From contig NZ_BEWO01000002.1 in NCBI RefSeq assembly GCF_002723975.1, positions 1 through 64,000 of the forward strand: a stretch of DNA of 64,000 nucleotides, in the 5' to 3' direction. Source of the DNA: Gluconobacter japonicus (GTDB lineage Bacteria; Pseudomonadota; Alphaproteobacteria; Acetobacterales; Acetobacteraceae). Made by a program: the position numbers and the translations under genes. The notes beneath the pieces were generated by a model that saw nothing but the letters and a program-made list of their open reading frames with translations, was not told the origin of the DNA and ran no database searches. This document shows positions 1-64,000 of this stretch, one piece after another (the first letter of the stretch is position 1; each line of letters opens with the position of its first letter).

Positions 1-17
1 GACGGCCAGAAGATGAT

Positions 18-42
18 GGCCTCTCCCGAGCTAAGAGAGGCC
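18..42. terminator. Possible terminator hairpin after ilvD
   Basis: Eight-base perfect inverted repeat (GGCCTCTC 18-25, GAGAGGCC 35-42) with a 9-base loop, 13 bases beyond the ilvD stop codon. There is no T-run on either strand, so termination is a guess from position and stem only. Confidence 0.35.
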
Positions 43-55
43 GTAGAGCGGGTGA

Positions 56-1912
56 TCAGCCGCGTGTCTTCACAATAATCTGGGAAAGATCACGAACAGC
101 GCCATTGGCCGCACTGGTCGTCATGGCGGCATACGCTTGCAGAGCACGGGAGACGTAGCGCGTCCGGTTCGGCTTCCAGGCAAGTTCACCGCGATTGTGC
201 ATGGCTTCACGACGGCTGGAAAGCTCTGCATCCGAAACATCCAGATGCATACCGCGGTTCGGTATATCGATCACGATACGATCGCCATCTTCCACCAGTC
301 CGATCAGACCACCTTCAGCAGCCTCTGGCGAGACATGACCGATCGAAAGGCCAGAACTACCGCCTGAAAAGCGACCATCTGTAATGAGGGCACAAACCTC
401 GGCCAGCCCCTTGGATTTCAGATAGCTGGTCGGGTACAGCATTTCCTGCATCCCCGGACCACCGCGCGGCCCTTCATAGCGGATGACCACAACATCTCCG
501 GCGACGATCTTGTTACCCAGAATAGCGGCAACAGCATCATCCTGACTTTCGAACACGCGGGCAACACCCGTGAAGGTCAGAATATCTTTTGCGACGCTGG
601 CCGTCTTCACAATGGCCCCATCCTCGGCAAGGTTGCCGTACAGAACAGCCAGTCCACCATCCTGTGAGAAGGCGTTTGGTTTGTTGCGCAGAACACCCGC
701 TTCACGATCCAGATCCAGATCATGATACCGGCTGGACTGCGAGAAGGCATGAACAGTGCGCACACCGCCCGGAGCGGCGCTGAACATGTGACGGGCTTCT
801 TCATCCCCGTTCGCGATGTCCCATTTCTGCAGGGCATCGGTCATGGTGGGCGCATGAACAGTCGGAACTGATGTTTTAATCAGTCCAGCACGGTCCAGCT
901 CACCGAGAATGGCCGGGATGCCGCCAGCACGATGCACGTCTTCCATGTGAACATCGGCCTTGGCTGGTGCCACCTTGCACAGGTGCGGAACCTTGCGAGA
1001 CAGACGGTCGATATCCGCCATATGGAAATCGACTTCGCCTTCACGCGCTGCCGCCAGAAGGTGAAGAACCGTATTTGTGGACCCGCCCATGGCGATATCC
1101 AGCGTCATTGCATTTTCAAACGCACTTCGCGTCGCGATGCTGCGGGGCAAAACAGAAGCATCATCCTGCTCATACCAGCGACGTGCCAATTCCACAGAAA
1201 GACGGCCCGCGCGCAGGAACAGATCACGACGATCCGCATGCGTGGCCAGCAGGGAACCATTACCCGGCAGGGCAAGACCCAGAGCTTCCACGAGGCAGTT
1301 CATGGAATTGGCCGTAAACATGCCGGAGCATGATCCGCAGGTTGGGCAGGCAGAGCGCTCGATCTGCTCGGACTCACTGTCCGACACATTCGGGTTAGCA
1401 GCTGCCACCATGGAATCCACGAGATCCAGCTTGCGCTCGATGCCCGGACCGTTGAGCTTGCCGGCTTCCATCGGGCCGCCGGAAACAAACACGACAGGAA
1501 TGTTCAGGCGCAGAGACGCCATCAGCATACCCGGCGTGATCTTGTCGCAGTTGCTGATGCAGACGATGGCATCTGCACAATGGGCATTGACCATGTATTC
1601 GACGGAGTCAGCAATCAGTTCACGCGAGGGCAGGGAATACAGCATCCCGCCATGGCCCATCGCGATGCCGTCATCAACGGCGATCGTATTGAATTCCTTG
1701 GCAACACCGCCCGCTTCTTCAATAGCGGACGCAACAAGAGACCCCATGTCTTTCAGATGGACATGACCCGGCACGAACTGGGTGAAGGAGTTCGCAATCG
1801 CGATAATGGGCTTTCCGAAATCCCCATCTGTCATTCCCGTTGCGCGCCAGAGGGCACGCGCGCCAGCCATGTTGCGGCCATGGGTTGTGGTACGGGAACG
1901 ATAGGCAGGCAT
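56..1912 (-). CDS. ilvD: Dihydroxy-acid dehydratase
   Basis: Dehydrates 2,3-dihydroxy-isovalerate and 2,3-dihydroxy-3-methylvalerate to the 2-keto acids in valine, leucine and isoleucine synthesis; cytoplasmic Fe-S enzyme. The 618-residue product has the family length. It shows the [12 protein letters not shown] block (Cys118, Cys122) and the [15 protein letters not shown] block further on, the two IlvD/Edd signatures that carry cluster cysteines, plus the C-terminal [16 protein letters not shown] segment typical of IlvD. It is divergent from the ester hydrolase gene, with about 150 bases between the starts. No attenuator or leader peptide is evident upstream. Identification is firm; the distinction from sugar-acid dehydratases of the same superfamily rests on length and overall wording of the motifs. 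Confidence 0.95.
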
Positions 1913-2065
1913 CAGAATAGAACTTTCATATCAGAAGGAGCCATGCTCCATAGCGAATCAAACAAAAAAAGACCAGCACAGGAAAGATATGAAAAGCATT
2001 CTTTCCCGCTCTTGCTAGATGGGAACACACGAGGCCAAAATCCATTCAAAGATCAGGAGCCTTTT

Positions 2066-3997
2066 GTGAAACGTTATCTTCTCAGCCTTGGAACGGCTCT
2101 TTCCCTTGTCTGTAGTCCCGTCGCACTGGCGGCTCCAGCATCTGCTGGACCGGCCGTGACGCCAGACATGATCCAGACCGGAAATGACATTCCAGCTCAT
2201 GCCGCCCTGCCAACTGATCAGCAGGATTACATCAAGCGTGACGTCATGATTCCCATGCGGGATGGCGTGAAGCTCCATACCGTGATTGTCATCCCCAAGG
2301 GAGCAAAAAACGCACCGATCCTGCTCACGCGGACACCGTATCATGCCAGTGAACGCCTGAACCGCATTCCCAACGCGCCAACCATGCGTGAGATCTGCCC
2401 TCAGGGCGATGGCGTTTTTGTTGAGGAAGGCTATATCCGCGTCTTTCAGGATATCCGTGGAAAATACGGATCTGAAGGCGATTACATCATGACGCGCCCT
2501 CCGATGGGCCCGCTTAACCCGACCAAGACAGACGACACCACCGATGCGTGGGACACGATCGACTGGCTTGTGAAAAATCTTCACGAAAGCAACGGTCGCG
2601 TTGGCATGACCGGCTCTTCTTATGAAGGCTGGACCGTCGTGATGGCCCTCCTGGATCCGCATCCAGCCCTTAAAGTTGCGGCTCCCGAAAGCCCGATGGT
2701 GGATGGCTGGATGGGTGACGACTGGTTCCACTACGGTGCCTTCCGCCAGACCGGCCTTGACTACTTCACCATGCAGATGAGCGAAGCTGGTGAAGGGCCA
2801 ACCATCCCCCGGCTAGACGCCGATGATTACACCAACTTCCTGCGAGCCGGCTCAACCGGAGCTTTCGCGACCAAAGCAGGTCTTGATCAATATCCCTGGT
2901 GGAATCGCCTGAAAGCGCACCCGGCCTATGATGCGTTCTGGCAGGAACAGGCTCTGGATCAGATTCTCGTCCGCAAGCCTCTGAAGGTTCCAACAATCTG
3001 GGAACAGGGTCTGTGGGATCAGGAAGATATGTGGGGGGCGATCCATTCCTGGATGAACCTCAAGGCCCATCACACGCAGGTCCCAAATGTCCTTGTCATG
3101 GGACCATGGCGCCATAGTGGCGTCAATTATGATGGCTCAACGCTTGGCCCGCTCCATTTCGATGGTGATACCGCACTCTGGTATCGTTCCAACGTCATGC
3201 GTCCGTTCTTTGATCACTATCTGAGAGACGGCGCCGATCCGCATCTTGATGAAGCGATCATCTACAATACAGGCGAGAATCATTGGGACCGTTTCCGCAA
3301 CTGGCTTGCCGAGTGTGATACGACCTGCCTGATGCGAGGCGAGCGTCTCTACCTCCAGCCCGATCACGGCCTGTCGTTCAAGCGGACGTTGCCGGGAACG
3401 GATGCTTATATCTCTGACCCGTCTCATCCGGTTCCGTTCATGCCACGGCCTTACACCGCCAACGATCCACGCTGGAAACCCTGGCTTGTCACGGATCAGC
3501 GTTTTGCAGAAAGCCGTCCCGATGTTCTGACGTACGAGACACCCGTTCTTGATGCGCCTGTCCGCGTCTCCGGCGTTCCAACTGCAGACATTTTTGCATC
3601 CACAACAGGCACAGATGCAGACTGGATCGTAAAAATCATCGACGTTCAGCCCGGCGTTACACCGGACCGGCCAGAGATGGGCGGATACGAACTCCCGATT
3701 TCCATGGATATCTTCCGCGGACGTTACCGCAATGACTTCGCCCACCCATCCGCTATTCCGGCAGGGCAGGTTCAGGAATACAAGTTCACGCTGTCAGCCG
3801 TGAACCATGTGTTCCAGAAAGGGCATCGCATCATGATCCAGATCCAGTCGAGCTGGTTCCCGCTCTATGACCGTAACCCGCAGACCTATGTACAGAATAT
3901 TTTCGATGCCAAACCATCGGACTACCACACCGCCACCCAGACCATTCACCGGGGCGGAAACGCTGCCAGTGCCGTCTGGCTGCCAGTCGTGAAATAA
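2066..3997 (+). CDS. Alpha-amino acid ester hydrolase (CocE/NonD family), secreted
   Basis: Predicted alpha/beta hydrolase acting on esters and amides of alpha-amino acids, including side chains of beta-lactams such as ampicillin and cephalexin. I start it at GTG 2066 (6 bases after AGGAG at 2055-2059), although the frame is open upstream; this start gives a signal peptide ending near ALAAPASA, so a periplasmic location. In the 643-residue product, Ser185 (GSSYEG), Asp318 (LWDQED) and His350 (PWRHSG) form the expected triad, and Asp219, Glu320 and Asp321 match the carboxylate cluster that holds the substrate amino group. Spacing agrees with what I recall of the Acetobacter turbidans enzyme (Ser205, Asp338, His370), a constant offset of 20. 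Physiological substrate unknown. Confidence 0.88.
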   Translation: MKRYLLSLGTALSLVCSPVALAAPASAGPAVTPDMIQTGNDIPAHAALPTDQQDYIKRDVMIPMRDGVKLHTVIVIPKGAKNAPILLTRTPYHASERLNRIPNAPTMREICPQGDGVFVEEGYIRVFQDIRGKYGSEGDYIMTRPPMGPLNPTKTDDTTDAWDTIDWLVKNLHESNGRVGMTGSSYEGWTVVMALLDPHPALKVAAPESPMVDGWMGDDWFHYGAFRQTGLDYFTMQMSEAGEGPTIPRLDADDYTNFLRAGSTGAFATKAGLDQYPWWNRLKAHPAYDAFWQEQALDQILVRKPLKVPTIWEQGLWDQEDMWGAIHSWMNLKAHHTQVPNVLVMGPWRHSGVNYDGSTLGPLHFDGDTALWYRSNVMRPFFDHYLRDGADPHLDEAIIYNTGENHWDRFRNWLAECDTTCLMRGERLYLQPDHGLSFKRTLPGTDAYISDPSHPVPFMPRPYTANDPRWKPWLVTDQRFAESRPDVLTYETPVLDAPVRVSGVPTADIFASTTGTDADWIVKIIDVQPGVTPDRPEMGGYELPISMDIFRGRYRNDFAHPSAIPAGQVQEYKFTLSAVNHVFQKGHRIMIQIQSSWFPLYDRNPQTYVQNIFDAKPSDYHTATQTIHRGGNAASAVWLPVVK

Positions 3998-4004
3998 GGA
4001 CGGG

Positions 4005-4024
4005 GCCTCCCTATATGGGGAGGC
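4005..4024. terminator. Small hairpin between ester hydrolase and msrA
   Basis: GCCTCCC (4005-4011) pairs with GGGAGGC (4018-4024) across a six-base loop. It follows the hydrolase stop but has no T-run, so it may be a weak terminator or a processing hairpin in a shared message. Confidence 0.3.
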
Positions 4025-4049
4025 TCACCTCCCTCAGGAGATCCCGCTC

Positions 4050-4592
4050 ATGAGTACACACTCTTCCATTCTTCTTGGCGCAGGCTGCTTCTGGTGCGTA
4101 GAGGCCGTTTTTACCGGTCTACGCGGAATCATTTCGGCTGATCCGGGATACGCGGGCGGCCATGTGGACAATCCGTCCTACGAAGCCGTCTGCACAGGGA
4201 ATACCGGTCACGCAGAAGTCGTGAAGGTCGTTTTCGACCCTCAGGAAATTTCCCTGCACGATATTCTGCGCGTCTTTTTCACGACCCATGACCCAACCCA
4301 GCTTAACCGTCAGGGTAATGACATCGGCACACAGTACAGGTCTGTTATTTTCGGAGACGCAGAGCAGCAACGTGTTGCCCAGGCCGTCAAAGATGAAATT
4401 ACGGCAGAACAGATCTGGCCCGCACCGATTGTCACAACCATCGAAGGTCCCGCCCATTTCTGGCGCGCAGAGGAAAAGCACCTCGATTATTTTGCTCGCA
4501 ACCCGGAAACCGCTTACTGCGCAGCGGTTGTCGCTCCCAAGGTCGCCAAAGCCCGCAAACTATACCGGGATCGACTGAAAAACCCAGCCTGA
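4050..4592 (+). CDS. msrA: Peptide methionine-S-sulfoxide reductase MsrA
   Basis: Repairs oxidised methionine (S-epimer of the sulfoxide) in proteins using thioredoxin. The 180-residue protein opens with the GCFWC signature (catalytic Cys13, second Cys16) and carries GYAGG, NPSYEAVCTGNTGHAE and YRSVIF, all typical of MsrA. A cysteine in ETAYC near the C-terminus may be the resolving residue. No MsrB domain or gene is adjacent. AGGAG at about 4036-4040 precedes the ATG. It converges on the ABC ATPase gene with only four bases between the two stop codons, so the transcripts must overlap or end inside the neighbour. Confidence 0.95.
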   Translation: MSTHSSILLGAGCFWCVEAVFTGLRGIISADPGYAGGHVDNPSYEAVCTGNTGHAEVVKVVFDPQEISLHDILRVFFTTHDPTQLNRQGNDIGTQYRSVIFGDAEQQRVAQAVKDEITAEQIWPAPIVTTIEGPAHFWRAEEKHLDYFARNPETAYCAAVVAPKVAKARKLYRDRLKNPA

Positions 4593-4596
4593 GACC

Positions 4597-5910
4597 TTAC
4601 TCTTCGGTTTCCAAATGAAAGCGGTCTGACTCTTCATCGTAATCGAAGAGTTCCGCATAGCGTGCCCAACCGATCGCTGTTGTCAGCGTCTGTTGGGCAT
4701 AATCGGGAGACATGCTTTCTTCCAGCGCCTTTCGAAAACGATTGGCATCCACGACATGGTTGGACCGCTCATCGAGCGTACTGCGGATGGCGCGAAGAAG
4801 TGGCAGATAATGCAACAAGGCCGTGCGCATTATGTCACGTCGCGCATCAGCGTCCCCTTCGACAAACAGGCGTCCTTCATCCGTCAGAAGAATATCGCCA
4901 TCCTCAAGCTCCGCCAGTTCCAGAAGCTGTAGCGACTCACCGAGCGAAAGCAGATCATCAAGCGTCATCTGAAGACGCTGCGCCAGTTCGGGAAGGTCCG
5001 CACGACCGGATAGAGGCGCGCCATTCAGCACTTCCATCAGCCCGACAAGAACCTCCACAGGAAGATCAGGCAACACAATGGAGAGCGGTGGCAACGCCGC
5101 AGGAGACAAACCAACTGTTGTCTCGGCTTCAGAAACGATCGGGGCCCGGCGTGTCATCAACGTATAGATCTGATCCACAAACCGGCGAAAATCCGCATCC
5201 TCACGGTTTCTAGGGTGCGGAAAGGGGACATTGATTTCGTGGGTCACGCGCCCGGGACTGGAAGAAAAAATCAGAATCCGGTCACACATCAGCACCGCTT
5301 CCTCAATGCCATGTGTCGCCAGCAACATGGCATGAAGGGAAGACAGTCTCTTTTCTGCCCAGAGTTCAATCAGGTCCGTGCGAAGATTTTCAGCACTCAG
5401 AACATCCAAAGCAGAGAAAGGCTCATCAAGCAGAAGCAAAGACGGCTGTAATGCGAGCGCTCGTGCAAGGGACGCACGCTGGCTCAACGCCTCCGACAGC
5501 TCCTTGGGATAAGCGTTTTCGTATCCTTCCAGTCCCATGACCGCAATCGCCGCACTGGCCTGGCTCTCACGATCCGCCCGCGATAAACGACGCACCTCAA
5601 GCCCGAGAAGCACATTCTGCCGCAGGGTCAGCCATGGAAAGAGCGCTCCGGACTGAAAAACCGTAGCAACACCATCGAGCGGCCCGTTAACGGGCTTTCC
5701 CTGCCAGAAAACCTTTCCTTCCACAGGCGGCATCAATCCGGACATCACACGCAGAAGAGATGATTTTCCTGAACCGGAACGCCCAAGGAGACCAAGAATT
5801 TCTCCGGCACGGACATCAAAGCTCACCTGATCGAAAACAACGAGATCAGCATTGCTGTCTTTCAGATAGGTCTGACGACAATTCTGGAGACTGAGCAGGG
5901 TTCGGGTCAT
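4597..5910 (-). CDS. ABC transporter ATPase (NitT/TauT type) with AAA-associated C-terminal domain
   Basis: ATP-hydrolysing subunit of an importer. Residues about 1-250 form an ABC domain: Walker A GRSGSGKSS, a Q-loop in VFQSGALFPW, and Walker B LLLLDEPFSALD. The ABC signature is degenerate (ELSEALSQRASLARAL, where LSGGQ is usual), a noticeable departure. Residues about 285-437 match the AAA-associated C-terminal domain (leucine-rich, winged-helix-like look: LAQRLQMTLDDLLSLGESLQLLEL). Its ATG overlaps the permease stop by four bases (ATGA), so the two are translationally coupled. The substrate cannot be read from sequence; relatives are loosely called nitrate, sulfonate or bicarbonate transporters. 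Confidence 0.85.
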   Translation of the reverse strand: MTRTLLSLQNCRQTYLKDSNADLVVFDQVSFDVRAGEILGLLGRSGSGKSSLLRVMSGLMPPVEGKVFWQGKPVNGPLDGVATVFQSGALFPWLTLRQNVLLGLEVRRLSRADRESQASAAIAVMGLEGYENAYPKELSEALSQRASLARALALQPSLLLLDEPFSALDVLSAENLRTDLIELWAEKRLSSLHAMLLATHGIEEAVLMCDRILIFSSSPGRVTHEINVPFPHPRNREDADFRRFVDQIYTLMTRRAPIVSEAETTVGLSPAALPPLSIVLPDLPVEVLVGLMEVLNGAPLSGRADLPELAQRLQMTLDDLLSLGESLQLLELAELEDGDILLTDEGRLFVEGDADARRDIMRTALLHYLPLLRAIRSTLDERSNHVVDANRFRKALEESMSPDYAQQTLTTAIGWARYAELFDYDEESDRFHLETEE

Positions 5911-7553
5911 TGGATCGCGTATTTCTGAGCGGCATGAACCGCAAGGGGCTGAAGAACGAGACGGTCCAGCAGCATGGACAAAAGTGTGAGAAGCATGAGA
6001 ACAACAACCTGAGCCGCAATCTGCCCCTGAAGCATATCAGCCAGCAGCGTTGCTCCCAGACCGGTGTCTGACGGCACAAATGCCTCCGCAATCATGACAG
6101 CATCCCAGATGGGGACGGCCGCCAGCAGAAGTCCGCCACACAGATCAGGAGCCACGGCTGGAAGAATAAGCCGCTTCCAGAGCAGAACGCCTTTGAGGCG
6201 CAGACCTCGCGCCACCTGACGGAAAGGTCCCGGAATAGCCTGCATGGCATCCAGAACCGTCCCCCCCGTCAACCAGTGTGCGCCCACGAACAGCAAGACT
6301 GCTGCAGGGATAATCTCGAACTTGCGGAAAAGAGGATACAGCAGAACAGCCGGGAACAGCGCCCCCCCAAGCACAAACAGTCTTGCAAACCGGAAGACGC
6401 GCTCGCTTGCATCAAAAAAGAACAGGGCCAGAGGTAGCCAGAGCATCCCGCACAGTACCAGCGCGCCACAGACGTGCGAAAGCGTAAGAAGACTCTCGAG
6501 CAGATCATAGGGCAGGCGGTCTGTCAGGTGGCTTTTGGCAACTGCCAGCCCCAGAAGGATCAGGGACGCCAAAGGCACAAGCCAGTCTGGCACTGGAACA
6601 GAGACGGAGGACAGCGCAGGCATATGCCGGCGCACTCGACCCACACGCCAGTTTCCAATCCCTCCAATGAGCCTGTGCAGACCTACACTGGCTCCATTGA
6701 GGATCGCAGACTCACGCCAGAACTGGAGGACCCAGGATCGTCCACGGTTTTTCTGGGATTGCGGACCGTCCAGCCGGTAGCGCTGTGCCCACCCCATCAT
6801 CGGGCGTGTCAGGCACTGATCGACGATCAGGATGAGCAGGACGGCCAGGCTACCGGCCGCCAGAAACCAGAAAGCGTGATGCGTTTCGAGGCCAATCAGA
6901 GCCTGCGCTCCCAAGCCGCCGACATCATGACGTATCAGGAGCGTCGCAAGGCCTTCCACACATAAAAGGCGGAACCATAAACCCGGCATGGCCTGAGACG
7001 CACGGAACGTTACAAGAGGAATGGCAACCGGCATCTGCAAACGCCAGAAATGCTGCCATCCCGTCATGTGAAGACCTGTTGCAACTTCGTTCAGTTCGGG
7101 CAGAAGCGTTTCTTCAGCATCCAGAATGGCAGTCAGGACACGCCAGATCATGTTGAAAGCCGCCACACTCACGATAACGGCGACAGGTGGTAGGGCCAAC
7201 GCCAGAAGTCCCACCAACCCCAGTCCGGGAATGGATCGCGCTACGGACAGCGCAGGCACCAGCAATCGACGAAAGCGTGGAAACTGGCGGGACAAACCGG
7301 CCAGAGCCAGAGAGACGGCAACGACCGTGATCAGAGCCAGAAACGCATGCAAAAGCGTGAATAAAAGCTCTTGCCACACTGGAACCGCGGGCCTCTCTGG
7401 CAGCACCACAGAAGCAGGCACCCAGACTGCCTTCTTCACAAGAAAAAGACAGAGGGCAGTCCCGGCAAACAGGATCGAAAGTTCAATGCCGCTCATGCGC
7501 TGTCGCCAGCGATGCATGACACGGATGGGCATGGCCAGAGGGCTGCCCGTCAT
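5907..7553 (-). CDS. ABC transporter permease with two fused membrane domains
   Basis: Inner-membrane channel of the same importer. The 548-residue chain contains two binding-protein-dependent permease domains, residues about 50-245 and 340-535, each with a cytoplasmic EAA-type loop (ELNEVATGLHMTGW... ending in PVAIP, and ARGLRLKGVLLWKR ending in LPAVAP). One chain therefore replaces a permease dimer. No solute-binding protein gene lies on either side. Several in-frame ATG codons (7553, 7532, 7517, 7496) exist and none has a strong ribosome-binding site, so the start is uncertain. It lies 90 bases downstream of dut on the same strand. Confidence 0.85.
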   Translation of the reverse strand: MTGSPLAMPIRVMHRWRQRMSGIELSILFAGTALCLFLVKKAVWVPASVVLPERPAVPVWQELLFTLLHAFLALITVVAVSLALAGLSRQFPRFRRLLVPALSVARSIPGLGLVGLLALALPPVAVIVSVAAFNMIWRVLTAILDAEETLLPELNEVATGLHMTGWQHFWRLQMPVAIPLVTFRASQAMPGLWFRLLCVEGLATLLIRHDVGGLGAQALIGLETHHAFWFLAAGSLAVLLILIVDQCLTRPMMGWAQRYRLDGPQSQKNRGRSWVLQFWRESAILNGASVGLHRLIGGIGNWRVGRVRRHMPALSSVSVPVPDWLVPLASLILLGLAVAKSHLTDRLPYDLLESLLTLSHVCGALVLCGMLWLPLALFFFDASERVFRFARLFVLGGALFPAVLLYPLFRKFEIIPAAVLLFVGAHWLTGGTVLDAMQAIPGPFRQVARGLRLKGVLLWKRLILPAVAPDLCGGLLLAAVPIWDAVMIAEAFVPSDTGLGATLLADMLQGQIAAQVVVLMLLTLLSMLLDRLVLQPLAVHAAQKYAIQ

Positions 7554-7643
7554 GATGACTGTTGTCCTCCCGGTTTCAGAGAAACCGAGAGTAAGGAAGG
7601 TTCTTCCGGAGGCTCAAGTGTTTTCTGCATATCTCAGGAGGTC

Positions 7644-8099
7644 TTAGTGGCCGGTACTGCCAAAACCACCTGCGCCACGTTCCGTTTCATCCAGAGACGG
7701 AACTTCCTGCCACCGTAGTCTGGACACAGGAGCCAGCACCCCCTGAGCAATCCGTGTGCCACGCTCGATCGTGAAAGGTTCCGTCCCGGCATTCATGACA
7801 ATGATGCCAATCTCGCCACGGTAGTCTTCATCGATTGTCCCAGGAGAATTCGGCAGCGTAATGCCATGCTTCAGAGCCAGACCAGACCGCGGGCGTATCT
7901 GAAGCTCATAAGCTGAGGGCAGGGCGATGCACAAACCAGTCGGGACAAGTGCACGACCGCCTGGTTCAATCGTCACCGGGGCCGAAATAGCCGCAACAAA
8001 GTCGAAACCAGCGGCTCCGGAGGTGGCATAGGATGGAAGAGAAAGCCCTCCCGCATGAGGAAGACGCGTAATGCGGACATCAATCAGATCGGTCGTCAT
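7644..8099 (-). CDS. dut: dUTP diphosphatase
   Basis: Hydrolyses dUTP to dUMP and pyrophosphate, keeping uracil out of DNA and feeding thymidylate synthesis. The 151-residue product has the trimeric dUTPase motifs in order: [35 protein letters not shown] with the catalytic Asp, RIAQGV, and the glycine-rich C-terminal [11 protein letters not shown] that closes over substrate. It lies 23 bases downstream of coaBC, an old alphaproteobacterial pairing, and is probably co-transcribed with it. Confidence 0.96.
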
Positions 8100-8122
8100 G
8101 ACGCTTCTCTTATCCCGGATTT

Positions 8123-9313
8123 TCAGGCGGTTGAAGACTCGAAGGTTTTGGAAATCCGCTCTGCCAGCTTTCCTGCCACTGCGGATTTATCCATCTCCGG
8201 CCATTCTTCTATGCCATTACCGTCAATCAGGCTGACAAGATTCCGATCTGCCCCGAAAACCCCACGACGAACATCATTGGCCACCAACCAGTCACAGCCC
8301 TTACGCTGACGCTTGGCGAGCGCATTTTCCAGAACGTCATCTGTTTCCGCCGCAAAGCCGACAACCAGCTTGGGACGGCTGGCATGACGGCACAGCGTTG
8401 CCAGAATATCCGGGTTCTCAACAAGACTGAGGGTTGGGGGGCCATCGCCCGTCTTCTTGATCTTGCTTCCAGCCGGAACGCTGGCGCGCCAGTCACTGAC
8501 AGCAGCCGTACACACGGCGATATCTGCGGGAAGCGTGGCCTCACAAGCCGCCAGCATTTCCTCGGCAGTCTGGACTTTTACGCAGGCCACACCATCAAGA
8601 GCAGGAATCGAGACCGGGCCGGTGACAAGCGTGACCCGCGCTCCAAGGGCCGCAAGGGCTTCTGCAATAGCATATCCCTGCTTGCCGGAGGAATGATTGG
8701 ATATGAACCGAACAGGATCGAGAGGTTCGACAGTGGGCCCAGCCGTCACAAGAGCATGAAGTCCAGCCAAAGACTGGTCTGGCGTGAGAGCAGCCACAAT
8801 CGCGTCCCGCAGCACATCAGGCTGACTCAGGCGCCCCGGCCCAAACTCGCCGCAGGCCATACTGCCCTCATCTGGCCCAACCACCTGCACGCCACGTTGC
8901 CGAAGAAGTGTGAGATTGGCCTGCGTTGCGGGGTGCTCCCACATGCGCACATTCATCGCAGGAGCAAGCAGGATGGGGGTCGTCGTCGCCAGAAGCAGCG
9001 TCGTTGCCAGATCATCAGCAATGCCATGCGCCATACGCGCCATGAGATTGGCCGTAGCCGGGCAGACCACGACGAGATCTGCGCTTCTCGCAAGCGCAAT
9101 ATGGCCGATTTCGCTTTCCTGCGTGGGGGCAAAAAGCGCGTCATGCACGCACTCCCCAGACAGGGCCTCCAGACTGAGAGGTGTAATGAACGCCTTGGCC
9201 GCGTCTGTCATGACCGGGGTGACGGCAATGTTCTCAGCTTTCAGAAGGCGCACAAGTTCGAGCGCCCGGTAAGCTGCAATGCCTCCACCAACAATCAGCA
9301 GAACACGACGCAT
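8123..9313 (-). CDS. coaBC: Bifunctional phosphopantothenoylcysteine decarboxylase / phosphopantothenate-cysteine ligase
   Basis: Two consecutive steps of coenzyme A synthesis: joining 4'-phosphopantothenate to cysteine (CoaB, C-terminal half) and decarboxylating the product (CoaC, FMN-binding N-terminal half). The 396-residue protein starts with a flavoprotein fold ([14 protein letters not shown]), contains [12 protein letters not shown] (substrate-recognition segment) and then the CoaB part with [17 protein letters not shown] and the SKIKKTG lysine segment. ATG at 9313 lies three bases from the ubiE stop codon, so translation is likely coupled in a ubiE-coaBC-dut operon. In many alphaproteobacteria ubiB sits between ubiE and coaBC; it does not here. 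Confidence 0.96.
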
Positions 9314-9316
9314 GAA

Positions 9317-10105
9317 TTACAGACGCCAGCCGGAATGAATGGCCGCGATTCCACCAGAGAGATTGCGATACTGCACGCGCTCCAGACCAGCATCACGCAT
9401 CATCTGAGCAAGCGTCTCCTGATCCGGGAACATGCGGATGCTTTCCGCAAGATACTGATAACTGTCCGCATCCTTGGCGATCAGTTGCCCCATCTTCGGC
9501 AGAACCTTGAAAGACCACGTATCATAAACAGGTGACAGCGCAGCAATTTCAACGCGGGAAAACTCAAGACAGAAGAAACGCCCGCCCGGCTTCAGCACAC
9601 GACGCGCTTCTCGCAGGACAGCGTCCTTGTCCGTGCAATTGCGCAAACCAAAAGCAATGGTCACACGATCAACGGAGCAGTCAGGCAGAGGAATCGCTTC
9701 CGCATCTACAACGCAGACTTCGATCTGGCCAATCAGCCCCGCCTTGATGGCGCGGTCACGGCCGACGGACAGCATGGCGGAGTTGATGTCGGACAGGATG
9801 GCCGGACCACCACCGGAGCGCAGCCAGCCAAACGTGATGTCACCCGTTCCGCCAGCCAGATCCAGCAGCTTCATGTTCGGGCGCGCACCAAGCATCCCCA
9901 CAAAAATCCGCTTCCAGACGCGATGGATACCCAACGACATGACATCGTTCATGATGTCATATTTGCCAGCGACGCTCTCAAACACCTCCCTGACCATGGT
10001 CTTCTTCTGGTTCCGCGGGACATTGCGGTAACCAAAATCCGTGGTGTCTCCGGTCTGCTCGGAAGACGGGAAGGGCGGGACGTTATGTTCAGCGCTATCG
10101 GTCAT
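9317..10105 (-). CDS. ubiE: Ubiquinone biosynthesis C-methyltransferase
   Basis: S-adenosylmethionine-dependent C-methylation of the benzoquinone ring in ubiquinone (or menaquinone) synthesis. I take ATG 10105, giving 262 residues beginning MTDSAEHN; the frame is open further upstream but that segment is the antisense of mutM. SAM-binding motif LDLAGGTGDIT and the UbiE signatures YDIMNDVMSLGIHRVWK and FGLRNCTDK are present. First gene of ubiE-coaBC-dut. Its start codon is only 30 bases from that of divergent mutM, so its promoter must lie partly within the mutM coding region. An acetic acid bacterium relies on ubiquinone for its membrane dehydrogenases. Confidence 0.95.
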   Translation of the reverse strand: MTDSAEHNVPPFPSSEQTGDTTDFGYRNVPRNQKKTMVREVFESVAGKYDIMNDVMSLGIHRVWKRIFVGMLGARPNMKLLDLAGGTGDITFGWLRSGGGPAILSDINSAMLSVGRDRAIKAGLIGQIEVCVVDAEAIPLPDCSVDRVTIAFGLRNCTDKDAVLREARRVLKPGGRFFCLEFSRVEIAALSPVYDTWSFKVLPKMGQLIAKDADSYQYLAESIRMFPDQETLAQMMRDAGLERVQYRNLSGGIAAIHSGWRL

Positions 10106-10135
10106 GGGGCAATCGATATATCTTTGTGTCCAGTC

Positions 10136-10969
10136 ATGCCAGAGCTTCCAGAAGTCGAAACCGTTATGCGTGGGTTCCGCACCGCCTTCGAAGGGCAGCG
10201 GATCCGTCACGTTACCGTCAACCGCCCTGACCTCAGATGGCCATTTCCCTTGGATCTCCGGGAAAGGCTGGAAGGACAGGACGTGCTCTCCTTTCATCGT
10301 CGCGCGAAGTATATTCTCATGCGCGTCGGGAAGGGCACGAGCATGATGCTGCATCTGGGAATGTCCGGCAGACTGCTCCTTGGACAGTCCGGTATGAACA
10401 CGACTCCGTCCAAGCATGAACATCTGGTGCTGGAAACAGAGAACGGTGCCCGCGCGGGCCTCGTGGATCCGCGGCGATTTGGGATGGTGGATCTTGTTGC
10501 AACAGATCAGGAAAACGCGCACCGCCTCCTGAGCGGTCTCGGCATTGAGCCGCTCTCGGAAAGCATGACAGGCCCGTATCTGCACAGCCTCATGCAGAGC
10601 AAGCGCACTCCGATCAAAACGGCTCTCCTTGATCAGCGGCTCATCGTAGGTCTCGGCAATATCTATGTTTGCGAGGCGCTGTTCCGCAGCCACATCCACC
10701 CCACACGCATGGCCATGTCTCTTAGTAAAAGGGAAGCGAATAGCCTCGCCGCTTCCATACAAGCTATTCTGACAGAGGCCATCGCATCTGGAGGGTCGTC
10801 TTTAAGAGACTATGTTCAGGCCGATGGCACAAAGGGCGGCTTTCAGGACCTGCACCTTGTCTACGGACGGGCAGGAGAGGCATGCTTAAAGTGCGGGACA
10901 GGTTATCCTGTTTCACGCATCACACAGGCAGGTAGATCTACATTCTACTGCACAAACTGCCAGAAATAA
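10136..10969 (+). CDS. mutM: Formamidopyrimidine-DNA glycosylase
   Basis: Removes 8-oxoguanine and formamidopyrimidines from DNA and nicks the abasic site. The chosen ATG at 10136 exposes the obligatory PELPEV N-terminus (Pro2 is the Schiff-base nucleophile, Glu3 the acid); the open frame upstream can therefore be ignored. The 277-residue product contains MMLHLGMSGRL, the RRFGM segment, GLGNIYVCEALF (helix-two-turn-helix) and a C-terminal zinc finger with cysteine pairs CLKC and CTNC. Divergent from ubiE. Confidence 0.96.
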   Translation: MPELPEVETVMRGFRTAFEGQRIRHVTVNRPDLRWPFPLDLRERLEGQDVLSFHRRAKYILMRVGKGTSMMLHLGMSGRLLLGQSGMNTTPSKHEHLVLETENGARAGLVDPRRFGMVDLVATDQENAHRLLSGLGIEPLSESMTGPYLHSLMQSKRTPIKTALLDQRLIVGLGNIYVCEALFRSHIHPTRMAMSLSKREANSLAASIQAILTEAIASGGSSLRDYVQADGTKGGFQDLHLVYGRAGEACLKCGTGYPVSRITQAGRSTFYCTNCQK

Positions 10970-11016
10970 GGAAGACTCTGCGCAGACGCCCCGTGTGTAT
11001 AAAATGTGCAAAACGC

Positions 11017-11045
11017 TTGACGTCCCCGCTCATGACGGGTAGAGG
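11017..11045 (+). promoter_or_regulatory. Promoter of rpsT
   Basis: TTGACG (11017-11022), 17-base spacer, TAGAGG (11040-11045): a good sigma-70-type pair about 50 bases upstream of the S20 start codon. Confidence 0.6.
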
Positions 11046-11093
11046 GCGCCAATCATTTTCCGCGACAAGACCGCTAACTGAACCGAAAGATCC

Positions 11094-11363
11094 ATGGCAA
11101 ATACAGCTTCTGCCCGTAAGCGCATCCGTCAGAACGAACGCCGCCGCGAGCGCAACGTGGCCCGCGTGTCCCGTATGCGTACCTTCATCAAGAAGGTCGA
11201 ACAGGCTATCCAGTCTGGCGACAAGACGGCTGCTGCCGAAGCATACAAGGTTGCACAGCCTGAAATGCAGCGCGCTGCTGGCAAGGGCGTCGTCGCAAAG
11301 AACACGATCAGCCGCAAGCTGTCCCGTCTGTCTGCCCGCATCAAGGCTCTGGCAACCGCCTGA
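11094..11363 (+). CDS. rpsT: 30S ribosomal protein S20
   Basis: Small basic protein that binds 16S rRNA early in 30S assembly. The 89-residue product starts [21 protein letters not shown] and contains the long helical bundle and the [20 protein letters not shown] tail typical of bacterial S20. It is monocistronic: a strong promoter-like pair stands upstream and a strong stem-loop terminator follows. It stands just before the dnaA block, as in several alphaproteobacteria. Confidence 0.97.
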
Positions 11364-11679
11364 GCCCCTTTGCAGGGTATGAACTGAAGAACGCGCTCCC
11401 CTCAGGGAGCGCGTTCTTTTTTGACCATACTGCAACACCTCGCCTCGGCACCTCTGAACCTTTCGTGTTCCAGCTTGCTTCGGTTTGGGCAGAAGCCTAT
11501 CCTGCCAGATCAAGCTCAGTGCCAGAGGCTCTGTTTTCTCCGGTAAGCGTTCGCTTTATTTGAAGCGCCACCCAATCCTGTGTGGACGTTCTCCGTTGGA
11601 AGCATATCCACCCTGCGTGCAGGGAACCATGACAGACGCCCCATCGTATCTGGGGCAGAAATGAAAGGGGGTATCATAG
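11364..11679. other. Gene-free stretch between rpsT and dnaA
   Basis: Contains the rpsT terminator (11387-11422) and then about 255 bases leading to dnaA. I looked for DnaA boxes (TTATCCACA). The best candidate matches seven of nine bases (ATATCCACC, 11604-11612); a reverse-strand one at 11581 matches six. There is no AT-rich unwinding tract. It may hold the dnaA promoter, but nothing shows it to be the replication origin. Confidence 0.5.
11387..11422 (+). terminator. Rho-independent terminator of rpsT
   Basis: Fourteen-base perfect stem (AAGAACGCGCTCCC 11387-11400, GGGAGCGCGTTCTT 11405-11418) with a CTCA loop, then more T residues. It lies 24 bases after the rpsT stop. Confidence 0.9.
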
Positions 11680-13095
11680 GTGGAAAACGCTCAGTATCTG
11701 GACGCCAGCGCCTCCGCCCCCGGCTCGGCGGATCTTCTGGAAGCTTCCTGGCACAAAGTTCGTGAAAAGCTGAAGGGCGAAGTCGGCGAAGTCGAATATC
11801 GCACATGGCTGCGCCAGATCGTTCTGGGGCCAATCGAAGACGGCGAACTTATCCTGTACCTACCGACCCGTTTCCTGCGGGACTGGGTTCGCAGCCAGTA
11901 CGAAGAGCGCCTTCAAACGCTTTGGCGCACCGAGCGTGCGGATGTGCAGGGTATTGAACTCCAGGTCAAACGTGGCCTGCCCGAAGTTCCCCCGTCCGCC
12001 GATATTGCAAGCGACAGCGTCGTTGAAGAAGTCACAGCTCAGGTCGCGGTCAGCCACGAAGTTCGCAGCGATCTTGCCGTTCCCCTGGATCCAAGGTTTT
12101 CCTTCGATAGCTTCGTCGTGGGCAAGCCGAACGAATTTGCCTATGCCTGCGCCCGCCGTGTGGCTGAAAAGCCGTCCAGTCCCGGCTTCAACCCACTTTT
12201 TCTTTATGGCGGTGTCGGCCTTGGCAAAACGCATCTCATGCATGCCATCGGCTCGGAACTAACGAAGACGGGGAATGTCTCGGTTGCCTATATGTCGGCC
12301 GAGAAGTTCATGTATCGCTTCATCGCAGCCATCCGCTCCCAGTCCACCATGGAATTCAAGGAGCAACTGCGCTCCGTTGACGTTCTGATGATCGACGATC
12401 TTCAGTTCCTGATAGGCAAGGACAACACGCAGGAAGAATTCTTCCATACGTTCAATGCTCTTGTTGATGCCGGACGTCAGATCATCGTCAGCGCGGACAA
12501 GAGCCCATCTGATCTGTCTGGTCTTGAAGATCGCCTGAGAACACGCCTTGGCTGTGGCATGGTTGCGGACATTCACGCCACAACCTTTGAACTCCGCATC
12601 TCCATTCTGGAAGCGAAGGCTAAGGCGTCCGGCACGCATGTTCCATCCAAGGTGCTGGAATATCTGGCTCACAAGATCACGACAAACGTGCGTGAGCTTG
12701 AAGGCGCACTGAACCGTCTGATTGCCCATGCCGATCTGGTCGGCCGGCCAGTCACACTCGATACGACTCAGGATGTCCTGAAGGACATGCTCAAGGCTCA
12801 TGACCGTCGCGTGACGATCGAGGAAATTCAGCGCAAGGTTGCGGAACACTGGAATATCCGCCTGACGGACATGTCTTCTGCACGCCGCGCCCGGGCTGTA
12901 GCCCGTCCGCGCCAGGTCGCCATGTTCCTTGCCAAGCAGCTGACCAGCCGATCCCTTCCGGAAATCGGACGCAAATTTGGTAACCGTGATCACACGACCG
13001 TTATGCACGCCGTGAACCGCGTTGCAGAACTGATGGAGCAGGATACGTCTTTCGCAGAAGACGTCGAACTGATGCGCCGGATGCTTGAAGGCTGA
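11680..13095 (+). CDS. dnaA: Chromosomal replication initiator protein DnaA
   Basis: AAA+ ATPase that binds origin boxes and opens DNA for replication. The start is GTG 11680, eight bases after the AAAGGGGG run; an ATG at 11661 is out of frame. The 471-residue protein has an N-terminal DnaB-interaction domain (1-75), a variable linker, Walker A GGVGLGKT (177-184), Walker B VLMIDDLQF (235-243), a sensor region, and the C-terminal helix-turn-helix with the signature GRKFGNRDHTTVMHA. It heads dnaA-dnaN-recF-gyrB. Confidence 0.97.
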   Translation: MENAQYLDASASAPGSADLLEASWHKVREKLKGEVGEVEYRTWLRQIVLGPIEDGELILYLPTRFLRDWVRSQYEERLQTLWRTERADVQGIELQVKRGLPEVPPSADIASDSVVEEVTAQVAVSHEVRSDLAVPLDPRFSFDSFVVGKPNEFAYACARRVAEKPSSPGFNPLFLYGGVGLGKTHLMHAIGSELTKTGNVSVAYMSAEKFMYRFIAAIRSQSTMEFKEQLRSVDVLMIDDLQFLIGKDNTQEEFFHTFNALVDAGRQIIVSADKSPSDLSGLEDRLRTRLGCGMVADIHATTFELRISILEAKAKASGTHVPSKVLEYLAHKITTNVRELEGALNRLIAHADLVGRPVTLDTTQDVLKDMLKAHDRRVTIEEIQRKVAEHWNIRLTDMSSARRARAVARPRQVAMFLAKQLTSRSLPEIGRKFGNRDHTTVMHAVNRVAELMEQDTSFAEDVELMRRMLEG

Positions 13096-13191
13096 GCAAG
13101 GACGACAACCCGCTATCGGTGCCTTTCGCCGGAAGCGGGTGTCTGCTAAGAAACGGCAAAACTTAAAGATTGCCGACCAGGGAAAAAAACG

Positions 13192-14316
13192 ATGAAATTC
13201 AAGGTTGACCGCACCCTGCTGCAACGGGCCCTGGCGCATATTCATGGCGTTGCAGAAAAGCGGAACACCATTCCCATCCTTGCGAACGTCCTGTTGTCCT
13301 ATGAAGGGGATATTCTTCGCCTGACGGCCACCGATATGGAAATTGCCGTCGTCGAAGACGTCGTAGCCACAGGTGAGCGCCTCGGCTCTACTACCGTGCC
13401 TGCTGCTGTGCTGTTCGAGATCGTTCGCAAGCTGCCAGATGGCGTGGAAATCGAATTTGACCACCCGGAAAGCGACGCACCGCTTGCCCTGCGCGCCGGC
13501 CGCTACGCCACCAGCCTGAACGTTCTGCCGGTTGATGATTTCCCAGCCATGGTGGCAGGAGATCTTCCGCACCGTTTCCGCATTCCAGCTGCGACACTCC
13601 GCGGGCTGATAGACCGTACCAAGTTTGCGATTTCCAATGAGGAAACGCGTTATTATCTGAACGGTATCTATCTGCATGTCGCAGAAGGCGGGACGTTTCC
13701 GATGCTTCGCGCTGTTGCTACAGACGGTCATCGTCTGGCTCGCGTCGAAACAGAGCTACCTGAAGGCGCTCGCGGCATGCCGGGCGTCATCATTCCGCGC
13801 AAGACAGTCGCCGAACTTCGCAAGCTGCTGGATGAAGGTGCTGCGGACATTGAAGTGTCCCTGTCCGATACCCGCATCCAGTTTCAGGCTGGCCCTGTCC
13901 TGTTAACGTCCAAACTTATCGACGGCACATTCCCTGAATACGAGCGCGTTATTCCCAAGGGCAATGATCGCATCCTTCGCACGACGAAGAAAGATTTCGC
14001 CGCGGCCGTCGGTCGTGTGGCAGCCATCAGTCAGGAGCGCTCGCGCCCCGTCAAACTGTCCGTCACGCACAATATGCTGACGCTTTCCGCTATCAGCCCA
14101 GACCAGGGCGTGGCACACGAGGAACTGGACGACAGCACAGTCACCTATGATGCGCCACCGATCGAAATCGGTTTTCAGGCCCGTTACCTGACGGACATCA
14201 CAGACCAGATTGACGTTGAAGTCGAGTTTGCTTTTGCAGACAGTTCCGCCCCCACACTGGTGCGCGATACGGCGTCTCCGTCTGCCCTGTATGTTCTGAT
14301 GCCGATGCGGGTCTGA
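13192..14316 (+). CDS. dnaN: DNA polymerase III beta sliding clamp
   Basis: Ring-shaped processivity clamp for the replicase. The 374-residue product has the three-domain clamp length and typical pieces: MKFKVDRTLLQRAL, ANVLLSYEGD, LTATDMEI, YYLNGIYLH, TDGHRLA, and a C-terminal segment ending in YVLMPMRV. GGGAAAAAAACG precedes the ATG. About 95 bases separate it from dnaA; that gap contains a bulged hairpin (roughly 13104-13143) without a T-run, which may act as a weak attenuator. Confidence 0.97.
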   Translation: MKFKVDRTLLQRALAHIHGVAEKRNTIPILANVLLSYEGDILRLTATDMEIAVVEDVVATGERLGSTTVPAAVLFEIVRKLPDGVEIEFDHPESDAPLALRAGRYATSLNVLPVDDFPAMVAGDLPHRFRIPAATLRGLIDRTKFAISNEETRYYLNGIYLHVAEGGTFPMLRAVATDGHRLARVETELPEGARGMPGVIIPRKTVAELRKLLDEGAADIEVSLSDTRIQFQAGPVLLTSKLIDGTFPEYERVIPKGNDRILRTTKKDFAAAVGRVAAISQERSRPVKLSVTHNMLTLSAISPDQGVAHEELDDSTVTYDAPPIEIGFQARYLTDITDQIDVEVEFAFADSSAPTLVRDTASPSALYVLMPMRV

Positions 14317-14326
14317 TCGGCCCGCA

Positions 14327-18772
<4,446 letters not shown>

Positions 18773-18849
18773 ACGGCAATCCGAAGTGATGGTGTAGCGC
18801 TCAACCATCGTTTGACGAACTGGCGCGGTTTGGATACCCGGGACGGAAC

Positions 18850-20184
18850 ATGACCAATATCGCACGCCACACCACAGCCATCATCCTTGCCGCGGGCCTC
18901 GGCACGCGCATGAAGTCCCGCCTTCCCAAGGCTCTGCAACGTCTTGGAAACCGTCCCATGATCACACATCTGATCGAGACTGCCCGCGAAGTCTTTGACG
19001 ATGTGGTTGTGGTGGTTGGGCCTGATATGCCCGAACTTGAAAAAGTGGTTTTGCCCTACCGAACGATCGTGCAGACCGACCGTCTGGGAACGGCGCACGC
19101 CACCAACATGGCAAAAGACCTGTTCGGTGACGGTGACATTGCCGTCCTGTACGCCGACAATCCCCTGATCACCGCAGACACAATGCGCAAGCTCACGGCA
19201 GCCCGCCAGACCGGGGCAAGTCTCGCACTCCTTGGAATGCGTCCTGTTAATCCCGGTCGTTACGGTAGAATCGTTGAAGAACAGGGACGTGTCAGTCGGA
19301 TCGTCGAATTCAAGGACGCAACCGAGGACGAGCGTCAGATTACGCTGTGCAATGCAGGCGTCATGTGCGCGGGTGCCAATGATTTTCGGACATGGCTTGC
19401 AGCCGTCGACAACAACAACGCACAAGGTGAATATTACCTGACGGATGTTGTCGCCATGGCCGCCACACAGGGGCGTGTTCAGTGTGTCGAGGCTCCTGAA
19501 AGCGAACTCGCAGGCGTTAACTCCCGAAGTGAACTGGCACAGGCAGAAGCCACACTCCAAGCACGCCTCCGGGCCGCTGCCATGGAAGCGGGTGTAACGC
19601 TTGTCTCTCCTGAGACCACCTTCTTGAGTACAGACACGATTTTGGAAGCGGATGTGGTGGTTGAACCAAACGTCTTTTTCGGGCCGGGCGTGACAGTCCG
19701 CAGCGGCGCGTTGATTCGGGCGTTCTCACATCTTGAAGGATGCACAGTCGGTGAGGGCTCCATGATTGGCCCCTATGCCCGTCTGCGTCCCGGGACGGTC
19801 TGCGCCGCAGACACGCATGTCGGAAATTTTGTCGAACTCAAGAATGTCGATCTCGGTCGCGGCGCAAAAGCCAATCACCTGACCTATCTCGGGGATGCGT
19901 CCGTCGGCGCGGAAACCAATGTTGGGGCAGGGACCGTGACCTGCAATTACGATGGATATTTCAAACACCGCACCATCATCGGTGAACGCAACTTCATCGG
20001 GTCGGACTCCATTCTCGTGGCCCCCGTCACGATTGGAGACGACGCGCTGATCGCTGCGGGAAGCACCATTACGGAAGATGTTCCGGCAGAGGGTCTGGCG
20101 TTCGGACGCGCCCGTCAGATTGTCAAACCAGGTCGCGGCCTTGAAATCAAACAGACCCTTAAAGCCAAAAAGGAGCAGGGCTGA
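18850..20184 (+). CDS. glmU: Bifunctional GlcNAc-1-phosphate uridylyltransferase / glucosamine-1-phosphate acetyltransferase
   Basis: Makes UDP-N-acetylglucosamine for peptidoglycan and lipopolysaccharide. The N-terminal half carries the nucleotidyltransferase motif LAAGLGTRMKSRLPK and the DNPLI metal-binding segment; the C-terminal half shows left-handed beta-helix hexapeptides with the acetyltransferase stretch ANHLTYLGDASVG and CNYDGYFKHRT. Length 444 residues, slightly shorter than the E. coli enzyme. Its stop overlaps the glmS start by one base (TGATG), so expression of the two amino-sugar enzymes is coupled. Confidence 0.96.
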   Translation: MTNIARHTTAIILAAGLGTRMKSRLPKALQRLGNRPMITHLIETAREVFDDVVVVVGPDMPELEKVVLPYRTIVQTDRLGTAHATNMAKDLFGDGDIAVLYADNPLITADTMRKLTAARQTGASLALLGMRPVNPGRYGRIVEEQGRVSRIVEFKDATEDERQITLCNAGVMCAGANDFRTWLAAVDNNNAQGEYYLTDVVAMAATQGRVQCVEAPESELAGVNSRSELAQAEATLQARLRAAAMEAGVTLVSPETTFLSTDTILEADVVVEPNVFFGPGVTVRSGALIRAFSHLEGCTVGEGSMIGPYARLRPGTVCAADTHVGNFVELKNVDLGRGAKANHLTYLGDASVGAETNVGAGTVTCNYDGYFKHRTIIGERNFIGSDSILVAPVTIGDDALIAAGSTITEDVPAEGLAFGRARQIVKPGRGLEIKQTLKAKKEQG

Positions 20185-22010
20185 TGTGTGGAATTTGTGG
20201 CGTTGTAGGCCATCGTCCAGCCACCCCAATCGTTTTCGAAGCGCTGCGTCGGCTTGAATATCGCGGTTATGATTCTGCCGGTATCGCGACCCTGTCCGCC
20301 GACGGTACCATTGATCGCCGTCGCGCAGCCGGCAAGCTCGATAATCTCGAAGCTGTTCTGAAGGCTGAACCCCTCAGCGGCACAACAGGCATCGGCCACA
20401 CGCGGTGGGCCACTCACGGCGCACCGACAGAAACCAACGCTCATCCGCACGCGGCTGGTCGGGTTGCGATCGTCCATAACGGGATTATCGAAAACTTTGC
20501 CACACTAAAGGCCGAGCTCGAAGCACAGGGCCGAATTTTCCTGTCTGATACGGATTCAGAGACCGTCGCCCATCTGGTCGATTTTTATCTGGATCAGGGC
20601 AAGACGCCGCGGGACGCAGCTTTTGCTGCCATCAAGCGCCTTGAAGGCGCGTATGCGATTGCCATCATTTTTCAGGGCCATGACGGCCTGCTGATTGGCG
20701 CCCGTCATGGCGCCCCTTTGGCCGTCGGCTACGGCGAAGGCGAGATGTTCCTTGGCTCCGACAGTCTGGCTCTCGCTCCCTTGGCAAGCCGCATCACCTA
20801 TCTGGACGATGGCGACTGGTGCGAACTGACGCCTGGCAACGTCATCATCTTTAATGGCGAAGGTCAGGAAGTCAGCCGCCCGATCCAGAACATTGCGTTT
20901 ATGGCAGGGCAAGTCGGCAAAGATGGCTATCGCCATTACATGGAGAAGGAACTGCACGAGCATCCGGTCGCCATCGGCCAGACGCTTCAGCGCATTACCG
21001 ACCCTGCCTCCAAGACCATCGCATTACCGGACATGCCGTTTGACCCGGCTCAGGTTCCTCGCATCACCATCACAGCATGCGGTTCCGCTTTCTATGCTGG
21101 CATGGTCGGCCGGTACTGGCTTGAGTCTCTGGCCCGTGTACCCGTCGAAATCGATGTAGCTTCCGAGATGCGCTATCGGGACGCGCCACAGCCTGACAAA
21201 GGGGTTGCACTCCTCATTTCCCAGTCCGGTGAAACGGCAGATACGCTCGGCGTTCTGCGTAGCCTGAAGAAGGCAGGACAAAGTATCGTGTCTGTTCTGA
21301 ACGTCGAACATTCAACGATGGGGCGTGAGAGCGATCTGGTTCTGGGGATGGTTGCTGGCCCGGAAATTTCGGTAGCTTCCACTAAAGCTTTTACAGCACA
21401 ACTCTCTGTTCTTGCAGCTCTTTCCATCGACTTCGCACGCGCACGGGGTACGATCGACAAGGCTCGCGAAGAAAGTCTGACCGCCAACCTCCTCGATCTT
21501 CCATCCCGTGCAGCTGAAGTTTTCACGCGGGTTGAGGCCATTCAGGCCATGGCACGTGTTATCGCAGAAGCCAGAGATGTCCTGTATCTGGGGCGCGGCA
21601 TTTGCACGCCAATCGCTTATGAAGGTGCCTTAAAGCTCAAGGAAATCAGCTACATCCATGCAGAAGCTTATGCTGCGGGTGAACTGAAGCATGGCCCGAT
21701 CAGCCTGATTGACCGGACCGTTCCTGTCGTGGCGATCGCCCCCTCCACAATCCTGTTCGACAAAACCCTGTCTAACCTGCAGGAAGCCAAGGCGCGTGGT
21801 GGGCGCATTCTGGCCTTTACAGATGCGGCGGGAGCAAAACGCCTTGAAGGCATTGCAGAACATATTGTTGTACTGCCGGATGTAGATGCTTTTGTTGCTC
21901 CCATTCTCTACGCAATCCCCGTCCAGATCCTCGCTTACGAGGTCGCACTGCTGAAGGGCACGGATGTGGACCAGCCTCGCAATCTGGCTAAATCCGTCAC
22001 GGTGGAATAA
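20184..22010 (+). CDS. glmS: Glutamine-fructose-6-phosphate aminotransferase (isomerizing)
   Basis: Converts fructose-6-phosphate and glutamine to glucosamine-6-phosphate, the first committed step toward UDP-GlcNAc. The 608-residue protein begins MCGICGVVG (Cys2 is the glutaminase nucleophile) with GHTRWATHG and NGIIEN in the glutaminase domain, and two SIS sugar-isomerase domains with SQSGETADT and the C-terminal KSVTVE. Overlaps glmU. AGGAG 20171-20175 inside glmU serves as its ribosome-binding site. Confidence 0.97.
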   Translation: MCGICGVVGHRPATPIVFEALRRLEYRGYDSAGIATLSADGTIDRRRAAGKLDNLEAVLKAEPLSGTTGIGHTRWATHGAPTETNAHPHAAGRVAIVHNGIIENFATLKAELEAQGRIFLSDTDSETVAHLVDFYLDQGKTPRDAAFAAIKRLEGAYAIAIIFQGHDGLLIGARHGAPLAVGYGEGEMFLGSDSLALAPLASRITYLDDGDWCELTPGNVIIFNGEGQEVSRPIQNIAFMAGQVGKDGYRHYMEKELHEHPVAIGQTLQRITDPASKTIALPDMPFDPAQVPRITITACGSAFYAGMVGRYWLESLARVPVEIDVASEMRYRDAPQPDKGVALLISQSGETADTLGVLRSLKKAGQSIVSVLNVEHSTMGRESDLVLGMVAGPEISVASTKAFTAQLSVLAALSIDFARARGTIDKAREESLTANLLDLPSRAAEVFTRVEAIQAMARVIAEARDVLYLGRGICTPIAYEGALKLKEISYIHAEAYAAGELKHGPISLIDRTVPVVAIAPSTILFDKTLSNLQEAKARGGRILAFTDAAGAKRLEGIAEHIVVLPDVDAFVAPILYAIPVQILAYEVALLKGTDVDQPRNLAKSVTVE

Positions 22011-22087
22011 GGACATTTTCTTCCGGTTGGCGGGGCTTTCCAAGACGGTTCATTTCGCGGAGGATAGCCCCTCAACACATGACGTGA

Positions 22088-25084
22088 ATGGGAGAAAAAA
22101 TCATGGGTGGCGATGCAGCTTTATCAGGTGGAACCGTACATTCCGGTCTCACCCTGGCCGCATCTGAGATTGCCGCCCGTGATACTTTTCTGAGCCGGCT
22201 AAGAACTGAGGGATTTGAAGGGGACATCACCCCACAAGTTTCGGCACGGCTGGTGGCAGCCACTGACAACAGCATCTATCAGCAGCTTCCTGTTCTAGTC
22301 ATTTATCCCAAAACTCTTGAAGATCTGAACCGGGCGGTTCGTGCGGCTGCCGGAGGACATCTGACACTTGCGATACGCGGTGGCGGGACAGGCACCAATG
22401 GCCAATCCCTGACGTCCGGGGTCATCGTTGATGTAGCCCGCTATCTTGACCATATTCTGGACTTCGATGCCGAAACCGGCCTGGTCACAGTCGAGCCTGG
22501 TGTCGTCCTCGCCAGACTGAATGCATTCCTGAAGCCGCACGGCTATTTTTTCCCCCCGACAGTCTCAACCGCAACCCGCGCTACGATCGGAGGCATGGTC
22601 GCTACTGACGCGTCAGGCAAGGGGTCGCGCCTCTACGGCCGCACGTCCGATTACATCGAAACAATGGACGTCGTATTGTCCGATGGGTCTGACCTGCATG
22701 TCGGGAAGCTTTCACAAACCGACCTAAAACAGGCTGAATCACGAGAGGATCTGCCCGGACGCATCTATCGTGAAGTTCATCGCGTCATCAAGGATCAGGC
22801 TGACGAAATCCGTCGCGTTTTCCCGGATATGAACCGTGGGCTCACAGGCTATAACCTGCAGAATATTTTTCTTGAAGACGGACGGTTCAGCCTCACTCGC
22901 CTGCTCGCAGGCTCGGAAGGGACACTCGCCCTGACAAAGCGCATGGTGCTGCGCGTGCGACGTCTCCCAAAGTTCAGACAGCTTCTGGTCGTCCGCTATG
23001 CCAGTTTCGATCATACGTTACGAGACGTGCAGACCCTCCTTCCATCCAACCCTTCGGCTATCGAAGTGCTGGATGACCGGGTCTTGGAAAAAGCAGCGCA
23101 GGATATCGTCTGGCAGTCTCTTGAAAGTGTTCTGGGAGCGCGTTCAGAAGTCCCGGTTCGAGGGATGAGCTTCGTCGAATTCGTGGGAGACAATGCTGCT
23201 CATCTGCATCAGCAGATGCAGGAAGCCGTGACTCTTCTTGAGAGCTCTCCTTTCGAAGTTATTGATTATAAACCTGTTTCAGATCAGGAGATCATCAATC
23301 AACTCTGGACTCTGCGGGAAAAATCCGTTGGGCTCCTAGGGCGACCTGATGGCCACAAACAGGGCGTGGCTTTTGTCGAGGACACAGCTGTTCCGCCCGA
23401 AGCCCTTGCAGATTATGTCTCTGAATTCCGAGCGATCCTCGACCGGTATGATCTGTCATATGGCATGTTTGGACATGCTGATGTTGGATGTCTGCACGTT
23501 CGACCTTTCCTGGATATGCTTTCCGAAAAAGATCGGGCCTTGATCCGGCCAATTTCAGACGCTGTCGCAAGCCTCACCAAGAAGCATGGCGGATTGCTAT
23601 GGGGGGAACACGGGCGAGGTTATCGCGGAGAGTTCTCTCCTTTGTTCTTCGGGGAAACGCTTTTCAAAGAGTTGTGCCGGATTAAGGAGGCCTTTGATCC
23701 TGAAGATATTTTCAACCGTGGAAAGCTGGCTCCGGTTGGGAAACTCTATCCCGTGGACCGCATCGATGGCGTCCCATTCAGAGGTGAATTCGACGAGCAA
23801 ATCTCTGATGATTTCAGAGAAAATTTTGGCCTTGCCGTTAGCTGTAACGGGAATGGCGCCTGTTACAATCGTGAGCCAGATATGGCGATGTGTCCGTCTT
23901 ACAAGGCAACGAAGGACAGAACCCAGTCGCCTAAAGGCCGCGCAACACTTCTGCGGAGTTGGGCACGCCTGAACGCACTGCCAGATGATGCTTCCGACAA
24001 GAATGCTCTGCCAGAACTGACGGCAGAACTTAAAGCCTCGCTTGACACCTGTCTGTCCTGCAAGGCCTGTGCGACCCAGTGTCCGATCCGCGTGGATATT
24101 CCCTCCATGCGCTCCAAGTTTCTGGATCTGTATTTCCAGACACGGCAACGCCCCATGCGAGATTATCTGGTGTACTGGCTGGAGCCACTTCTTGGGATTG
24201 GGCGACGGATGCCACAAATCGCCAACATCCTGATGCAAAATCCAATTTCAGCCGGTCTGCTCAAAAAAATTGGGCTGGTCGATTTGCCAGTACTGAAACC
24301 GGCCACTCTCCCACGCACAGCACTTCTGACACAGAACTGGCTTCGACACGCCGCAAAGAATGATCGCTCTGTCGTGCTGATTCAGGATTCCTTTACCGGC
24401 AGCTTCGATGGTGGCGTCATCGAAAGTGCGTACCAGCTTTTGTCGTCCCTTGGCATGGACGTGCGGATCACGCCTGTATGGGATAACGGCAAGGCACGGC
24501 ATGTCCGGGGCTTTCGCAAGGGATTTGCCTCCACGGCACGCGAAACCCTGCGGCAACTCCGTAACATCAGTCGCCATAATGTGCCCGTGGTTGCCCTTGA
24601 TGCCGCAACGGGATTGATGTTCGAGCAGGAATATCAAGACGTTGCAGGCATGGAGCCCGTTCCGGCGGTGCTCTCTCTGGAAAGCTTTCTAAAACGCCAG
24701 ATCGACAAACGCATAGTGGCCGAAAAGCCTCCTGCAGGAGATATGGCGCCCCTGACGGTTATTTCACATTGTACGGAACAGGCCGTTCGCCCCGGCAGTG
24801 CACAGGACTGGGCCACAGTTCTGCGACATCTTGGTGTACGGGCTCAGGCTGGCAAAGCCGGCTGTTGCGGTATGGCTGGTCTGTTCGGCCATGAACAAGA
24901 GCATGCAGATCTTTCGGCGACCATTTTCGAACAGAACTGGGCAGCGAAAGGCGATGTTCTAGCGACAGGTTTCTCCTGCCGTTGCCAAGGAAAGAGGCTG
25001 GCAGGAAAGCGTCCTGCGCACCCCGTGGAAATTCTCGCCGCACAACTTCATAGCAAGACACAAGAAATCCATACAAAACCATGA
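22088..25084 (+). CDS. YdiJ-like FAD/4Fe-4S dehydrogenase (D-2-hydroxy acid type)
   Basis: Predicted D-2-hydroxyglutarate or D-lactate-type oxidoreductase passing electrons from FAD through an iron-sulfur part. The 998-residue chain contains an FAD-binding PCMH domain (about 55-240; AIRGGGTGTNGQSL, TIGGMVATDASGKGS), an FAD-oxidase C-terminal domain (about 260-560; GMFGHADVGCLHVRP), a ferredoxin-like cysteine set CLSCKACATQCP near residue 655, and a CCG-type region (CCGMAGLFGH) near 925. Alternative start ATG 22103 has a better ribosome-binding site (GGGAGAAAAA) than 22088. E. coli YdiJ, a D-2-hydroxyglutarate dehydrogenase, has this architecture. It overlaps the next gene by four bases. Confidence 0.88.
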   Translation: MGEKIMGGDAALSGGTVHSGLTLAASEIAARDTFLSRLRTEGFEGDITPQVSARLVAATDNSIYQQLPVLVIYPKTLEDLNRAVRAAAGGHLTLAIRGGGTGTNGQSLTSGVIVDVARYLDHILDFDAETGLVTVEPGVVLARLNAFLKPHGYFFPPTVSTATRATIGGMVATDASGKGSRLYGRTSDYIETMDVVLSDGSDLHVGKLSQTDLKQAESREDLPGRIYREVHRVIKDQADEIRRVFPDMNRGLTGYNLQNIFLEDGRFSLTRLLAGSEGTLALTKRMVLRVRRLPKFRQLLVVRYASFDHTLRDVQTLLPSNPSAIEVLDDRVLEKAAQDIVWQSLESVLGARSEVPVRGMSFVEFVGDNAAHLHQQMQEAVTLLESSPFEVIDYKPVSDQEIINQLWTLREKSVGLLGRPDGHKQGVAFVEDTAVPPEALADYVSEFRAILDRYDLSYGMFGHADVGCLHVRPFLDMLSEKDRALIRPISDAVASLTKKHGGLLWGEHGRGYRGEFSPLFFGETLFKELCRIKEAFDPEDIFNRGKLAPVGKLYPVDRIDGVPFRGEFDEQISDDFRENFGLAVSCNGNGACYNREPDMAMCPSYKATKDRTQSPKGRATLLRSWARLNALPDDASDKNALPELTAELKASLDTCLSCKACATQCPIRVDIPSMRSKFLDLYFQTRQRPMRDYLVYWLEPLLGIGRRMPQIANILMQNPISAGLLKKIGLVDLPVLKPATLPRTALLTQNWLRHAAKNDRSVVLIQDSFTGSFDGGVIESAYQLLSSLGMDVRITPVWDNGKARHVRGFRKGFASTARETLRQLRNISRHNVPVVALDAATGLMFEQEYQDVAGMEPVPAVLSLESFLKRQIDKRIVAEKPPAGDMAPLTVISHCTEQAVRPGSAQDWATVLRHLGVRAQAGKAGCCGMAGLFGHEQEHADLSATIFEQNWAAKGDVLATGFSCRCQGKRLAGKRPAHPVEILAAQLHSKTQEIHTKP

Positions 25085-26655
25085 AATTAAATAATTTTAC
25101 TGGTTGCAAAAAGCTTTCTTCCGTCCTGTTTTTTTCAACTTTATCCTTACTGTATCTTCTACTGGCCATTCGGGTTTCATCCCTCTGGCCAAAAACATCT
25201 GATCAAGCTTCGTATTTTCTCGCAGGTCTGGATGTTCTTCGCGGAAACTGGCGCCTCAAAGGCTGGGTTCTGACGCCTCCCGATTTCTGGACGTCAGATA
25301 TTCCCTTGAGTGCAACCTTGGCGGCGTTCTGGTATGCTCTTGGCCATCCTGCGAGAAGCCCGTTTTTGCTGATGGTACAACCCGCCATTCTCTGGACTGG
25401 CGTCGTAATCTCCGCCTTTGCTGTAGTTTTTCTGCGGCTCCCAGATCGTCAGTCCCGCTTGGGAGCCGCTGCACTTCTTCTGCCAGTGCTGGCATTTCCG
25501 CTCCTGCGCGCACCAACGGCCTATTTCATCACGCTCTCGGCTATCCACATTGGCGTGCTGATCTATGGAGTGTGGGCTTTCCACTGGGCTGACCGGTTCC
25601 TGTCATCTGGCTCCTGGCGGTCGCTGCTCATTATGGCACTTCTTCTCTGCCTTGGCGTTATCGGGGACCCGTTACTGGCCATCACGGGAGCAGGATCGCT
25701 GCTTTTATATGCCGCTCTGGCAAGAGAACTCCCCAAGAAACATCGTTTCCTTATGGCAGGCGCCACACTTGTGGCCGTTATGCTGGCAAAAACCCTCCTG
25801 CATCTCAATGCTGCAACCGGAGGTTTTGAAACCGAACCGCTGGAGACCCGATTTGCGCCCTGGGAGCAGTTGAGCAGCAATTTTTTCACAACATTCCGCT
25901 CCATTCTACTCGTCTATGATGCCGATCCTTCTGGTCAGGTCGTTAGTGCAGTGCTTCCGGAATGTCTGCGTCTGGCACTTGTCGTTCTGGCCCTGGCCGG
26001 AGCCTATCGAGTGGCCAGAACAGCCTGGGCGAGTGGGGGCCGGAATACTCCCTTCTGCTCTTTCCTGGTTGTATCCGCACTGCTGGACTTTATCGCACTG
26101 GCCGTCAGCAACCGTATTGCGCTTGACGGAAGCCCGGTAGCTATAGCGCGCTACCTTTTCCCCCTCTGGCTTGATCTGGCCTGCATTACCGCACTTGTCT
26201 GGCCCACACGACGTATGGCCATCAGTATTTCGATAGCCGTGCTGGCGGTAACGCTCATCACAGATTACCGAACTCTCCCACCATACTCGACAGGGATCCT
26301 CAGCACGGAAGATAACCAGCTTCTCAGCCGGCTGGAAAAAGACTTCCCTCCTGATGGAATTGGCACCTGGTGGAGTTCAGGCAATCTCGAAGTGGCATCC
26401 CTTGGGAAAATTCATGTGTATCCGGCGATGATACAGGGCAACGGAACGATTGCCCCATTCGTGCATATTCGCAAACACATGGACTGGCACTCTTTGGATG
26501 GCAAAGCGTTCTTCATCGTCATCCCCCATCCCGAGGAAACCTTCAACGAGGCCGGCGCCATCAAAACTTTCGGCGCTCCCGCAGCCCGTGTCACAGAGGG
26601 CCGATACACCATTTTGCTTTACAACGCCGATCACCTTCCTGCGCGAGCCTCCTGA
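25081..26655 (+). CDS. Polytopic membrane protein, possible GT-C type glycosyltransferase
   Basis: Unidentified 524-residue inner-membrane protein. About ten to twelve hydrophobic segments (first at residues about 14-32) alternate with short loops, and a soluble C-terminal part follows (about 415-524). An early loop WPKTSDQASYFLAGLDVLRG and WYALGH resemble the first periplasmic loop of lipid-linked-sugar transferases (DUF2079/ArnT-like), but no decisive motif is seen. The ATG overlaps the dehydrogenase stop (ATGA), so translation is coupled. The gene has more A/T in its first 60 bases than its surroundings. Confidence 0.55.
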   Translation: MKLNNFTGCKKLSSVLFFSTLSLLYLLLAIRVSSLWPKTSDQASYFLAGLDVLRGNWRLKGWVLTPPDFWTSDIPLSATLAAFWYALGHPARSPFLLMVQPAILWTGVVISAFAVVFLRLPDRQSRLGAAALLLPVLAFPLLRAPTAYFITLSAIHIGVLIYGVWAFHWADRFLSSGSWRSLLIMALLLCLGVIGDPLLAITGAGSLLLYAALARELPKKHRFLMAGATLVAVMLAKTLLHLNAATGGFETEPLETRFAPWEQLSSNFFTTFRSILLVYDADPSGQVVSAVLPECLRLALVVLALAGAYRVARTAWASGGRNTPFCSFLVVSALLDFIALAVSNRIALDGSPVAIARYLFPLWLDLACITALVWPTRRMAISISIAVLAVTLITDYRTLPPYSTGILSTEDNQLLSRLEKDFPPDGIGTWWSSGNLEVASLGKIHVYPAMIQGNGTIAPFVHIRKHMDWHSLDGKAFFIVIPHPEETFNEAGAIKTFGAPAARVTEGRYTILLYNADHLPARAS

Positions 26656-26707
26656 CCGTCCGTAAGAGGTGTGTTACACCCATCACGGTTTTTCTGAGGG
26701 GGCAAAC

Positions 26708-27676
26708 ATGACAGAACCTCACATTCTGGTTCGTGGAGCCGGGGTGGCCGGCATGGTCACCGCCGTTGCTCTTGCCGAGCGCGGCGCCCAGGTCAATGTG
26801 TATGATGCTGGTGGTCGCATAGGGGCGGGAGCATCCTGGTTTGCGGGCGGGATGCTTGCCCCATGGTGCGAGGCAGAGTCAGCTCCCGATGAAGTCACCC
26901 AAGACAGTCTGTCATCACTAAACTGGTGGAAATCTCACGTCCCGGATGTAGTGCAGGCCGGAAGCCTTGTAGTAGCCCCACCGCGTGACACTCCTGAACT
27001 TACGCGCTTCGGACGCAGAACCAGTCACTTCGAGACAATCGGCGTTGAGCGTATCAGAGCCCTTGAACCCGATCTGGAAGATCGCTTCGACAGAGCGTTG
27101 TTTTTCGCGGAAGAAGGACATGTTGATCCGCGCAAAGCGCTGGTAGCCCTTGGAGACAAGCTGGCTCACCATGGTGGAATAATCGTCTCCAACGCTGCGA
27201 TTGATACGGCCTCTTTTGACTGGATCGTCGACTGCACAGGTGTCGCCGCACGGGAGACGCAGAAAGATCTGCGAGGAATGCGTGGAGAGATGGTGCTTCT
27301 GCGCTGCCCCGAGATCACACTTCACCGTCCGATCCGGATGCTACATCCGCGTATTCCGGTTTATATCGTTCCGCGTGACAATTCGGTCTTTATGGTCGGC
27401 GCAACGATGGTGGAAAGCGATGATACCCGAGCCATCACCGTCCGCGCCATTACGGACCTTCTGAATGCCGCCTACACGCTTCATCCAGCCTTCGCCGAGG
27501 CTGAACTGCTGGAAGCCAATGCCGGACTGAGACCCGCTTATCCGGATAATGTTCCCCGCGTCCGGCGAGAGGGCAACAGGATTTCCCTTAATGGCATGTA
27601 CCGTCACGGGTTCCTGTTATCTCCTGCGCGTGCAAGGGAAGTCTGTGAGATCATTTTCGGAACAGATCGGGCCTGA
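26708..27676 (+). CDS. thiO: FAD-dependent glycine oxidase ThiO
   Basis: Oxidises glycine to iminoglycine, the C2-N3 donor for the thiazole of thiamine in aerobes. ATG 26708 follows GAGGGGG; 322 residues. The N-terminus holds a dinucleotide-binding fold (VRGAGVAGMVTAVALAERGA) and the DAO-type end (NAGLRPAYPDNVPRV, GMYRHGFLLSPA). It starts the thiOSGE operon. No TPP riboswitch consensus was found in the 50-base gap upstream. Confidence 0.88.
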   Translation: MTEPHILVRGAGVAGMVTAVALAERGAQVNVYDAGGRIGAGASWFAGGMLAPWCEAESAPDEVTQDSLSSLNWWKSHVPDVVQAGSLVVAPPRDTPELTRFGRRTSHFETIGVERIRALEPDLEDRFDRALFFAEEGHVDPRKALVALGDKLAHHGGIIVSNAAIDTASFDWIVDCTGVAARETQKDLRGMRGEMVLLRCPEITLHRPIRMLHPRIPVYIVPRDNSVFMVGATMVESDDTRAITVRAITDLLNAAYTLHPAFAEAELLEANAGLRPAYPDNVPRVRREGNRISLNGMYRHGFLLSPARAREVCEIIFGTDRA

Positions 27677-27716
27677 ACCCTTTCTTCCTCATACAGCCCT
27701 GGATGGGAGAGACATC

Positions 27717-27914
27717 ATGCAGATCACCGTCAATGACGAACCCAGAGAGGTTCATGCCCGGACCCTTGGAGCCATTCTTGATGAACTCGGCTACGGGAAA
27801 GCCCGTGTCGCTACGGCTCTGAACGGTTTTTTCGTTCCTGCAACGCAGCGCAGTGTCAAGGCTGTGGACGAGGGGGCCGTCCTCGAAATTCTGGCCCCGA
27901 TGCAGGGAGGCTGA
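27717..27914 (+). CDS. thiS: Sulfur carrier protein ThiS
   Basis: 65-residue ubiquitin-like sulfur carrier; its C-terminal Gly-Gly (LAPMQGG) is adenylated and thiocarboxylated before delivering sulfur to ThiG. GGGAGA precedes the ATG at 27717. The carboxyl-end glycines, the LGAILDELG and VATALNGFFVP segments and position between thiO and thiG identify it. The activating ThiF is not in this window. Confidence 0.93.
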   Translation: MQITVNDEPREVHARTLGAILDELGYGKARVATALNGFFVPATQRSVKAVDEGAVLEILAPMQGG

Positions 27915-27917
27915 CGC

Positions 27918-28703
27918 ATGAAATTTTACGGCACCGAACTGTCCTCACGCCTGATGCTGGGGACAGCACAATATGACAGTCCGGCCATTCTTGCCGATGC
28001 GGTTAAAGCCGCTCAGGCTGGCGTCGTGACCGTATCCCTTCGCCGTGAGTCTGCGGGCGCTCAGGCCGGGCAGGCGTTCTGGTCGCTGATCCAAAGTCTG
28101 GATGTCCCCGTTCTGCCCAATACGGCTGGCTGCCACGGTGTCCGGGAAGCGGTCACAACGGCGCAAATGGCCCGCGATGTCTTTGGAACCAACTGGATCA
28201 AACTCGAAGTCATCGGGCAGGGCGACCTGCTCCAGCCAGATGTGTTCGGACTTGTGGAAGCAACCCGCATTCTGACGGAAGACGGGTTTCAAGTATTCCC
28301 CTACACGACGGAAGATCTGGTCGTTGCGGAACGCCTTCTACGAGCTGGTGCGGAAGTTCTCATGCCTTGGGGCGCACCGATTGGCTCGGGCAGGGGCCTG
28401 AACAACCTTTTCGGTCTGCGGGCTCTGCGTGGACATTTCCCGGATGTGCCCATGGTCGTGGATGCCGGGATCGGTAAGCCATCCCATGCGACCGCTGCCT
28501 TCGAACTGGGGTTCGATGCCGTCCTGATCAACACAGCCGTCGCCAAGGCTGGCAATCCGGCAGAGATGGCAAAAGCTTTTCGTCTGGCGTGTGAGGCCGG
28601 TCTAGCAGGGTATGCGGCAGACCCTATGGAAGAACGTGATATGGCGGTGCCCTCAACCCCGACACTGGGTCTGGCCCGCACTCTTGGTGGAGAAATGCTC
28701 TGA
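27918..28703 (+). CDS. thiG: Thiazole synthase
   Basis: Condenses deoxyxylulose-5-phosphate, iminoglycine and ThiS-thiocarboxylate to thiazole phosphate. The 261-residue TIM barrel shows [34 protein letters not shown] (active-site lysine) and [27 protein letters not shown]. Four bases from thiS, one-base overlap with thiE. Confidence 0.96.
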
Positions 28704-29308
28704 TGTCCCGTTTGCCTTCGAAGATTTATCCGGTTGTTGACCATCCCCGTTGGGTTGAGCGTCTTGGGGGGGCGGGTGCACGCTTCATTCAGCTTCGCCT
28801 CAAGGATCTTCCACCCGAAGAATTACGCGCCCAGATCGAAACCGCGCAGGAACTCGCCGTACGCCATAATGTCGCCCTCGTGCTGAACGATTACTGGGAA
28901 CTAGCAATCGAACTTGGCTATGAATGGCTGCACCTGGGACAGGAAGATCTTGATACCGCTGATCTTGATGCCATCCGACAGACAGGCATCCGCCTTGGTA
29001 TCTCGACCCATAGCCATGAAGAGTTGCAACGCGCTCTGGCCTGCAAGCCGGATTATGTTGCGCTTGGTCCAATCTGGGAAACGAAACTGAAGAAAATGGC
29101 GTTTGGTCCTCAGGGCATTGAACGTCTGACGGAATGGCGGGAACTGTGCGGTGACGTCCCTCTGGTCGCCATCGGCGGCATAACGCTCGAACGTCTGCCA
29201 TCCTGCCTCAAAGCTGGAGCTGACAGCGTGGCGGCCGTCAGTGATTTTATTCGCGTAGACGACCCGGAAAGTCAGGTGAAACAGTGGCTTGCAGCCGCTG
29301 ACACATAA
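28703..29308 (+). CDS. thiE: Thiamine-phosphate synthase
   Basis: Couples hydroxymethylpyrimidine pyrophosphate to thiazole phosphate. The 201-residue barrel carries YPVVDH, FIQLRLKD, NDYWELA, HLGQEDLDTADL, LGISTHSHEELQRAL and VALGPIWETKLKKMA, ThiE hallmarks. Starts on TGATG shared with the thiG stop. The family's usual GPxxPTxTK is partly altered (GPIWETKLK), as in some alphaproteobacterial ThiE-like proteins; the operon supports the function. No clear terminator follows. Confidence 0.88.
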   Translation: MSRLPSKIYPVVDHPRWVERLGGAGARFIQLRLKDLPPEELRAQIETAQELAVRHNVALVLNDYWELAIELGYEWLHLGQEDLDTADLDAIRQTGIRLGISTHSHEELQRALACKPDYVALGPIWETKLKKMAFGPQGIERLTEWRELCGDVPLVAIGGITLERLPSCLKAGADSVAAVSDFIRVDDPESQVKQWLAAADT

Positions 29309-29381
29309 TTTGAAGACAACGCTATCTTACAGCGGAAACGCTCTCTAGGATGGTATTCGAACTAAAAGGGTACGGAATACA

Positions 29382-31946
29382 ATGATGGTGACAGGGCTTG
29401 CAGCCGTTCTTCTCGCAATTGCGTTCCTGCTCACGCTCGTCAGCATCATTCAGCCTCTGGCCAAACGGCTTGAGATTTCCGAAACGGTCCTGCTTGCCCT
29501 CGCTGGTATTGTTCTGGGCGGGGCGGCATCGCTCATTGTGCGCTCATCCGCCACAGACCTGCTGGATGGAGCGGCTGAAGCCCTGATCTATTTTCCGATC
29601 AACAGCGAAGCCTTCCTGCTGATCTTCCTGCCCATTCTGGTCTTTCAGGGCGCCATGGCCATTGACGTAAGACGTCTGGCACATGAAACGGCCACTGTTC
29701 TTCTGCTGGCCGTTGTCGCGGTTGTGGTTTCAACCGCCACGATCGGCTTCGCTCTCTACCCCTTTGCTGGTCAAAGCCTTGTTGTCTGTCTTCTGCTGGG
29801 CTCCATCGTCGCCACGACCGACCCATCCGCAGTGGCCGGCATCTTCCGGGAAATCGGCGCTGCGTCGCGACTGACGCGTCTTGTTGAAGGCGAGGCACTC
29901 CTGAACGATGCAGCGGCCATCGCAATCTTCGCCATCCTGCTGGCCTCGGTCACCTCACACCGACACATCCATCTGGGTGAGGCCGTTGTTGATTTCGCGT
30001 CTGCCTTCGGCGGCGCAATCGTTGTGGGTGTCTGCCTGGGCCGGCTGACACTGCTCCTGATCGCAGGTCTGGGTGGCGCACCTGCCGCAGAAATCACACT
30101 AACACTCGCTTTGCCCTACACGGTCTATATCCTGTGTGACGAAATGCTCGGCTTCTCCGGCGTGGTGGCAACAGCTGCTGCTGGCCTGACAGTCTCTGCT
30201 TACGGACCCTCGACATTCCGTCCGCAGGTCTGGCGGTTTCTCAACGACCTCTGGCAGCAACTGGTCTTCTGGGCCGGTTCACTTGTGTTCCTGCTGGCGT
30301 CCATGCTGGTACCACGCCTGCTGATCGGCATGACCCGCTGGGACTGTGTACTGATCCTGATCGCCAGTGTGGCCGGGCTACTGGCTCGCGGTGCCGTCGT
30401 GTTCGGCCTGCTGCCCATCCTTGCTTTCACAAAGCTTTCCCCACCAGTGCCAACACCGTTCAAGGCTACCATGGTCTGGGGCGGTCTACGCGGCGCCATC
30501 ACGCTGGCGTTGGCGCTGGCCGTGACGGAGAACCAGAGCGTCTCCAGCCCGGTTGCCCACTTCATCGGTATCATCGCAACGGGCTTCGTTCTGATCACGC
30601 TGCTGGTCAATGGCACGACGCTGCGTTCTCTTGTGTTGTTCCTGAAGCTCGATCAGCTTTCACCAATTGATCAAGCTATTCGTCAGCAAATTCTGGGCAT
30701 TGGTCTGGGCGAAGTTGCAGAACGTACCCGCGTCATGTCCGACGAACTGGGATTTAGTGAGCAAACACGCATTGGCGTCATCAGCCGCATTGAAAAGCGC
30801 GCAGAAAAGGAGAGGGCGGCCAATAATTTTGAATCTGCCCTGAGTGACCGGGCCCGCGTGAATATCGCGCTTATCACGATCGCCAATCAGGAGCGCTCCC
30901 TGCTTCTGGATCTCTTCCGCATCCAGGGCCTGTCACGTCGTGTGATGGAGACGCTTCTCCGCACTGCCGAGGCCATGTCTGATGGCGCCCGTCTTGAAGG
31001 ACGGTATGGATACGTCAAAGCCCTGAAGCGCCGCCTCCAGCCACCTTTACGCTTCCGGATTGCTCAGGATCTGCACAGTCGCTTCCATTTCGATGAGCCA
31101 CTGATGTATGCAATGATGGAGCGCTTCGAAATGCTCATCATCGCACATCTGGTCTCCCTGTCGCTGCAACGCTTCGTCCGTCAGCGCATGGAGCCAACAC
31201 TGGGTCCACGCATTACGGAAATCGTGTCTGAAGTTCTTGGTCGTCAGCGCAAGCTGCTCGACGATGCACTGGAAACATTGCGTCTCCATTATTCCGGGTA
31301 CTCAGAAGCCCTGGAGAGCCGGATTCTGCGCCAGATCGCCCTTCGTCTCGAAGACGAGGAGTACGACGCACTCCAGGCCGACAACCTGATTTCCGAAGAA
31401 CTTCATAGGGAACTCCATCGCGATATCGAACGTCGGAGCGCGCGCCTCGAAGCGCCTTTGCGGTTCAACCTGAAAAGCGGCATCGAACAACGTTTGAGGG
31501 CTTTTCCGGCGTTCAATGGCGTGCCCGATAGTGTTTTACACACACTCTCCCGCAAGGTGGCGATGCGTTTCGTGTCTCCAGGGGAAGTGCTGTTCAAGCG
31601 CGGACAGAAAGTCCGAACCGTTTACGCTCAGGTGGCAGGACTGGCGGAAGTTCACCTACCTGAAAGGGAAATCCTGTTTGGGAGCGGGGATCTTATTGGT
31701 GCGGCCAGCGTCATTCGGAGCGAGCGTATGCCCGGTACAGTGCGCGCCCTTCAGTTCAGCCACTTGCTGGCCATTCCCAAGCCTGTCTTTGAGCGTCTGA
31801 TCCACGACTACCCGATTGTCCAACGGCTTATTATCGCTCGCAGCAATAAGCGGGCAGACGGACTGCTGGACCCTTACGTCCTGCAAACGGCAGAAGGCGT
31901 CAGATTGGCTCCGTCACAGGATATGAGACGGATTGTCTCGCCCTGA
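29382..31946 (+). CDS. Sodium/proton antiporter (CPA1) with C-terminal cyclic-nucleotide-binding-like domain
   Basis: Predicted inner-membrane Na+(K+)/H+ exchanger. Residues about 1-420 hold twelve or so hydrophobic helices with the CPA1 ion site (SIVATTDPSAVAGI, EGEALLNDAAAIAIF) and WGGLRGAITLALAL. Residues about 430-700 form a long charged helical region (mechanical or coiled-coil-like). Residues about 705-835 look like a cNMP-binding beta-roll (VSPGEVLFKRGQKVRTVY, GDLIGAASVI), without the canonical phosphate-binding arginine being certain. Start ATG 29382 or the next codon 29385. The end overlaps the POT gene's 3' end by 33 bases in opposite orientation. Confidence 0.82.
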   Translation: MMVTGLAAVLLAIAFLLTLVSIIQPLAKRLEISETVLLALAGIVLGGAASLIVRSSATDLLDGAAEALIYFPINSEAFLLIFLPILVFQGAMAIDVRRLAHETATVLLLAVVAVVVSTATIGFALYPFAGQSLVVCLLLGSIVATTDPSAVAGIFREIGAASRLTRLVEGEALLNDAAAIAIFAILLASVTSHRHIHLGEAVVDFASAFGGAIVVGVCLGRLTLLLIAGLGGAPAAEITLTLALPYTVYILCDEMLGFSGVVATAAAGLTVSAYGPSTFRPQVWRFLNDLWQQLVFWAGSLVFLLASMLVPRLLIGMTRWDCVLILIASVAGLLARGAVVFGLLPILAFTKLSPPVPTPFKATMVWGGLRGAITLALALAVTENQSVSSPVAHFIGIIATGFVLITLLVNGTTLRSLVLFLKLDQLSPIDQAIRQQILGIGLGEVAERTRVMSDELGFSEQTRIGVISRIEKRAEKERAANNFESALSDRARVNIALITIANQERSLLLDLFRIQGLSRRVMETLLRTAEAMSDGARLEGRYGYVKALKRRLQPPLRFRIAQDLHSRFHFDEPLMYAMMERFEMLIIAHLVSLSLQRFVRQRMEPTLGPRITEIVSEVLGRQRKLLDDALETLRLHYSGYSEALESRILRQIALRLEDEEYDALQADNLISEELHRELHRDIERRSARLEAPLRFNLKSGIEQRLRAFPAFNGVPDSVLHTLSRKVAMRFVSPGEVLFKRGQKVRTVYAQVAGLAEVHLPEREILFGSGDLIGAASVIRSERMPGTVRALQFSHLLAIPKPVFERLIHDYPIVQRLIIARSNKRADGLLDPYVLQTAEGVRLAPSQDMRRIVSP

Positions 31947-33329
31947 AGGCACATTTTCCGGGGCCAAAAGGCTCCGGAACACAATTGAGCACATCAACAA
32001 AATCACCCCCGCAACCAAGCTGGCTCCACTGTGAAGGAGCCAGAAAGGAACATCTCCAATATGTCCGATCAGGGTTGAGAGCTTACCGATGGTCAGATTG
32101 GCCATAAAAAGATGAAGCGAGAAACAGGCTACGAAAATCGTATTCAAGCTTACCGGTGCAGCACGGGAATACATTGCCATTCCAATGGCATAGCTCATAC
32201 TAAAGCCAATATCGTTGATAATATGAAAAGCCAGCCCCCAGAACAGGCTGATCTGATGAGGCTCAGGATAAAGCCATGATGCAAGCGCCAGAACAGCCGG
32301 GCCTGACGAGGCAATAAAAGTGCCTATGGCCACTTTGGTGATTTCTGCCGGGTCTGACCTGTGTCGGGCATACATTCGCCAGAACCACAGTACGGAAATT
32401 GTCATCAAAGTGCTGATGAAACCATCGAACGAGACGAGACTGCTGACAGGGAACAGATGTCCGAAGAACGTCAGCTGATAATGCTCACGCCCCCACAACA
32501 GATATCCGTCAAAGATCTCATCATTTGGCAGCGCACCTAAAGCCAGCACTGGCAGCAACACCAGAAGAAGAACGCTCGTTTTTTTCTCGCGGGATGTCAG
32601 GCGAGGGCGAGGGGATGAAGCCTTGAAAACCGTATCTTCTGGCAGCCAGCGACGCCCGAAGAGATAAACAATCAACCCAGTCAGCATCCCCAGACCAGCA
32701 GTCAAAAAACCCCAGTGCCAGGCTTTCATTGCCAACATTCCACAGAGGGCAGGCGACACAATAACGGCAGCCTGCACACCGAGAGAGTAGATCTGATAAG
32801 CGTCCGACCGCCGACGGTCATCAAGTTCATAAAGCGCACCAACCTGCGCCCGCAGCCCTCCGGCAGCTCCAATACCCAGCAGAAGAAAAACAACAACCAG
32901 CACGAAGCTCCAGTCGAACGACATCAGGACATGCCCGACGGTCATCAGAATGGCACCCAGAAGGATGGTCCGGGTTTTCCCCAGGAACCGGTCTGCCACA
33001 AAGCCTCCCAATAGGGGCGTCGCATAAACCAGAGCCAGGAAAAGCCCTGTTATGGCGCCAGCCGTCGCCTGAATCCCGACGGGAGCATAAAGAATGTCCA
33101 AAACGGCTTTTACAGCACCCATGCCCCAGACATTCTCAATATGTCCGGACTGAAGAAGATGATCAGCCAGATACAGCACGAGAATGGACTGCAATCCGTA
33201 AAGGGAAAATGCGACCCATCCTTCCGTCAGGACAAGAACCCAAAGCCCCCTCGGATGACCGAAGATCTCCTTATGACGAGGGACGGCCAAGGCATCGATA
33301 ACGGGATCATTAGGAAGCACTTCAGTCAA
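31914..33329 (-). CDS. POT/PTR family peptide MFS transporter
   Basis: Proton-coupled di/tripeptide uptake (SLC15/POT type), inner membrane. About twelve to fourteen hydrophobic helices; YGLQSILVLYLADHLL corresponds to the POT ExxERFSYYG region of helix 1 (here EGWVAFSLYG), and GGFVADRFLG to the following loop. The open frame reaches 33611, but that stretch crosses palindromic repeats and reads unlike any POT N-terminus. I choose TTG 33329 (LTEVLPND), with GAGG six bases before it, giving 471 residues; ATG 33407 is an alternative without a ribosome-binding site. The ExxER motif is degenerate, so peptide specificity is an inference. Confidence 0.75.
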   Translation of the reverse strand: MTEVLPNDPVIDALAVPRHKEIFGHPRGLWVLVLTEGWVAFSLYGLQSILVLYLADHLLQSGHIENVWGMGAVKAVLDILYAPVGIQATAGAITGLFLALVYATPLLGGFVADRFLGKTRTILLGAILMTVGHVLMSFDWSFVLVVVFLLLGIGAAGGLRAQVGALYELDDRRRSDAYQIYSLGVQAAVIVSPALCGMLAMKAWHWGFLTAGLGMLTGLIVYLFGRRWLPEDTVFKASSPRPRLTSREKKTSVLLLVLLPVLALGALPNDEIFDGYLLWGREHYQLTFFGHLFPVSSLVSFDGFISTLMTISVLWFWRMYARHRSDPAEITKVAIGTFIASSGPAVLALASWLYPEPHQISLFWGLAFHIINDIGFSMSYAIGMAMYSRAAPVSLNTIFVACFSLHLFMANLTIGKLSTLIGHIGDVPFWLLHSGASLVAGVILLMCSIVFRSLLAPENVPSGRDNPSHIL

Positions 33330-33404
33330 AGCAGACCTCGGAGGCGGGAGAGGAAAACCTTTCGTAGCGGTCAGCACGACGTAGGGTAAAGGGGAAGAGA
33401 AGAG

Positions 33405-33423
33405 CATTGGCAAAATGCCAATG
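33405..33423. repeat. Palindrome 1 of the TGGC-N5-GCCA array
   Basis: CATTGGC, AAAAT, GCCAATG: seven-base perfect arms. The alternative peptide-permease ATG (33407) lies in its left arm. Confidence 0.85.
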
Positions 33424-33432
33424 CGAAAATCT

Positions 33433-33447
33433 GTGGCAAAATGTCCC
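33433..33447. repeat. Imperfect copy in the TGGC-N5-GCCA array
   Basis: GTGGCAAAATGTCCC, related to the array unit but with an altered right arm; midway between palindromes 1 and 2. Confidence 0.5.
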
Positions 33448-33454
33448 AAGCGCA

Positions 33455-33477
33455 ATCTATGGCAAAAAGCCATAGAT
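33455..33477. repeat. Palindrome 2 of the TGGC-N5-GCCA array
   Basis: ATCTATGGC, AAAAA, GCCATAGAT: nine-base perfect arms, the longest copy. Confidence 0.85.
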
Positions 33478-33495
33478 CTCATCCTCACAATTCTT

Positions 33496-33512
33496 TGTGG
33501 CTTTTTGCCACA
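33496..33512. repeat. Palindrome 3 of the TGGC-N5-GCCA array
   Basis: TGTGGC, TTTTT, GCCACA: six-base perfect arms, with the centre in the opposite A/T orientation to the others. Confidence 0.85.
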
Positions 33513-33581
33513 GAAGAAACTGTCTGATTCCAAGGATATATTTTCCAGAAAATCCCTGAAAACTGCCAAAATCGGGATATA

Positions 33582-33594
33582 TGGCAAAATGCCA
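33582..33594. repeat. Palindrome 4 of the TGGC-N5-GCCA array
   Basis: TGGC, AAAAT, GCCA: same core as palindrome 1, with four-base arms. Confidence 0.8.
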
Positions 33595-33778
33595 AATCTC
33601 AACATCACCAATGCAACAGCCGTACAACCACGCGAAAGTCCTACAAAATGTTGGTTTGAAAGCCTCAGGAATTCAGTTTTACAAGCATCGGAAGAGGTTC
33701 AATATCAGCTCACACGTATGTCGTATAAGATATATTATGCCAACTTATGTATTAGGAAGACGCCGTTTCCTCACATAG

Positions 33779-33791
33779 TCGTGATACACGA
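33779..33791. promoter_or_regulatory. Small inverted repeat upstream of the porin
   Basis: TCGTG-ATA-CACGA, perfect five-base arms, some 110 bases before the preferred porin start. Possible operator; could be chance. Confidence 0.35.
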
Positions 33792-33902
33792 TGACTTGTT
33801 GCAAAGAATGGCCGTTTTGGCGCTAACGTGAAACGAAATTCAATTTCTCCCGGTCTTCGAACGCATTTTCGTGACCGGCTCACTCGATGGAACGGTCATT
33901 GC

Positions 33903-35522
33903 ATGGCTCGCCTTTCTCTGCGTCAGATTGCCTTTCTGGGCTGCGCTTTCTCTCTGGGCTCGCTTACAGTTCTTCCTGCAACGGCACAGGCGGATGACTA
34001 CACCGAACTTCTGGACATTCTTCGCGCCAAAGGCAGCCTGACGCGCGGCGAATATAATAGTCTTCTGGCACACCACCTAAGGCATGGCCGTTCTTCCAGC
34101 ACTTCGACCAATCAGGACGATACATCCAGCCCCCCTGCAAGACACAACCGTTATCGTCGATACAACCCCAATCAGTACGATGGTTCTCTTGAACCGCCGG
34201 ATGTCACAACCATTGCAGCCTCCCAGGCAGCGCAGCGTGCGGCTCAGGACGCTGCCGCCAGCGCACGTGACGCACGCTCCATGCTCGCACATTACGACCC
34301 GGACAGCATTGTCAGGGTCAAACCCTACGTCGCAGGCAAAGGCGTAACCGTTCAGGCTGGTCAGATCGAAATCAATCTGTCCGGCTTCATCAACGGCTTC
34401 TACACCTATAACAGCCCGGGCGGTGGCCGCCCCGTTGCCGGTGGAATCTCCACAGGGGCCAGCGGCTTTGACTCCTCATCCGTTCGTAACGGCCTGCTGC
34501 CAGGCGGCCTGATCCTGAAGTTGAACACCGTTCAGGACGGGATCAAGCTCGGCGCGGTTTTTGGAATGTACCCGGGTCTGAACAATGCGGATGTTGGTAC
34601 ATTCAACGCCAATTCTGGCGGTAGCCCGGTTGGGCTTGGTACGGCAGGCGTCGATTTCCGTCAGGTCTATATGACCGCCGGAACCGACAAACTTGGAACC
34701 ATCAAGATCGGCCGTGACATCGCACTCTTTGCCTCCGATGCCATCCTGAATGACGCAACGCTCCTCAGCGTCGGCAGCACCGGCAGTAACGCCAATCCGG
34801 CCAATACCTCCCTCGGCCGTATTGGCGTCGGCTATGTCTACACCGACTGGCTCCCACAGATCACCTACATTTCCCCGAAATGGCATGGTCTTCAGGGCTC
34901 TCTCGGTATCATGACCCCCTTGGACCAATACAATTTTGCTGGCGGCGGCCTATCTGCCACCACAACACAGCACAGTTCTCCAATGGTTCAGGGTAAAGTC
35001 ACTTACGACACCACCATCGCCGGATTCACCACACGCTTCTGGGCCAGTTTCCTGACACAGCACGTCCAGAACCTGACCAGTTCAACCCTTGGAACCGACA
35101 GTCGCAAAGGCGCGACGGTTGCCGCGGGCGACGTTGGCGTGAAACTGTCCCGCGGCCCATTTGAAGGCGTAGCATACTACTATTACGGCAACGGTCTCGG
35201 CACGACCGGCCTTCTGTTTGACGGCATTTCACAGACCGGACGCAAGCGGAACTCTGAAGGTTACTATGTTCAGGCATCCTATAAGATCCTGCCGCGCCTG
35301 AAGCTGGTCGGAAGCTATGGTGTCAGTAATCTTTATCAGGCGGCTGGCGAAGACAATCCATCACTGGTGCGACGTAATGAGTCCGAAGTCGGCGCGCTGT
35401 ATTACACACTGACAGACTGGATGTTCCTCGTGGGTGAATATGCCCATACGGAATCAGCTGCTCACGGCCCGAACCGCGAAAGCGATCACACCATGTCTGC
35501 CGGTGCGATGATCACATTCTGA
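33903..35522 (+). CDS. Outer-membrane porin
   Basis: Predicted trimer-type beta-barrel pore. From ATG 33903 the product begins MARLSLRQIAFLGCAFSLG and is cleaved after a TAQA-like site, a standard signal peptide; the GTG at 33828 would add 25 residues in front of it. After a low-complexity, Ala/Asp/His-rich N-terminal part (with a short coiled-coil-like stretch AAQRAAQDAAASARDAR), the rest reads as alternating amphipathic strands with many Gly/Tyr/Thr, and the last residue is Phe (MITF), an outer-membrane assembly signal. Length 539 residues from this start. Divergent from the peptide permease. Substrate unknown. Confidence 0.82.
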   Translation: MARLSLRQIAFLGCAFSLGSLTVLPATAQADDYTELLDILRAKGSLTRGEYNSLLAHHLRHGRSSSTSTNQDDTSSPPARHNRYRRYNPNQYDGSLEPPDVTTIAASQAAQRAAQDAAASARDARSMLAHYDPDSIVRVKPYVAGKGVTVQAGQIEINLSGFINGFYTYNSPGGGRPVAGGISTGASGFDSSSVRNGLLPGGLILKLNTVQDGIKLGAVFGMYPGLNNADVGTFNANSGGSPVGLGTAGVDFRQVYMTAGTDKLGTIKIGRDIALFASDAILNDATLLSVGSTGSNANPANTSLGRIGVGYVYTDWLPQITYISPKWHGLQGSLGIMTPLDQYNFAGGGLSATTTQHSSPMVQGKVTYDTTIAGFTTRFWASFLTQHVQNLTSSTLGTDSRKGATVAAGDVGVKLSRGPFEGVAYYYYGNGLGTTGLLFDGISQTGRKRNSEGYYVQASYKILPRLKLVGSYGVSNLYQAAGEDNPSLVRRNESEVGALYYTLTDWMFLVGEYAHTESAAHGPNRESDHTMSAGAMITF

Positions 35523-35528
35523 TCCTAA

Positions 35529-35556
35529 AAAACCGGGCAGCCCCCTGCCCGGTTTT
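35529..35556. terminator. Bidirectional terminator between porin and MBL hydrolase
   Basis: AAAACCGGGCAG (35529-35540), CCCC loop, CTGCCCGGTTTT (35545-35556). Twelve-base perfect stem, T/A flanks on both strands; lies between convergent genes. Confidence 0.88.
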
Positions 35557-36348
35557 CAAAACTCCAGCACCATTCCGTCATAAGCTGGCCGCACATCTGG
35601 CGGCAGCGTTTTGCACAAGATGTCGTAATCCATATCTGTGCCCATATGGGTCAGAATTGTGCGCCCTGCCCTGATTTTCGTGCGCCATTCCAGCACACGC
35701 TCCAGCCACGCATGAGCGGGATGCGGTTCATACTGGAAACAATCAACAACCCACGTTCCGACACCATCCAGAAGCTCCAACGCCTCATCAGACAGCGTTT
35801 CAACATCTGTCGAATACGCAAACTTCCCAAATCGCAGCCCCAGAGACGTGATCCGTCCATGCTGCTGCTCGAAAATTCGCCCTTCAAGACCCGGAAAAGT
35901 AACAGACTGACCCGCCGCAACGACCTGCTCATCAAAGACCGGACGATAAAAATCTGGCCCTTTCCAAGGGGCAAAAGCGTAGGCAAAACGCTGTCTAAGT
36001 TCTTCCAGAGTGCTTTGCGAAGCCAATAGCGGCAATGGCCTGTCGATAACCCGATTGATGGCGCGCAGATCATCCAGTCCGGCAATATGATCACTATGCG
36101 GATGCGTATAAAGCACCGCATCAATGTGGCTCAGACCACAATTCAGCATCTGAGATGCGAAAATCCGGACCGGAATCAACGAGAAGCCGAAAGCCTCCCT
36201 CACCTTCGATCACGATCGACGAGCGTGTACGCCGGTTCTTTGGATTATCCGGGTTACAGTGCCCCCAGATCCCCGTCTGTGAGCCATCACGCCCCCCGAG
36301 CATCGGGACGCCCGCTGAACCACCACATCCGAGGATCGTGACTTTCAC
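35556..36348 (-). pseudogene. MBL-fold metallo-hydrolase, reading frame interrupted
   Basis: Metallo-beta-lactamase-fold hydrolase of the PhnP/RNase Z-like group. The N-terminal part (MKVTILGCGGSAGVPMLGG, 36348 down to about 36165) and the C-terminal part (from SQMLNCGLSHIDAVLYTHPHSDH, with the HxHxDH metal site, to the stop at 35556) lie in different frames. Removing one base from the four-A run at 36160-36163 (TTTT in the coding strand) joins them as LLVDSGPDF-ASQMLNCG, a normal family sequence of about 264 residues. Either a real frameshift or a sequencing error; the rest shows no decay. Start overlaps the tatD stop (ATGA). Confidence 0.78.
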
Positions 36349-37130
36349 GGGCGCGTCCTTGTAAACAGCCGATGCACGTTGGCCGTTGTAATCTCCGCGA
36401 TCCGTTCAGGCGAAACTTCCCGCTCCTGCGCCAAGCGGGCCGCCGTATGCGCCACATATCCGGGCGTATTGGGCCGTCCGCGCTTGGGTGCAGGCGCCAG
36501 AAATGGGCTATCCGTCTCCACCAGCAAACGGTCTTCCGGCACAATCCGCGCAACTTCGCGGATTTCCTCACATTTCGGGAATGTCAGAAGCCCCGAAAAA
36601 CTGATGTAACCCCCAAGTTCCAGAGCCGCTTCCGCCAGCTTTGGCCCGGATGCAAAGCAGTGGATCAGAAACGGAAAGGCGCCCTTCCCGCTCTCATCCC
36701 GCAGGATTGCAATCGTGTCGTCATCCGCCTGACGCGTATGAATCACGACCGGCAATCCCGTTTCCCGAGCCGCGGCAATGTGTGTTCTGAAGGATTCATG
36801 CTGCGCTGGCTTCGCCTCATCTCCGCTATGAAAATAGTCGAGCCCGGACTCACCAATTGCCACCACGCAGGACGGCTCAGCTTTGCAAACCAGTTCCTCA
36901 ACGGACGGCAAACGCTCCTCACCCACATGGTCAGGATGCGTCCCGATCGCGCACCAGACGCGCAGATCCGGCGTATCGAACCGCGTCAGGCCAATCTGTG
37001 TGTCAGCCTGAGAAAACCGCGTTCCGATCGTAATCATCCCGTCCAGACCAGACTGCCGCGCGATGTCCAGCGCGGCAGGCACATCGTCAAGACGGTCCAG
37101 ATGGCAGTGACTGTCAATCAGTCCCGTCAT
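36345..37130 (-). CDS. TatD family metal-dependent hydrolase
   Basis: Metal-dependent amidohydrolase-fold nuclease (TatD DNase family), 261 residues. N-terminal IDSHCHLDRL metal-binding HxH, GESGLDYF (Glu ligand), VIHTRQADDD, IHCF, and the C-terminal LLVETDSPFLAPAPKRGRPNTP segment are all present. Overlaps metG by four bases and the MBL gene by four, in a compact minus-strand operon from holB on. TatD is annotated with various DNase or D-aminoacyl roles; the exact one is not readable. Confidence 0.92.
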   Translation of the reverse strand: MTGLIDSHCHLDRLDDVPAALDIARQSGLDGMITIGTRFSQADTQIGLTRFDTPDLRVWCAIGTHPDHVGEERLPSVEELVCKAEPSCVVAIGESGLDYFHSGDEAKPAQHESFRTHIAAARETGLPVVIHTRQADDDTIAILRDESGKGAFPFLIHCFASGPKLAEAALELGGYISFSGLLTFPKCEEIREVARIVPEDRLLVETDSPFLAPAPKRGRPNTPGYVAHTAARLAQEREVSPERIAEITTANVHRLFTRTRP

Positions 37131-38665
37131 TCTGCTTCCTCGACGACAAAGCGCGGGAACAGCCCTTCTGGCTTCGGCAGTGTACGACCACCCGGCAGTG
37201 GCGTTTCAAGAGCCGCGAATGAACGCTCACCCTCTTCCACACCAAGCTGCGTCAGCATCTTATCCATGGTGTTGGGCATGTAAGGCTGGAGCATTGTCGC
37301 GATACCGCGGATCACATCCAGCAGCACACGCAGCACATGCGCCATCCGCTCCGGATCGGTCTTCTTCAGCGCCCAGGGGGCCTGACGGTCGATGTACGAG
37401 TTAGCGGCACGAATGATCTTCCAGACTTCTTCAAGCGCATCCGTGATCGCCTTGCGCTCAATCTGTTCGCTCATAAGCGTCGGGAGTAACTGAACAGACG
37501 CCAGAATGGTCTGATCATCTTCTGTCAGCGGACCACGCTCCGGTACGACGCCACCAAGATTGCGTGCAACCAAACTCAGCGTCCGCTGGCACAGATTGCC
37601 AAGGTCGTTCGCCAGTTCGACATTCGTGCGCGTAATCATGGAGCGGCGGCTGAAGTTTGAATCGCCACCAAACGGCACTTCACGCATCAGGAAGAACCGC
37701 AGCGCATCCAGACCGAACTCATCAGCCAGTGCCTTCGGGTCCAACACATTGCCGAGAGACTTGCTCATCTTCTCGCCTTCGACCGTCCACCAGCCATGGG
37801 CAAACACGCTTTTCGGCAGTTCGATACCCGCAGCCATCAGGAACGCCGGCCAGTACAAACAATGGAACCGGGCGATTTCCTTGCCGACAATATGCAGGTC
37901 AGCCGGCCAGAACTTCGCACGCGGATCATTCAGGTCCGGATAGCCCACAGCCGTCAGATAGTTTGCGAGCGCATCAAACCAGACATACATGACGTGATCC
38001 GGATCATTCGGAACCGGAATACCCCATTTGAAGCTGGTCCGGCTGACGGAGAGATCCTTCAGCCCCTGCTTCACGAAGCTCTCGATTTCCCGACGGGGAC
38101 CATGTGGGCCAATGAAGTCGGGGTTATCTTCATAAAGCTTCAGCAGACGGTCCTGAAACTCAGACAGCTTGAAGAAGTAAGACGGCTCCTTGACGCGCTC
38201 TACTGGCGCACCGGATGGAGCAACCATCGTGCCATCCGGCTTCTTGACCAGTTCGTCTTCGCCAATGAACGCTTCATCGCGCGTGGAGTACCAGCCTTCA
38301 TACGCGCCGAGATAGATGTGGCCGTTGGCCGCGACCTTCTCCCACAGAGCCGTCGCAGCAATCTTGTGGCGCTCATCCGTCGTGCGGATAAACTCATCCG
38401 TGGAGATTGCCATGTCCTGCTGCATCTGGCGGAAGGACGCAGAAATCTTGTCGGCATAGGCCTGCGTGTCCATGCCCTGAGCGGTCGCGGTCTGCTCGAC
38501 CTTCTGGCCGTGCTCGTCCGTCCCGCTGACGAACAGGACGTCTTCACCATTCAGGCGATGGAAACGGGCCAGAACGTCCGCCGCGATGGACGTGTAGGCA
38601 TGCCCGATATGCGGAGCGCCGTTCACGTAGAAGATCGGAGTTGTAATGGTGAAGCGCCGCGTCAT
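37127..38665 (-). CDS. metG: Methionyl-tRNA synthetase
   Basis: Charges tRNA-Met. I choose ATG 38665 (MTRRFTITTPIFYVNG) because this is where family members begin; GTG 38698 overlapping the holB stop and ATG 38683 are alternatives. The 512-residue product has the class I HIGH motif in NGAPHIGHAY, a KMSKSLGN loop and an anticodon-binding helical domain (WKIIRAANSYIDRQAPW). It lacks the C-terminal tRNA-binding (EMAP-like) domain, like other short alphaproteobacterial forms. Same operon as tmk-holB-tatD. Confidence 0.95.
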   Translation of the reverse strand: MTRRFTITTPIFYVNGAPHIGHAYTSIAADVLARFHRLNGEDVLFVSGTDEHGQKVEQTATAQGMDTQAYADKISASFRQMQQDMAISTDEFIRTTDERHKIAATALWEKVAANGHIYLGAYEGWYSTRDEAFIGEDELVKKPDGTMVAPSGAPVERVKEPSYFFKLSEFQDRLLKLYEDNPDFIGPHGPRREIESFVKQGLKDLSVSRTSFKWGIPVPNDPDHVMYVWFDALANYLTAVGYPDLNDPRAKFWPADLHIVGKEIARFHCLYWPAFLMAAGIELPKSVFAHGWWTVEGEKMSKSLGNVLDPKALADEFGLDALRFFLMREVPFGGDSNFSRRSMITRTNVELANDLGNLCQRTLSLVARNLGGVVPERGPLTEDDQTILASVQLLPTLMSEQIERKAITDALEEVWKIIRAANSYIDRQAPWALKKTDPERMAHVLRVLLDVIRGIATMLQPYMPNTMDKMLTQLGVEEGERSFAALETPLPGGRTLPKPEGLFPRFVVEEAE

Positions 38666-38694
38666 GTCCACTCGTCTTGTCATGCCCGAGCCAT

Positions 38695-39618
38695 TCACAT
38701 CCCGGCAGCGCGTTCCACTGCCTGACGGATGGCCTGGGCCTTGTCCAGATTAAAACCGTCTGTCTGCCGCTTCAGTGTATCAAGTTCCGAACACTGACGG
38801 GCAGAAGAATCAGCAAGAAGCAGATCGCCACGTCGTGCAGCCGAGCGTGCGCGTTCTGCTAACCCCTCGCCTAGCAAATCGCAGAGCAATGCGAAACCTT
38901 CCGTCTCCCGGGCGATCCGGTCAATGAGAGGGAGCATCTCTGCAGTCAGAGCCTTCCCGGCCAGAATTTCCGCCACAAAACCCGCAATGGCTCCATCCCG
39001 GTCCTGCGCCAGAAACAGCGCCCGTCCCGGTGAACCATGTGCCCTTGCCAGCACATCCTCGGACACATCTGGCAAAATAGCCCTCATGTCCTGATCCGAA
39101 ACGGGAGACAACGCCAATGCCCGACAGCGGCTCCGGATTGTGGGAAGAAGCTTGCCCGGAGACGCTGTGGTCAGCAGCAGGATGGCCTGTGGCGGTGGCT
39201 CTTCAAGGATTTTCAGAAGCGCGTTGGCCGCGAAACGGTTCAGAAACTCCGCCCCGTCGACGATAACCACACGCCAGCCGCCTTCAGTGGCCGTGTGATG
39301 CAGGAAAGACTGGACCGGCCGGACATCCGCAGCCGTAATTTCTCCGCGCAGACGCCCTTTTTTCTCATCAACCGCACGAGAAATTTCCAGAAGATCACCA
39401 TGTGTGGCGGCTGTAATACGCCGACCAGCAGGTGAGTCGGGATCTTCCCCGTTCAGAAGAAGACGCGCCAGACGAAACGCCAGCGTCGCTTTCCCGATCC
39501 CTGCAGGGCCGGAAATCAGCCAGGCATGATGAAGACGTCCCGATGCCAAAGCAGTCCGAAAAACATTTTCAGCCTCTTCATGACCCCAGAGTTCAAACGT
39601 ATGCCGAGGATCTGTCAC
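38695..39618 (-). CDS. holB: DNA polymerase III subunit delta'
   Basis: Clamp-loader subunit. The 307-residue protein has the AAA+ pattern: HHAWLISGPAGIGKATLAFRLA (Walker A), VVIVDGAEFLNRFAANALLKILEEPP (Walker B with delta' wording, VIVDxAE and LLKxLEEPP) and a sensor-1 segment TTASPGKLLPTIRSRC. Preceded by tmk, whose stop overlaps its ATG (39615-39618). The tmk-holB-tatD order is common in proteobacteria. Confidence 0.94.
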   Translation of the reverse strand: MTDPRHTFELWGHEEAENVFRTALASGRLHHAWLISGPAGIGKATLAFRLARLLLNGEDPDSPAGRRITAATHGDLLEISRAVDEKKGRLRGEITAADVRPVQSFLHHTATEGGWRVVIVDGAEFLNRFAANALLKILEEPPPQAILLLTTASPGKLLPTIRSRCRALALSPVSDQDMRAILPDVSEDVLARAHGSPGRALFLAQDRDGAIAGFVAEILAGKALTAEMLPLIDRIARETEGFALLCDLLGEGLAERARSAARRGDLLLADSSARQCSELDTLKRQTDGFNLDKAQAIRQAVERAAGM

Positions 39619-40280
39619 GCGCCAGAAACACTCGCCGTCTGATCCAGACGTTGCAGCACAGCTTCAAGCAATGCACGGCTGACAGCCTCGGGCGTGCGAC
39701 CAGCATTGATACGCTTCACACGTTCTGGCTCTGCACGGGCAATCGTATCGAACCCCGTCAACACACGCTGATGAAAAGCCTCAGCCTGACCTTCATAACG
39801 ATCCGTCCGCCCACCCCGGCTTTCCAGACGCTCAAGCGCCTGCTCCCGAGGAAGCTCCAGCAGCAATGTCAGATCCGGCTCGCGGGCCACGAGACGCCGG
39901 GCGCCCATAATGAAATCCAGACGCTCCGCTGATGCATTCCCAACGCCGTAGCCCTGATAAGCCAGCGTCGAGTCATGAAAGCGGTCACAAACAACAATCG
40001 CACCACGCCCAAGGGCAGGCAGAATCAGATTATCCAGATGATCACAGCGCGCTGCCATATGGGCCAGCACTTCCGCACGCCAGGAAAATTCCTCTTCCCC
40101 GAACAAAAGCAGATGACGGATGGCTTCCGCGCCTGGTGTCCCGCCCGGCTCACGGGTCAGGATCGTCTCGTAACCCCGATCTCGAAGTGCATCCGCCAGA
40201 AGGCGCGCCTGTGTGGATTTCCCCGCGCCTTCGCCACCTTCCAGCGTGATGAACAGACCGTTCTTAATTTGCAGGGCCAT
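39615..40280 (-). CDS. tmk: Thymidylate kinase
   Basis: Phosphorylates dTMP to dTDP. Start ATG 40280 gives MALQIKNGLFITLEGGEGAGKST, with the P-loop near residue 16; 221 residues. Later motifs: TREPGGTPGAEAIRHLLL, the VVCDRFHDSTLAYQGYG DRF-type segment and the LID region ERLESRGGRTDRYEGQ. The open frame extends upstream into the dacA 3' end but those residues are unlike the family. Its start overlaps the dacA stop by 17 bases. Confidence 0.95.
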   Translation of the reverse strand: MALQIKNGLFITLEGGEGAGKSTQARLLADALRDRGYETILTREPGGTPGAEAIRHLLLFGEEEFSWRAEVLAHMAARCDHLDNLILPALGRGAIVVCDRFHDSTLAYQGYGVGNASAERLDFIMGARRLVAREPDLTLLLELPREQALERLESRGGRTDRYEGQAEAFHQRVLTGFDTIARAEPERVKRINAGRTPEAVSRALLEAVLQRLDQTASVSGA

Positions 40281-41541
40281 GACCAAGGCGCGCCATTGCA
40301 CGTCCAACCAGTCCGAGTTTCGCAACTGACGCGCCAGCCTGAAGCGCCACACGAATATCCGCCATGCCCGGCGCTGAAATAACAATCGCTCCACAGGACT
40401 GCCCGGCGACAACCGGCGCAATCACGGGTGACGCATAATCCACGGCAATGTGAGAGCGCTGCTGCCAACCCACCGGCATCGTCATCACGATGTCAGAACC
40501 AGCCACGAGCGGAACAGCCTTACGCTCGCCCATCCAGACCGGCGCATGATCGACAACCTGCCCCTTACGGAACAGAGTCGCATTCTCAAAATTCGCAAAA
40601 GCCCACGCCATCAGACGCTCGCCTTCATGAGCGCGCTCATTGCTGGATGCCGTGCCGTTGATCACAACAATGACGCGATTGCCATTGCGGTTGGAACTGG
40701 CGCAAAGACCGAACCCACCTGCATCGGTATGACCCGTCTTCAGACCGTCAGCGAGGCCCTTGTCCACGAGGACGTTCCGGTTGCCCTGCTTGATCTTGTT
40801 GAACAGGAACTCGGTTTCACCGAAGAAATGATAGTACTGCGGAAAGTCGCGGATCAGATGCATGGCAACGGTCGCTACGTCATGAGCGGACATGTAATGC
40901 CCCTCAGCTGGCAGACCCGTCACATTCATGAAGTGCGAGTTGTTCAGCCCGATCTTGGGCGCTTCCTCGTTCATCATCGCAACGAAGCGTTCTTCAGACC
41001 CCGCAATACCTTCTGCCAGCACAACGCAGGCATCATTACCGGACTGGATCACCATGCCCTGGATGAGATCCTGCACCGCGACGCTCTCGCCAAGCGGCAC
41101 GAACATCTTGGAACCCTGCGTCCGCCACGCTTTCTCGCTCACCGGGAGCGTCTGCTCCAGACGAAGTCGTCCGGTCGCCAACATCCCGAACACGATATAG
41201 GCCGTCATCATCTTCGTCAGGGACGACGGTGCCATACGCTCGTCAGCAGACTTGTCCAGCAGGACTGCTCCCGTGTCGAAGTCCACGATATAGGCCCAGC
41301 GCGCCACGGTATCGAACGGGCCGATCGGCGTATTCGCAGGTGTTCCAACTGGTGTTGCTGGAGCAGCAGAGGCCGCAGCTGCTGCGACCTTCGCGTGGCC
41401 AGCATGATGATGCGGGCGTGCCAGTGCACTCAGCGGCCCGCCAAAAGAAGCACAGGCAGCAAAACCTGCCACACCACCGAAAAGAGAGCGTCTAGTCCGC
41501 ACGTTCGTCCCCAGTCTTTCAGCCTTAATCACGGCCGTCAT
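40264..41541 (-). CDS. dacA: D-alanyl-D-alanine carboxypeptidase (penicillin-binding, DacA type)
   Basis: Removes terminal D-Ala from peptidoglycan stem peptides, periplasmic. Start ATG 41541 overlaps the upstream stop (ATGA); 425 residues. The N-terminus has RTRRSLFGGVAGFAAC, a twin-arginine-like export signal, followed by a low-complexity Ala/His/Pro linker. The catalytic motifs are SxxK (SSLTK), SxN (QSGNDAC) and KTG (LKTGHTDAGG). The C-terminal beta domain (GMADIRVALQAGASVAKL) fits PBP5-like proteins; a C-terminal amphipathic anchor is not evident. Confidence 0.92.
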   Translation of the reverse strand: MTAVIKAERLGTNVRTRRSLFGGVAGFAACASFGGPLSALARPHHHAGHAKVAAAAASAAPATPVGTPANTPIGPFDTVARWAYIVDFDTGAVLLDKSADERMAPSSLTKMMTAYIVFGMLATGRLRLEQTLPVSEKAWRTQGSKMFVPLGESVAVQDLIQGMVIQSGNDACVVLAEGIAGSEERFVAMMNEEAPKIGLNNSHFMNVTGLPAEGHYMSAHDVATVAMHLIRDFPQYYHFFGETEFLFNKIKQGNRNVLVDKGLADGLKTGHTDAGGFGLCASSNRNGNRVIVVINGTASSNERAHEGERLMAWAFANFENATLFRKGQVVDHAPVWMGERKAVPLVAGSDIVMTMPVGWQQRSHIAVDYASPVIAPVVAGQSCGAIVISAPGMADIRVALQAGASVAKLGLVGRAMARLGHGPAN

Positions 41542-42392
41542 TCCACAATGATCCGCGCGCCCTCTACCCCGCACGCATGGGTCCGGTCCAGTGCCGCATC
41601 GGCCTGGGCGGTATCGGTATAGGGTCCGGACCTCACACGCCAGTCCAGACCTGCCCCATCAGGCACGCGCTCAACCTCACCGGAGCACCGTGCCGCAATG
41701 CTGGCAGCAGCTCCACGACCGGAAAACTTGCCCAGCAAAACATAAAGCCCCGTAGGCCCCGGACTACCCTGCGACCACGTGACAGGCATCGCGGCAACCG
41801 TTGATGCAGCCTGATGCCCTTCCGACGAGTCGCTTCCATAGGTCTTCGCTACACCACCATCGAGAGATTCTGCACGAACCTCTCCAACCGGGGCGGATTG
41901 AACATCCAGATGAGGCGCGCCAGTCAGTCCTTCAACCAGAGCCCGGCTAGCGGCTTCTTCTTCCGTCACCTCTACAGGTGTATCGGCGGTCATCCCAAGA
42001 AGATCCGCAGCTTTCGGAGAGAGCGCAATAATTCGTCCGGCGTTCTCGGGACCACGACGCGTCAACCGGATACGCACAACCCGTCCGTTGATCAGATTGC
42101 GAACCGTCACAACGGCAGGAAGCTGCAAAGTCTGATGCGATCCGGTCATGCCATCCGCAGACCAAACCTCCCCATCAGACGCAAGCTGCCCCTTTAGAGG
42201 CATTTCGCGTGTAGCAAGGCCAGTCGCGCGGTAATCGAACTGCTCATAAGGATAAAACCACCCCTGCGGCCCATGCCAGGCATTCCCCAGCTCGTAATGA
42301 GGGTGTGCGACGGATACGGGCGCATCATCCTGATGACAGGCGCCAAAGAGAGGCAGAAACGCCAGAAGTGGCGCGCAATTACGGAGTAACAA
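41538..42392 (-). CDS. RlpA-like lipoprotein with DPBB and SPOR domains
   Basis: Predicted septal peptidoglycan-binding lipoprotein. TTG start 42392 (14-base overlap with mltB) gives MLLRNCAPLLAFLPLFGAC with a lipobox at Cys19. The double-psi beta-barrel region (about 60-145) has the Glu and His of RlpA (ASDGEVWSADGMTGSHQTL) but where lytic RlpA proteins read NDRGPF this one reads LTRRGPEN, so the third acidic residue seems missing. A SPOR domain (about 208-284; GLYVLLGKFSGRGAAASIAARC) binds denuded glycan. Operon with mltB and dacA. Confidence 0.85.
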   Translation of the reverse strand: MLLRNCAPLLAFLPLFGACHQDDAPVSVAHPHYELGNAWHGPQGWFYPYEQFDYRATGLATREMPLKGQLASDGEVWSADGMTGSHQTLQLPAVVTVRNLINGRVVRIRLTRRGPENAGRIIALSPKAADLLGMTADTPVEVTEEEAASRALVEGLTGAPHLDVQSAPVGEVRAESLDGGVAKTYGSDSSEGHQAASTVAAMPVTWSQGSPGPTGLYVLLGKFSGRGAAASIAARCSGEVERVPDGAGLDWRVRSGPYTDTAQADAALDRTHACGVEGARIIVE

Positions 42393-43392
42393 TGCCGGTT
42401 CCCAGAAGACCTACGCCCAGCGCGTAATAATCAGACGGATTGTAACGACGGATCACGTTGAAATTATGGTAAACCATGAAGGCCTGCGTGCCCGGACCAT
42501 CCGGCTGGACAATCGCCCCTTTGACGTCACTCCGCGAGAAGCGCGCACCATCTGCCCGGCGAACGCCGAGAGACATCCATTCCGCCAGAGACTTCGTATT
42601 GGTCCGGCCGATCTGGCTCTTGTCCAGCACATTCGCCAGTGTGACTTCCTGCCCCCAGGGCTCATAGGGCTGCCAACCACATTTGCCCATATAGTTGGAG
42701 ATGGAGGCAAACACATCTGGCTGGGACGTCCAGATATTGCGCTTTCCGTCTCCGTCTCCATCTGCGGCATAGCGCAGATAGGCACTTGGCATAAACTGGG
42801 CCTGCCCCATGGCTCCGGCATAGCTGCCCATCATAGCTTCAGGGGAGATATCCCCGTCGTTCAAAATCTGGAGCGCCTTCATCAGCTCTCCCCGGAAAAA
42901 CGTGGAGCGGCGACCATCAAAGGCCAGTGTCGCTAACGCATCAACAACCGAGAACGTGCCGGTGTGTGCGCCAAAACCCGATTCGAGCGCCCAGATCCCC
43001 ATGACCGCACGATCATCACATCCGAACCGCGCACTGATCGGAGCCATGATGTTTCCCACACCAGCGTAAACAGTGCGCCCTTTCTGAAAGCGCGACTCTG
43101 GCAGAACACGATCACGATACTGCGCCCAGGTCAGGGTAAACTCAGGCTGATGACGATCAAGCTTCAGAACCTTGGGGTTCGGCTCCCTCGTCAGCGACAG
43201 CGCGCGCGTTACGACAGCGGAAGACAGCCCCTGAGCCAGCGCCTGCGTCCTCACCCCTTCAAGAAACGCCCCGTAGTCCTGTGCTTCAGCGGAACGTATT
43301 CCCATCGCCGCGGCTCCGGCGACAGAGGAAAAGGCGGCAAGAAGGTTACGTCTTTTAAGCACTGGACTATCAGCCCCCACAGGGTGGTTCAT
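42379..43392 (-). CDS. Lytic murein transglycosylase (MltB type)
   Basis: Cleaves peptidoglycan glycan strands with formation of 1,6-anhydromuramic ends; periplasmic. 337 residues. KRRNLLAAFSSVAG then AEAQ is a twin-arginine-like signal peptide. The catalytic Glu is in GIWALESGFGAHTG, and MGQAQFMPSAYLRYAADGDGDGKRNIW, GKCGWQPYEPWGQEV are MltB family segments. Unlike E. coli MltB there is no lipobox, and no C-terminal LysM or SPOR domain; the SPOR function may be provided by the next gene. Head of the minus-strand operon. Confidence 0.93.
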   Translation of the reverse strand: MNHPVGADSPVLKRRNLLAAFSSVAGAAAMGIRSAEAQDYGAFLEGVRTQALAQGLSSAVVTRALSLTREPNPKVLKLDRHQPEFTLTWAQYRDRVLPESRFQKGRTVYAGVGNIMAPISARFGCDDRAVMGIWALESGFGAHTGTFSVVDALATLAFDGRRSTFFRGELMKALQILNDGDISPEAMMGSYAGAMGQAQFMPSAYLRYAADGDGDGKRNIWTSQPDVFASISNYMGKCGWQPYEPWGQEVTLANVLDKSQIGRTNTKSLAEWMSLGVRRADGARFSRSDVKGAIVQPDGPGTQAFMVYHNFNVIRRYNPSDYYALGVGLLGTGIVTP

Positions 43393-43513
43393 TTGCAGCG
43401 CACGCTAGCAACCTGTGATGCTCCCCGCCAGTCTCCCGTCCTTCTTTCCGCCCTCAGACGGATGAAACCGCAGGCTTGAGATTGTCGCCAGCGCGCCAAC
43501 ATGCGACATCAAC

Positions 43514-43531
43514 GTTCCATGATCATGGAAC
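43514..43531. promoter_or_regulatory. Perfect 18-base palindrome before the DedA gene
   Basis: GTTCCATGATCATGGAAC is a complete palindrome without a spacer, 10 bases before the probable DedA start and in the 149-base gap to divergent mltB. Candidate operator or 5' hairpin. Confidence 0.6.
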
Positions 43532-43541
43532 ATCCCCCGGC

Positions 43542-44108
43542 ATGATAGCCATTGGCCCCGCCCTGGCGTCGCAGCCTGCCTGGCTGAAAGCCGTCAGCAT
43601 CATTGTGGGGACATTCATCCTTGAGGATGTAGCCACCGTTCTGTCAGGCGTCGCAGCCCGTGCCGGACATGTCAGCATAGCACTGGCTCTTGGGGCCCTC
43701 TGGTTCGGGGTCGCCGTCGGAGATCTGGGGCTCTACGGCCTTGGAACTGCCGGAGCACGCTGGCCTTACCTACGCCGCTTCCTGACCCTCCCCAAACAGG
43801 AACGCACGCAGGACTGGTTCTCGAAGAACGTCGTCCGCATCGTGGCCATCTCACGCTTCGTGCCCGGCGCCCGCCTCCCGCTCTACACCGCCTGTGGCTT
43901 CTTCCGCGCGCCTTTCCTGCGCTTTGCCCTGACGGCCGTTCTCGCTACGCTTGTGTGGACAACACTGTTGTTCCTGCTGGCCATGCGGATCGGCGGCTGG
44001 CTTCTGGCACACCAGGGAGGCTGGCGCTGGGCCGGACTGGCGGGATTTGTTCTGTGTATTGTCGTTGTCGGGCGTCTGATCGCCCGTATCCAGACCGTGA
44101 GCCAGTAA
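43542..44108 (+). CDS. DedA family membrane protein
   Basis: VTT-domain (SNARE-associated) inner-membrane protein. Members of the family have recently been linked to recycling of undecaprenyl phosphate and other lipid carriers. I start at ATG 43542 (MIAIGPAL), leaving 188 residues; there is no clear ribosome-binding site and the frame is open from 43476. Four or five hydrophobic segments, with the DedA ED residues (FILEDVATVLSG) and the FVPGARLPLYTACGFFR re-entrant loop. Next gene starts five bases past its stop, so the two are one unit. Confidence 0.8.
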   Translation: MIAIGPALASQPAWLKAVSIIVGTFILEDVATVLSGVAARAGHVSIALALGALWFGVAVGDLGLYGLGTAGARWPYLRRFLTLPKQERTQDWFSKNVVRIVAISRFVPGARLPLYTACGFFRAPFLRFALTAVLATLVWTTLLFLLAMRIGGWLLAHQGGWRWAGLAGFVLCIVVVGRLIARIQTVSQ

Positions 44109-44112
44109 TTGA

Positions 44113-45177
44113 ATGTCCAAGACAGAGACCGAGCAAAATCCCCTTTCTCTTTTTGAGTTCTGGCCAGGTTCCATTTTCTACACGCCCATCGTCCTCTACT
44201 GGATCGCCATGGGCCTGAAATACCGAGATCTCAGCATCCCTACGGCTGCCAATCCGCGCATTGAAACAGGCGGCCTCTGCGGTGAGAGCAAGTCCTCGAT
44301 CCTCGATATGGCCGGTCCCGTCGCAAAGGGTGCCATTGCGCCCTACGCGATTTTTCAAAGCGGTCCTGGATCAATGGAACGCGCTCTGACAGCCATGGAG
44401 CAGTCCGGCCTCTCGTTCCCCGTCGTCGTGAAGCCTGACATCGGTTGCAATGGAACAGGCGTGAAGCTTGTCCACACTCGCGAGCAAATGGAAGAAGTCC
44501 TTCCGCAGTTCCCGGATAACGTGGCGCTCATGGTGCAGGAACTCATCGATTACCCGGTTGAAGCGGGCCTGTTCTATATCCGCCATCCGGATCAGACACA
44601 GGGCCGCATTACGTCCGTGACCTACAAGGAAGCCCCGGTCCTGACGGGTAACGGACGTTCCACCATTGAGGAACTCATCATGCGCGACCCTCGCATGAGT
44701 CAGGTTCCCCAACTGTATCTGCCGCGCCTTGCAGGCCGGGAGAAAATGGTGCTGGCCGAGGGTGAGCAACTGCCATTGGTTTTCGCTGGCAACCATTGCA
44801 AAGGGTCCGTGTTCCGGGATGGCCGCGCAGACACCACACCTGAACTGACCGCCCGTCTGGATGCCATCATGAAAGACGTTCCGGATTTCTATTTTGGTCG
44901 GGTCGATGTGAAGGTGCCTTCAGTCGAAGCCCTGCAGCGTGGGGAAGACCTGCGGATCATCGAGATCAATGGCGTCGGCTCTGAAGCCATCCATATCTGG
45001 GATCGACGCACAACACTGTGGGAAGCCTATCGCGCCCAGTTTTCCCACTATCGCCAGACATTCCTGATCGGTGCAGCCAACAAGGCCCGCGGATGGAAGA
45101 CCTCTGGCGCGTTCGGAATGCTACATTCCTGGCGCAAGCAGCGTCGCCTGCTCGCGTCCTATCCGATGAACGACTAA
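44113..45177 (+). CDS. ATP-grasp family protein (D-Ala-D-Ala ligase-like), function unknown
   Basis: 354 residues. An N-terminal hydrophobic stretch (LFEFWPGSIFYTPIVLYWIAMG) is followed by ANPRIETGGLCGESKSSILD, then an ATP-grasp core: PVVVKPDIGCNGTGVKLV (lysine and glycine-rich loop), MVQELIDYPVEAGLFY, and RIIEINGVGSEAIHIWD (the acidic metal-binding Glu/Asn end). It therefore probably joins a carboxylate to an amine or thiol, at the membrane. Translationally close to DedA. I know of relatives in many proteobacteria but of no proven function. Confidence 0.7.
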   Translation: MSKTETEQNPLSLFEFWPGSIFYTPIVLYWIAMGLKYRDLSIPTAANPRIETGGLCGESKSSILDMAGPVAKGAIAPYAIFQSGPGSMERALTAMEQSGLSFPVVVKPDIGCNGTGVKLVHTREQMEEVLPQFPDNVALMVQELIDYPVEAGLFYIRHPDQTQGRITSVTYKEAPVLTGNGRSTIEELIMRDPRMSQVPQLYLPRLAGREKMVLAEGEQLPLVFAGNHCKGSVFRDGRADTTPELTARLDAIMKDVPDFYFGRVDVKVPSVEALQRGEDLRIIEINGVGSEAIHIWDRRTTLWEAYRAQFSHYRQTFLIGAANKARGWKTSGAFGMLHSWRKQRRLLASYPMND

Positions 45178-45184
45178 GGGAACA

Positions 45185-45649
45185 TCAGTTCCCAAGGTTA
45201 CCACCACCGAAGATATAATTGCTGACCTGCTGTTCCAGAGACAGCTGATCGCGAGTGTCCTTGATAACCCCGCCAGCAGTCAGCGTCTTCGGGTCTTTGC
45301 CCGGCTCGATCTGAAGCGCATTATCCGCCGTCATGCTGGGCGCACTGATCCCAACAGCCGTGTCGACCGGTAGATGAAGACGTTCATCCACCGAGAATGC
45401 CACGTCGGCCATCTGGCTCTGCGGATCCAGGCGGATGGACTGAACGCGCCCAACGGTCACTCCAGCCAGATCAACATCCGCACCCGGCTTCAGGCCGTTG
45501 GCCGAATTGAACTGAGCATGCATGACAATGCTGTTCTGAACCGGGTCCTTGCGCAACTCTTTGCCGTAAACAAGAAACGCCCCGGCAACGACAAGAACAA
45601 GGCCACTTGCCAGAATGGCACCGCCGCGCCCGCTGTATCCTGACTTCAT
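45185..45649 (-). CDS. mlaD: MlaD-like MCE-domain lipid transport protein
   Basis: Periplasm-facing MCE protein that forms a hexameric lipid-shuttle collar in the Mla phospholipid pathway. The start is ATG 45649 with GAGG just upstream; TTG 45661 is an alternative. 154 residues: one N-terminal transmembrane helix (AILASGLVLVVAGAFLVYG), then an MCE domain (MHAQFNSANGLKPGADVDLAGVTVGRVQSI) and a short C-terminal tail GGGNLGN. The rest of the mla operon (mlaFE, mlaCB) is not in this window. Confidence 0.85.
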   Translation of the reverse strand: MKSGYSGRGGAILASGLVLVVAGAFLVYGKELRKDPVQNSIVMHAQFNSANGLKPGADVDLAGVTVGRVQSIRLDPQSQMADVAFSVDERLHLPVDTAVGISAPSMTADNALQIEPGKDPKTLTAGGVIKDTRDQLSLEQQVSNYIFGGGNLGN

Positions 45650-45777
45650 GCCGCGCCTCAACTTTCAGAAAACCGAATAGAAAAGCGAGTTAATCTGCCC
45701 CCAGAGCCCGGTCAAGGTTGCGTCCCTTCGCCCCATCAGGCAAGTGACTTCCTTTTCCGCCCATCCGTGCAGGCTCC

Positions 45778-46620
45778 ATGACGCTTTTCCAGGCCATCAT
45801 CCTCGCCATCGTTCAGGGTATTACCGAGCCCTTCCCTGTCAGCAGCCTCGGTCACGCCGTTCTGCTCCCCGGTATCCTCCATTGGAACGTGGACGAACAT
45901 TCAGACATGTTCCTGCCGTTCCTGACGATGCTCCATGTCGGAACCCTCGTGGCCCTGGCGGGTGTTTTCTGGCGCGACTGGATGGCCATTCTTCGCGGGA
46001 TGCTTGGTCTGCACGGTCGATACAACCAGCTTGAGTCGATTCGGATCTTTGGCCTTCTCGTGATTGCGACAATTCCGGCTGTGATCTTCGGCGGCCTTTT
46101 CGAACATCGCCTCCGGGGCATATTCGGAGCCCCTCTGGCCGTCGCAGGGTTTCTGGTCCTGAATGGCCTTCTGCTTCTGGTTACCGAATGGCTCCGCAGA
46201 CAGCGTGGACAGGCAGATCACCGCCCGATCTCTTCCCTGTCTCCCAAGGATGCCCTGGTGATCGGGTTCTGGCAGTGCCTTGCCCTGTTCCCAGGCCTGT
46301 CACGCTCAGGCGCCACGATGAATGGCGGCCTTCTGCGCGGGCTGGATCATGGCACAGCTGCCCGCTTCTCCCTTCTTATGGCCCAGCCAGTCGTTCTGGC
46401 CGCGACGGTCAAGGAAGGGTGGCAGATGCGGCACATGACGATCTCTCATGACGTCATGTTCCAATGCGTCGTAGGTGCCTTCGCAGCCGGTATCACCGCG
46501 CTGATCTGTTCTCTCCTGATGTTGCGCTTCTTCCGCAATCATGACGAATGGGCTCTCAAGCCTTTCGGCATTTACTGCATTATTGCCGGTCTTCTGGCAG
46601 GCGTTCTCATCGTTCTATAA
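45778..46620 (+). CDS. uppP: Undecaprenyl-diphosphatase
   Basis: Removes a phosphate from undecaprenyl pyrophosphate, regenerating the lipid carrier for peptidoglycan; also bacitracin resistance (BacA). 280 residues with about eight helices. Motifs: IVQGITEPFPVSSLGHA (family E/Q-x3-E and SSxGH) and FPGLSRSGATMNGGLLRG. In E. coli the first part is GLTEFLPVSSTGH, so the local variant ITEPFPVSSLGH is slightly diverged. ATG 45778. Confidence 0.9.
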   Translation: MTLFQAIILAIVQGITEPFPVSSLGHAVLLPGILHWNVDEHSDMFLPFLTMLHVGTLVALAGVFWRDWMAILRGMLGLHGRYNQLESIRIFGLLVIATIPAVIFGGLFEHRLRGIFGAPLAVAGFLVLNGLLLLVTEWLRRQRGQADHRPISSLSPKDALVIGFWQCLALFPGLSRSGATMNGGLLRGLDHGTAARFSLLMAQPVVLAATVKEGWQMRHMTISHDVMFQCVVGAFAAGITALICSLLMLRFFRNHDEWALKPFGIYCIIAGLLAGVLIVL

Positions 46621-46659
46621 ACCTTTCCAGACGCCGCTTTTCCCGGCAGATTAGGGATC

Positions 46660-48186
46660 ATGCCACTTCCGATACAATCCAGCGCATCCGCCGCCACAAC
46701 TGCCCGTCGAAAGAGTCTCGAACAGATCATGTCCGAGAATGAATCGCATGGGCTGAAGCGCAGCCTCACAGCCACACAACTCATCCTTCTGGGCGTGGGA
46801 TCAACAATCGGCGCTGGCATTTACGTCATGACGGGGACTGCTGCTGCAGAGTATGCTGGCCCATCCGTTCTCATTTCGTTCGTTGTCGCAGCTCTGGCCT
46901 GCCTCTTTACAGCGTTTTCTTATGGAGAACTGTCCTCCACGTTGCCTGTTTCCGGCTCAGCCTACTCCTATGCCTATATTTCAATGGGCGAAAAAGTGGC
47001 GTGGATCGTAGGATGGCTCCTGCTTCTGGAATATGGAATTTCCTGCGCTGCCGTGGCCGCTGGTCTGTCCGGTTACGCGTCGTCCCTGCTGGCCGTCTTT
47101 GGTATTCACCTACCTCAGTCCCTTATCCAAGCCACTCTTCAACCGGTTCCAGGATCGGAAGGCTCCTCCATCAGCGGAGGATGGAGGCTGGATCTGATCG
47201 GGTTAACTGCCGTTTTCCTGGTCACGGGTCTGCTCGTTCGGGGCATTGAGGAATCCGCCCGCGTCAACACGATCATCGTCTTTCTGAAAGTGGGTGTTCT
47301 CGCTTTGTTCGTGGCATTTGGCATTCATGCCATTCATCCTGCAAACTGGCATCCTTTCATCCCCTCCAATCAGGGCGGCTTCCATTACGGCGTCAAAGGT
47401 ATTTTCCGGGCCGCCTCAATCATCTTTTTCGCCTATGTCGGCTTTGAGGCCGTCTCCACAGCATCAGCCGAGGCCAAAAACCCGACCAGGGACGTCCCGG
47501 TCGGAATTATTGGAAGCCTGCTGATCTGCACTGTCGTGTATATGATCGTCGCTGCAGTATTGCTTGGCATCGTTCCTTATCACGAACTGGACGTACCGGA
47601 CCCGCTGGCCATTGCCGTGAAAGCCATGAACACGCCGTGGCTGGCCATCTTCATCAATGTCGGCGCAACAATCGGTCTCTGCTCGGTTCTGATGGGGCTT
47701 ATGTATGCCCAGTCCCGCGTCTTGTTGACCATGAGCCGTGATGGCCTCATCCCTGCCCTGTTTGGCAAGGTTCACACACGGTTTCGCACCCCATGGCTTG
47801 GCACCATCGTTCTCGGTCTGGTCGTGGCATTCATGACCGCTACCCTGCCCATCGACATCATCAGCGATCTGGTCTCCATCGGCACAGCTGCCGCTTTCGG
47901 CATCGTCTGCTTCACAGTCATCTGGCAGCGAAACACGCGGCCAGACATTCAAAGACCCTTCAGCGTTCCCTTGGGCGGGTTTCGTATTCGTGGTTTCTGG
48001 GTTGGTATAACGCCCCTTCTAGGCATTATTTTCTGTCTGCTCATGACCATTCCCCTCATCACAGACATGATCCATGCAGTGGCCAGCGGTAACCCTGTCC
48101 CTCTGCTCCTTCTTACAGGATATGTAGTGCTGGGTGTCATGACGTATGTTCTCTACGGACGCCACAACTCTACGATGGCGCCGTAA
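46660..48186 (+). CDS. APC family amino acid permease
   Basis: Inner-membrane amino acid transporter, 508 residues, twelve to thirteen hydrophobic segments. Helix 1 has the APC unwound segment LGVGSTIGAGIYVMTG, and FRAASIIFFAYVGFEAVSTASAEAKNPTRDVPVGI in helix 6, both typical of cationic amino acid transporters (CAT-like, the YfnA group). The first 35 residues are polar. Substrate within the family not resolved. A strong terminator follows. Confidence 0.88.
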   Translation: MPLPIQSSASAATTARRKSLEQIMSENESHGLKRSLTATQLILLGVGSTIGAGIYVMTGTAAAEYAGPSVLISFVVAALACLFTAFSYGELSSTLPVSGSAYSYAYISMGEKVAWIVGWLLLLEYGISCAAVAAGLSGYASSLLAVFGIHLPQSLIQATLQPVPGSEGSSISGGWRLDLIGLTAVFLVTGLLVRGIEESARVNTIIVFLKVGVLALFVAFGIHAIHPANWHPFIPSNQGGFHYGVKGIFRAASIIFFAYVGFEAVSTASAEAKNPTRDVPVGIIGSLLICTVVYMIVAAVLLGIVPYHELDVPDPLAIAVKAMNTPWLAIFINVGATIGLCSVLMGLMYAQSRVLLTMSRDGLIPALFGKVHTRFRTPWLGTIVLGLVVAFMTATLPIDIISDLVSIGTAAAFGIVCFTVIWQRNTRPDIQRPFSVPLGGFRIRGFWVGITPLLGIIFCLLMTIPLITDMIHAVASGNPVPLLLLTGYVVLGVMTYVLYGRHNSTMAP

Positions 48187-48271
48187 ATTCTGTCTGACGG
48201 ATAAAGACGTTACAGACTGACTTCTCTATCCGTGTCACCATAACGCTGAACGCAACAAGCGGGACAAATAA

Positions 48272-48300
48272 TAAAAGCCACTGGGACCCAGTGGCTTTTA
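48272..48300. terminator. Bidirectional terminator between permease and mechanosensitive channel
   Basis: Nearly perfect repeat: AAAAGCCACTGGG (48273-48285), one A, CCCAGTGGCTTTT (48287-48299). It separates the convergent genes and has A/T runs on both sides. Confidence 0.9.
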
Positions 48301-48303
48301 CCT

Positions 48304-49491
48304 TTACGCGCCGGGCGTACCGGGCCCCATATAGCTGCCTGGCGGAGGTCGATCGATCTTGGGAGATAGCAATTCGCTGGGCCATGCGTCCTCTCCCGGC
48401 CTCGGGGGCATCATCGCAAAACGCGCACGAGGCAATGCTTCAGGACATTCTTCCCGAATACGTGCAATGATTTTCTCCCGGATGTCACAGCGCAGATCCC
48501 AGCTTTGTAACGCATTCCGGGCACTGGCAATGATACGGATAGACATGACCTGAGCATTGCAATCTGCCACCTGCACATCAAAAACCTTACCATTCCAAAG
48601 CGGGCATGTGCGGATGATTTCGTTCAACATCTCCCGCACCTTGTCCATCGGCGCTTCATAATCCAGCCAGAGGAACACTACGCCGATGATCGCCGCGGAA
48701 TTATGGGTCCAGTTTTCGAACTGGTTTTCCAGAAAGTAGGAAATCGGGACGATGTGTCGGCGCCAGTCCCACACCCGAAGGACAACATAGGTCGCGTTGA
48801 TTTCCTCAACCCAGCACCAGTCCCCGTTGATGATGACAAGATCTTCCATACGAATTGGCTGTGTCACTGCAATCTGCACGCCCGCAATCAGATTGGTCAG
48901 CAGACCACGTGCAGACAAACCAACGATCAGGGACGCGGCACCAGCGGAGGCAAAAAGCGAAACACCGTATTGCTTGACGGACGGAAAAAGCATCAGCGCG
49001 GACGCCACCGTCACGATACCCACCATGATCTCTGTCAGACGACGCAGAACGCGGATCTGCGTCTGATGCGTACGGATCATGATGTCATCAGTCTGCTCTC
49101 GGGACGAAAGGCGATTGAGGTATGCCTCCGTCATGATCCGGAACACGATAATGGCCGAAAAGCCAAAGGTCAGAACCAGCAGGAACAGGAAAAACAGCTT
49201 GAGATCCTGCTCCGTCTCATAAGAAAACCCCGTGGCAGCCGGGAGTGCGCCCAACATGGCAAGCAGCGCAACCATGATCCGTGTTGGACGACGAAGAGCC
49301 GCAACAATTTTTCGGATCAGCGCTGCACTACGGGAACCAGGAATACGCAGCGTCAAGGACGTGACGAGGTTTCCGCAATAGAAAGCGAGAATACCCACGA
49401 CCGCGAGCATCAGAACGGAGACGACAGGTGCCGGGAGCCAGGTAAAGTAGGATCGAACGGCAAACAGCGTGCTGACGAAATGCTGCGTCAC
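48304..49491 (-). CDS. Small-conductance mechanosensitive channel family protein (MscS-like)
   Basis: Osmotic-release channel, inner membrane. 395 residues; hydrophobic helices at about 20-45, 65-90, 95-115 and 165-205, the latter including the pore-type stretch GAASLIVGLSARGLLTNLIAGVQIAVTQPI, then the cytoplasmic beta domain (RMEDLVIINGDWCWVEEINATYVVLRVWDWRRHIVPISYF). The long C-terminal part with PEALPRARFAMMPPRPGEDAWPSE resembles YbdG/YnaI-type relatives. ATG 49491. Confidence 0.87.
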   Translation of the reverse strand: MTQHFVSTLFAVRSYFTWLPAPVVSVLMLAVVGILAFYCGNLVTSLTLRIPGSRSAALIRKIVAALRRPTRIMVALLAMLGALPAATGFSYETEQDLKLFFLFLLVLTFGFSAIIVFRIMTEAYLNRLSSREQTDDIMIRTHQTQIRVLRRLTEIMVGIVTVASALMLFPSVKQYGVSLFASAGAASLIVGLSARGLLTNLIAGVQIAVTQPIRMEDLVIINGDWCWVEEINATYVVLRVWDWRRHIVPISYFLENQFENWTHNSAAIIGVVFLWLDYEAPMDKVREMLNEIIRTCPLWNGKVFDVQVADCNAQVMSIRIIASARNALQSWDLRCDIREKIIARIREECPEALPRARFAMMPPRPGEDAWPSELLSPKIDRPPPGSYMGPGTPGA

Positions 49492-49568
49492 TAGGCGGAA
49501 AACTCCTTAACAAGAGATCTGGAGAAAAGCGGAAAGCAGGCCAGCCATAACAGATATGACCAGTGTAA

Positions 49569-49597
49569 AAAATGCAGTGACCAAAATCCTGCATTTT
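49569..49597. repeat. Inverted repeat upstream of tRNA-Met
   Basis: AAAATGCAG (49569-49577) and CTGCATTTT (49589-49597), perfect nine-base arms with an 11-base loop. No gene on either side that would need a terminator here; purpose unknown. Confidence 0.5.
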
Positions 49598-49612
49598 CCT
49601 CTGGATAACGTG

Positions 49613-49641
49613 TTGACACTCAATCAGATCCCCCTTAAAAA
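49613..49641 (+). promoter_or_regulatory. Promoter of tRNA-Met
   Basis: TTGACA (49613-49618), 17 bases, TAAAAA (49636-49641), about 30 bases before the tRNA. Confidence 0.7.
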
Positions 49642-49673
49642 CCCGCCTCAACGCCGGGGCATCCCGGTGGGAT

Positions 49674-49748
49674 GGCGGTGTAGCTCAGCGGTAGAGCAGG
49701 GGAATCATAATCCCTTGGTCGGCGGTTCAAATCCGTCCACCGCTACCA
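49674..49748 (+). tRNA. tRNA-Met (CAT), elongator
   Basis: Complete cloverleaf: acceptor GGCGGTG/CACCGCT with a G-T first pair, D arm GCTCAGCGGTAGAGC, anticodon arm with loop ATCATAA (anticodon CAT at 49706-49708), T arm GGCGGTTCAAATCCGTC, discriminator A and an encoded CCA. The first base pair and the lack of three G-C pairs closing the anticodon stem in initiator style mark it as elongator Met rather than initiator; it also matches alphaproteobacterial elongator Met better than Ile-CAT. Confidence 0.93.
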
Positions 49749-49819
49749 TCCTTCTTTCCTAAAAAATTATAAAAATCTTTCAGGTATCTGATCTGAAAGC
49801 ATTTTTGTATCCTGACGGT

Positions 49820-50689
49820 ATGATCAAGAAACCTCTTGCCGTCGTCACTATGGTTTACAATGAGCCAGAACATCTTCTGGTCTGGCGCAGACATTACGGC
49901 GCGCAGGTTGGCGAACAGTCCTGCTACGTTATCGACCACGGCTCAGATGACGGATCGACAGATGCTCTCGGGCAGATCAATCGGCTCCGAATTCCCCGCT
50001 CTCCGCAGGATGATGAACGCAGAACAAGATCCATTGGGAAGTTCTGCGAGAGTTTGCTCGAGTGGTACGACAGCGTCATCTACGTCGATGTTGATGAACT
50101 CCTTCTCCCTGACCCGGACATCTTTCCGTCCCTCACACACTTTGCCCAAGCGAATACGCGACCAGTCGTAACCGCCACAGGCCTGGACATCATTCATCTG
50201 CCGGAGAGCGAAGCTTCCCTGGACTATACGCGCCTCGTCTCTGTCCAGCGCCAGCACGTGCGATTTTCAAGCGCCATGTGCAAACCCGTCCTGATCCGTA
50301 CCGCCATCACATGGGCGCCTGGTTTTCATTGCTGTGCAGAAATTGCTCCCGAAATGGGCGTCCCGCTTTTTCTCTTCCATCTTCGTTATGCAGATCTGCC
50401 TTCTGGTCTACGCCGACTAGAGCGGACACGCACGCAGCCCTGGTGCTCCAACGACGTTGGGCAACATCAGCGAATTAACGATCAAGACTGGGAAAACATG
50501 CTCCGCGGCATGGCGGCTCTTCCCGTAGTGGAAGCCACTTTCGATCAGAACGATCAGCGTCTGCATAACTGGCGGCACGCTGTCGAGAACAGCGCAACGT
50601 CTCGAACACATGATCGCTACAGACTGGATTTGCACCTGAACGGAACAGAACTCTGGCGCCTGCCAGAACGGTTTATTGGCCGGATATAA
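49820..50689 (+). CDS. Glycosyltransferase family 2-like protein
   Basis: 289 residues from ATG 49820. The N-terminal part is a GT-A nucleotide-sugar fold: VVTMVYNEPEHLLVWRRHYG, VIDHGSDDGSTD and VIYVDVDELLLPDP (DxD metal site), as in Glyco_tranf_2_4 (DUF616-near) proteins. No membrane segment or signal peptide; a cytosolic enzyme, probably for surface polysaccharide or lipopolysaccharide. It is isolated, downstream of the tRNA in an A/T-rich gap, with a strong terminator after it. Confidence 0.78.
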   Translation: MIKKPLAVVTMVYNEPEHLLVWRRHYGAQVGEQSCYVIDHGSDDGSTDALGQINRLRIPRSPQDDERRTRSIGKFCESLLEWYDSVIYVDVDELLLPDPDIFPSLTHFAQANTRPVVTATGLDIIHLPESEASLDYTRLVSVQRQHVRFSSAMCKPVLIRTAITWAPGFHCCAEIAPEMGVPLFLFHLRYADLPSGLRRLERTRTQPWCSNDVGQHQRINDQDWENMLRGMAALPVVEATFDQNDQRLHNWRHAVENSATSRTHDRYRLDLHLNGTELWRLPERFIGRI

Positions 50690-50691
50690 AA

Positions 50692-50717
50692 AAACCGGCC
50701 CTGTGAAGGGCCGGTTT
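50692..50717. terminator. Bidirectional terminator after the glycosyltransferase
   Basis: AAACCGGCCC (50692-50701), TGTGAA, GGGCCGGTTT (50708-50717), between two convergent genes with A/T runs on both flanks. Confidence 0.88.
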
Positions 50718-50725
50718 CAGAACTG

Positions 50726-51169
50726 TTACTCCGCTTCAGCCGGAGCTTCTTCCGAACGGGAAGACTCGATCGAAGGCTGATCATCGCCCTCGTCCTGCCC
50801 GTGTTCGTCACCGCCACGCTCGCCACGCGATTCACGGCGTTCTTCATAAGCCCGCTGACGCTGCATCTGACGCTCATTGCGCTCCTGCTGGCTCTGCTGA
50901 GCAGCCTGGTTCATGGCATTCAGAATACGGAAATAATGCTCTGCATGCTGGAAGTAGGCTTCCGCAAGGATGCGATCCCCCGTTCCTGTCGCATCCCGGC
51001 CAAGCTGGAGATACTTTTCGAAGAGCTGCTGGGCAGTTCCACGAATTCTGAGGTCCGGGCCATTGCTGTCAAACACATGGTTGCGGTTCAGAGGGGTCTG
51101 GGAATTGCTACTGCGTGGTGTCCCGCCGCCAGCACGATGATGCCGGCCTCTTATACGCTTCATATTCAT
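50726..51169 (-). CDS. DUF4167 domain protein
   Basis: Unknown function, common in Alphaproteobacteria. Residues MNMKRIRGRHHRAGG then VFDSNGPDLRIRGTAQQLFEKYLQLGRDATGTGDRILAEAYFQHAEHYFRIL (segment about 30-85) match DUF4167; the rest is highly charged and low in complexity (Glu/Arg/Gln-rich with acidic tail). I choose ATG 51169, 147 residues; ATG 51163 is equally possible, as is the longer 51205. The N-terminus suggests nucleic acid binding. Placed downstream of prmC, as is usual for the family near prfA/prmC. Confidence 0.8.
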   Translation of the reverse strand: MNMKRIRGRHHRAGGGTPRSSNSQTPLNRNHVFDSNGPDLRIRGTAQQLFEKYLQLGRDATGTGDRILAEAYFQHAEHYFRILNAMNQAAQQSQQERNERQMQRQRAYEERRESRGERGGDEHGQDEGDDQPSIESSRSEEAPAEAE

Positions 51170-51402
51170 CGACCCGTGATGCACTTTCCTGATGGCGTGC
51201 CCCACTTCTGCCCGTGCAGAAGGATGCGTCCGCCGCTGCCGAAAAGACGTCTGTCTATCTCGCTGTGGCTGGACACTGGCCAGCCTCTCATCCGCTGCCG
51301 GCTACTGAAAGACGGTCAACAGGAGCAACTGCATAAGGAAAAAACCGCCATTGCGGCTTCTACGACAGAATGCAGTTTCCTGTTCATATCAACTCTCAGT
51401 CT

Positions 51403-52269
51403 CTAAGCCAACGTCTTTCCTGAGTTTTCTGACCACTGAAGAACAAGAGCCCGTGCGATTCCACCCAAATCGTTCTGCCGCGCAACCTCCCGTAGTCCGT
51501 TAGCGCGACCGATTTCTGAGACAGCATCAATCTGGCCCAGACCCATTTCCAGAATAGCGTGACCGCCCGGCACCAGAAGTGACGGAAGCGCCTGACAGAG
51601 CAGGCGATATGCATCTAACCCGTCCTGACCACCATCCAGCGCACGAGAAGGTTCATAGCGAGCAACTTCCGGCATGAGATCGGGCACATCTGCTGTTTCA
51701 ATATAAGGAGGGTTAGAAATCACCACATCGAACTTGCCGGCCAGAGCGGAATCCCAGTTTCCCGCCAGAAAACAGCTTCGGTCCTGCAATCCGTTCCGGC
51801 TAGCATTCCTGCAAGCAAGTGCTGCTGCTCCTGCGGAGAGATCCACCCCCACACCCCAGGCTTGCGAATATTCCGACAACGCAGAAAGAAGCAAGCAACC
51901 TGTGCCAGTTCCAAGATCAAGCATCCTGAGAGGCGCCGTACGATCCGGCCGCACAGTCAGAAGCGCCTCAATCAGAGCTTCACTATCCCCACGCGGAATC
52001 AGCGTGTCAGGTGTCGTATGGAAATCAAGCGTCCAGAACCCTGTTTCCCCGACAATAAATGCCAGTGGCTCCCGTGCCGCACGTCGCGTAAGAGCGTCTT
52101 CAAACCGAGTCGCATCAGCCTCCGAAACAGTTGTCAGGGAAAACAGTCCCGCTGGATCACGACCCGTCGCCCACCCCAATAGAAGCCGCGCTTCCCGCCG
52201 TGGATCTTCCAATCCGGCGCTTTGCAGAACCTCTGTTGCCTGTCGAAGAAGAACATCTTTTGCAGTCAT
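51403..52269 (-). CDS. prmC: Peptide chain release factor N5-glutamine methyltransferase
   Basis: Methylates the GGQ glutamine of release factors RF1 and RF2. 288 residues: the SAM site LDLGTGTGCLLLSAL and the amide-recognition motif NPPYIE, both diagnostic of PrmC/HemK. About 490 bases downstream of the end of prfA on the same strand, but a small gene on the other strand intervenes. ATG 52269. Confidence 0.95.
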   Translation of the reverse strand: MTAKDVLLRQATEVLQSAGLEDPRREARLLLGWATGRDPAGLFSLTTVSEADATRFEDALTRRAAREPLAFIVGETGFWTLDFHTTPDTLIPRGDSEALIEALLTVRPDRTAPLRMLDLGTGTGCLLLSALSEYSQAWGVGVDLSAGAAALACRNASRNGLQDRSCFLAGNWDSALAGKFDVVISNPPYIETADVPDLMPEVARYEPSRALDGGQDGLDAYRLLCQALPSLLVPGGHAILEMGLGQIDAVSEIGRANGLREVARQNDLGGIARALVLQWSENSGKTLA

Positions 52270-52299
52270 CTTGCCCGAGAACCTGCTATACCTGTCATC

Positions 52300-52758
52300 A
52301 TGAAGTCCAAACGTGCATTCTTATTCTCAGCCCTTCTTCTGGGATGCGCCTTGCATACGGCTCAGGCCCAGTCAGAACTGCCCGGTACCTTCACCGTGAC
52401 AGATGAGCGCGCTTCAGAAGAAATATCCGAAGTGTCCCGTCTTTACCTTGACGGTAACCTTGTGGCGACCTTCCGGCTGGGGCTGTCCAAATCCCGCGAA
52501 ACCCGCACTATTCCCCTACCCGCCGGACGATATGACGTTGATTACGCGCTCTGCGGCGAAATCACCATCATGCATAACGGTCATCAGGAAACGCATCAGG
52601 TCAGCAGCGAAGGACAACTCCATCATCCAGAAGGCCATACTCTGGATGCCGTCGGAAGTAACAACTTCACTGATTTCTTCCTTGTGGATTACAACGACCC
52701 CTCTGTTGCAACCCACCGACATGGACGCGCTGCTGTCTGCGCTACGCCGAGTTCCTGA
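52300..52758 (+). CDS. Small exported protein, function unknown
   Basis: 152 residues from ATG 52300, beginning MKSKRAFLFSALLLGCALHTAQAQ, a signal peptide with AxA-type cleavage. The mature part has strands such as LYLDGNLVATFRLGLSKSRETRTIPLPAGRYDVDYALCGEITI and two histidine-bearing loops, which look like a periplasmic beta-sandwich domain, plus two cysteines (DYALCGE and AVCATP) that may form a disulfide. Not recognised. It is inserted on the opposite strand between prfA and prmC, ends four bases from prfA, and is divergent from prmC by 30 bases. Confidence 0.65.
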   Translation: MKSKRAFLFSALLLGCALHTAQAQSELPGTFTVTDERASEEISEVSRLYLDGNLVATFRLGLSKSRETRTIPLPAGRYDVDYALCGEITIMHNGHQETHQVSSEGQLHHPEGHTLDAVGSNNFTDFFLVDYNDPSVATHRHGRAAVCATPSS

Positions 52759-52761
52759 CTC

Positions 52762-53823
52762 TTAAAAGCCTTCAGCTGCAAGAAGCTCTGTCTGCTCCTC
52801 ACGCGTCAGAGCATCAATAATCTCATCGAACTCACCTGCCATGATGCGCTCGATCTTGTAGAGGGTCAGGTTAATCCGATGATCCGTCACACGTCCCTGG
52901 GGAAAATTGTAGGTCCGGATGCGTTCTGAACGATCACCCGTTCCCACCTGAGACTTACGATCTGCGGCACGCGACTCATGCGCTGCGGATCGTTGACGCT
53001 CATAAAGGCGTGCCCGAAGAATCTTCATGGCCTTGGCACGGTTCTTGTGCTGGCTCTTTTCTTCCTGCATCGCCACGACAACGCCAGTCGGGATATGCGT
53101 AATCCGAACAGCACTTTCGGTCTTGTTAACGTGCTGTCCGCCCGCACCAGACGCGCGATAAACGTCGATCCGCAGATCGTCGTCATTGATCGTCACGTCC
53201 ACTTCTTCCGCTTCTGGCAGAACAGCAACAGTCACCGTCGATGTATGGATACGGCCCTGACTTTCTGTGGCCGGAACGCGCTGAACACGATGAACGCCTG
53301 ATTCATACTTGAGACGGGCAAAGACGGAACGACCGGAAATCGTCGCCATGCCTTCCTTCAGGCCAGCGACTTCGCTCTCGGCATATTCCATGACCTCGAA
53401 CCGCCAGCCGTTCTGTTCCGAGAAACGGCGATAGGCGTCGAAAAGCTGGGCGGCAAAAAGCCCGGCTTCATCGCCACCCGCCGCCGGACGGATTTCCAAA
53501 ATGGCGCTGCGCTCATCAGCAGCATCCTTGGGCAGAAGCGCAATACGCAGGTTGTGCTCCAACTCAGGGATACGCGCTTCTATCTCTTCAAGCTCGACCT
53601 GAGCGAGTTCCTTCATTTCAGGATCAGCAAGAAGAGCCTGAGCCCCTTCCCGCTGTTTTTCGGCAACCTGCCAGGCCTGAATGGACGCAACAACAGGCTC
53701 AAGCTCCGCATATTCGCGCGAAAGACGGGTGAACTCCTCTCCCCCCATTTCGCCGGACGACATCAGAGCCTGAATTTCTTCCGAGCGAGCAACAATCCGC
53801 TCCAGCCTGTCATCAAATGCCAC
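52762..53823 (-). CDS. prfA: Peptide chain release factor 1
   Basis: Recognises UAA and UAG stop codons. 353 residues. The GGQ motif is in [21 protein letters not shown], and [40 protein letters not shown] are typical RF1 sequences. ATG 53823 is four bases from the hisS stop, so hisS-prfA are co-transcribed. Confidence 0.96.
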
Positions 53824-53826
53824 GTC

Positions 53827-55068
53827 TCAGGCGCCTTTCAGAGCCTGTACGAGGTCGGATATGGCCACTTCCTGCTGCTCGCGGGCACCAAGGTTCCGAA
53901 GCTGTACGACACCGCGCGCAAGTTCTTCATCGCCAAGAACAACCGCATGAGACGCACCGGATTTCACAACGCGCTCCATACGCTTCTTCATGTTGCCACG
54001 CGTCTCGATCTCCGCACGTAAACCGGCTTCACGAAGAGCACGTGCAATGGCCGCCCCCTTGAGAACCGCTTCATCGCCCATGGGAACGATCGCAATACCA
54101 GCCGCAACGGAAGGCGTTTCTTCCAGCAGAAGCGCCAGACGCTCGATACCGCCAGCCCAGCCAATCGCCGGAATGGCAGGACCGCCCATCTGCTCGACCA
54201 GACCTTCATAACGCCCGCCAGCCAGAACAGTACCCTGCGCGCCCAGCTTGGTTGTCACAAACTCGAAAGCCGTGTGGCTGTAATAATCAAGACCACGTAC
54301 GATCCGCGGATTCTCAACAAACTCCACGCCAAAGGCCGTCAGGTAAGACCGCAGATCATCCCAGAACTTACGAGACTCATCGTTCAGATAGTCTGCAAAC
54401 GCCGGTGCATCCGCCAGAAGAGCCCGATCCTGCTCGGATTTGCTATCCAGAATACGCAGAGGGTTCACCTCAAGGCGGACACGGCTCTCTTCCGAAAGCG
54501 CGTCTGCATGCTGACGGAAATAGGCCACCAGAGCCTCCCGCCATGCCTGACGAGACGCAATATCACCCAGCGTATTCAGTTCCAGCACAACATGCTCGGA
54601 CAGACCAAGAGCCTTGAGAATGTCGTAAGCCATCGTGATGACTTCGGCATCCCGCAGCGGCCCTTCAGCACCCAGCAGTTCCGCACCGATCTGGTGGAAC
54701 TGGCGATACCGCCCCTTCTGAGGACGTTCATAACGGAACATCGGCCCGTGATAGAACGCCTTCTGGGGCAGCGACTGGGTCAGACCATTCGTCACGAGCG
54801 CACGACAGATGGAGGCCGTGTTCTCGGGACGCAGCGTAATGCTCTCGCCACCCCGATCCTCAAACGTGTACATCTCCTTGGACACGACATCAGATGTCTC
54901 ACCGAGCGTACGGGAGAAAACCCGCGTGTCTTCGAAGATTGGCGTGCTCCATTCCTCAAACCCATAGGTTTCAAGAACCGAACGCGCCGTTTCCACCACA
55001 TGGTGATGACGGCGCATGGTGTCGCCGATGAGGTCGTGTGTGCCGCGAGGCGGTTGCAGTCCTGACAT
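53827..55068 (-). CDS. hisS: Histidyl-tRNA synthetase
   Basis: Class II aminoacyl-tRNA synthetase charging tRNA-His. 413 residues: motif 1 region PRGTHDLIG, motif 2 [19 protein letters not shown], HisRS-specific [12 protein letters not shown], and motif 3 [13 protein letters not shown], then an anticodon-binding tail. Overlaps ispG by one base (ATGA-like joint at 55068). Order ispG-hisS-prfA on the minus strand. Confidence 0.96.
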
Positions 55069-56231
55069 CAGTGGCTCGCCGGATCCATCTGCTTGGCGGC
55101 TTCAGCGGCGGCGGCAGCCTCGGTCTGAGCCTTGTCCGCTTCGATAGCGGCAACTTTGGTTTCAACCAGATCCACAATGTGCTCGATCATGTCTTCGGCG
55201 GGCATCGTGTGATCCTGACGACCAGCGGAGTAAACCATGTGGCGGCCAGAGCCACCACCGGTCACACCGATATCGGTCATCAGGGCTTCACCCGGACCAT
55301 TCACAACGCATCCGATGATGGAGAGCGTCAGCGGCGTCTTGATATGCTGGAGGCGATCTTCAAGCGTCTGAACTGTCTCGACCACATTGAAACCCTGACG
55401 CGCACAGGACGGGCAGGAAATGATCTTCACACCGCGATGACGCAGGCCAAGGGACTTCAGAATGTCCCAGCCCACCAGTACTTCTTCTTCCGGCGCAGCA
55501 GACAGTGAAACACGCATCGTGTCACCCACGCCCGCCCAAAGCAGATTGCCCAGACCGATGGAAGACTTCACCGTACCGGCACGCTTAGACCCGGCTTCGG
55601 TAATGCCGATGTGCAGCGGATGGTCACAGCAGTCTGCAAGCTGCTGATAGGCTGCAACCGCCATGAACACATCAGACGCCTTCACGCTGATCTTGAACTC
55701 ATGAAAATCATGGTCCTGAAGGATCTTGGCGTGTTCCAGAGCACTTTCAACCAGTGCTTCCGGGTTAGGCTCACCGTACTTTTCCAGAAGGTGCTTTTCC
55801 AGAGAACCGGCATTCACGCCGATACGGATGGAACAGCCGTAATCCTTGGCGGCGTTCACAACTTCACGAACACGCTCGGCACTCCCGATATTGCCCGGAT
55901 TGATACGCAGACAGGCCGCGCCGGCCTTCGCGGCTTCGATAGCGCGCTTGTAGTGGAAGTGAATGTCCGCAACGATCGGCACGTTCACTTCGTGCACGAT
56001 CTCCTTCAGGGCTTCCGTGCTAGCTTCATCCGGGCAGGACACGCGAACAATATCTACACCTGCCAGTTCGGCCAGACGGATCTGGTCGATCGTCGCCTGC
56101 GCGTCGGATGTCAGGGTGTTGGTCATGGTCTGCACGGAGATCGGCGCATCACCACCGACCGCAACCTTGCCGACATGAATCTGGCGCGACTTGCGACGCT
56201 CGATGTGCTGATAGGGGCGGTAGCTGCTCAT
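55068..56231 (-). CDS. ispG: 4-hydroxy-3-methylbut-2-enyl diphosphate synthase
   Basis: Penultimate enzyme of the MEP isoprenoid pathway, [4Fe-4S]. 387 residues. SIQTMTNT at the start of the barrel, [11 protein letters not shown] and [10 protein letters not shown] give the cluster cysteines. C-terminal tail is Ala/Glu-rich. It supplies isoprene units for ubiquinone, hopanoids and undecaprenol, all central to acetic acid bacteria. Separated from the fused nitronate monooxygenase/RodZ frame by about 60 bases. Confidence 0.96.
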
Positions 56232-56290
56232 GATTTACCTCTTCGTGCCCGGACAAACCGGGTCCTGTGGGTCAGGGGCTTGGCCCCTGT

Positions 56291-58579
56291 TTAATGCGAT
56301 GGAGACGATTGATCCAGTTGCCGGGCATTCAGATCGTCAGCAGAAAGTTCTGCGGAAGGCTTTGCAGGCGCTTTTGCCCGATGCGGCACGGGTTTCACAA
56401 CAGGTGCAGGACTATCCTGCGATGCATCAACCGCCTCAGGAACAGCAGACGGATTTGACGGCTCAGACGCAGGTTGCGCAGGCAAGGCAACGCCATTGCC
56501 AAATGCCCCAGACTTGATGGCTTCTGCCGTAACCTCGACGTTCCGACGAACCTCACCTTGACGCCCGAGAGGCGCACTGGTCGTACCATCCGTTGAAAGA
56601 ACCACGCCTCCGGCATTGCCAAATGACATTCGGAAAGGAGCACCTGCCGCGTCGCCCTGCCAGCTTTCTCCGGCTTTGAGAACACGCGAGACAAGAACAT
56701 GACCGTCCTTATCTTTGACCTGCATCCAGACAGGAGCAAGCAGACGCACAACAACCGACCCGACAGGGACAGCCGGAGCGGGAGTTTCTGCTGGCGTATT
56801 CGTGGCAGGACCGAACTGGTCTCCGGCGTTCTGGTCCACATCTTCAGAACCTGCCTCAGCTCCTGCCGTAACGGCAGGAGCTGGCTGGACCTGAGACGCC
56901 GGAGGAACAGCCAGCGGCAAAGCCTTTGCAGGCGGAGCCTCAACAGATGGCGTCATGGCGGGCGCTACAGACTGCGAAACATGCGGTTCCGGGGTCGGCG
57001 CACGTCCCGGCATGACCGATGCAACCTGCGGAGAGGTCGTTGCGGGCGTTGCAGCGCCTGACATCAACTCCGCAACAGCCGGAACCCGGCGATCAGCCGG
57101 GCTTTCATGCGAGGCAAACCGATACCACCCCGCATAGGCGGCAACGACAACAACAAGCCCTGCCCCGACAAGAAGCCCGACTGGCAGGCCGCGCTCTCCC
57201 TCCGGTTGAGGAAAAACAAGATCTGTCTTGCGGTTAACAACACCGCGATATTCCTGGCGGAAGCGTGCAACCAGACCATCGGCATCCAGTTGCATGGCAT
57301 GAGCATATGTCCGCAGGAAACCCACGGCATAGGCAACACCTGCCAGGGACGACAGATCATCCGCCTCCAGGGCAACCAGAAGACGGCTACGGATCCGCAG
57401 CCACTGAGCCACATCCTCAATCTGCCACCCCAACTCCTCCCGACGCGTACGCAGGATCGTTCCAACACTCGGCTGGTCTGAGCGAAGCGGCATCGTGCGG
57501 ATATCGGAAGGAGGGGACATGGCTGAATAACCTGACCAGGCGGGGGCGTGAACGCGGTCTTCCCGCTTTGCAATGGCTTCCACAGCCTGCTCCACGAGCG
57601 TAGCGATGATTTCGGACACCGGACGGATCTCCTTGACCATACCAACAGACTGGCCAGCCATGACAGACCCGTTATCGACGTCCCCATCCATCACGGCACG
57701 ACGCAGCGCACCAGCCCAGAAGTGCTCGATGGAAAGCTGGGCATCTTCCTTGCTCACAGCGCCATTCTGGAACTTCTGGATCGTCTCAGCCTGATGCTTC
57801 AGGAAGCCACGGCTACCCGCATTGGCAAGACCACGCACCGGAATGACCGGGAACTGCTCGTCAAGCTGCACGGATGTCACGGCATCACGGGCATTGGCTC
57901 GCAGGAACGCCTTCTTGAAGTTCTCGTGTGCGATGCTCTCCTGGGACGCCGCGAAGATCGTTCCAAGCTGTGCACCGGAAGCGCCCTGCTCAAGATAGGA
58001 CACGATGGCATCGCCACGACCCAGACCACCTGCCACAAAGACAGGAACGTCCTTGATGTGCGGCAGGATTTCCTGCGCCAGGACCGTCAGGGAAACCGGA
58101 CCAACATGGCCACCTGCTTCCGATCCTTCAATAATGAGTGCTTCAATACCCAGCTTCACCAGACGCTTGCCCAAAGCCAGTGCAGGCGCAAAACCAATCG
58201 CACGCGCTCCGCCATCACGGACACGCTTGATCGTGGCACTGGTCGGCACACCACCCGCCAGAACAACATGGGAGACGTTATGTGCAAGACATACGTCCAC
58301 CAGCCGGTCTAGTTCAGGATGCATGGTGATAAGGTTCACACCAAACGGGCGCTTCGTCAGAGCCTGCGTGGCAACGATTTCTTCCTCAAGGCGCTCCGGC
58401 GTCATCGCACCGCAGGCAATCACACCAAAGCCGCCAGCATTGGAAATGGCTGAGACAAGATTGCGCTCGCTCACCCAGGACATCGCGCCGCCAAGAATGG
58501 CGACTTCGCTGCCCAGAAAGTCACATCCCGGCTTCCAGAGGCGGTTCAGGGTTTCGCGGGCGTCCGTCATTGCACTCAC
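56291..58579 (-). CDS. Nitronate monooxygenase-like protein continuous with a RodZ-like protein
   Basis: One uninterrupted 762-residue frame combining two proteins. Residues 1-about 345 are an FMN-dependent nitronate monooxygenase barrel (GGAMSWVSERNLVSAISNAGG, GGVPTSATIKRV, EGSEAGGHVGPVS with the family His, GGLGRGDA). Residues about 370-435 are an XRE-type helix-turn-helix (ILRTRREELGWQIEDVAQWLRI), about 470-495 a membrane helix, then a Pro/Ala-rich linker and a RodZ-type DUF4115 domain (VVVRLLAPVWMQVKDKDG). An internal ATG at 57520 (residue 354) could start the RodZ part separately. GTG 58579 overlaps lysC by four bases; ATG 58570 is an alternative. Confidence 0.75.
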   Translation of the reverse strand: MSAMTDARETLNRLWKPGCDFLGSEVAILGGAMSWVSERNLVSAISNAGGFGVIACGAMTPERLEEEIVATQALTKRPFGVNLITMHPELDRLVDVCLAHNVSHVVLAGGVPTSATIKRVRDGGARAIGFAPALALGKRLVKLGIEALIIEGSEAGGHVGPVSLTVLAQEILPHIKDVPVFVAGGLGRGDAIVSYLEQGASGAQLGTIFAASQESIAHENFKKAFLRANARDAVTSVQLDEQFPVIPVRGLANAGSRGFLKHQAETIQKFQNGAVSKEDAQLSIEHFWAGALRRAVMDGDVDNGSVMAGQSVGMVKEIRPVSEIIATLVEQAVEAIAKREDRVHAPAWSGYSAMSPPSDIRTMPLRSDQPSVGTILRTRREELGWQIEDVAQWLRIRSRLLVALEADDLSSLAGVAYAVGFLRTYAHAMQLDADGLVARFRQEYRGVVNRKTDLVFPQPEGERGLPVGLLVGAGLVVVVAAYAGWYRFASHESPADRRVPAVAELMSGAATPATTSPQVASVMPGRAPTPEPHVSQSVAPAMTPSVEAPPAKALPLAVPPASQVQPAPAVTAGAEAGSEDVDQNAGDQFGPATNTPAETPAPAVPVGSVVVRLLAPVWMQVKDKDGHVLVSRVLKAGESWQGDAAGAPFRMSFGNAGGVVLSTDGTTSAPLGRQGEVRRNVEVTAEAIKSGAFGNGVALPAQPASEPSNPSAVPEAVDASQDSPAPVVKPVPHRAKAPAKPSAELSADDLNARQLDQSSPSH

Positions 58580-59898
58580 GTAGAGGGTTCCTCTTTCTTA
58601 TCCAGCCCGTACGCGGTGTGCAGTGCACGCATCGCAAGCTCTTTGTATTCCGAATCAATCAGGACGGAGATCTTGATTTCGCTCGTGGAAATCACCTGCA
58701 CGTTGATCCCGCGCTCCGCCAGAGTGCCGAACATGGTCGCCGCAAGTCCGGCATTGGAGCGCATGCCAACACCAACAACACTGATCTTCACAACGTTGTG
58801 AGATGTCTCAAGCTCACCATACTGGATATCGGCATGAGCCTTTTCCAGAACAGCGCGGGCCGCCGCCTCGTCGCTCTTGCCGACCGTAAAGGTCATGTTC
58901 GTCATGCGGTCAACGCCCGTGCTCTGCACGATCATGTCCACGTTGATGTTTGCCGCAGCCAGAGGTCCGAAGATGGCCGCTGCGATGCCCGGACGGTCCG
59001 GAATACGCCGGACGGAGAGCTTTGCTTCATCATGCGAGCTGGCAATGCCCGCAACCAGTTCCTTCTCCACGATCTCGTCCTCATCCACCACAATCGACCC
59101 ACTGTCATCATCCGTCTCGGAGAATGACGACAGCACACGCACACGAACTCCCTCGCGCATCGCCAGCCCGACACTCCGGGTCTGAAGAACCTTGGCGCCT
59201 ACGGAAGCAAGCTCAAGCATCTCTTCATATGTGATGCGATCCAGCTTCCGCGCACGCTTCACGATACGCGGGTCCGTCGTATAAATTCCATCAACATCCG
59301 TATAGATGTCACATTGATCCGCATGGATCGCAGCGGCAATCGCTACCGCAGATGTGTCTGATCCGCCACGCCCCAGTGTGGCAATCCGGTTATCCGGACC
59401 TACACCCTGGAAACCAGCGATAACCGGCACAACACCATTATCAAGACATTTCAGCAGTTCAGTCCCGTCAACGCCATCAATGGATGCTTTCCCGTGCGCG
59501 TCATCTGTCACAAGCGGGATCTGCCAGCCCTGAAAAGAGCGTGACGGAACGCCGATAGCCTGTAGCGCAATAGCCACAAGACCACTCGTGACCTGCTCAC
59601 CGGATGCCACGACAGCATCATATTCCTTCGGGTCCGCCAGCGGGTCCAGTTCGGCACAGTATCCAACCATCTGATTGGTCACACCCGCCATGGCCGACAC
59701 AACAACAGCCACACGGCGCCCAAGCGCATGCTCGGCCTTGACTCGCTGCGCAACGATCCGGATGCGTTCAATTGTTCCGACGGACGTACCGCCGAATTTC
59801 ATGACGATCGTTTTCCGTTTCCCGCTATCCACAGACATGGAAAGAGTATCGGCACGACCCGAAACCTGGTCGTGAACGGGAGTATCGGACATGGACAT
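58576..59898 (-). CDS. lysC: Aspartate kinase
   Basis: First step of lysine, threonine and methionine synthesis. Start ATG 59898 (MSMSDTPVHDQ) has GGAG 11 bases upstream; ATG 59838 and 59802 are later options, giving 440 residues here. Kinase motifs MKFGGTSVG, SAMAGVTNQMVG, LGRGGSDTSAVAIAAA (ATP/aspartate site) and DVDGIYTTDPR; the C-terminal third contains two ACT-like regions, as in feedback-inhibited aspartokinases. Divergent from ubiG over 174 bases. Confidence 0.95.
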   Translation of the reverse strand: MSMSDTPVHDQVSGRADTLSMSVDSGKRKTIVMKFGGTSVGTIERIRIVAQRVKAEHALGRRVAVVVSAMAGVTNQMVGYCAELDPLADPKEYDAVVASGEQVTSGLVAIALQAIGVPSRSFQGWQIPLVTDDAHGKASIDGVDGTELLKCLDNGVVPVIAGFQGVGPDNRIATLGRGGSDTSAVAIAAAIHADQCDIYTDVDGIYTTDPRIVKRARKLDRITYEEMLELASVGAKVLQTRSVGLAMREGVRVRVLSSFSETDDDSGSIVVDEDEIVEKELVAGIASSHDEAKLSVRRIPDRPGIAAAIFGPLAAANINVDMIVQSTGVDRMTNMTFTVGKSDEAAARAVLEKAHADIQYGELETSHNVVKISVVGVGMRSNAGLAATMFGTLAERGINVQVISTSEIKISVLIDSEYKELAMRALHTAYGLDKKEEPST

Positions 59899-60072
59899 CG
59901 CGGATAAGGCTCCAGTACGTGTCTGGCGTTGCGCGCTCGGGTCTGGCATCGGATACGGCACAAACAGATTTGCCGGCCGGTCTTCTGAACAGACTCTGCC
60001 GGTCCACATACTCGTCTCGCCACGCCGCGTCCAGCCGACGGCATCATGCGGGCACACAGAAGGACAGTTCTG

Positions 60073-60828
60073 ATGGCCTCAGAAACCGTTTCCGGAAGCA
60101 CCTTACATCGTTCTTCCGTTTCCGATTCCGAAATTGCCCATTTCAGCGCACTGGCCAAAGACTGGTGGAACCCTCGCGGCCCGATGGCCCCTTTGCACGC
60201 CATGAACCCCCTGCGTACAGACTGGGTCTCTTCCCGGACGACTTCTCTCAAGCCGTCCGAAGGAAAACGCCTTTCCCTGCTCGATATCGGTTGCGGTGCA
60301 GGCCTCGCCAGCGAAGCCTTTGCAAAACTGGGGTTCGAGACGCTCGGCCTTGATGCAAGCCCGGACGGGATCGAAGCAGCACGCGCGCATCAGGCTAACT
60401 ACCCACTGCCACCGAGTGCCGCCCCCCTGACCTATCGCAATGGCAGCGCAGAAGATCTGGTCGAGGAAGGCGTAGAATTCGACGTCGTGTCAGCTCTGGA
60501 AGTCATCGAGCACGTCAACGATCCGCAGGACTTTCTGCACATGCTTGCAGCCCTGACCCGTCCGGGAGGCATGGTTGCCGTCTCCACAATGAGCCGCACA
60601 CCGCGCTCATTCGCCATGGCAAAGCTGGGCGCGGAATACATTCTGCGGATGCTGCCCGTCGGAACACATGATTGGAAGAAATTCATCAAGCCGGAAGAAC
60701 TGGCAGCCATGGCCCGTAACGCCGGTCTGCGCATGACGGATATTGCCGGCATGAGCTACCTGCCCCCGCGCTGGCGCACGACCCGCGACACTGGCGTGAA
60801 CTATATCGCAATGTTCACGAAGGGCTGA
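60073..60828 (+). CDS. ubiG: Ubiquinone biosynthesis O-methyltransferase
   Basis: Performs the two O-methylations of ubiquinone. ATG 60073 is preceded by AAGGACAG; 251 residues. SAM motif LDIGCGAGLASEAFAKLG, FDVVSALEVIEHV (motif with conserved Glu/His) and the family tail W(K)KFIKPEELAAMA, RDTGVNYIAMF are present. Second quinone enzyme in the window, unlinked from ubiE. A strong terminator follows. Confidence 0.95.
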   Translation: MASETVSGSTLHRSSVSDSEIAHFSALAKDWWNPRGPMAPLHAMNPLRTDWVSSRTTSLKPSEGKRLSLLDIGCGAGLASEAFAKLGFETLGLDASPDGIEAARAHQANYPLPPSAAPLTYRNGSAEDLVEEGVEFDVVSALEVIEHVNDPQDFLHMLAALTRPGGMVAVSTMSRTPRSFAMAKLGAEYILRMLPVGTHDWKKFIKPEELAAMARNAGLRMTDIAGMSYLPPRWRTTRDTGVNYIAMFTKG

Positions 60829-60833
60829 AACAA

Positions 60834-60861
60834 AAAAAGGCGCTCTGAAGAGCGCCTTTTT
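60834..60861. terminator. Terminator between ubiG and lactonase gene
   Basis: AAAAAGGCGCTC (60834-60845), TGAA, GAGCGCCTTTTT (60850-60861). Twelve-base perfect stem; separates convergent genes and ends in T residues on each strand. Confidence 0.92.
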
Positions 60862-60870
60862 CATGAAAGG

Positions 60871-62142
60871 TCAGACCTGCGTATTCATGAACGCAAACGT
60901 CGTCGGGCTACCGACAGGTGTAAAGTTCTCCGTAAACGCAAGCTGGCCAGTGTTCTTGTCCACCTTGAAGGACGTCACCGCATCCGACCGCTGGTTGGCG
61001 CAGAACAGGAACGTTCCTGACGGATCGAACATCATGGCACGGCCATAATCGGCATGCATCCAGACTTCATCCTGCAAGGACAGCGTTCCATCCGCAGCAA
61101 TCGCGAACACAGCCAGCGAATCGCCCAGACGGTTGGAGGCATAGACATACTTTCCGCTCGCCGAGATCAGAATTTCCGCAGCCAGCGTTGAACCACGGAA
61201 GTGCGGCGTGACCGTGCTGACGGTCTGAATATTGGTGATGACACCCGTCAGCGGATCGAAGCTAGAGACCACGATCTTCGAGTTCTGCTCACACAGATTG
61301 TACATGATGCGCCCCGAGTGATTGAACTCGAAGTGACGCGGCGCAGAACCAGGCTCCATATCGTAATACGGCGTCTTGGCCGGAATCAGCTTTCCGGTCG
61401 TCAGGTTCAGTGTCCAGACATAGACCCGATCCAGCCCAGCATCATCCGCAATCACAAATCGCCCACTAGGATCAGAGCGGATCATATGCGGATGCGATCC
61501 GGAATGATCTGAAACGGCGAAGTTGCCCTGCGGATTGTCGGCTGCACGCTCTGGCTGACGCGGACCAGTGTTATGAACGACGTCCGTTGCCTCTCCCAGA
61601 GAACCATCGCTCCGGATCGGCAGAACGGCCACACAGCCTCCCATGTAGTTCGCCACCAGAACATAACGGCCTGAGTGGTGCACACTCAGATGCGCCGGAA
61701 CGGCCCCGCCGGAACTGACCACGTTCAGCTTGCGCAGGGAGCCGGTCTTCTGATCCACGGCAAATGCCGTAACAGACCCATGCCCATCCTTGTTGTAATC
61801 ATCAATCTCGCTAAGAGCGTACAGGAAATGATTATCCGCAGACAACGTGATGAATGAAGGACTGGCAATATCGGTATAAGTCGTGATCGGCGTCAGAACG
61901 CCGGATTCACGATCCATTTCGAAGACAGCAATTCCCTGCCCGTTTCCCGCTCCGCCAGGCGGAGCATGCTTGGTGTATCCGCCGACGAAACAGACCGTCT
62001 TGGAAACAGGCTTCGGCGGCGGTGGCGGAACGGGAATGACTGTGGGCTCATCCGCCGCATGAGACGTTCCTGCAACACCGGCTGCAACGGCACCAGCAGC
62101 AAGTCCAAGCGCAAAATCGCGACGGGAAACGGGGTGGGACAT
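60871..62142 (-). CDS. Exported beta-propeller lactonase (6-phosphogluconolactonase-like)
   Basis: Lactonase family seven-bladed propeller, 423 residues. The start SRRDFALGLAAGAVAAG is a twin-arginine-type signal followed by AHA-A, so it should fold before export and act in the periplasm. A proline run (VPPPPPKPVSK) separates signal and propeller. Repeated blades have the YncE/6-PGL pattern (FITLSADNHFLYALSE, HLSVHHSGRYVLVANY, MIRSDPSGRFVIADDAGLDRVYVW, ILISASGKYVYASNR, MMFDPSGTFLFCANQ). Substrate unproven: glucono-lactone is a plausible one in a glucose-oxidising periplasm. Confidence 0.85.
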   Translation of the reverse strand: MSHPVSRRDFALGLAAGAVAAGVAGTSHAADEPTVIPVPPPPPKPVSKTVCFVGGYTKHAPPGGAGNGQGIAVFEMDRESGVLTPITTYTDIASPSFITLSADNHFLYALSEIDDYNKDGHGSVTAFAVDQKTGSLRKLNVVSSGGAVPAHLSVHHSGRYVLVANYMGGCVAVLPIRSDGSLGEATDVVHNTGPRQPERAADNPQGNFAVSDHSGSHPHMIRSDPSGRFVIADDAGLDRVYVWTLNLTTGKLIPAKTPYYDMEPGSAPRHFEFNHSGRIMYNLCEQNSKIVVSSFDPLTGVITNIQTVSTVTPHFRGSTLAAEILISASGKYVYASNRLGDSLAVFAIAADGTLSLQDEVWMHADYGRAMMFDPSGTFLFCANQRSDAVTSFKVDKNTGQLAFTENFTPVGSPTTFAFMNTQV

Positions 62143-62246
62143 AGTGGTTCCACGGTCCTTTCAGTTTGGCGGATGCCAAGGCCACATCGGACCTGCACAT
62201 TCCTGAAAGACCATATCAGAAGGATACGGTCTGCCATGATAGTTTC

Positions 62247-62732
62247 TCAGTGAGGCTGCGGAGGCATCTTGCACTGCGCGCCAAAGGCGCCACCGGTATA
62301 CCGGGTCCAGGTCTCGGTTTTCCCCAACAAAGGCATTCCCAGAACATAGCCCCGCAGCTTCAGGACATTCGGCTCTGAAAGCCAGATGTAGGCCTGATAA
62401 ACACGTCCGCTCCGTGGATCAAGAATGTGACCACCCCATTTGTGGTCTTCAACTGGTACAAAGTCTGTCAACATCCATAAGCCGCACTCAGCTCGACCCC
62501 AGGTGTCTTTCGGCATTTCCCCATCATAGTCCATGCCGACCAGCTTGCCACACAGGGCATTCCCGTTGCTTCCACAGCGTTCGATCGAGAAGACACCATC
62601 CTTCCCGCCGGACAACCAAAGACCCAGTTCAGTAGGACCCGCAGCCGAAGAGACATCAGCGGTTGCCGCGGCCCGCCCCATTGAAGGAGACAGACACGCC
62701 AGCAGACCCGACAGGATCAATCCCCACCGCAC
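62247..62732 (-). CDS. DUF2147 exported protein
   Basis: 161 residues; GTG start at 62732 directly follows the grxC stop. Signal peptide MRWGLILSGLLACLSPSMGRAAA. The mature part has GLWLSGGKDGVFSIERCGSNGNALCGKLVGMDYDGEMP, the DUF2147 hallmark (FAD-like strand, IxxCG, LCGxxV) with the pair of conserved cysteines. The function is unknown; lies in the same run as grxC and comF. Confidence 0.82.
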   Translation of the reverse strand: MRWGLILSGLLACLSPSMGRAAATADVSSAAGPTELGLWLSGGKDGVFSIERCGSNGNALCGKLVGMDYDGEMPKDTWGRAECGLWMLTDFVPVEDHKWGGHILDPRSGRVYQAYIWLSEPNVLKLRGYVLGMPLLGKTETWTRYTGGAFGAQCKMPPQPH

Positions 62733-62990
62733 TCAGACACCGCCAAGCAGGGAATCAAGCCGCCCTGCTCGATCCAACGCCACAATATCATCGCACCCGC
62801 CGAGAGGCGTTCCGTTCACGAAGACCTGCGGAACAGTTCGGCGTCCCGACCGCGCAATAGCCTCCTCCCGCTCCGGCGTGCCATGGGGCGCATTGATCTC
62901 TTGGAAAGCTACACCCTTCGATCTGAGGAGATCGACAGCATGAACACAGTATGGGCATCCCGGCTGCGTGAAAATTTCAATTTTTGACAT
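62733..62990 (-). CDS. grxC: Glutaredoxin (GrxC type)
   Basis: Thiol-disulfide oxidoreductase, glutathione dependent. Start ATG 62990 (MSKIEIFTQPGC) leaves 85 residues; the extra upstream frame is the comF 3' end. The dithiol active site is CPYC, with a cis-proline TVPQVFVNG and GGCDDIVAL. Eight bases after comF. Confidence 0.93.
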   Translation of the reverse strand: MSKIEIFTQPGCPYCVHAVDLLRSKGVAFQEINAPHGTPEREEAIARSGRRTVPQVFVNGTPLGGCDDIVALDRAGRLDSLLGGV

Positions 62991-62997
62991 ATTGTTT

Positions 62998-63780
62998 TTA
63001 CTCCTCGGGATACGGAACATCCCGTTCATCGCCCTTGCCGGTCCGGGCTGCAACGAGAATATCCACCGATAATGCTCCCGCCTTCAAGAGTGCATCCGCG
63101 CAGACAGACGCCGTTGCTCCGGTTGTCAGCACATCGTCCACCAATAGAACGGCCTGCCCCGCAATTCGTTTTTCACGCCCTGGCCGAACAACAATCGTAT
63201 CTGCAATTTCAGCATAACGTTCTTTTGGAGAAAGCCGAGCAAGCGCTCTGGTTGCCCGCCTGCGCTCAAGCCCATCCAGCAAAGCAGGCACCTTATTGCG
63301 ACGCGCCAGTCCATGAGCGAGAAGCGCAGCCTGATTGTAACGACGCCTCCACAGTTTCCCCCGGTACATCGGCACAGGCACCAATACTGTTGCCTGCTCC
63401 AGCAAGGCTTTTCCGGCCCTTCCCATTTCCTGGGAAAGAACGGCTGCATTTTCCGTTCTGTCAGAATATTTCAGAGGAAGGATCATCCGCCGCGACCAAT
63501 CATCATAAACAAAGGCCGCACGCCCCTGACGCCAGACGGGAGGCTTCAGTTGACAGGAAACGCAGATTCTTCTGGCACCCCCATAAGTTTCATTGATCAG
63601 TGGCGTCCCGCACCGGTCACAACAAGGGGGAATAATGCGCTGGGCCGACGAAAAACAGTCAGAGCAGAATGCTCCCTCTGTCACGACATCGGCTCCACAC
63701 CCGGAACACACCGGCGGAAGCGCCAAATCGAGAAGCATTCTGCAGCAGCGGGAGAAAAGTGGCGGCAGTATGTTTCGCAA
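62998..63780 (-). CDS. comF: ComF family phosphoribosyltransferase-like protein
   Basis: 260 residues. N-terminal cysteine-rich zinc motif (CSGCGADV, CSDC, CDRCGTPL, CVSC) and a C-terminal PRTase signature LVDDVLTTGATASVCADALLKAGA. In competent bacteria ComF acts in DNA uptake; here its role is unclear because no other competence genes are around. ATG 63780 or M15 63738 are possible starts. Immediately follows the DUF3553 gene. Confidence 0.87.
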   Translation of the reverse strand: MRNILPPLFSRCCRMLLDLALPPVCSGCGADVVTEGAFCSDCFSSAQRIIPPCCDRCGTPLINETYGGARRICVSCQLKPPVWRQGRAAFVYDDWSRRMILPLKYSDRTENAAVLSQEMGRAGKALLEQATVLVPVPMYRGKLWRRRYNQAALLAHGLARRNKVPALLDGLERRRATRALARLSPKERYAEIADTIVVRPGREKRIAGQAVLLVDDVLTTGATASVCADALLKAGALSVDILVAARTGKGDERDVPYPEE

Positions 63781-63957
63781 TCAGGACTGAACCAACTTTA
63801 GCGTCACCCGGGAAGCATCAATCAGAACCTTACCCTCGTTCTGAAAATTGACAGTCACGCGTTCCGCAATTGCAGACTGAACCTGCCCCCAACCCCATTC
63901 CGGATAGTCAGGATGCTGCACGATCTGGCCGGGCTCTAGAAAAGACTGAAATGGCAT
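63781..63957 (-). CDS. DUF3553 family small protein
   Basis: 58 residues from ATG 63957 (MPFQSFLEPGQIVQHPDYPEWGWG); ATG 63963 or 63975 would add 2 or 6 residues. The LEPGxxVxHPDxPxWGxGQVQS pattern, then RVTVNFQNEGKVLI, defines the alphaproteobacterial DUF3553 family. Its function is unknown. GGAGA and the start codon lie within a hairpin (63951-63980), which could limit translation. The stop is directly next to comF. Confidence 0.85.
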   Translation of the reverse strand: MPFQSFLEPGQIVQHPDYPEWGWGQVQSAIAERVTVNFQNEGKVLIDASRVTLKLVQS

Positions 63958-63980
63958 GGACATTCTCCTGTCCATGCCAT
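63951..63980 (-). promoter_or_regulatory. Hairpin enclosing the DUF3553 ribosome-binding site
   Basis: Perfect 12-base inverted repeat: ATGGCATGGACA (63951-63962) and TGTCCATGCCAT (63969-63980) with a six-base loop, GGAGAA on the coding strand. The loop is the ribosome-binding site and the 3' arm contains the ATG. Confidence 0.7.
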
Positions 63981-64000
63981 GAAAGCCGCTTCAGTGCCCA

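Follow-up and report, generated by a model that had tools for sequence, protein, structure and literature searches.

Palindromes upstream of a Gluconobacter peptide transporter: putative operators of a phage-derived HTH_3 regulator

The window, a 64,000-nt stretch of Gluconobacter japonicus DNA, contains an array of palindromes between a transporter gene and a divergent open reading frame. The transporter (31914..33329, minus strand), earlier described as a peptide permease, does belong to the POT family of peptide transporters (PF00854); the oligopeptide:H+ symporter subfamily model scores 127.3 bits on it, just below the 130.2-bit cut-off. The upstream sequences of relatives place its probable start at a TTG at 33329, with a GAGG ribosome site before it. 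Between this start and the nearest palindrome lies a 78-nt leader and putative promoter (33330..33407, minus strand) with a CTTTACC block that, as judged by eye, recurs upstream of relatives' transporters. The divergent reading frame (33828..35522, plus strand) gave no Pfam, NCBIfam or PHROG match, which leaves the name "porin" from the preliminary description unconfirmed. On the other side of the transporter, the window encodes a Na+/H+ exchanger with a C-terminal cyclic-nucleotide-binding domain (29382-31946), and similar exchanger-type frames were seen by eye after the transporter in L201, L210, L212 and L213.

All four palindromes reported for this region, of the form TGGC-W5-GCCA, are exact and centred at 33414, 33466, 33504 and 33588, and their spacers hold only A and T in four of four cases. 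They comprise the transporter-proximal site 1 (33408..33420, TGGCAAAATGCCA), site 2 (33460..33472, TGGCAAAAAGCCA), site 3 (33498..33510, TGGCTTTTTGCCA) and the distal site 4 (33582..33594, again TGGCAAAATGCCA). The imperfect palindrome noted near 33440 is TGGCAAAATGTCC, at 33434..33446 and 26 nt from site 1. A recount of the arms gave 8, 9, 6 and 4 bases, so that the first of the earlier lengths (7, 9, 6 and 4) needs correction while the others stand. The exact form TGGCWWWWWGCCA occurs four times in the whole window, always within the array, against 0.01 expected; when the intergenic stretch of 498 nt, with the array in it, was dinucleotide-shuffled 20,000 times, the mean was 0.0009 copies and no shuffle held two. 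With any spacer, TGGCN5GCCA occurs five times in the window versus 2.2 expected (at least five in 10 of 100 shuffles) and 94 times in the whole genome versus 46 for a reversed control, and TGGCWWWWWGCCA with one mismatch occurs 47 times in the genome versus 37 for its reversed control. These looser forms are far less striking, so we give weight to exact matches and, among near-matches, to those that fall at expected places; the informative features are the exact A/T-spacer form and its clustering. The hybrid form of the imperfect site, TGGC-W5-GTCC, is present in 8 of 28 transporter loci, and it was rejected as a second operator for want of genome-wide enrichment (54 strand matches in 26 genomes versus 116 for the reversed control). 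In three genomes (L084-L086) the hybrid half-site is doubled and mirror-imaged, at 1226 and 1308.

The palindromes recur upstream of orthologous transporters in relatives: at least two sites, with one mismatch or none, lie within about 310 nt upstream in 25 of the 26 genomes of the genus, and only G004 has no site there. Measured from a reference codon (33320), a site is found 86-90 nt upstream in 20 of the 26 genomes and at 107 nt in three more. Two other genera (L212, L213) also carry the array, beside a transporter that is 46-48% identical. The divergent arrangement in Gluconobacter would allow the array to serve the porin-like gene instead, for example by switching off a particle receptor in producing cells. 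This reading is highly improbable: in six loci (L084-L087, L212 and L213) tblastn found no porin-like homologue (E up to 1e-3; 4.3-9 kb searched), but the transporter keeps its array sites, 85-284 nt above the reference codon, and in L201 the far-side gene runs toward the array and ends short of it. The persistence of the array in loci without a porin-like homologue points to the transporter as its target. Additional exact sites in L201, L202/L209 and L205 fall inside reading frames that look like metG, an envelope gene and atpA, and we treat them as background hits (metG and atpA, like dnaB and cytochrome c below, were named by eye from translations).

Elsewhere in the 3.16-Mb genome the exact motif is nowhere as dense as in the array. 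Its eight exact occurrences (one for the reversed control pattern) are confined to three places: four in the array, three flanking a gene for an HTH_3 regulator on another contig (C8:125854, 125899 and 126511, with a one-mismatch site at 126543) and one at an operon that we call lysis-type (C4:21136). The same three kinds of locus account for 158 of the 181 exact sites in the 26 genus genomes (76 at transporters, 66 at regulators and 16 at lysis-type operons); the reversed control has 21 sites in these genomes, and the remaining 23 exact sites are about background. Counted without prior selection on the spacer, TGGC-N5-GCCA sites have a purely A/T spacer in 76 of 94 cases beside the transporter (and four A/T in another 15), in only 75 of 136 near the regulator (four in 38) and in 16 of 25 at the lysis-type operon (four in nine), versus 8 of 94 in the G. 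japonicus genome overall. The modest share near the regulator counts against the operator reading.

The regulator is a 130-aa HTH_3 protein resembling P22 C2 (G000:C8:125928-126320, equal to L029:8929-9321). One copy is present in each of the 26 genus genomes, and it was recovered at 35 named loci from Gluconobacter, Neokomagataea, Acidomonas, Tanticharoenia, Brytella, Asaia and Swaminathania; a 36th match, at 37% in the Clostridiales fragment L157, was set aside. The 35 loci (0.70 Mb) contain 75 exact sites, every one of them in the interval from -200 to +800 relative to the start of the regulator gene. A site 28-30 nt ahead of that start, with at most one mismatch, is retained in 35 of 35 loci, the outer site (70-86 nt ahead) in 34, L146 being the exception, and at least one member of a downstream pair in 32 (not L134, L137 and L140). 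In the G. japonicus locus the two members of this pair (L029:9512-9556) are 32 nt apart and precede an AT-rich stretch before the end of dnaB with no evident gene; a small RNA or small reading frame is possible there. In alignment A1, composed of the G. japonicus sequence and 21 of the 35 named loci, residues 30-50 of the regulator, which hold the helix-turn-helix, are invariant in the 22 sequences except for V/I41; an invariance line was drawn leaving aside L149 and L156 (in-frame stop, broken match). A profile of the regulator searched against solved sequences returned four matches, to an ICEBs1 Xre regulator and P22 C2 repressors (E 1e-4 to 4e-4). Its tail is short and variable and has no second Pfam domain.

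These distributions bear on the kind of element the array represents, for which the preliminary description offered cooperative binding of a dimeric regulator or a run of small RNA hairpins, leaning to a protein site. DNA sites for a dimeric regulator remain the favoured part of that description, whereas the hairpins and cooperative binding in a fixed register do not fit the comparisons. Spacing between neighbouring sites varies between genomes, from 15 to 117 nt among 72 pairs (22 in the 24-29 nt class and 10 at 98-102), and helical phasing, looked for by eye, was not evident. Hairpins in the transporter leader, acting as attenuators or processing elements, would fit the ability of each palindrome to fold, the pairing of outer positions 4, 6 and 7 above expectation at the regulator loci (36, 30 and 29 of 82 sites versus 0.29, 0.27 and 0.26) and the terminator-like score of one palindrome (one found versus 0.9 expected). 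At transporter arrays, the outer bases tell against folding: among 98 distinct transporter-array sites all eight outer positions pair at close to the frequency expected from composition (the first pair matches in 49 of 98 versus 0.50), and the RNA-hairpin reading was dropped on this ground. The compensation of outer bases noted earlier thus describes the longer arms of this one array and is no general property of the sites. At the regulator loci, outer positions 1, 2 and 5 even pair below expectation. The sites in both comparisons come from related genomes and are not independent. This test used sets of 98, 82 and 17 distinct sites pre-selected for at least four A/T in the spacer. Other features also weigh against hairpins: a purely A/T spacer is needless for a loop, the motif stands before the start codons of unrelated genes, the number and spacing of array sites change freely, and a search for Rfam-type families across 32000-35500 placed no RNA family at the array. 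We consider hairpins the remotest of the explanations weighed here. A mir-2208 match at 34564-34606 fell far below its gathering score and was taken as chance.

The motif also tracks the regulator beyond the genus. Among 200 genomes sampled from the family, a regulator orthologue (E below 1e-60) was found in 13, four of which belong to the genus. These 13 genomes hold 78 exact sites, or 6.0 each (control 0.8), while the 187 genomes without the regulator hold 123, or 0.66 each; leaving out the four genus members, the remaining nine still have 34 sites, or 3.8 each. Such counts come from related genomes that are not independent, and they ignore kinship. Some regulator-less genomes reach nine exact sites (G062, G183); in G183, whose site positions were examined, they are scattered. 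The transporter comparison within the family sample covered 24 chosen genomes, nine with the regulator and 15 without. The negative control was G183, the sole regulator-less genome with a comparable transporter, and that transporter has no array. Two genomes with the regulator, G071 and G074, likewise have the transporter without an array or any exact site. Among these three array-less transporters the only near-match is a single one in L214; this near-match count does not extend to the distant transporter of G238 (36%). Since G004, G071 and G074 have the regulator but no exact site at the transporter, the transporter appears to be an optional regulon member, and the sequences suggest that its membership is restricted to part of the clade.

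An alternative is that the palindromes belong to an unrelated host regulator, nutritional or stress-related, that captured the phage regulator and lysis genes. The transporter is indeed a host gene, and sites also lie near a host-like exported-protein gene (gz125) in five genomes. This alternative nevertheless seems unlikely to us: exact sites are few in genomes that lack the HTH_3 regulator (123 in 187, versus 78 in the 13 that bear it), the comparable transporter of the regulator-less G183 has no array, and no site is more constant than that at the start of the regulator gene itself. The gz125 protein is small, glycine-rich and exported, and the site lies some 130-160 nt upstream of its gene in G001, G008, G022, G071 and G074 (L203, L207, L208, L165 and L166; five genomes in three genera). 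It may possibly be a further member of the HTH_3 regulon.

The third locus kind is a two-gene operon on contig C4, with the site C4:21136 at its head; one product (130 aa) matches no family, and the other (159 aa) belongs to phrog_3108, of unknown function. We call it lysis-type because the 159-aa protein looks lysozyme- or transglycosylase-like by eye and because a site also stands at a lysozyme gene in G001 and G008; no library assigns either protein of the pair a lysis name. In those two genomes the extra site starts 29 nt before a separate Phage_lysozyme gene (PF00959; PHROG endolysin), which equals the spacing at the regulator start. As annotated, the 130-aa frame begins within the C4 site, but similarity to most relatives sets in only at residue 8-10, which probably puts the real start downstream of the site. 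The 130-aa gene is present in 25 of the 26 genus genomes (not G004), and the operon carries the site at 25 of 25 loci, 16 of them exact and nine with one G/C in the spacer; two other genera (L160, L174) have it as well. Relatives of the 130-aa protein at 46-59% identity occur elsewhere in G012, G016, G021, G002, G005, G015, G003 and G017, probably in true prophages.

Beside the regulator lies a head-tail-terminase cluster of about 19.5 kb (G000:C8:106200-125828, minus strand; L158 and L029), positioned between a cytochrome c gene and dnaB. It encodes small and large terminase subunits, portal, scaffold, major head protein, tail sheath, baseplate J, spike and fibre, along with smaller reading frames. 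The sheath (phrog_23) and baseplate J (PF04865) indicate a contractile tail; the portal is of SPP1 type. Among the 26 reading frames listed for C8:106036-125828, none was recognised as an integrase or replication gene: for 17, PHROG searches yielded structural families, unknown ones or no match, six more match genes of the phiKX1 structural region, and the other three (55, 56 and 301 aa) carry no family name. The large terminase gene (TerL) adjoins the regulator in 35 of 35 named loci across seven genera, and portal, scaffold, coat and the following genes are present in all 35, except that the contig of L127 ends inside the portal gene. The cluster adjoins dnaB in 22 of the 35 (in G. japonicus at L029:9843-11363). 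In the other 13 (L140, L143 and L146-L156) no dnaB match was found within the fetched flanks; there, the element has moved or its neighbourhood has been rearranged.

The structural operon opens with a small conserved reading frame (L029:8515-8829, minus strand) that adjoins the outer operator, its first Met lying 31 nt from the outer site in G. japonicus. It was matched in 32 of 35 loci, in Asaia by a short stretch only, and has no PHROG match; motifs such as RRVSA..AAMLASDGW and ALP.GHPVSW.ALW were noted in it. A role as activator or adaptor is possible.

In the 14 pairs computed, dN/dS ranges over 0.007-0.12 for TerL, portal and coat, goes up to 0.24 for t200 and lies at 0.00-0.035 for dnaB; dS exceeds 1 in some of the pairs. 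Pairwise distances of the regulator, TerL, portal, coat and t200 correlate with those of dnaB at r 0.93-0.97, for the G. japonicus genome and 21-22 named loci; the measure compares pairwise distances and is not one of tree congruence. The structural genes are thus under purifying selection and diverge in step with dnaB, as expected of gene transfer agents. This pattern is that of an inherited host component and not of repeated infections, and the cluster is predicted to be a domesticated, gene-transfer-agent-like element.

Several known systems resemble parts of this arrangement. The P22 C2 repressor binds short operators whose A/T centre is read indirectly, by shape. As in P22 C2/434-type systems, a small HTH_3 protein related to P22 C2 here has sites at its own gene, and these are short palindromes with an A/T-rich centre. 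It differs in its length of 130 aa, its short variable tail without a second Pfam domain, and in the presence of sites before a host transporter gene on another contig. In Caulobacter, where XRE regulators (RtrA/B, CdxA/B) and RogA accompany a gene transfer agent, XRE-type proteins are reported to bind upstream of its activator gene gafYZ, to repress it, and also to control host genes such as hfiA (PMC10688885). That account offers a precedent for XRE-type regulators acting both on the control of a gene transfer agent and on host genes (PMC10688885). The targets it describes are a gene transfer agent activator and a holdfast inhibitor (the motif was not compared in detail), whereas here the structural operon, the lysis-type genes and the peptide transporter themselves carry the sites.

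With gene transfer agents the cluster shares its set of phage structural genes, co-divergence with a host gene, purifying selection and lysis-type genes at another locus; among its 26 listed reading frames, none was recognised as serving integration or replication. It differs in being of the contractile-tail type (sheath, baseplate J). RcGTA has a siphovirus-like, non-contractile tail, and the tail sheath (phrog_23) and baseplate J (PF04865) of the cluster speak against membership of the RcGTA-like class (Rhodogtaviriformidae). Non-contractile tails are also reported for the Bartonella and Brachyspira agents (PMC9662315).

A further likeness is to the temperate phages phiKX1 and phiKX2 of Komagataeibacter, the head-tail module of phiKX1 being collinear with that of the cluster (coat 65%, sheath 61%, portal 54% and baseplate J 42%). 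Neither terminase gene of the cluster matches phiKX1, however; of 438 phage records that match its TerL, the nearest are two Synechococcus phages, at 46%. At the same place, apparently that of the tape measure, phiKX1 has a 742-aa protein and the cluster an unmatched one of 301 aa. Terminase exchange and shortening of the tail may therefore both have contributed to the origin of the cluster. The 41.3 kb searched of the 53.2-kb phiKX1 sequence contained no TGGC-W5-GCCA. Prophages are known in acetic acid bacteria, and mitomycin C-induced particles with contractile tails were seen by electron microscopy in two strains of G. cerinus, in G. frateurii and in Acidomonas; the sections consulted do not tie these particles to this cluster (PMC8566455). 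Their tails measure 72-95 nm. By rule of thumb, such a length looks long for a 301-aa tape measure. Another study reports shared phage-like contigs that have matches in other Acetobacteraceae (PMC12142844).

Taken together, these sequence comparisons make it likely that the array consists of operators of the phage-derived HTH_3 repressor, which would couple peptide transport with the production of particles and with lysis. We infer the regulator to be the binder and repression to be the sign of its action. A dimer of the regulator would bind TGGC-W5-GCCA, reading the A/T spacer indirectly, and would most likely repress its own gene, the divergent structural operon, the distant lysis-type operon and, through the array, the POT transporter. 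Sites that end 16-31 nt before the start codons of the regulator, structural and lysozyme genes suggest repression by blocking. At the transporter, 78 nt separate the proximal site from the start codon, a greater distance than at the phage genes, which leaves room for activation there. If repression prevails, the array would keep the transporter promoter low whenever the phage genes are repressed, and its several variably spaced sites could make for a graded or late response; release from repression would then raise particle production, lysis and peptide transport at the same time. The transporter would then seem to be a host gene drafted into a phage-repressor circuit.

Among the literature matches listed, with subscription papers mostly outside their scope, there was no description of this motif, regulator or element. 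Tentatively, and with less confidence than we place in the operators, the element may be a contractile-tailed gene transfer agent of acetic acid bacteria in the seven genera named above, derived from a phiKX-like phage that lost its early region, exchanged its terminase and shortened its tail, with one repressor also controlling the lysis operon and the transporter. Elsewhere, production of gene transfer agents has been linked to nutritional stress or carbon depletion in two reports (PMC10883770, PMC9765227). If the proposed circuit is real, the array would be the visible end of the control of a domesticated phage particle, and the motif would allow that circuit to be read in any genome. The regulator would be a candidate master repressor for making producing strains. 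Peptide transport would be wired to particle release via the array, and the transporter would be a first host target tying such particles to nutrition.
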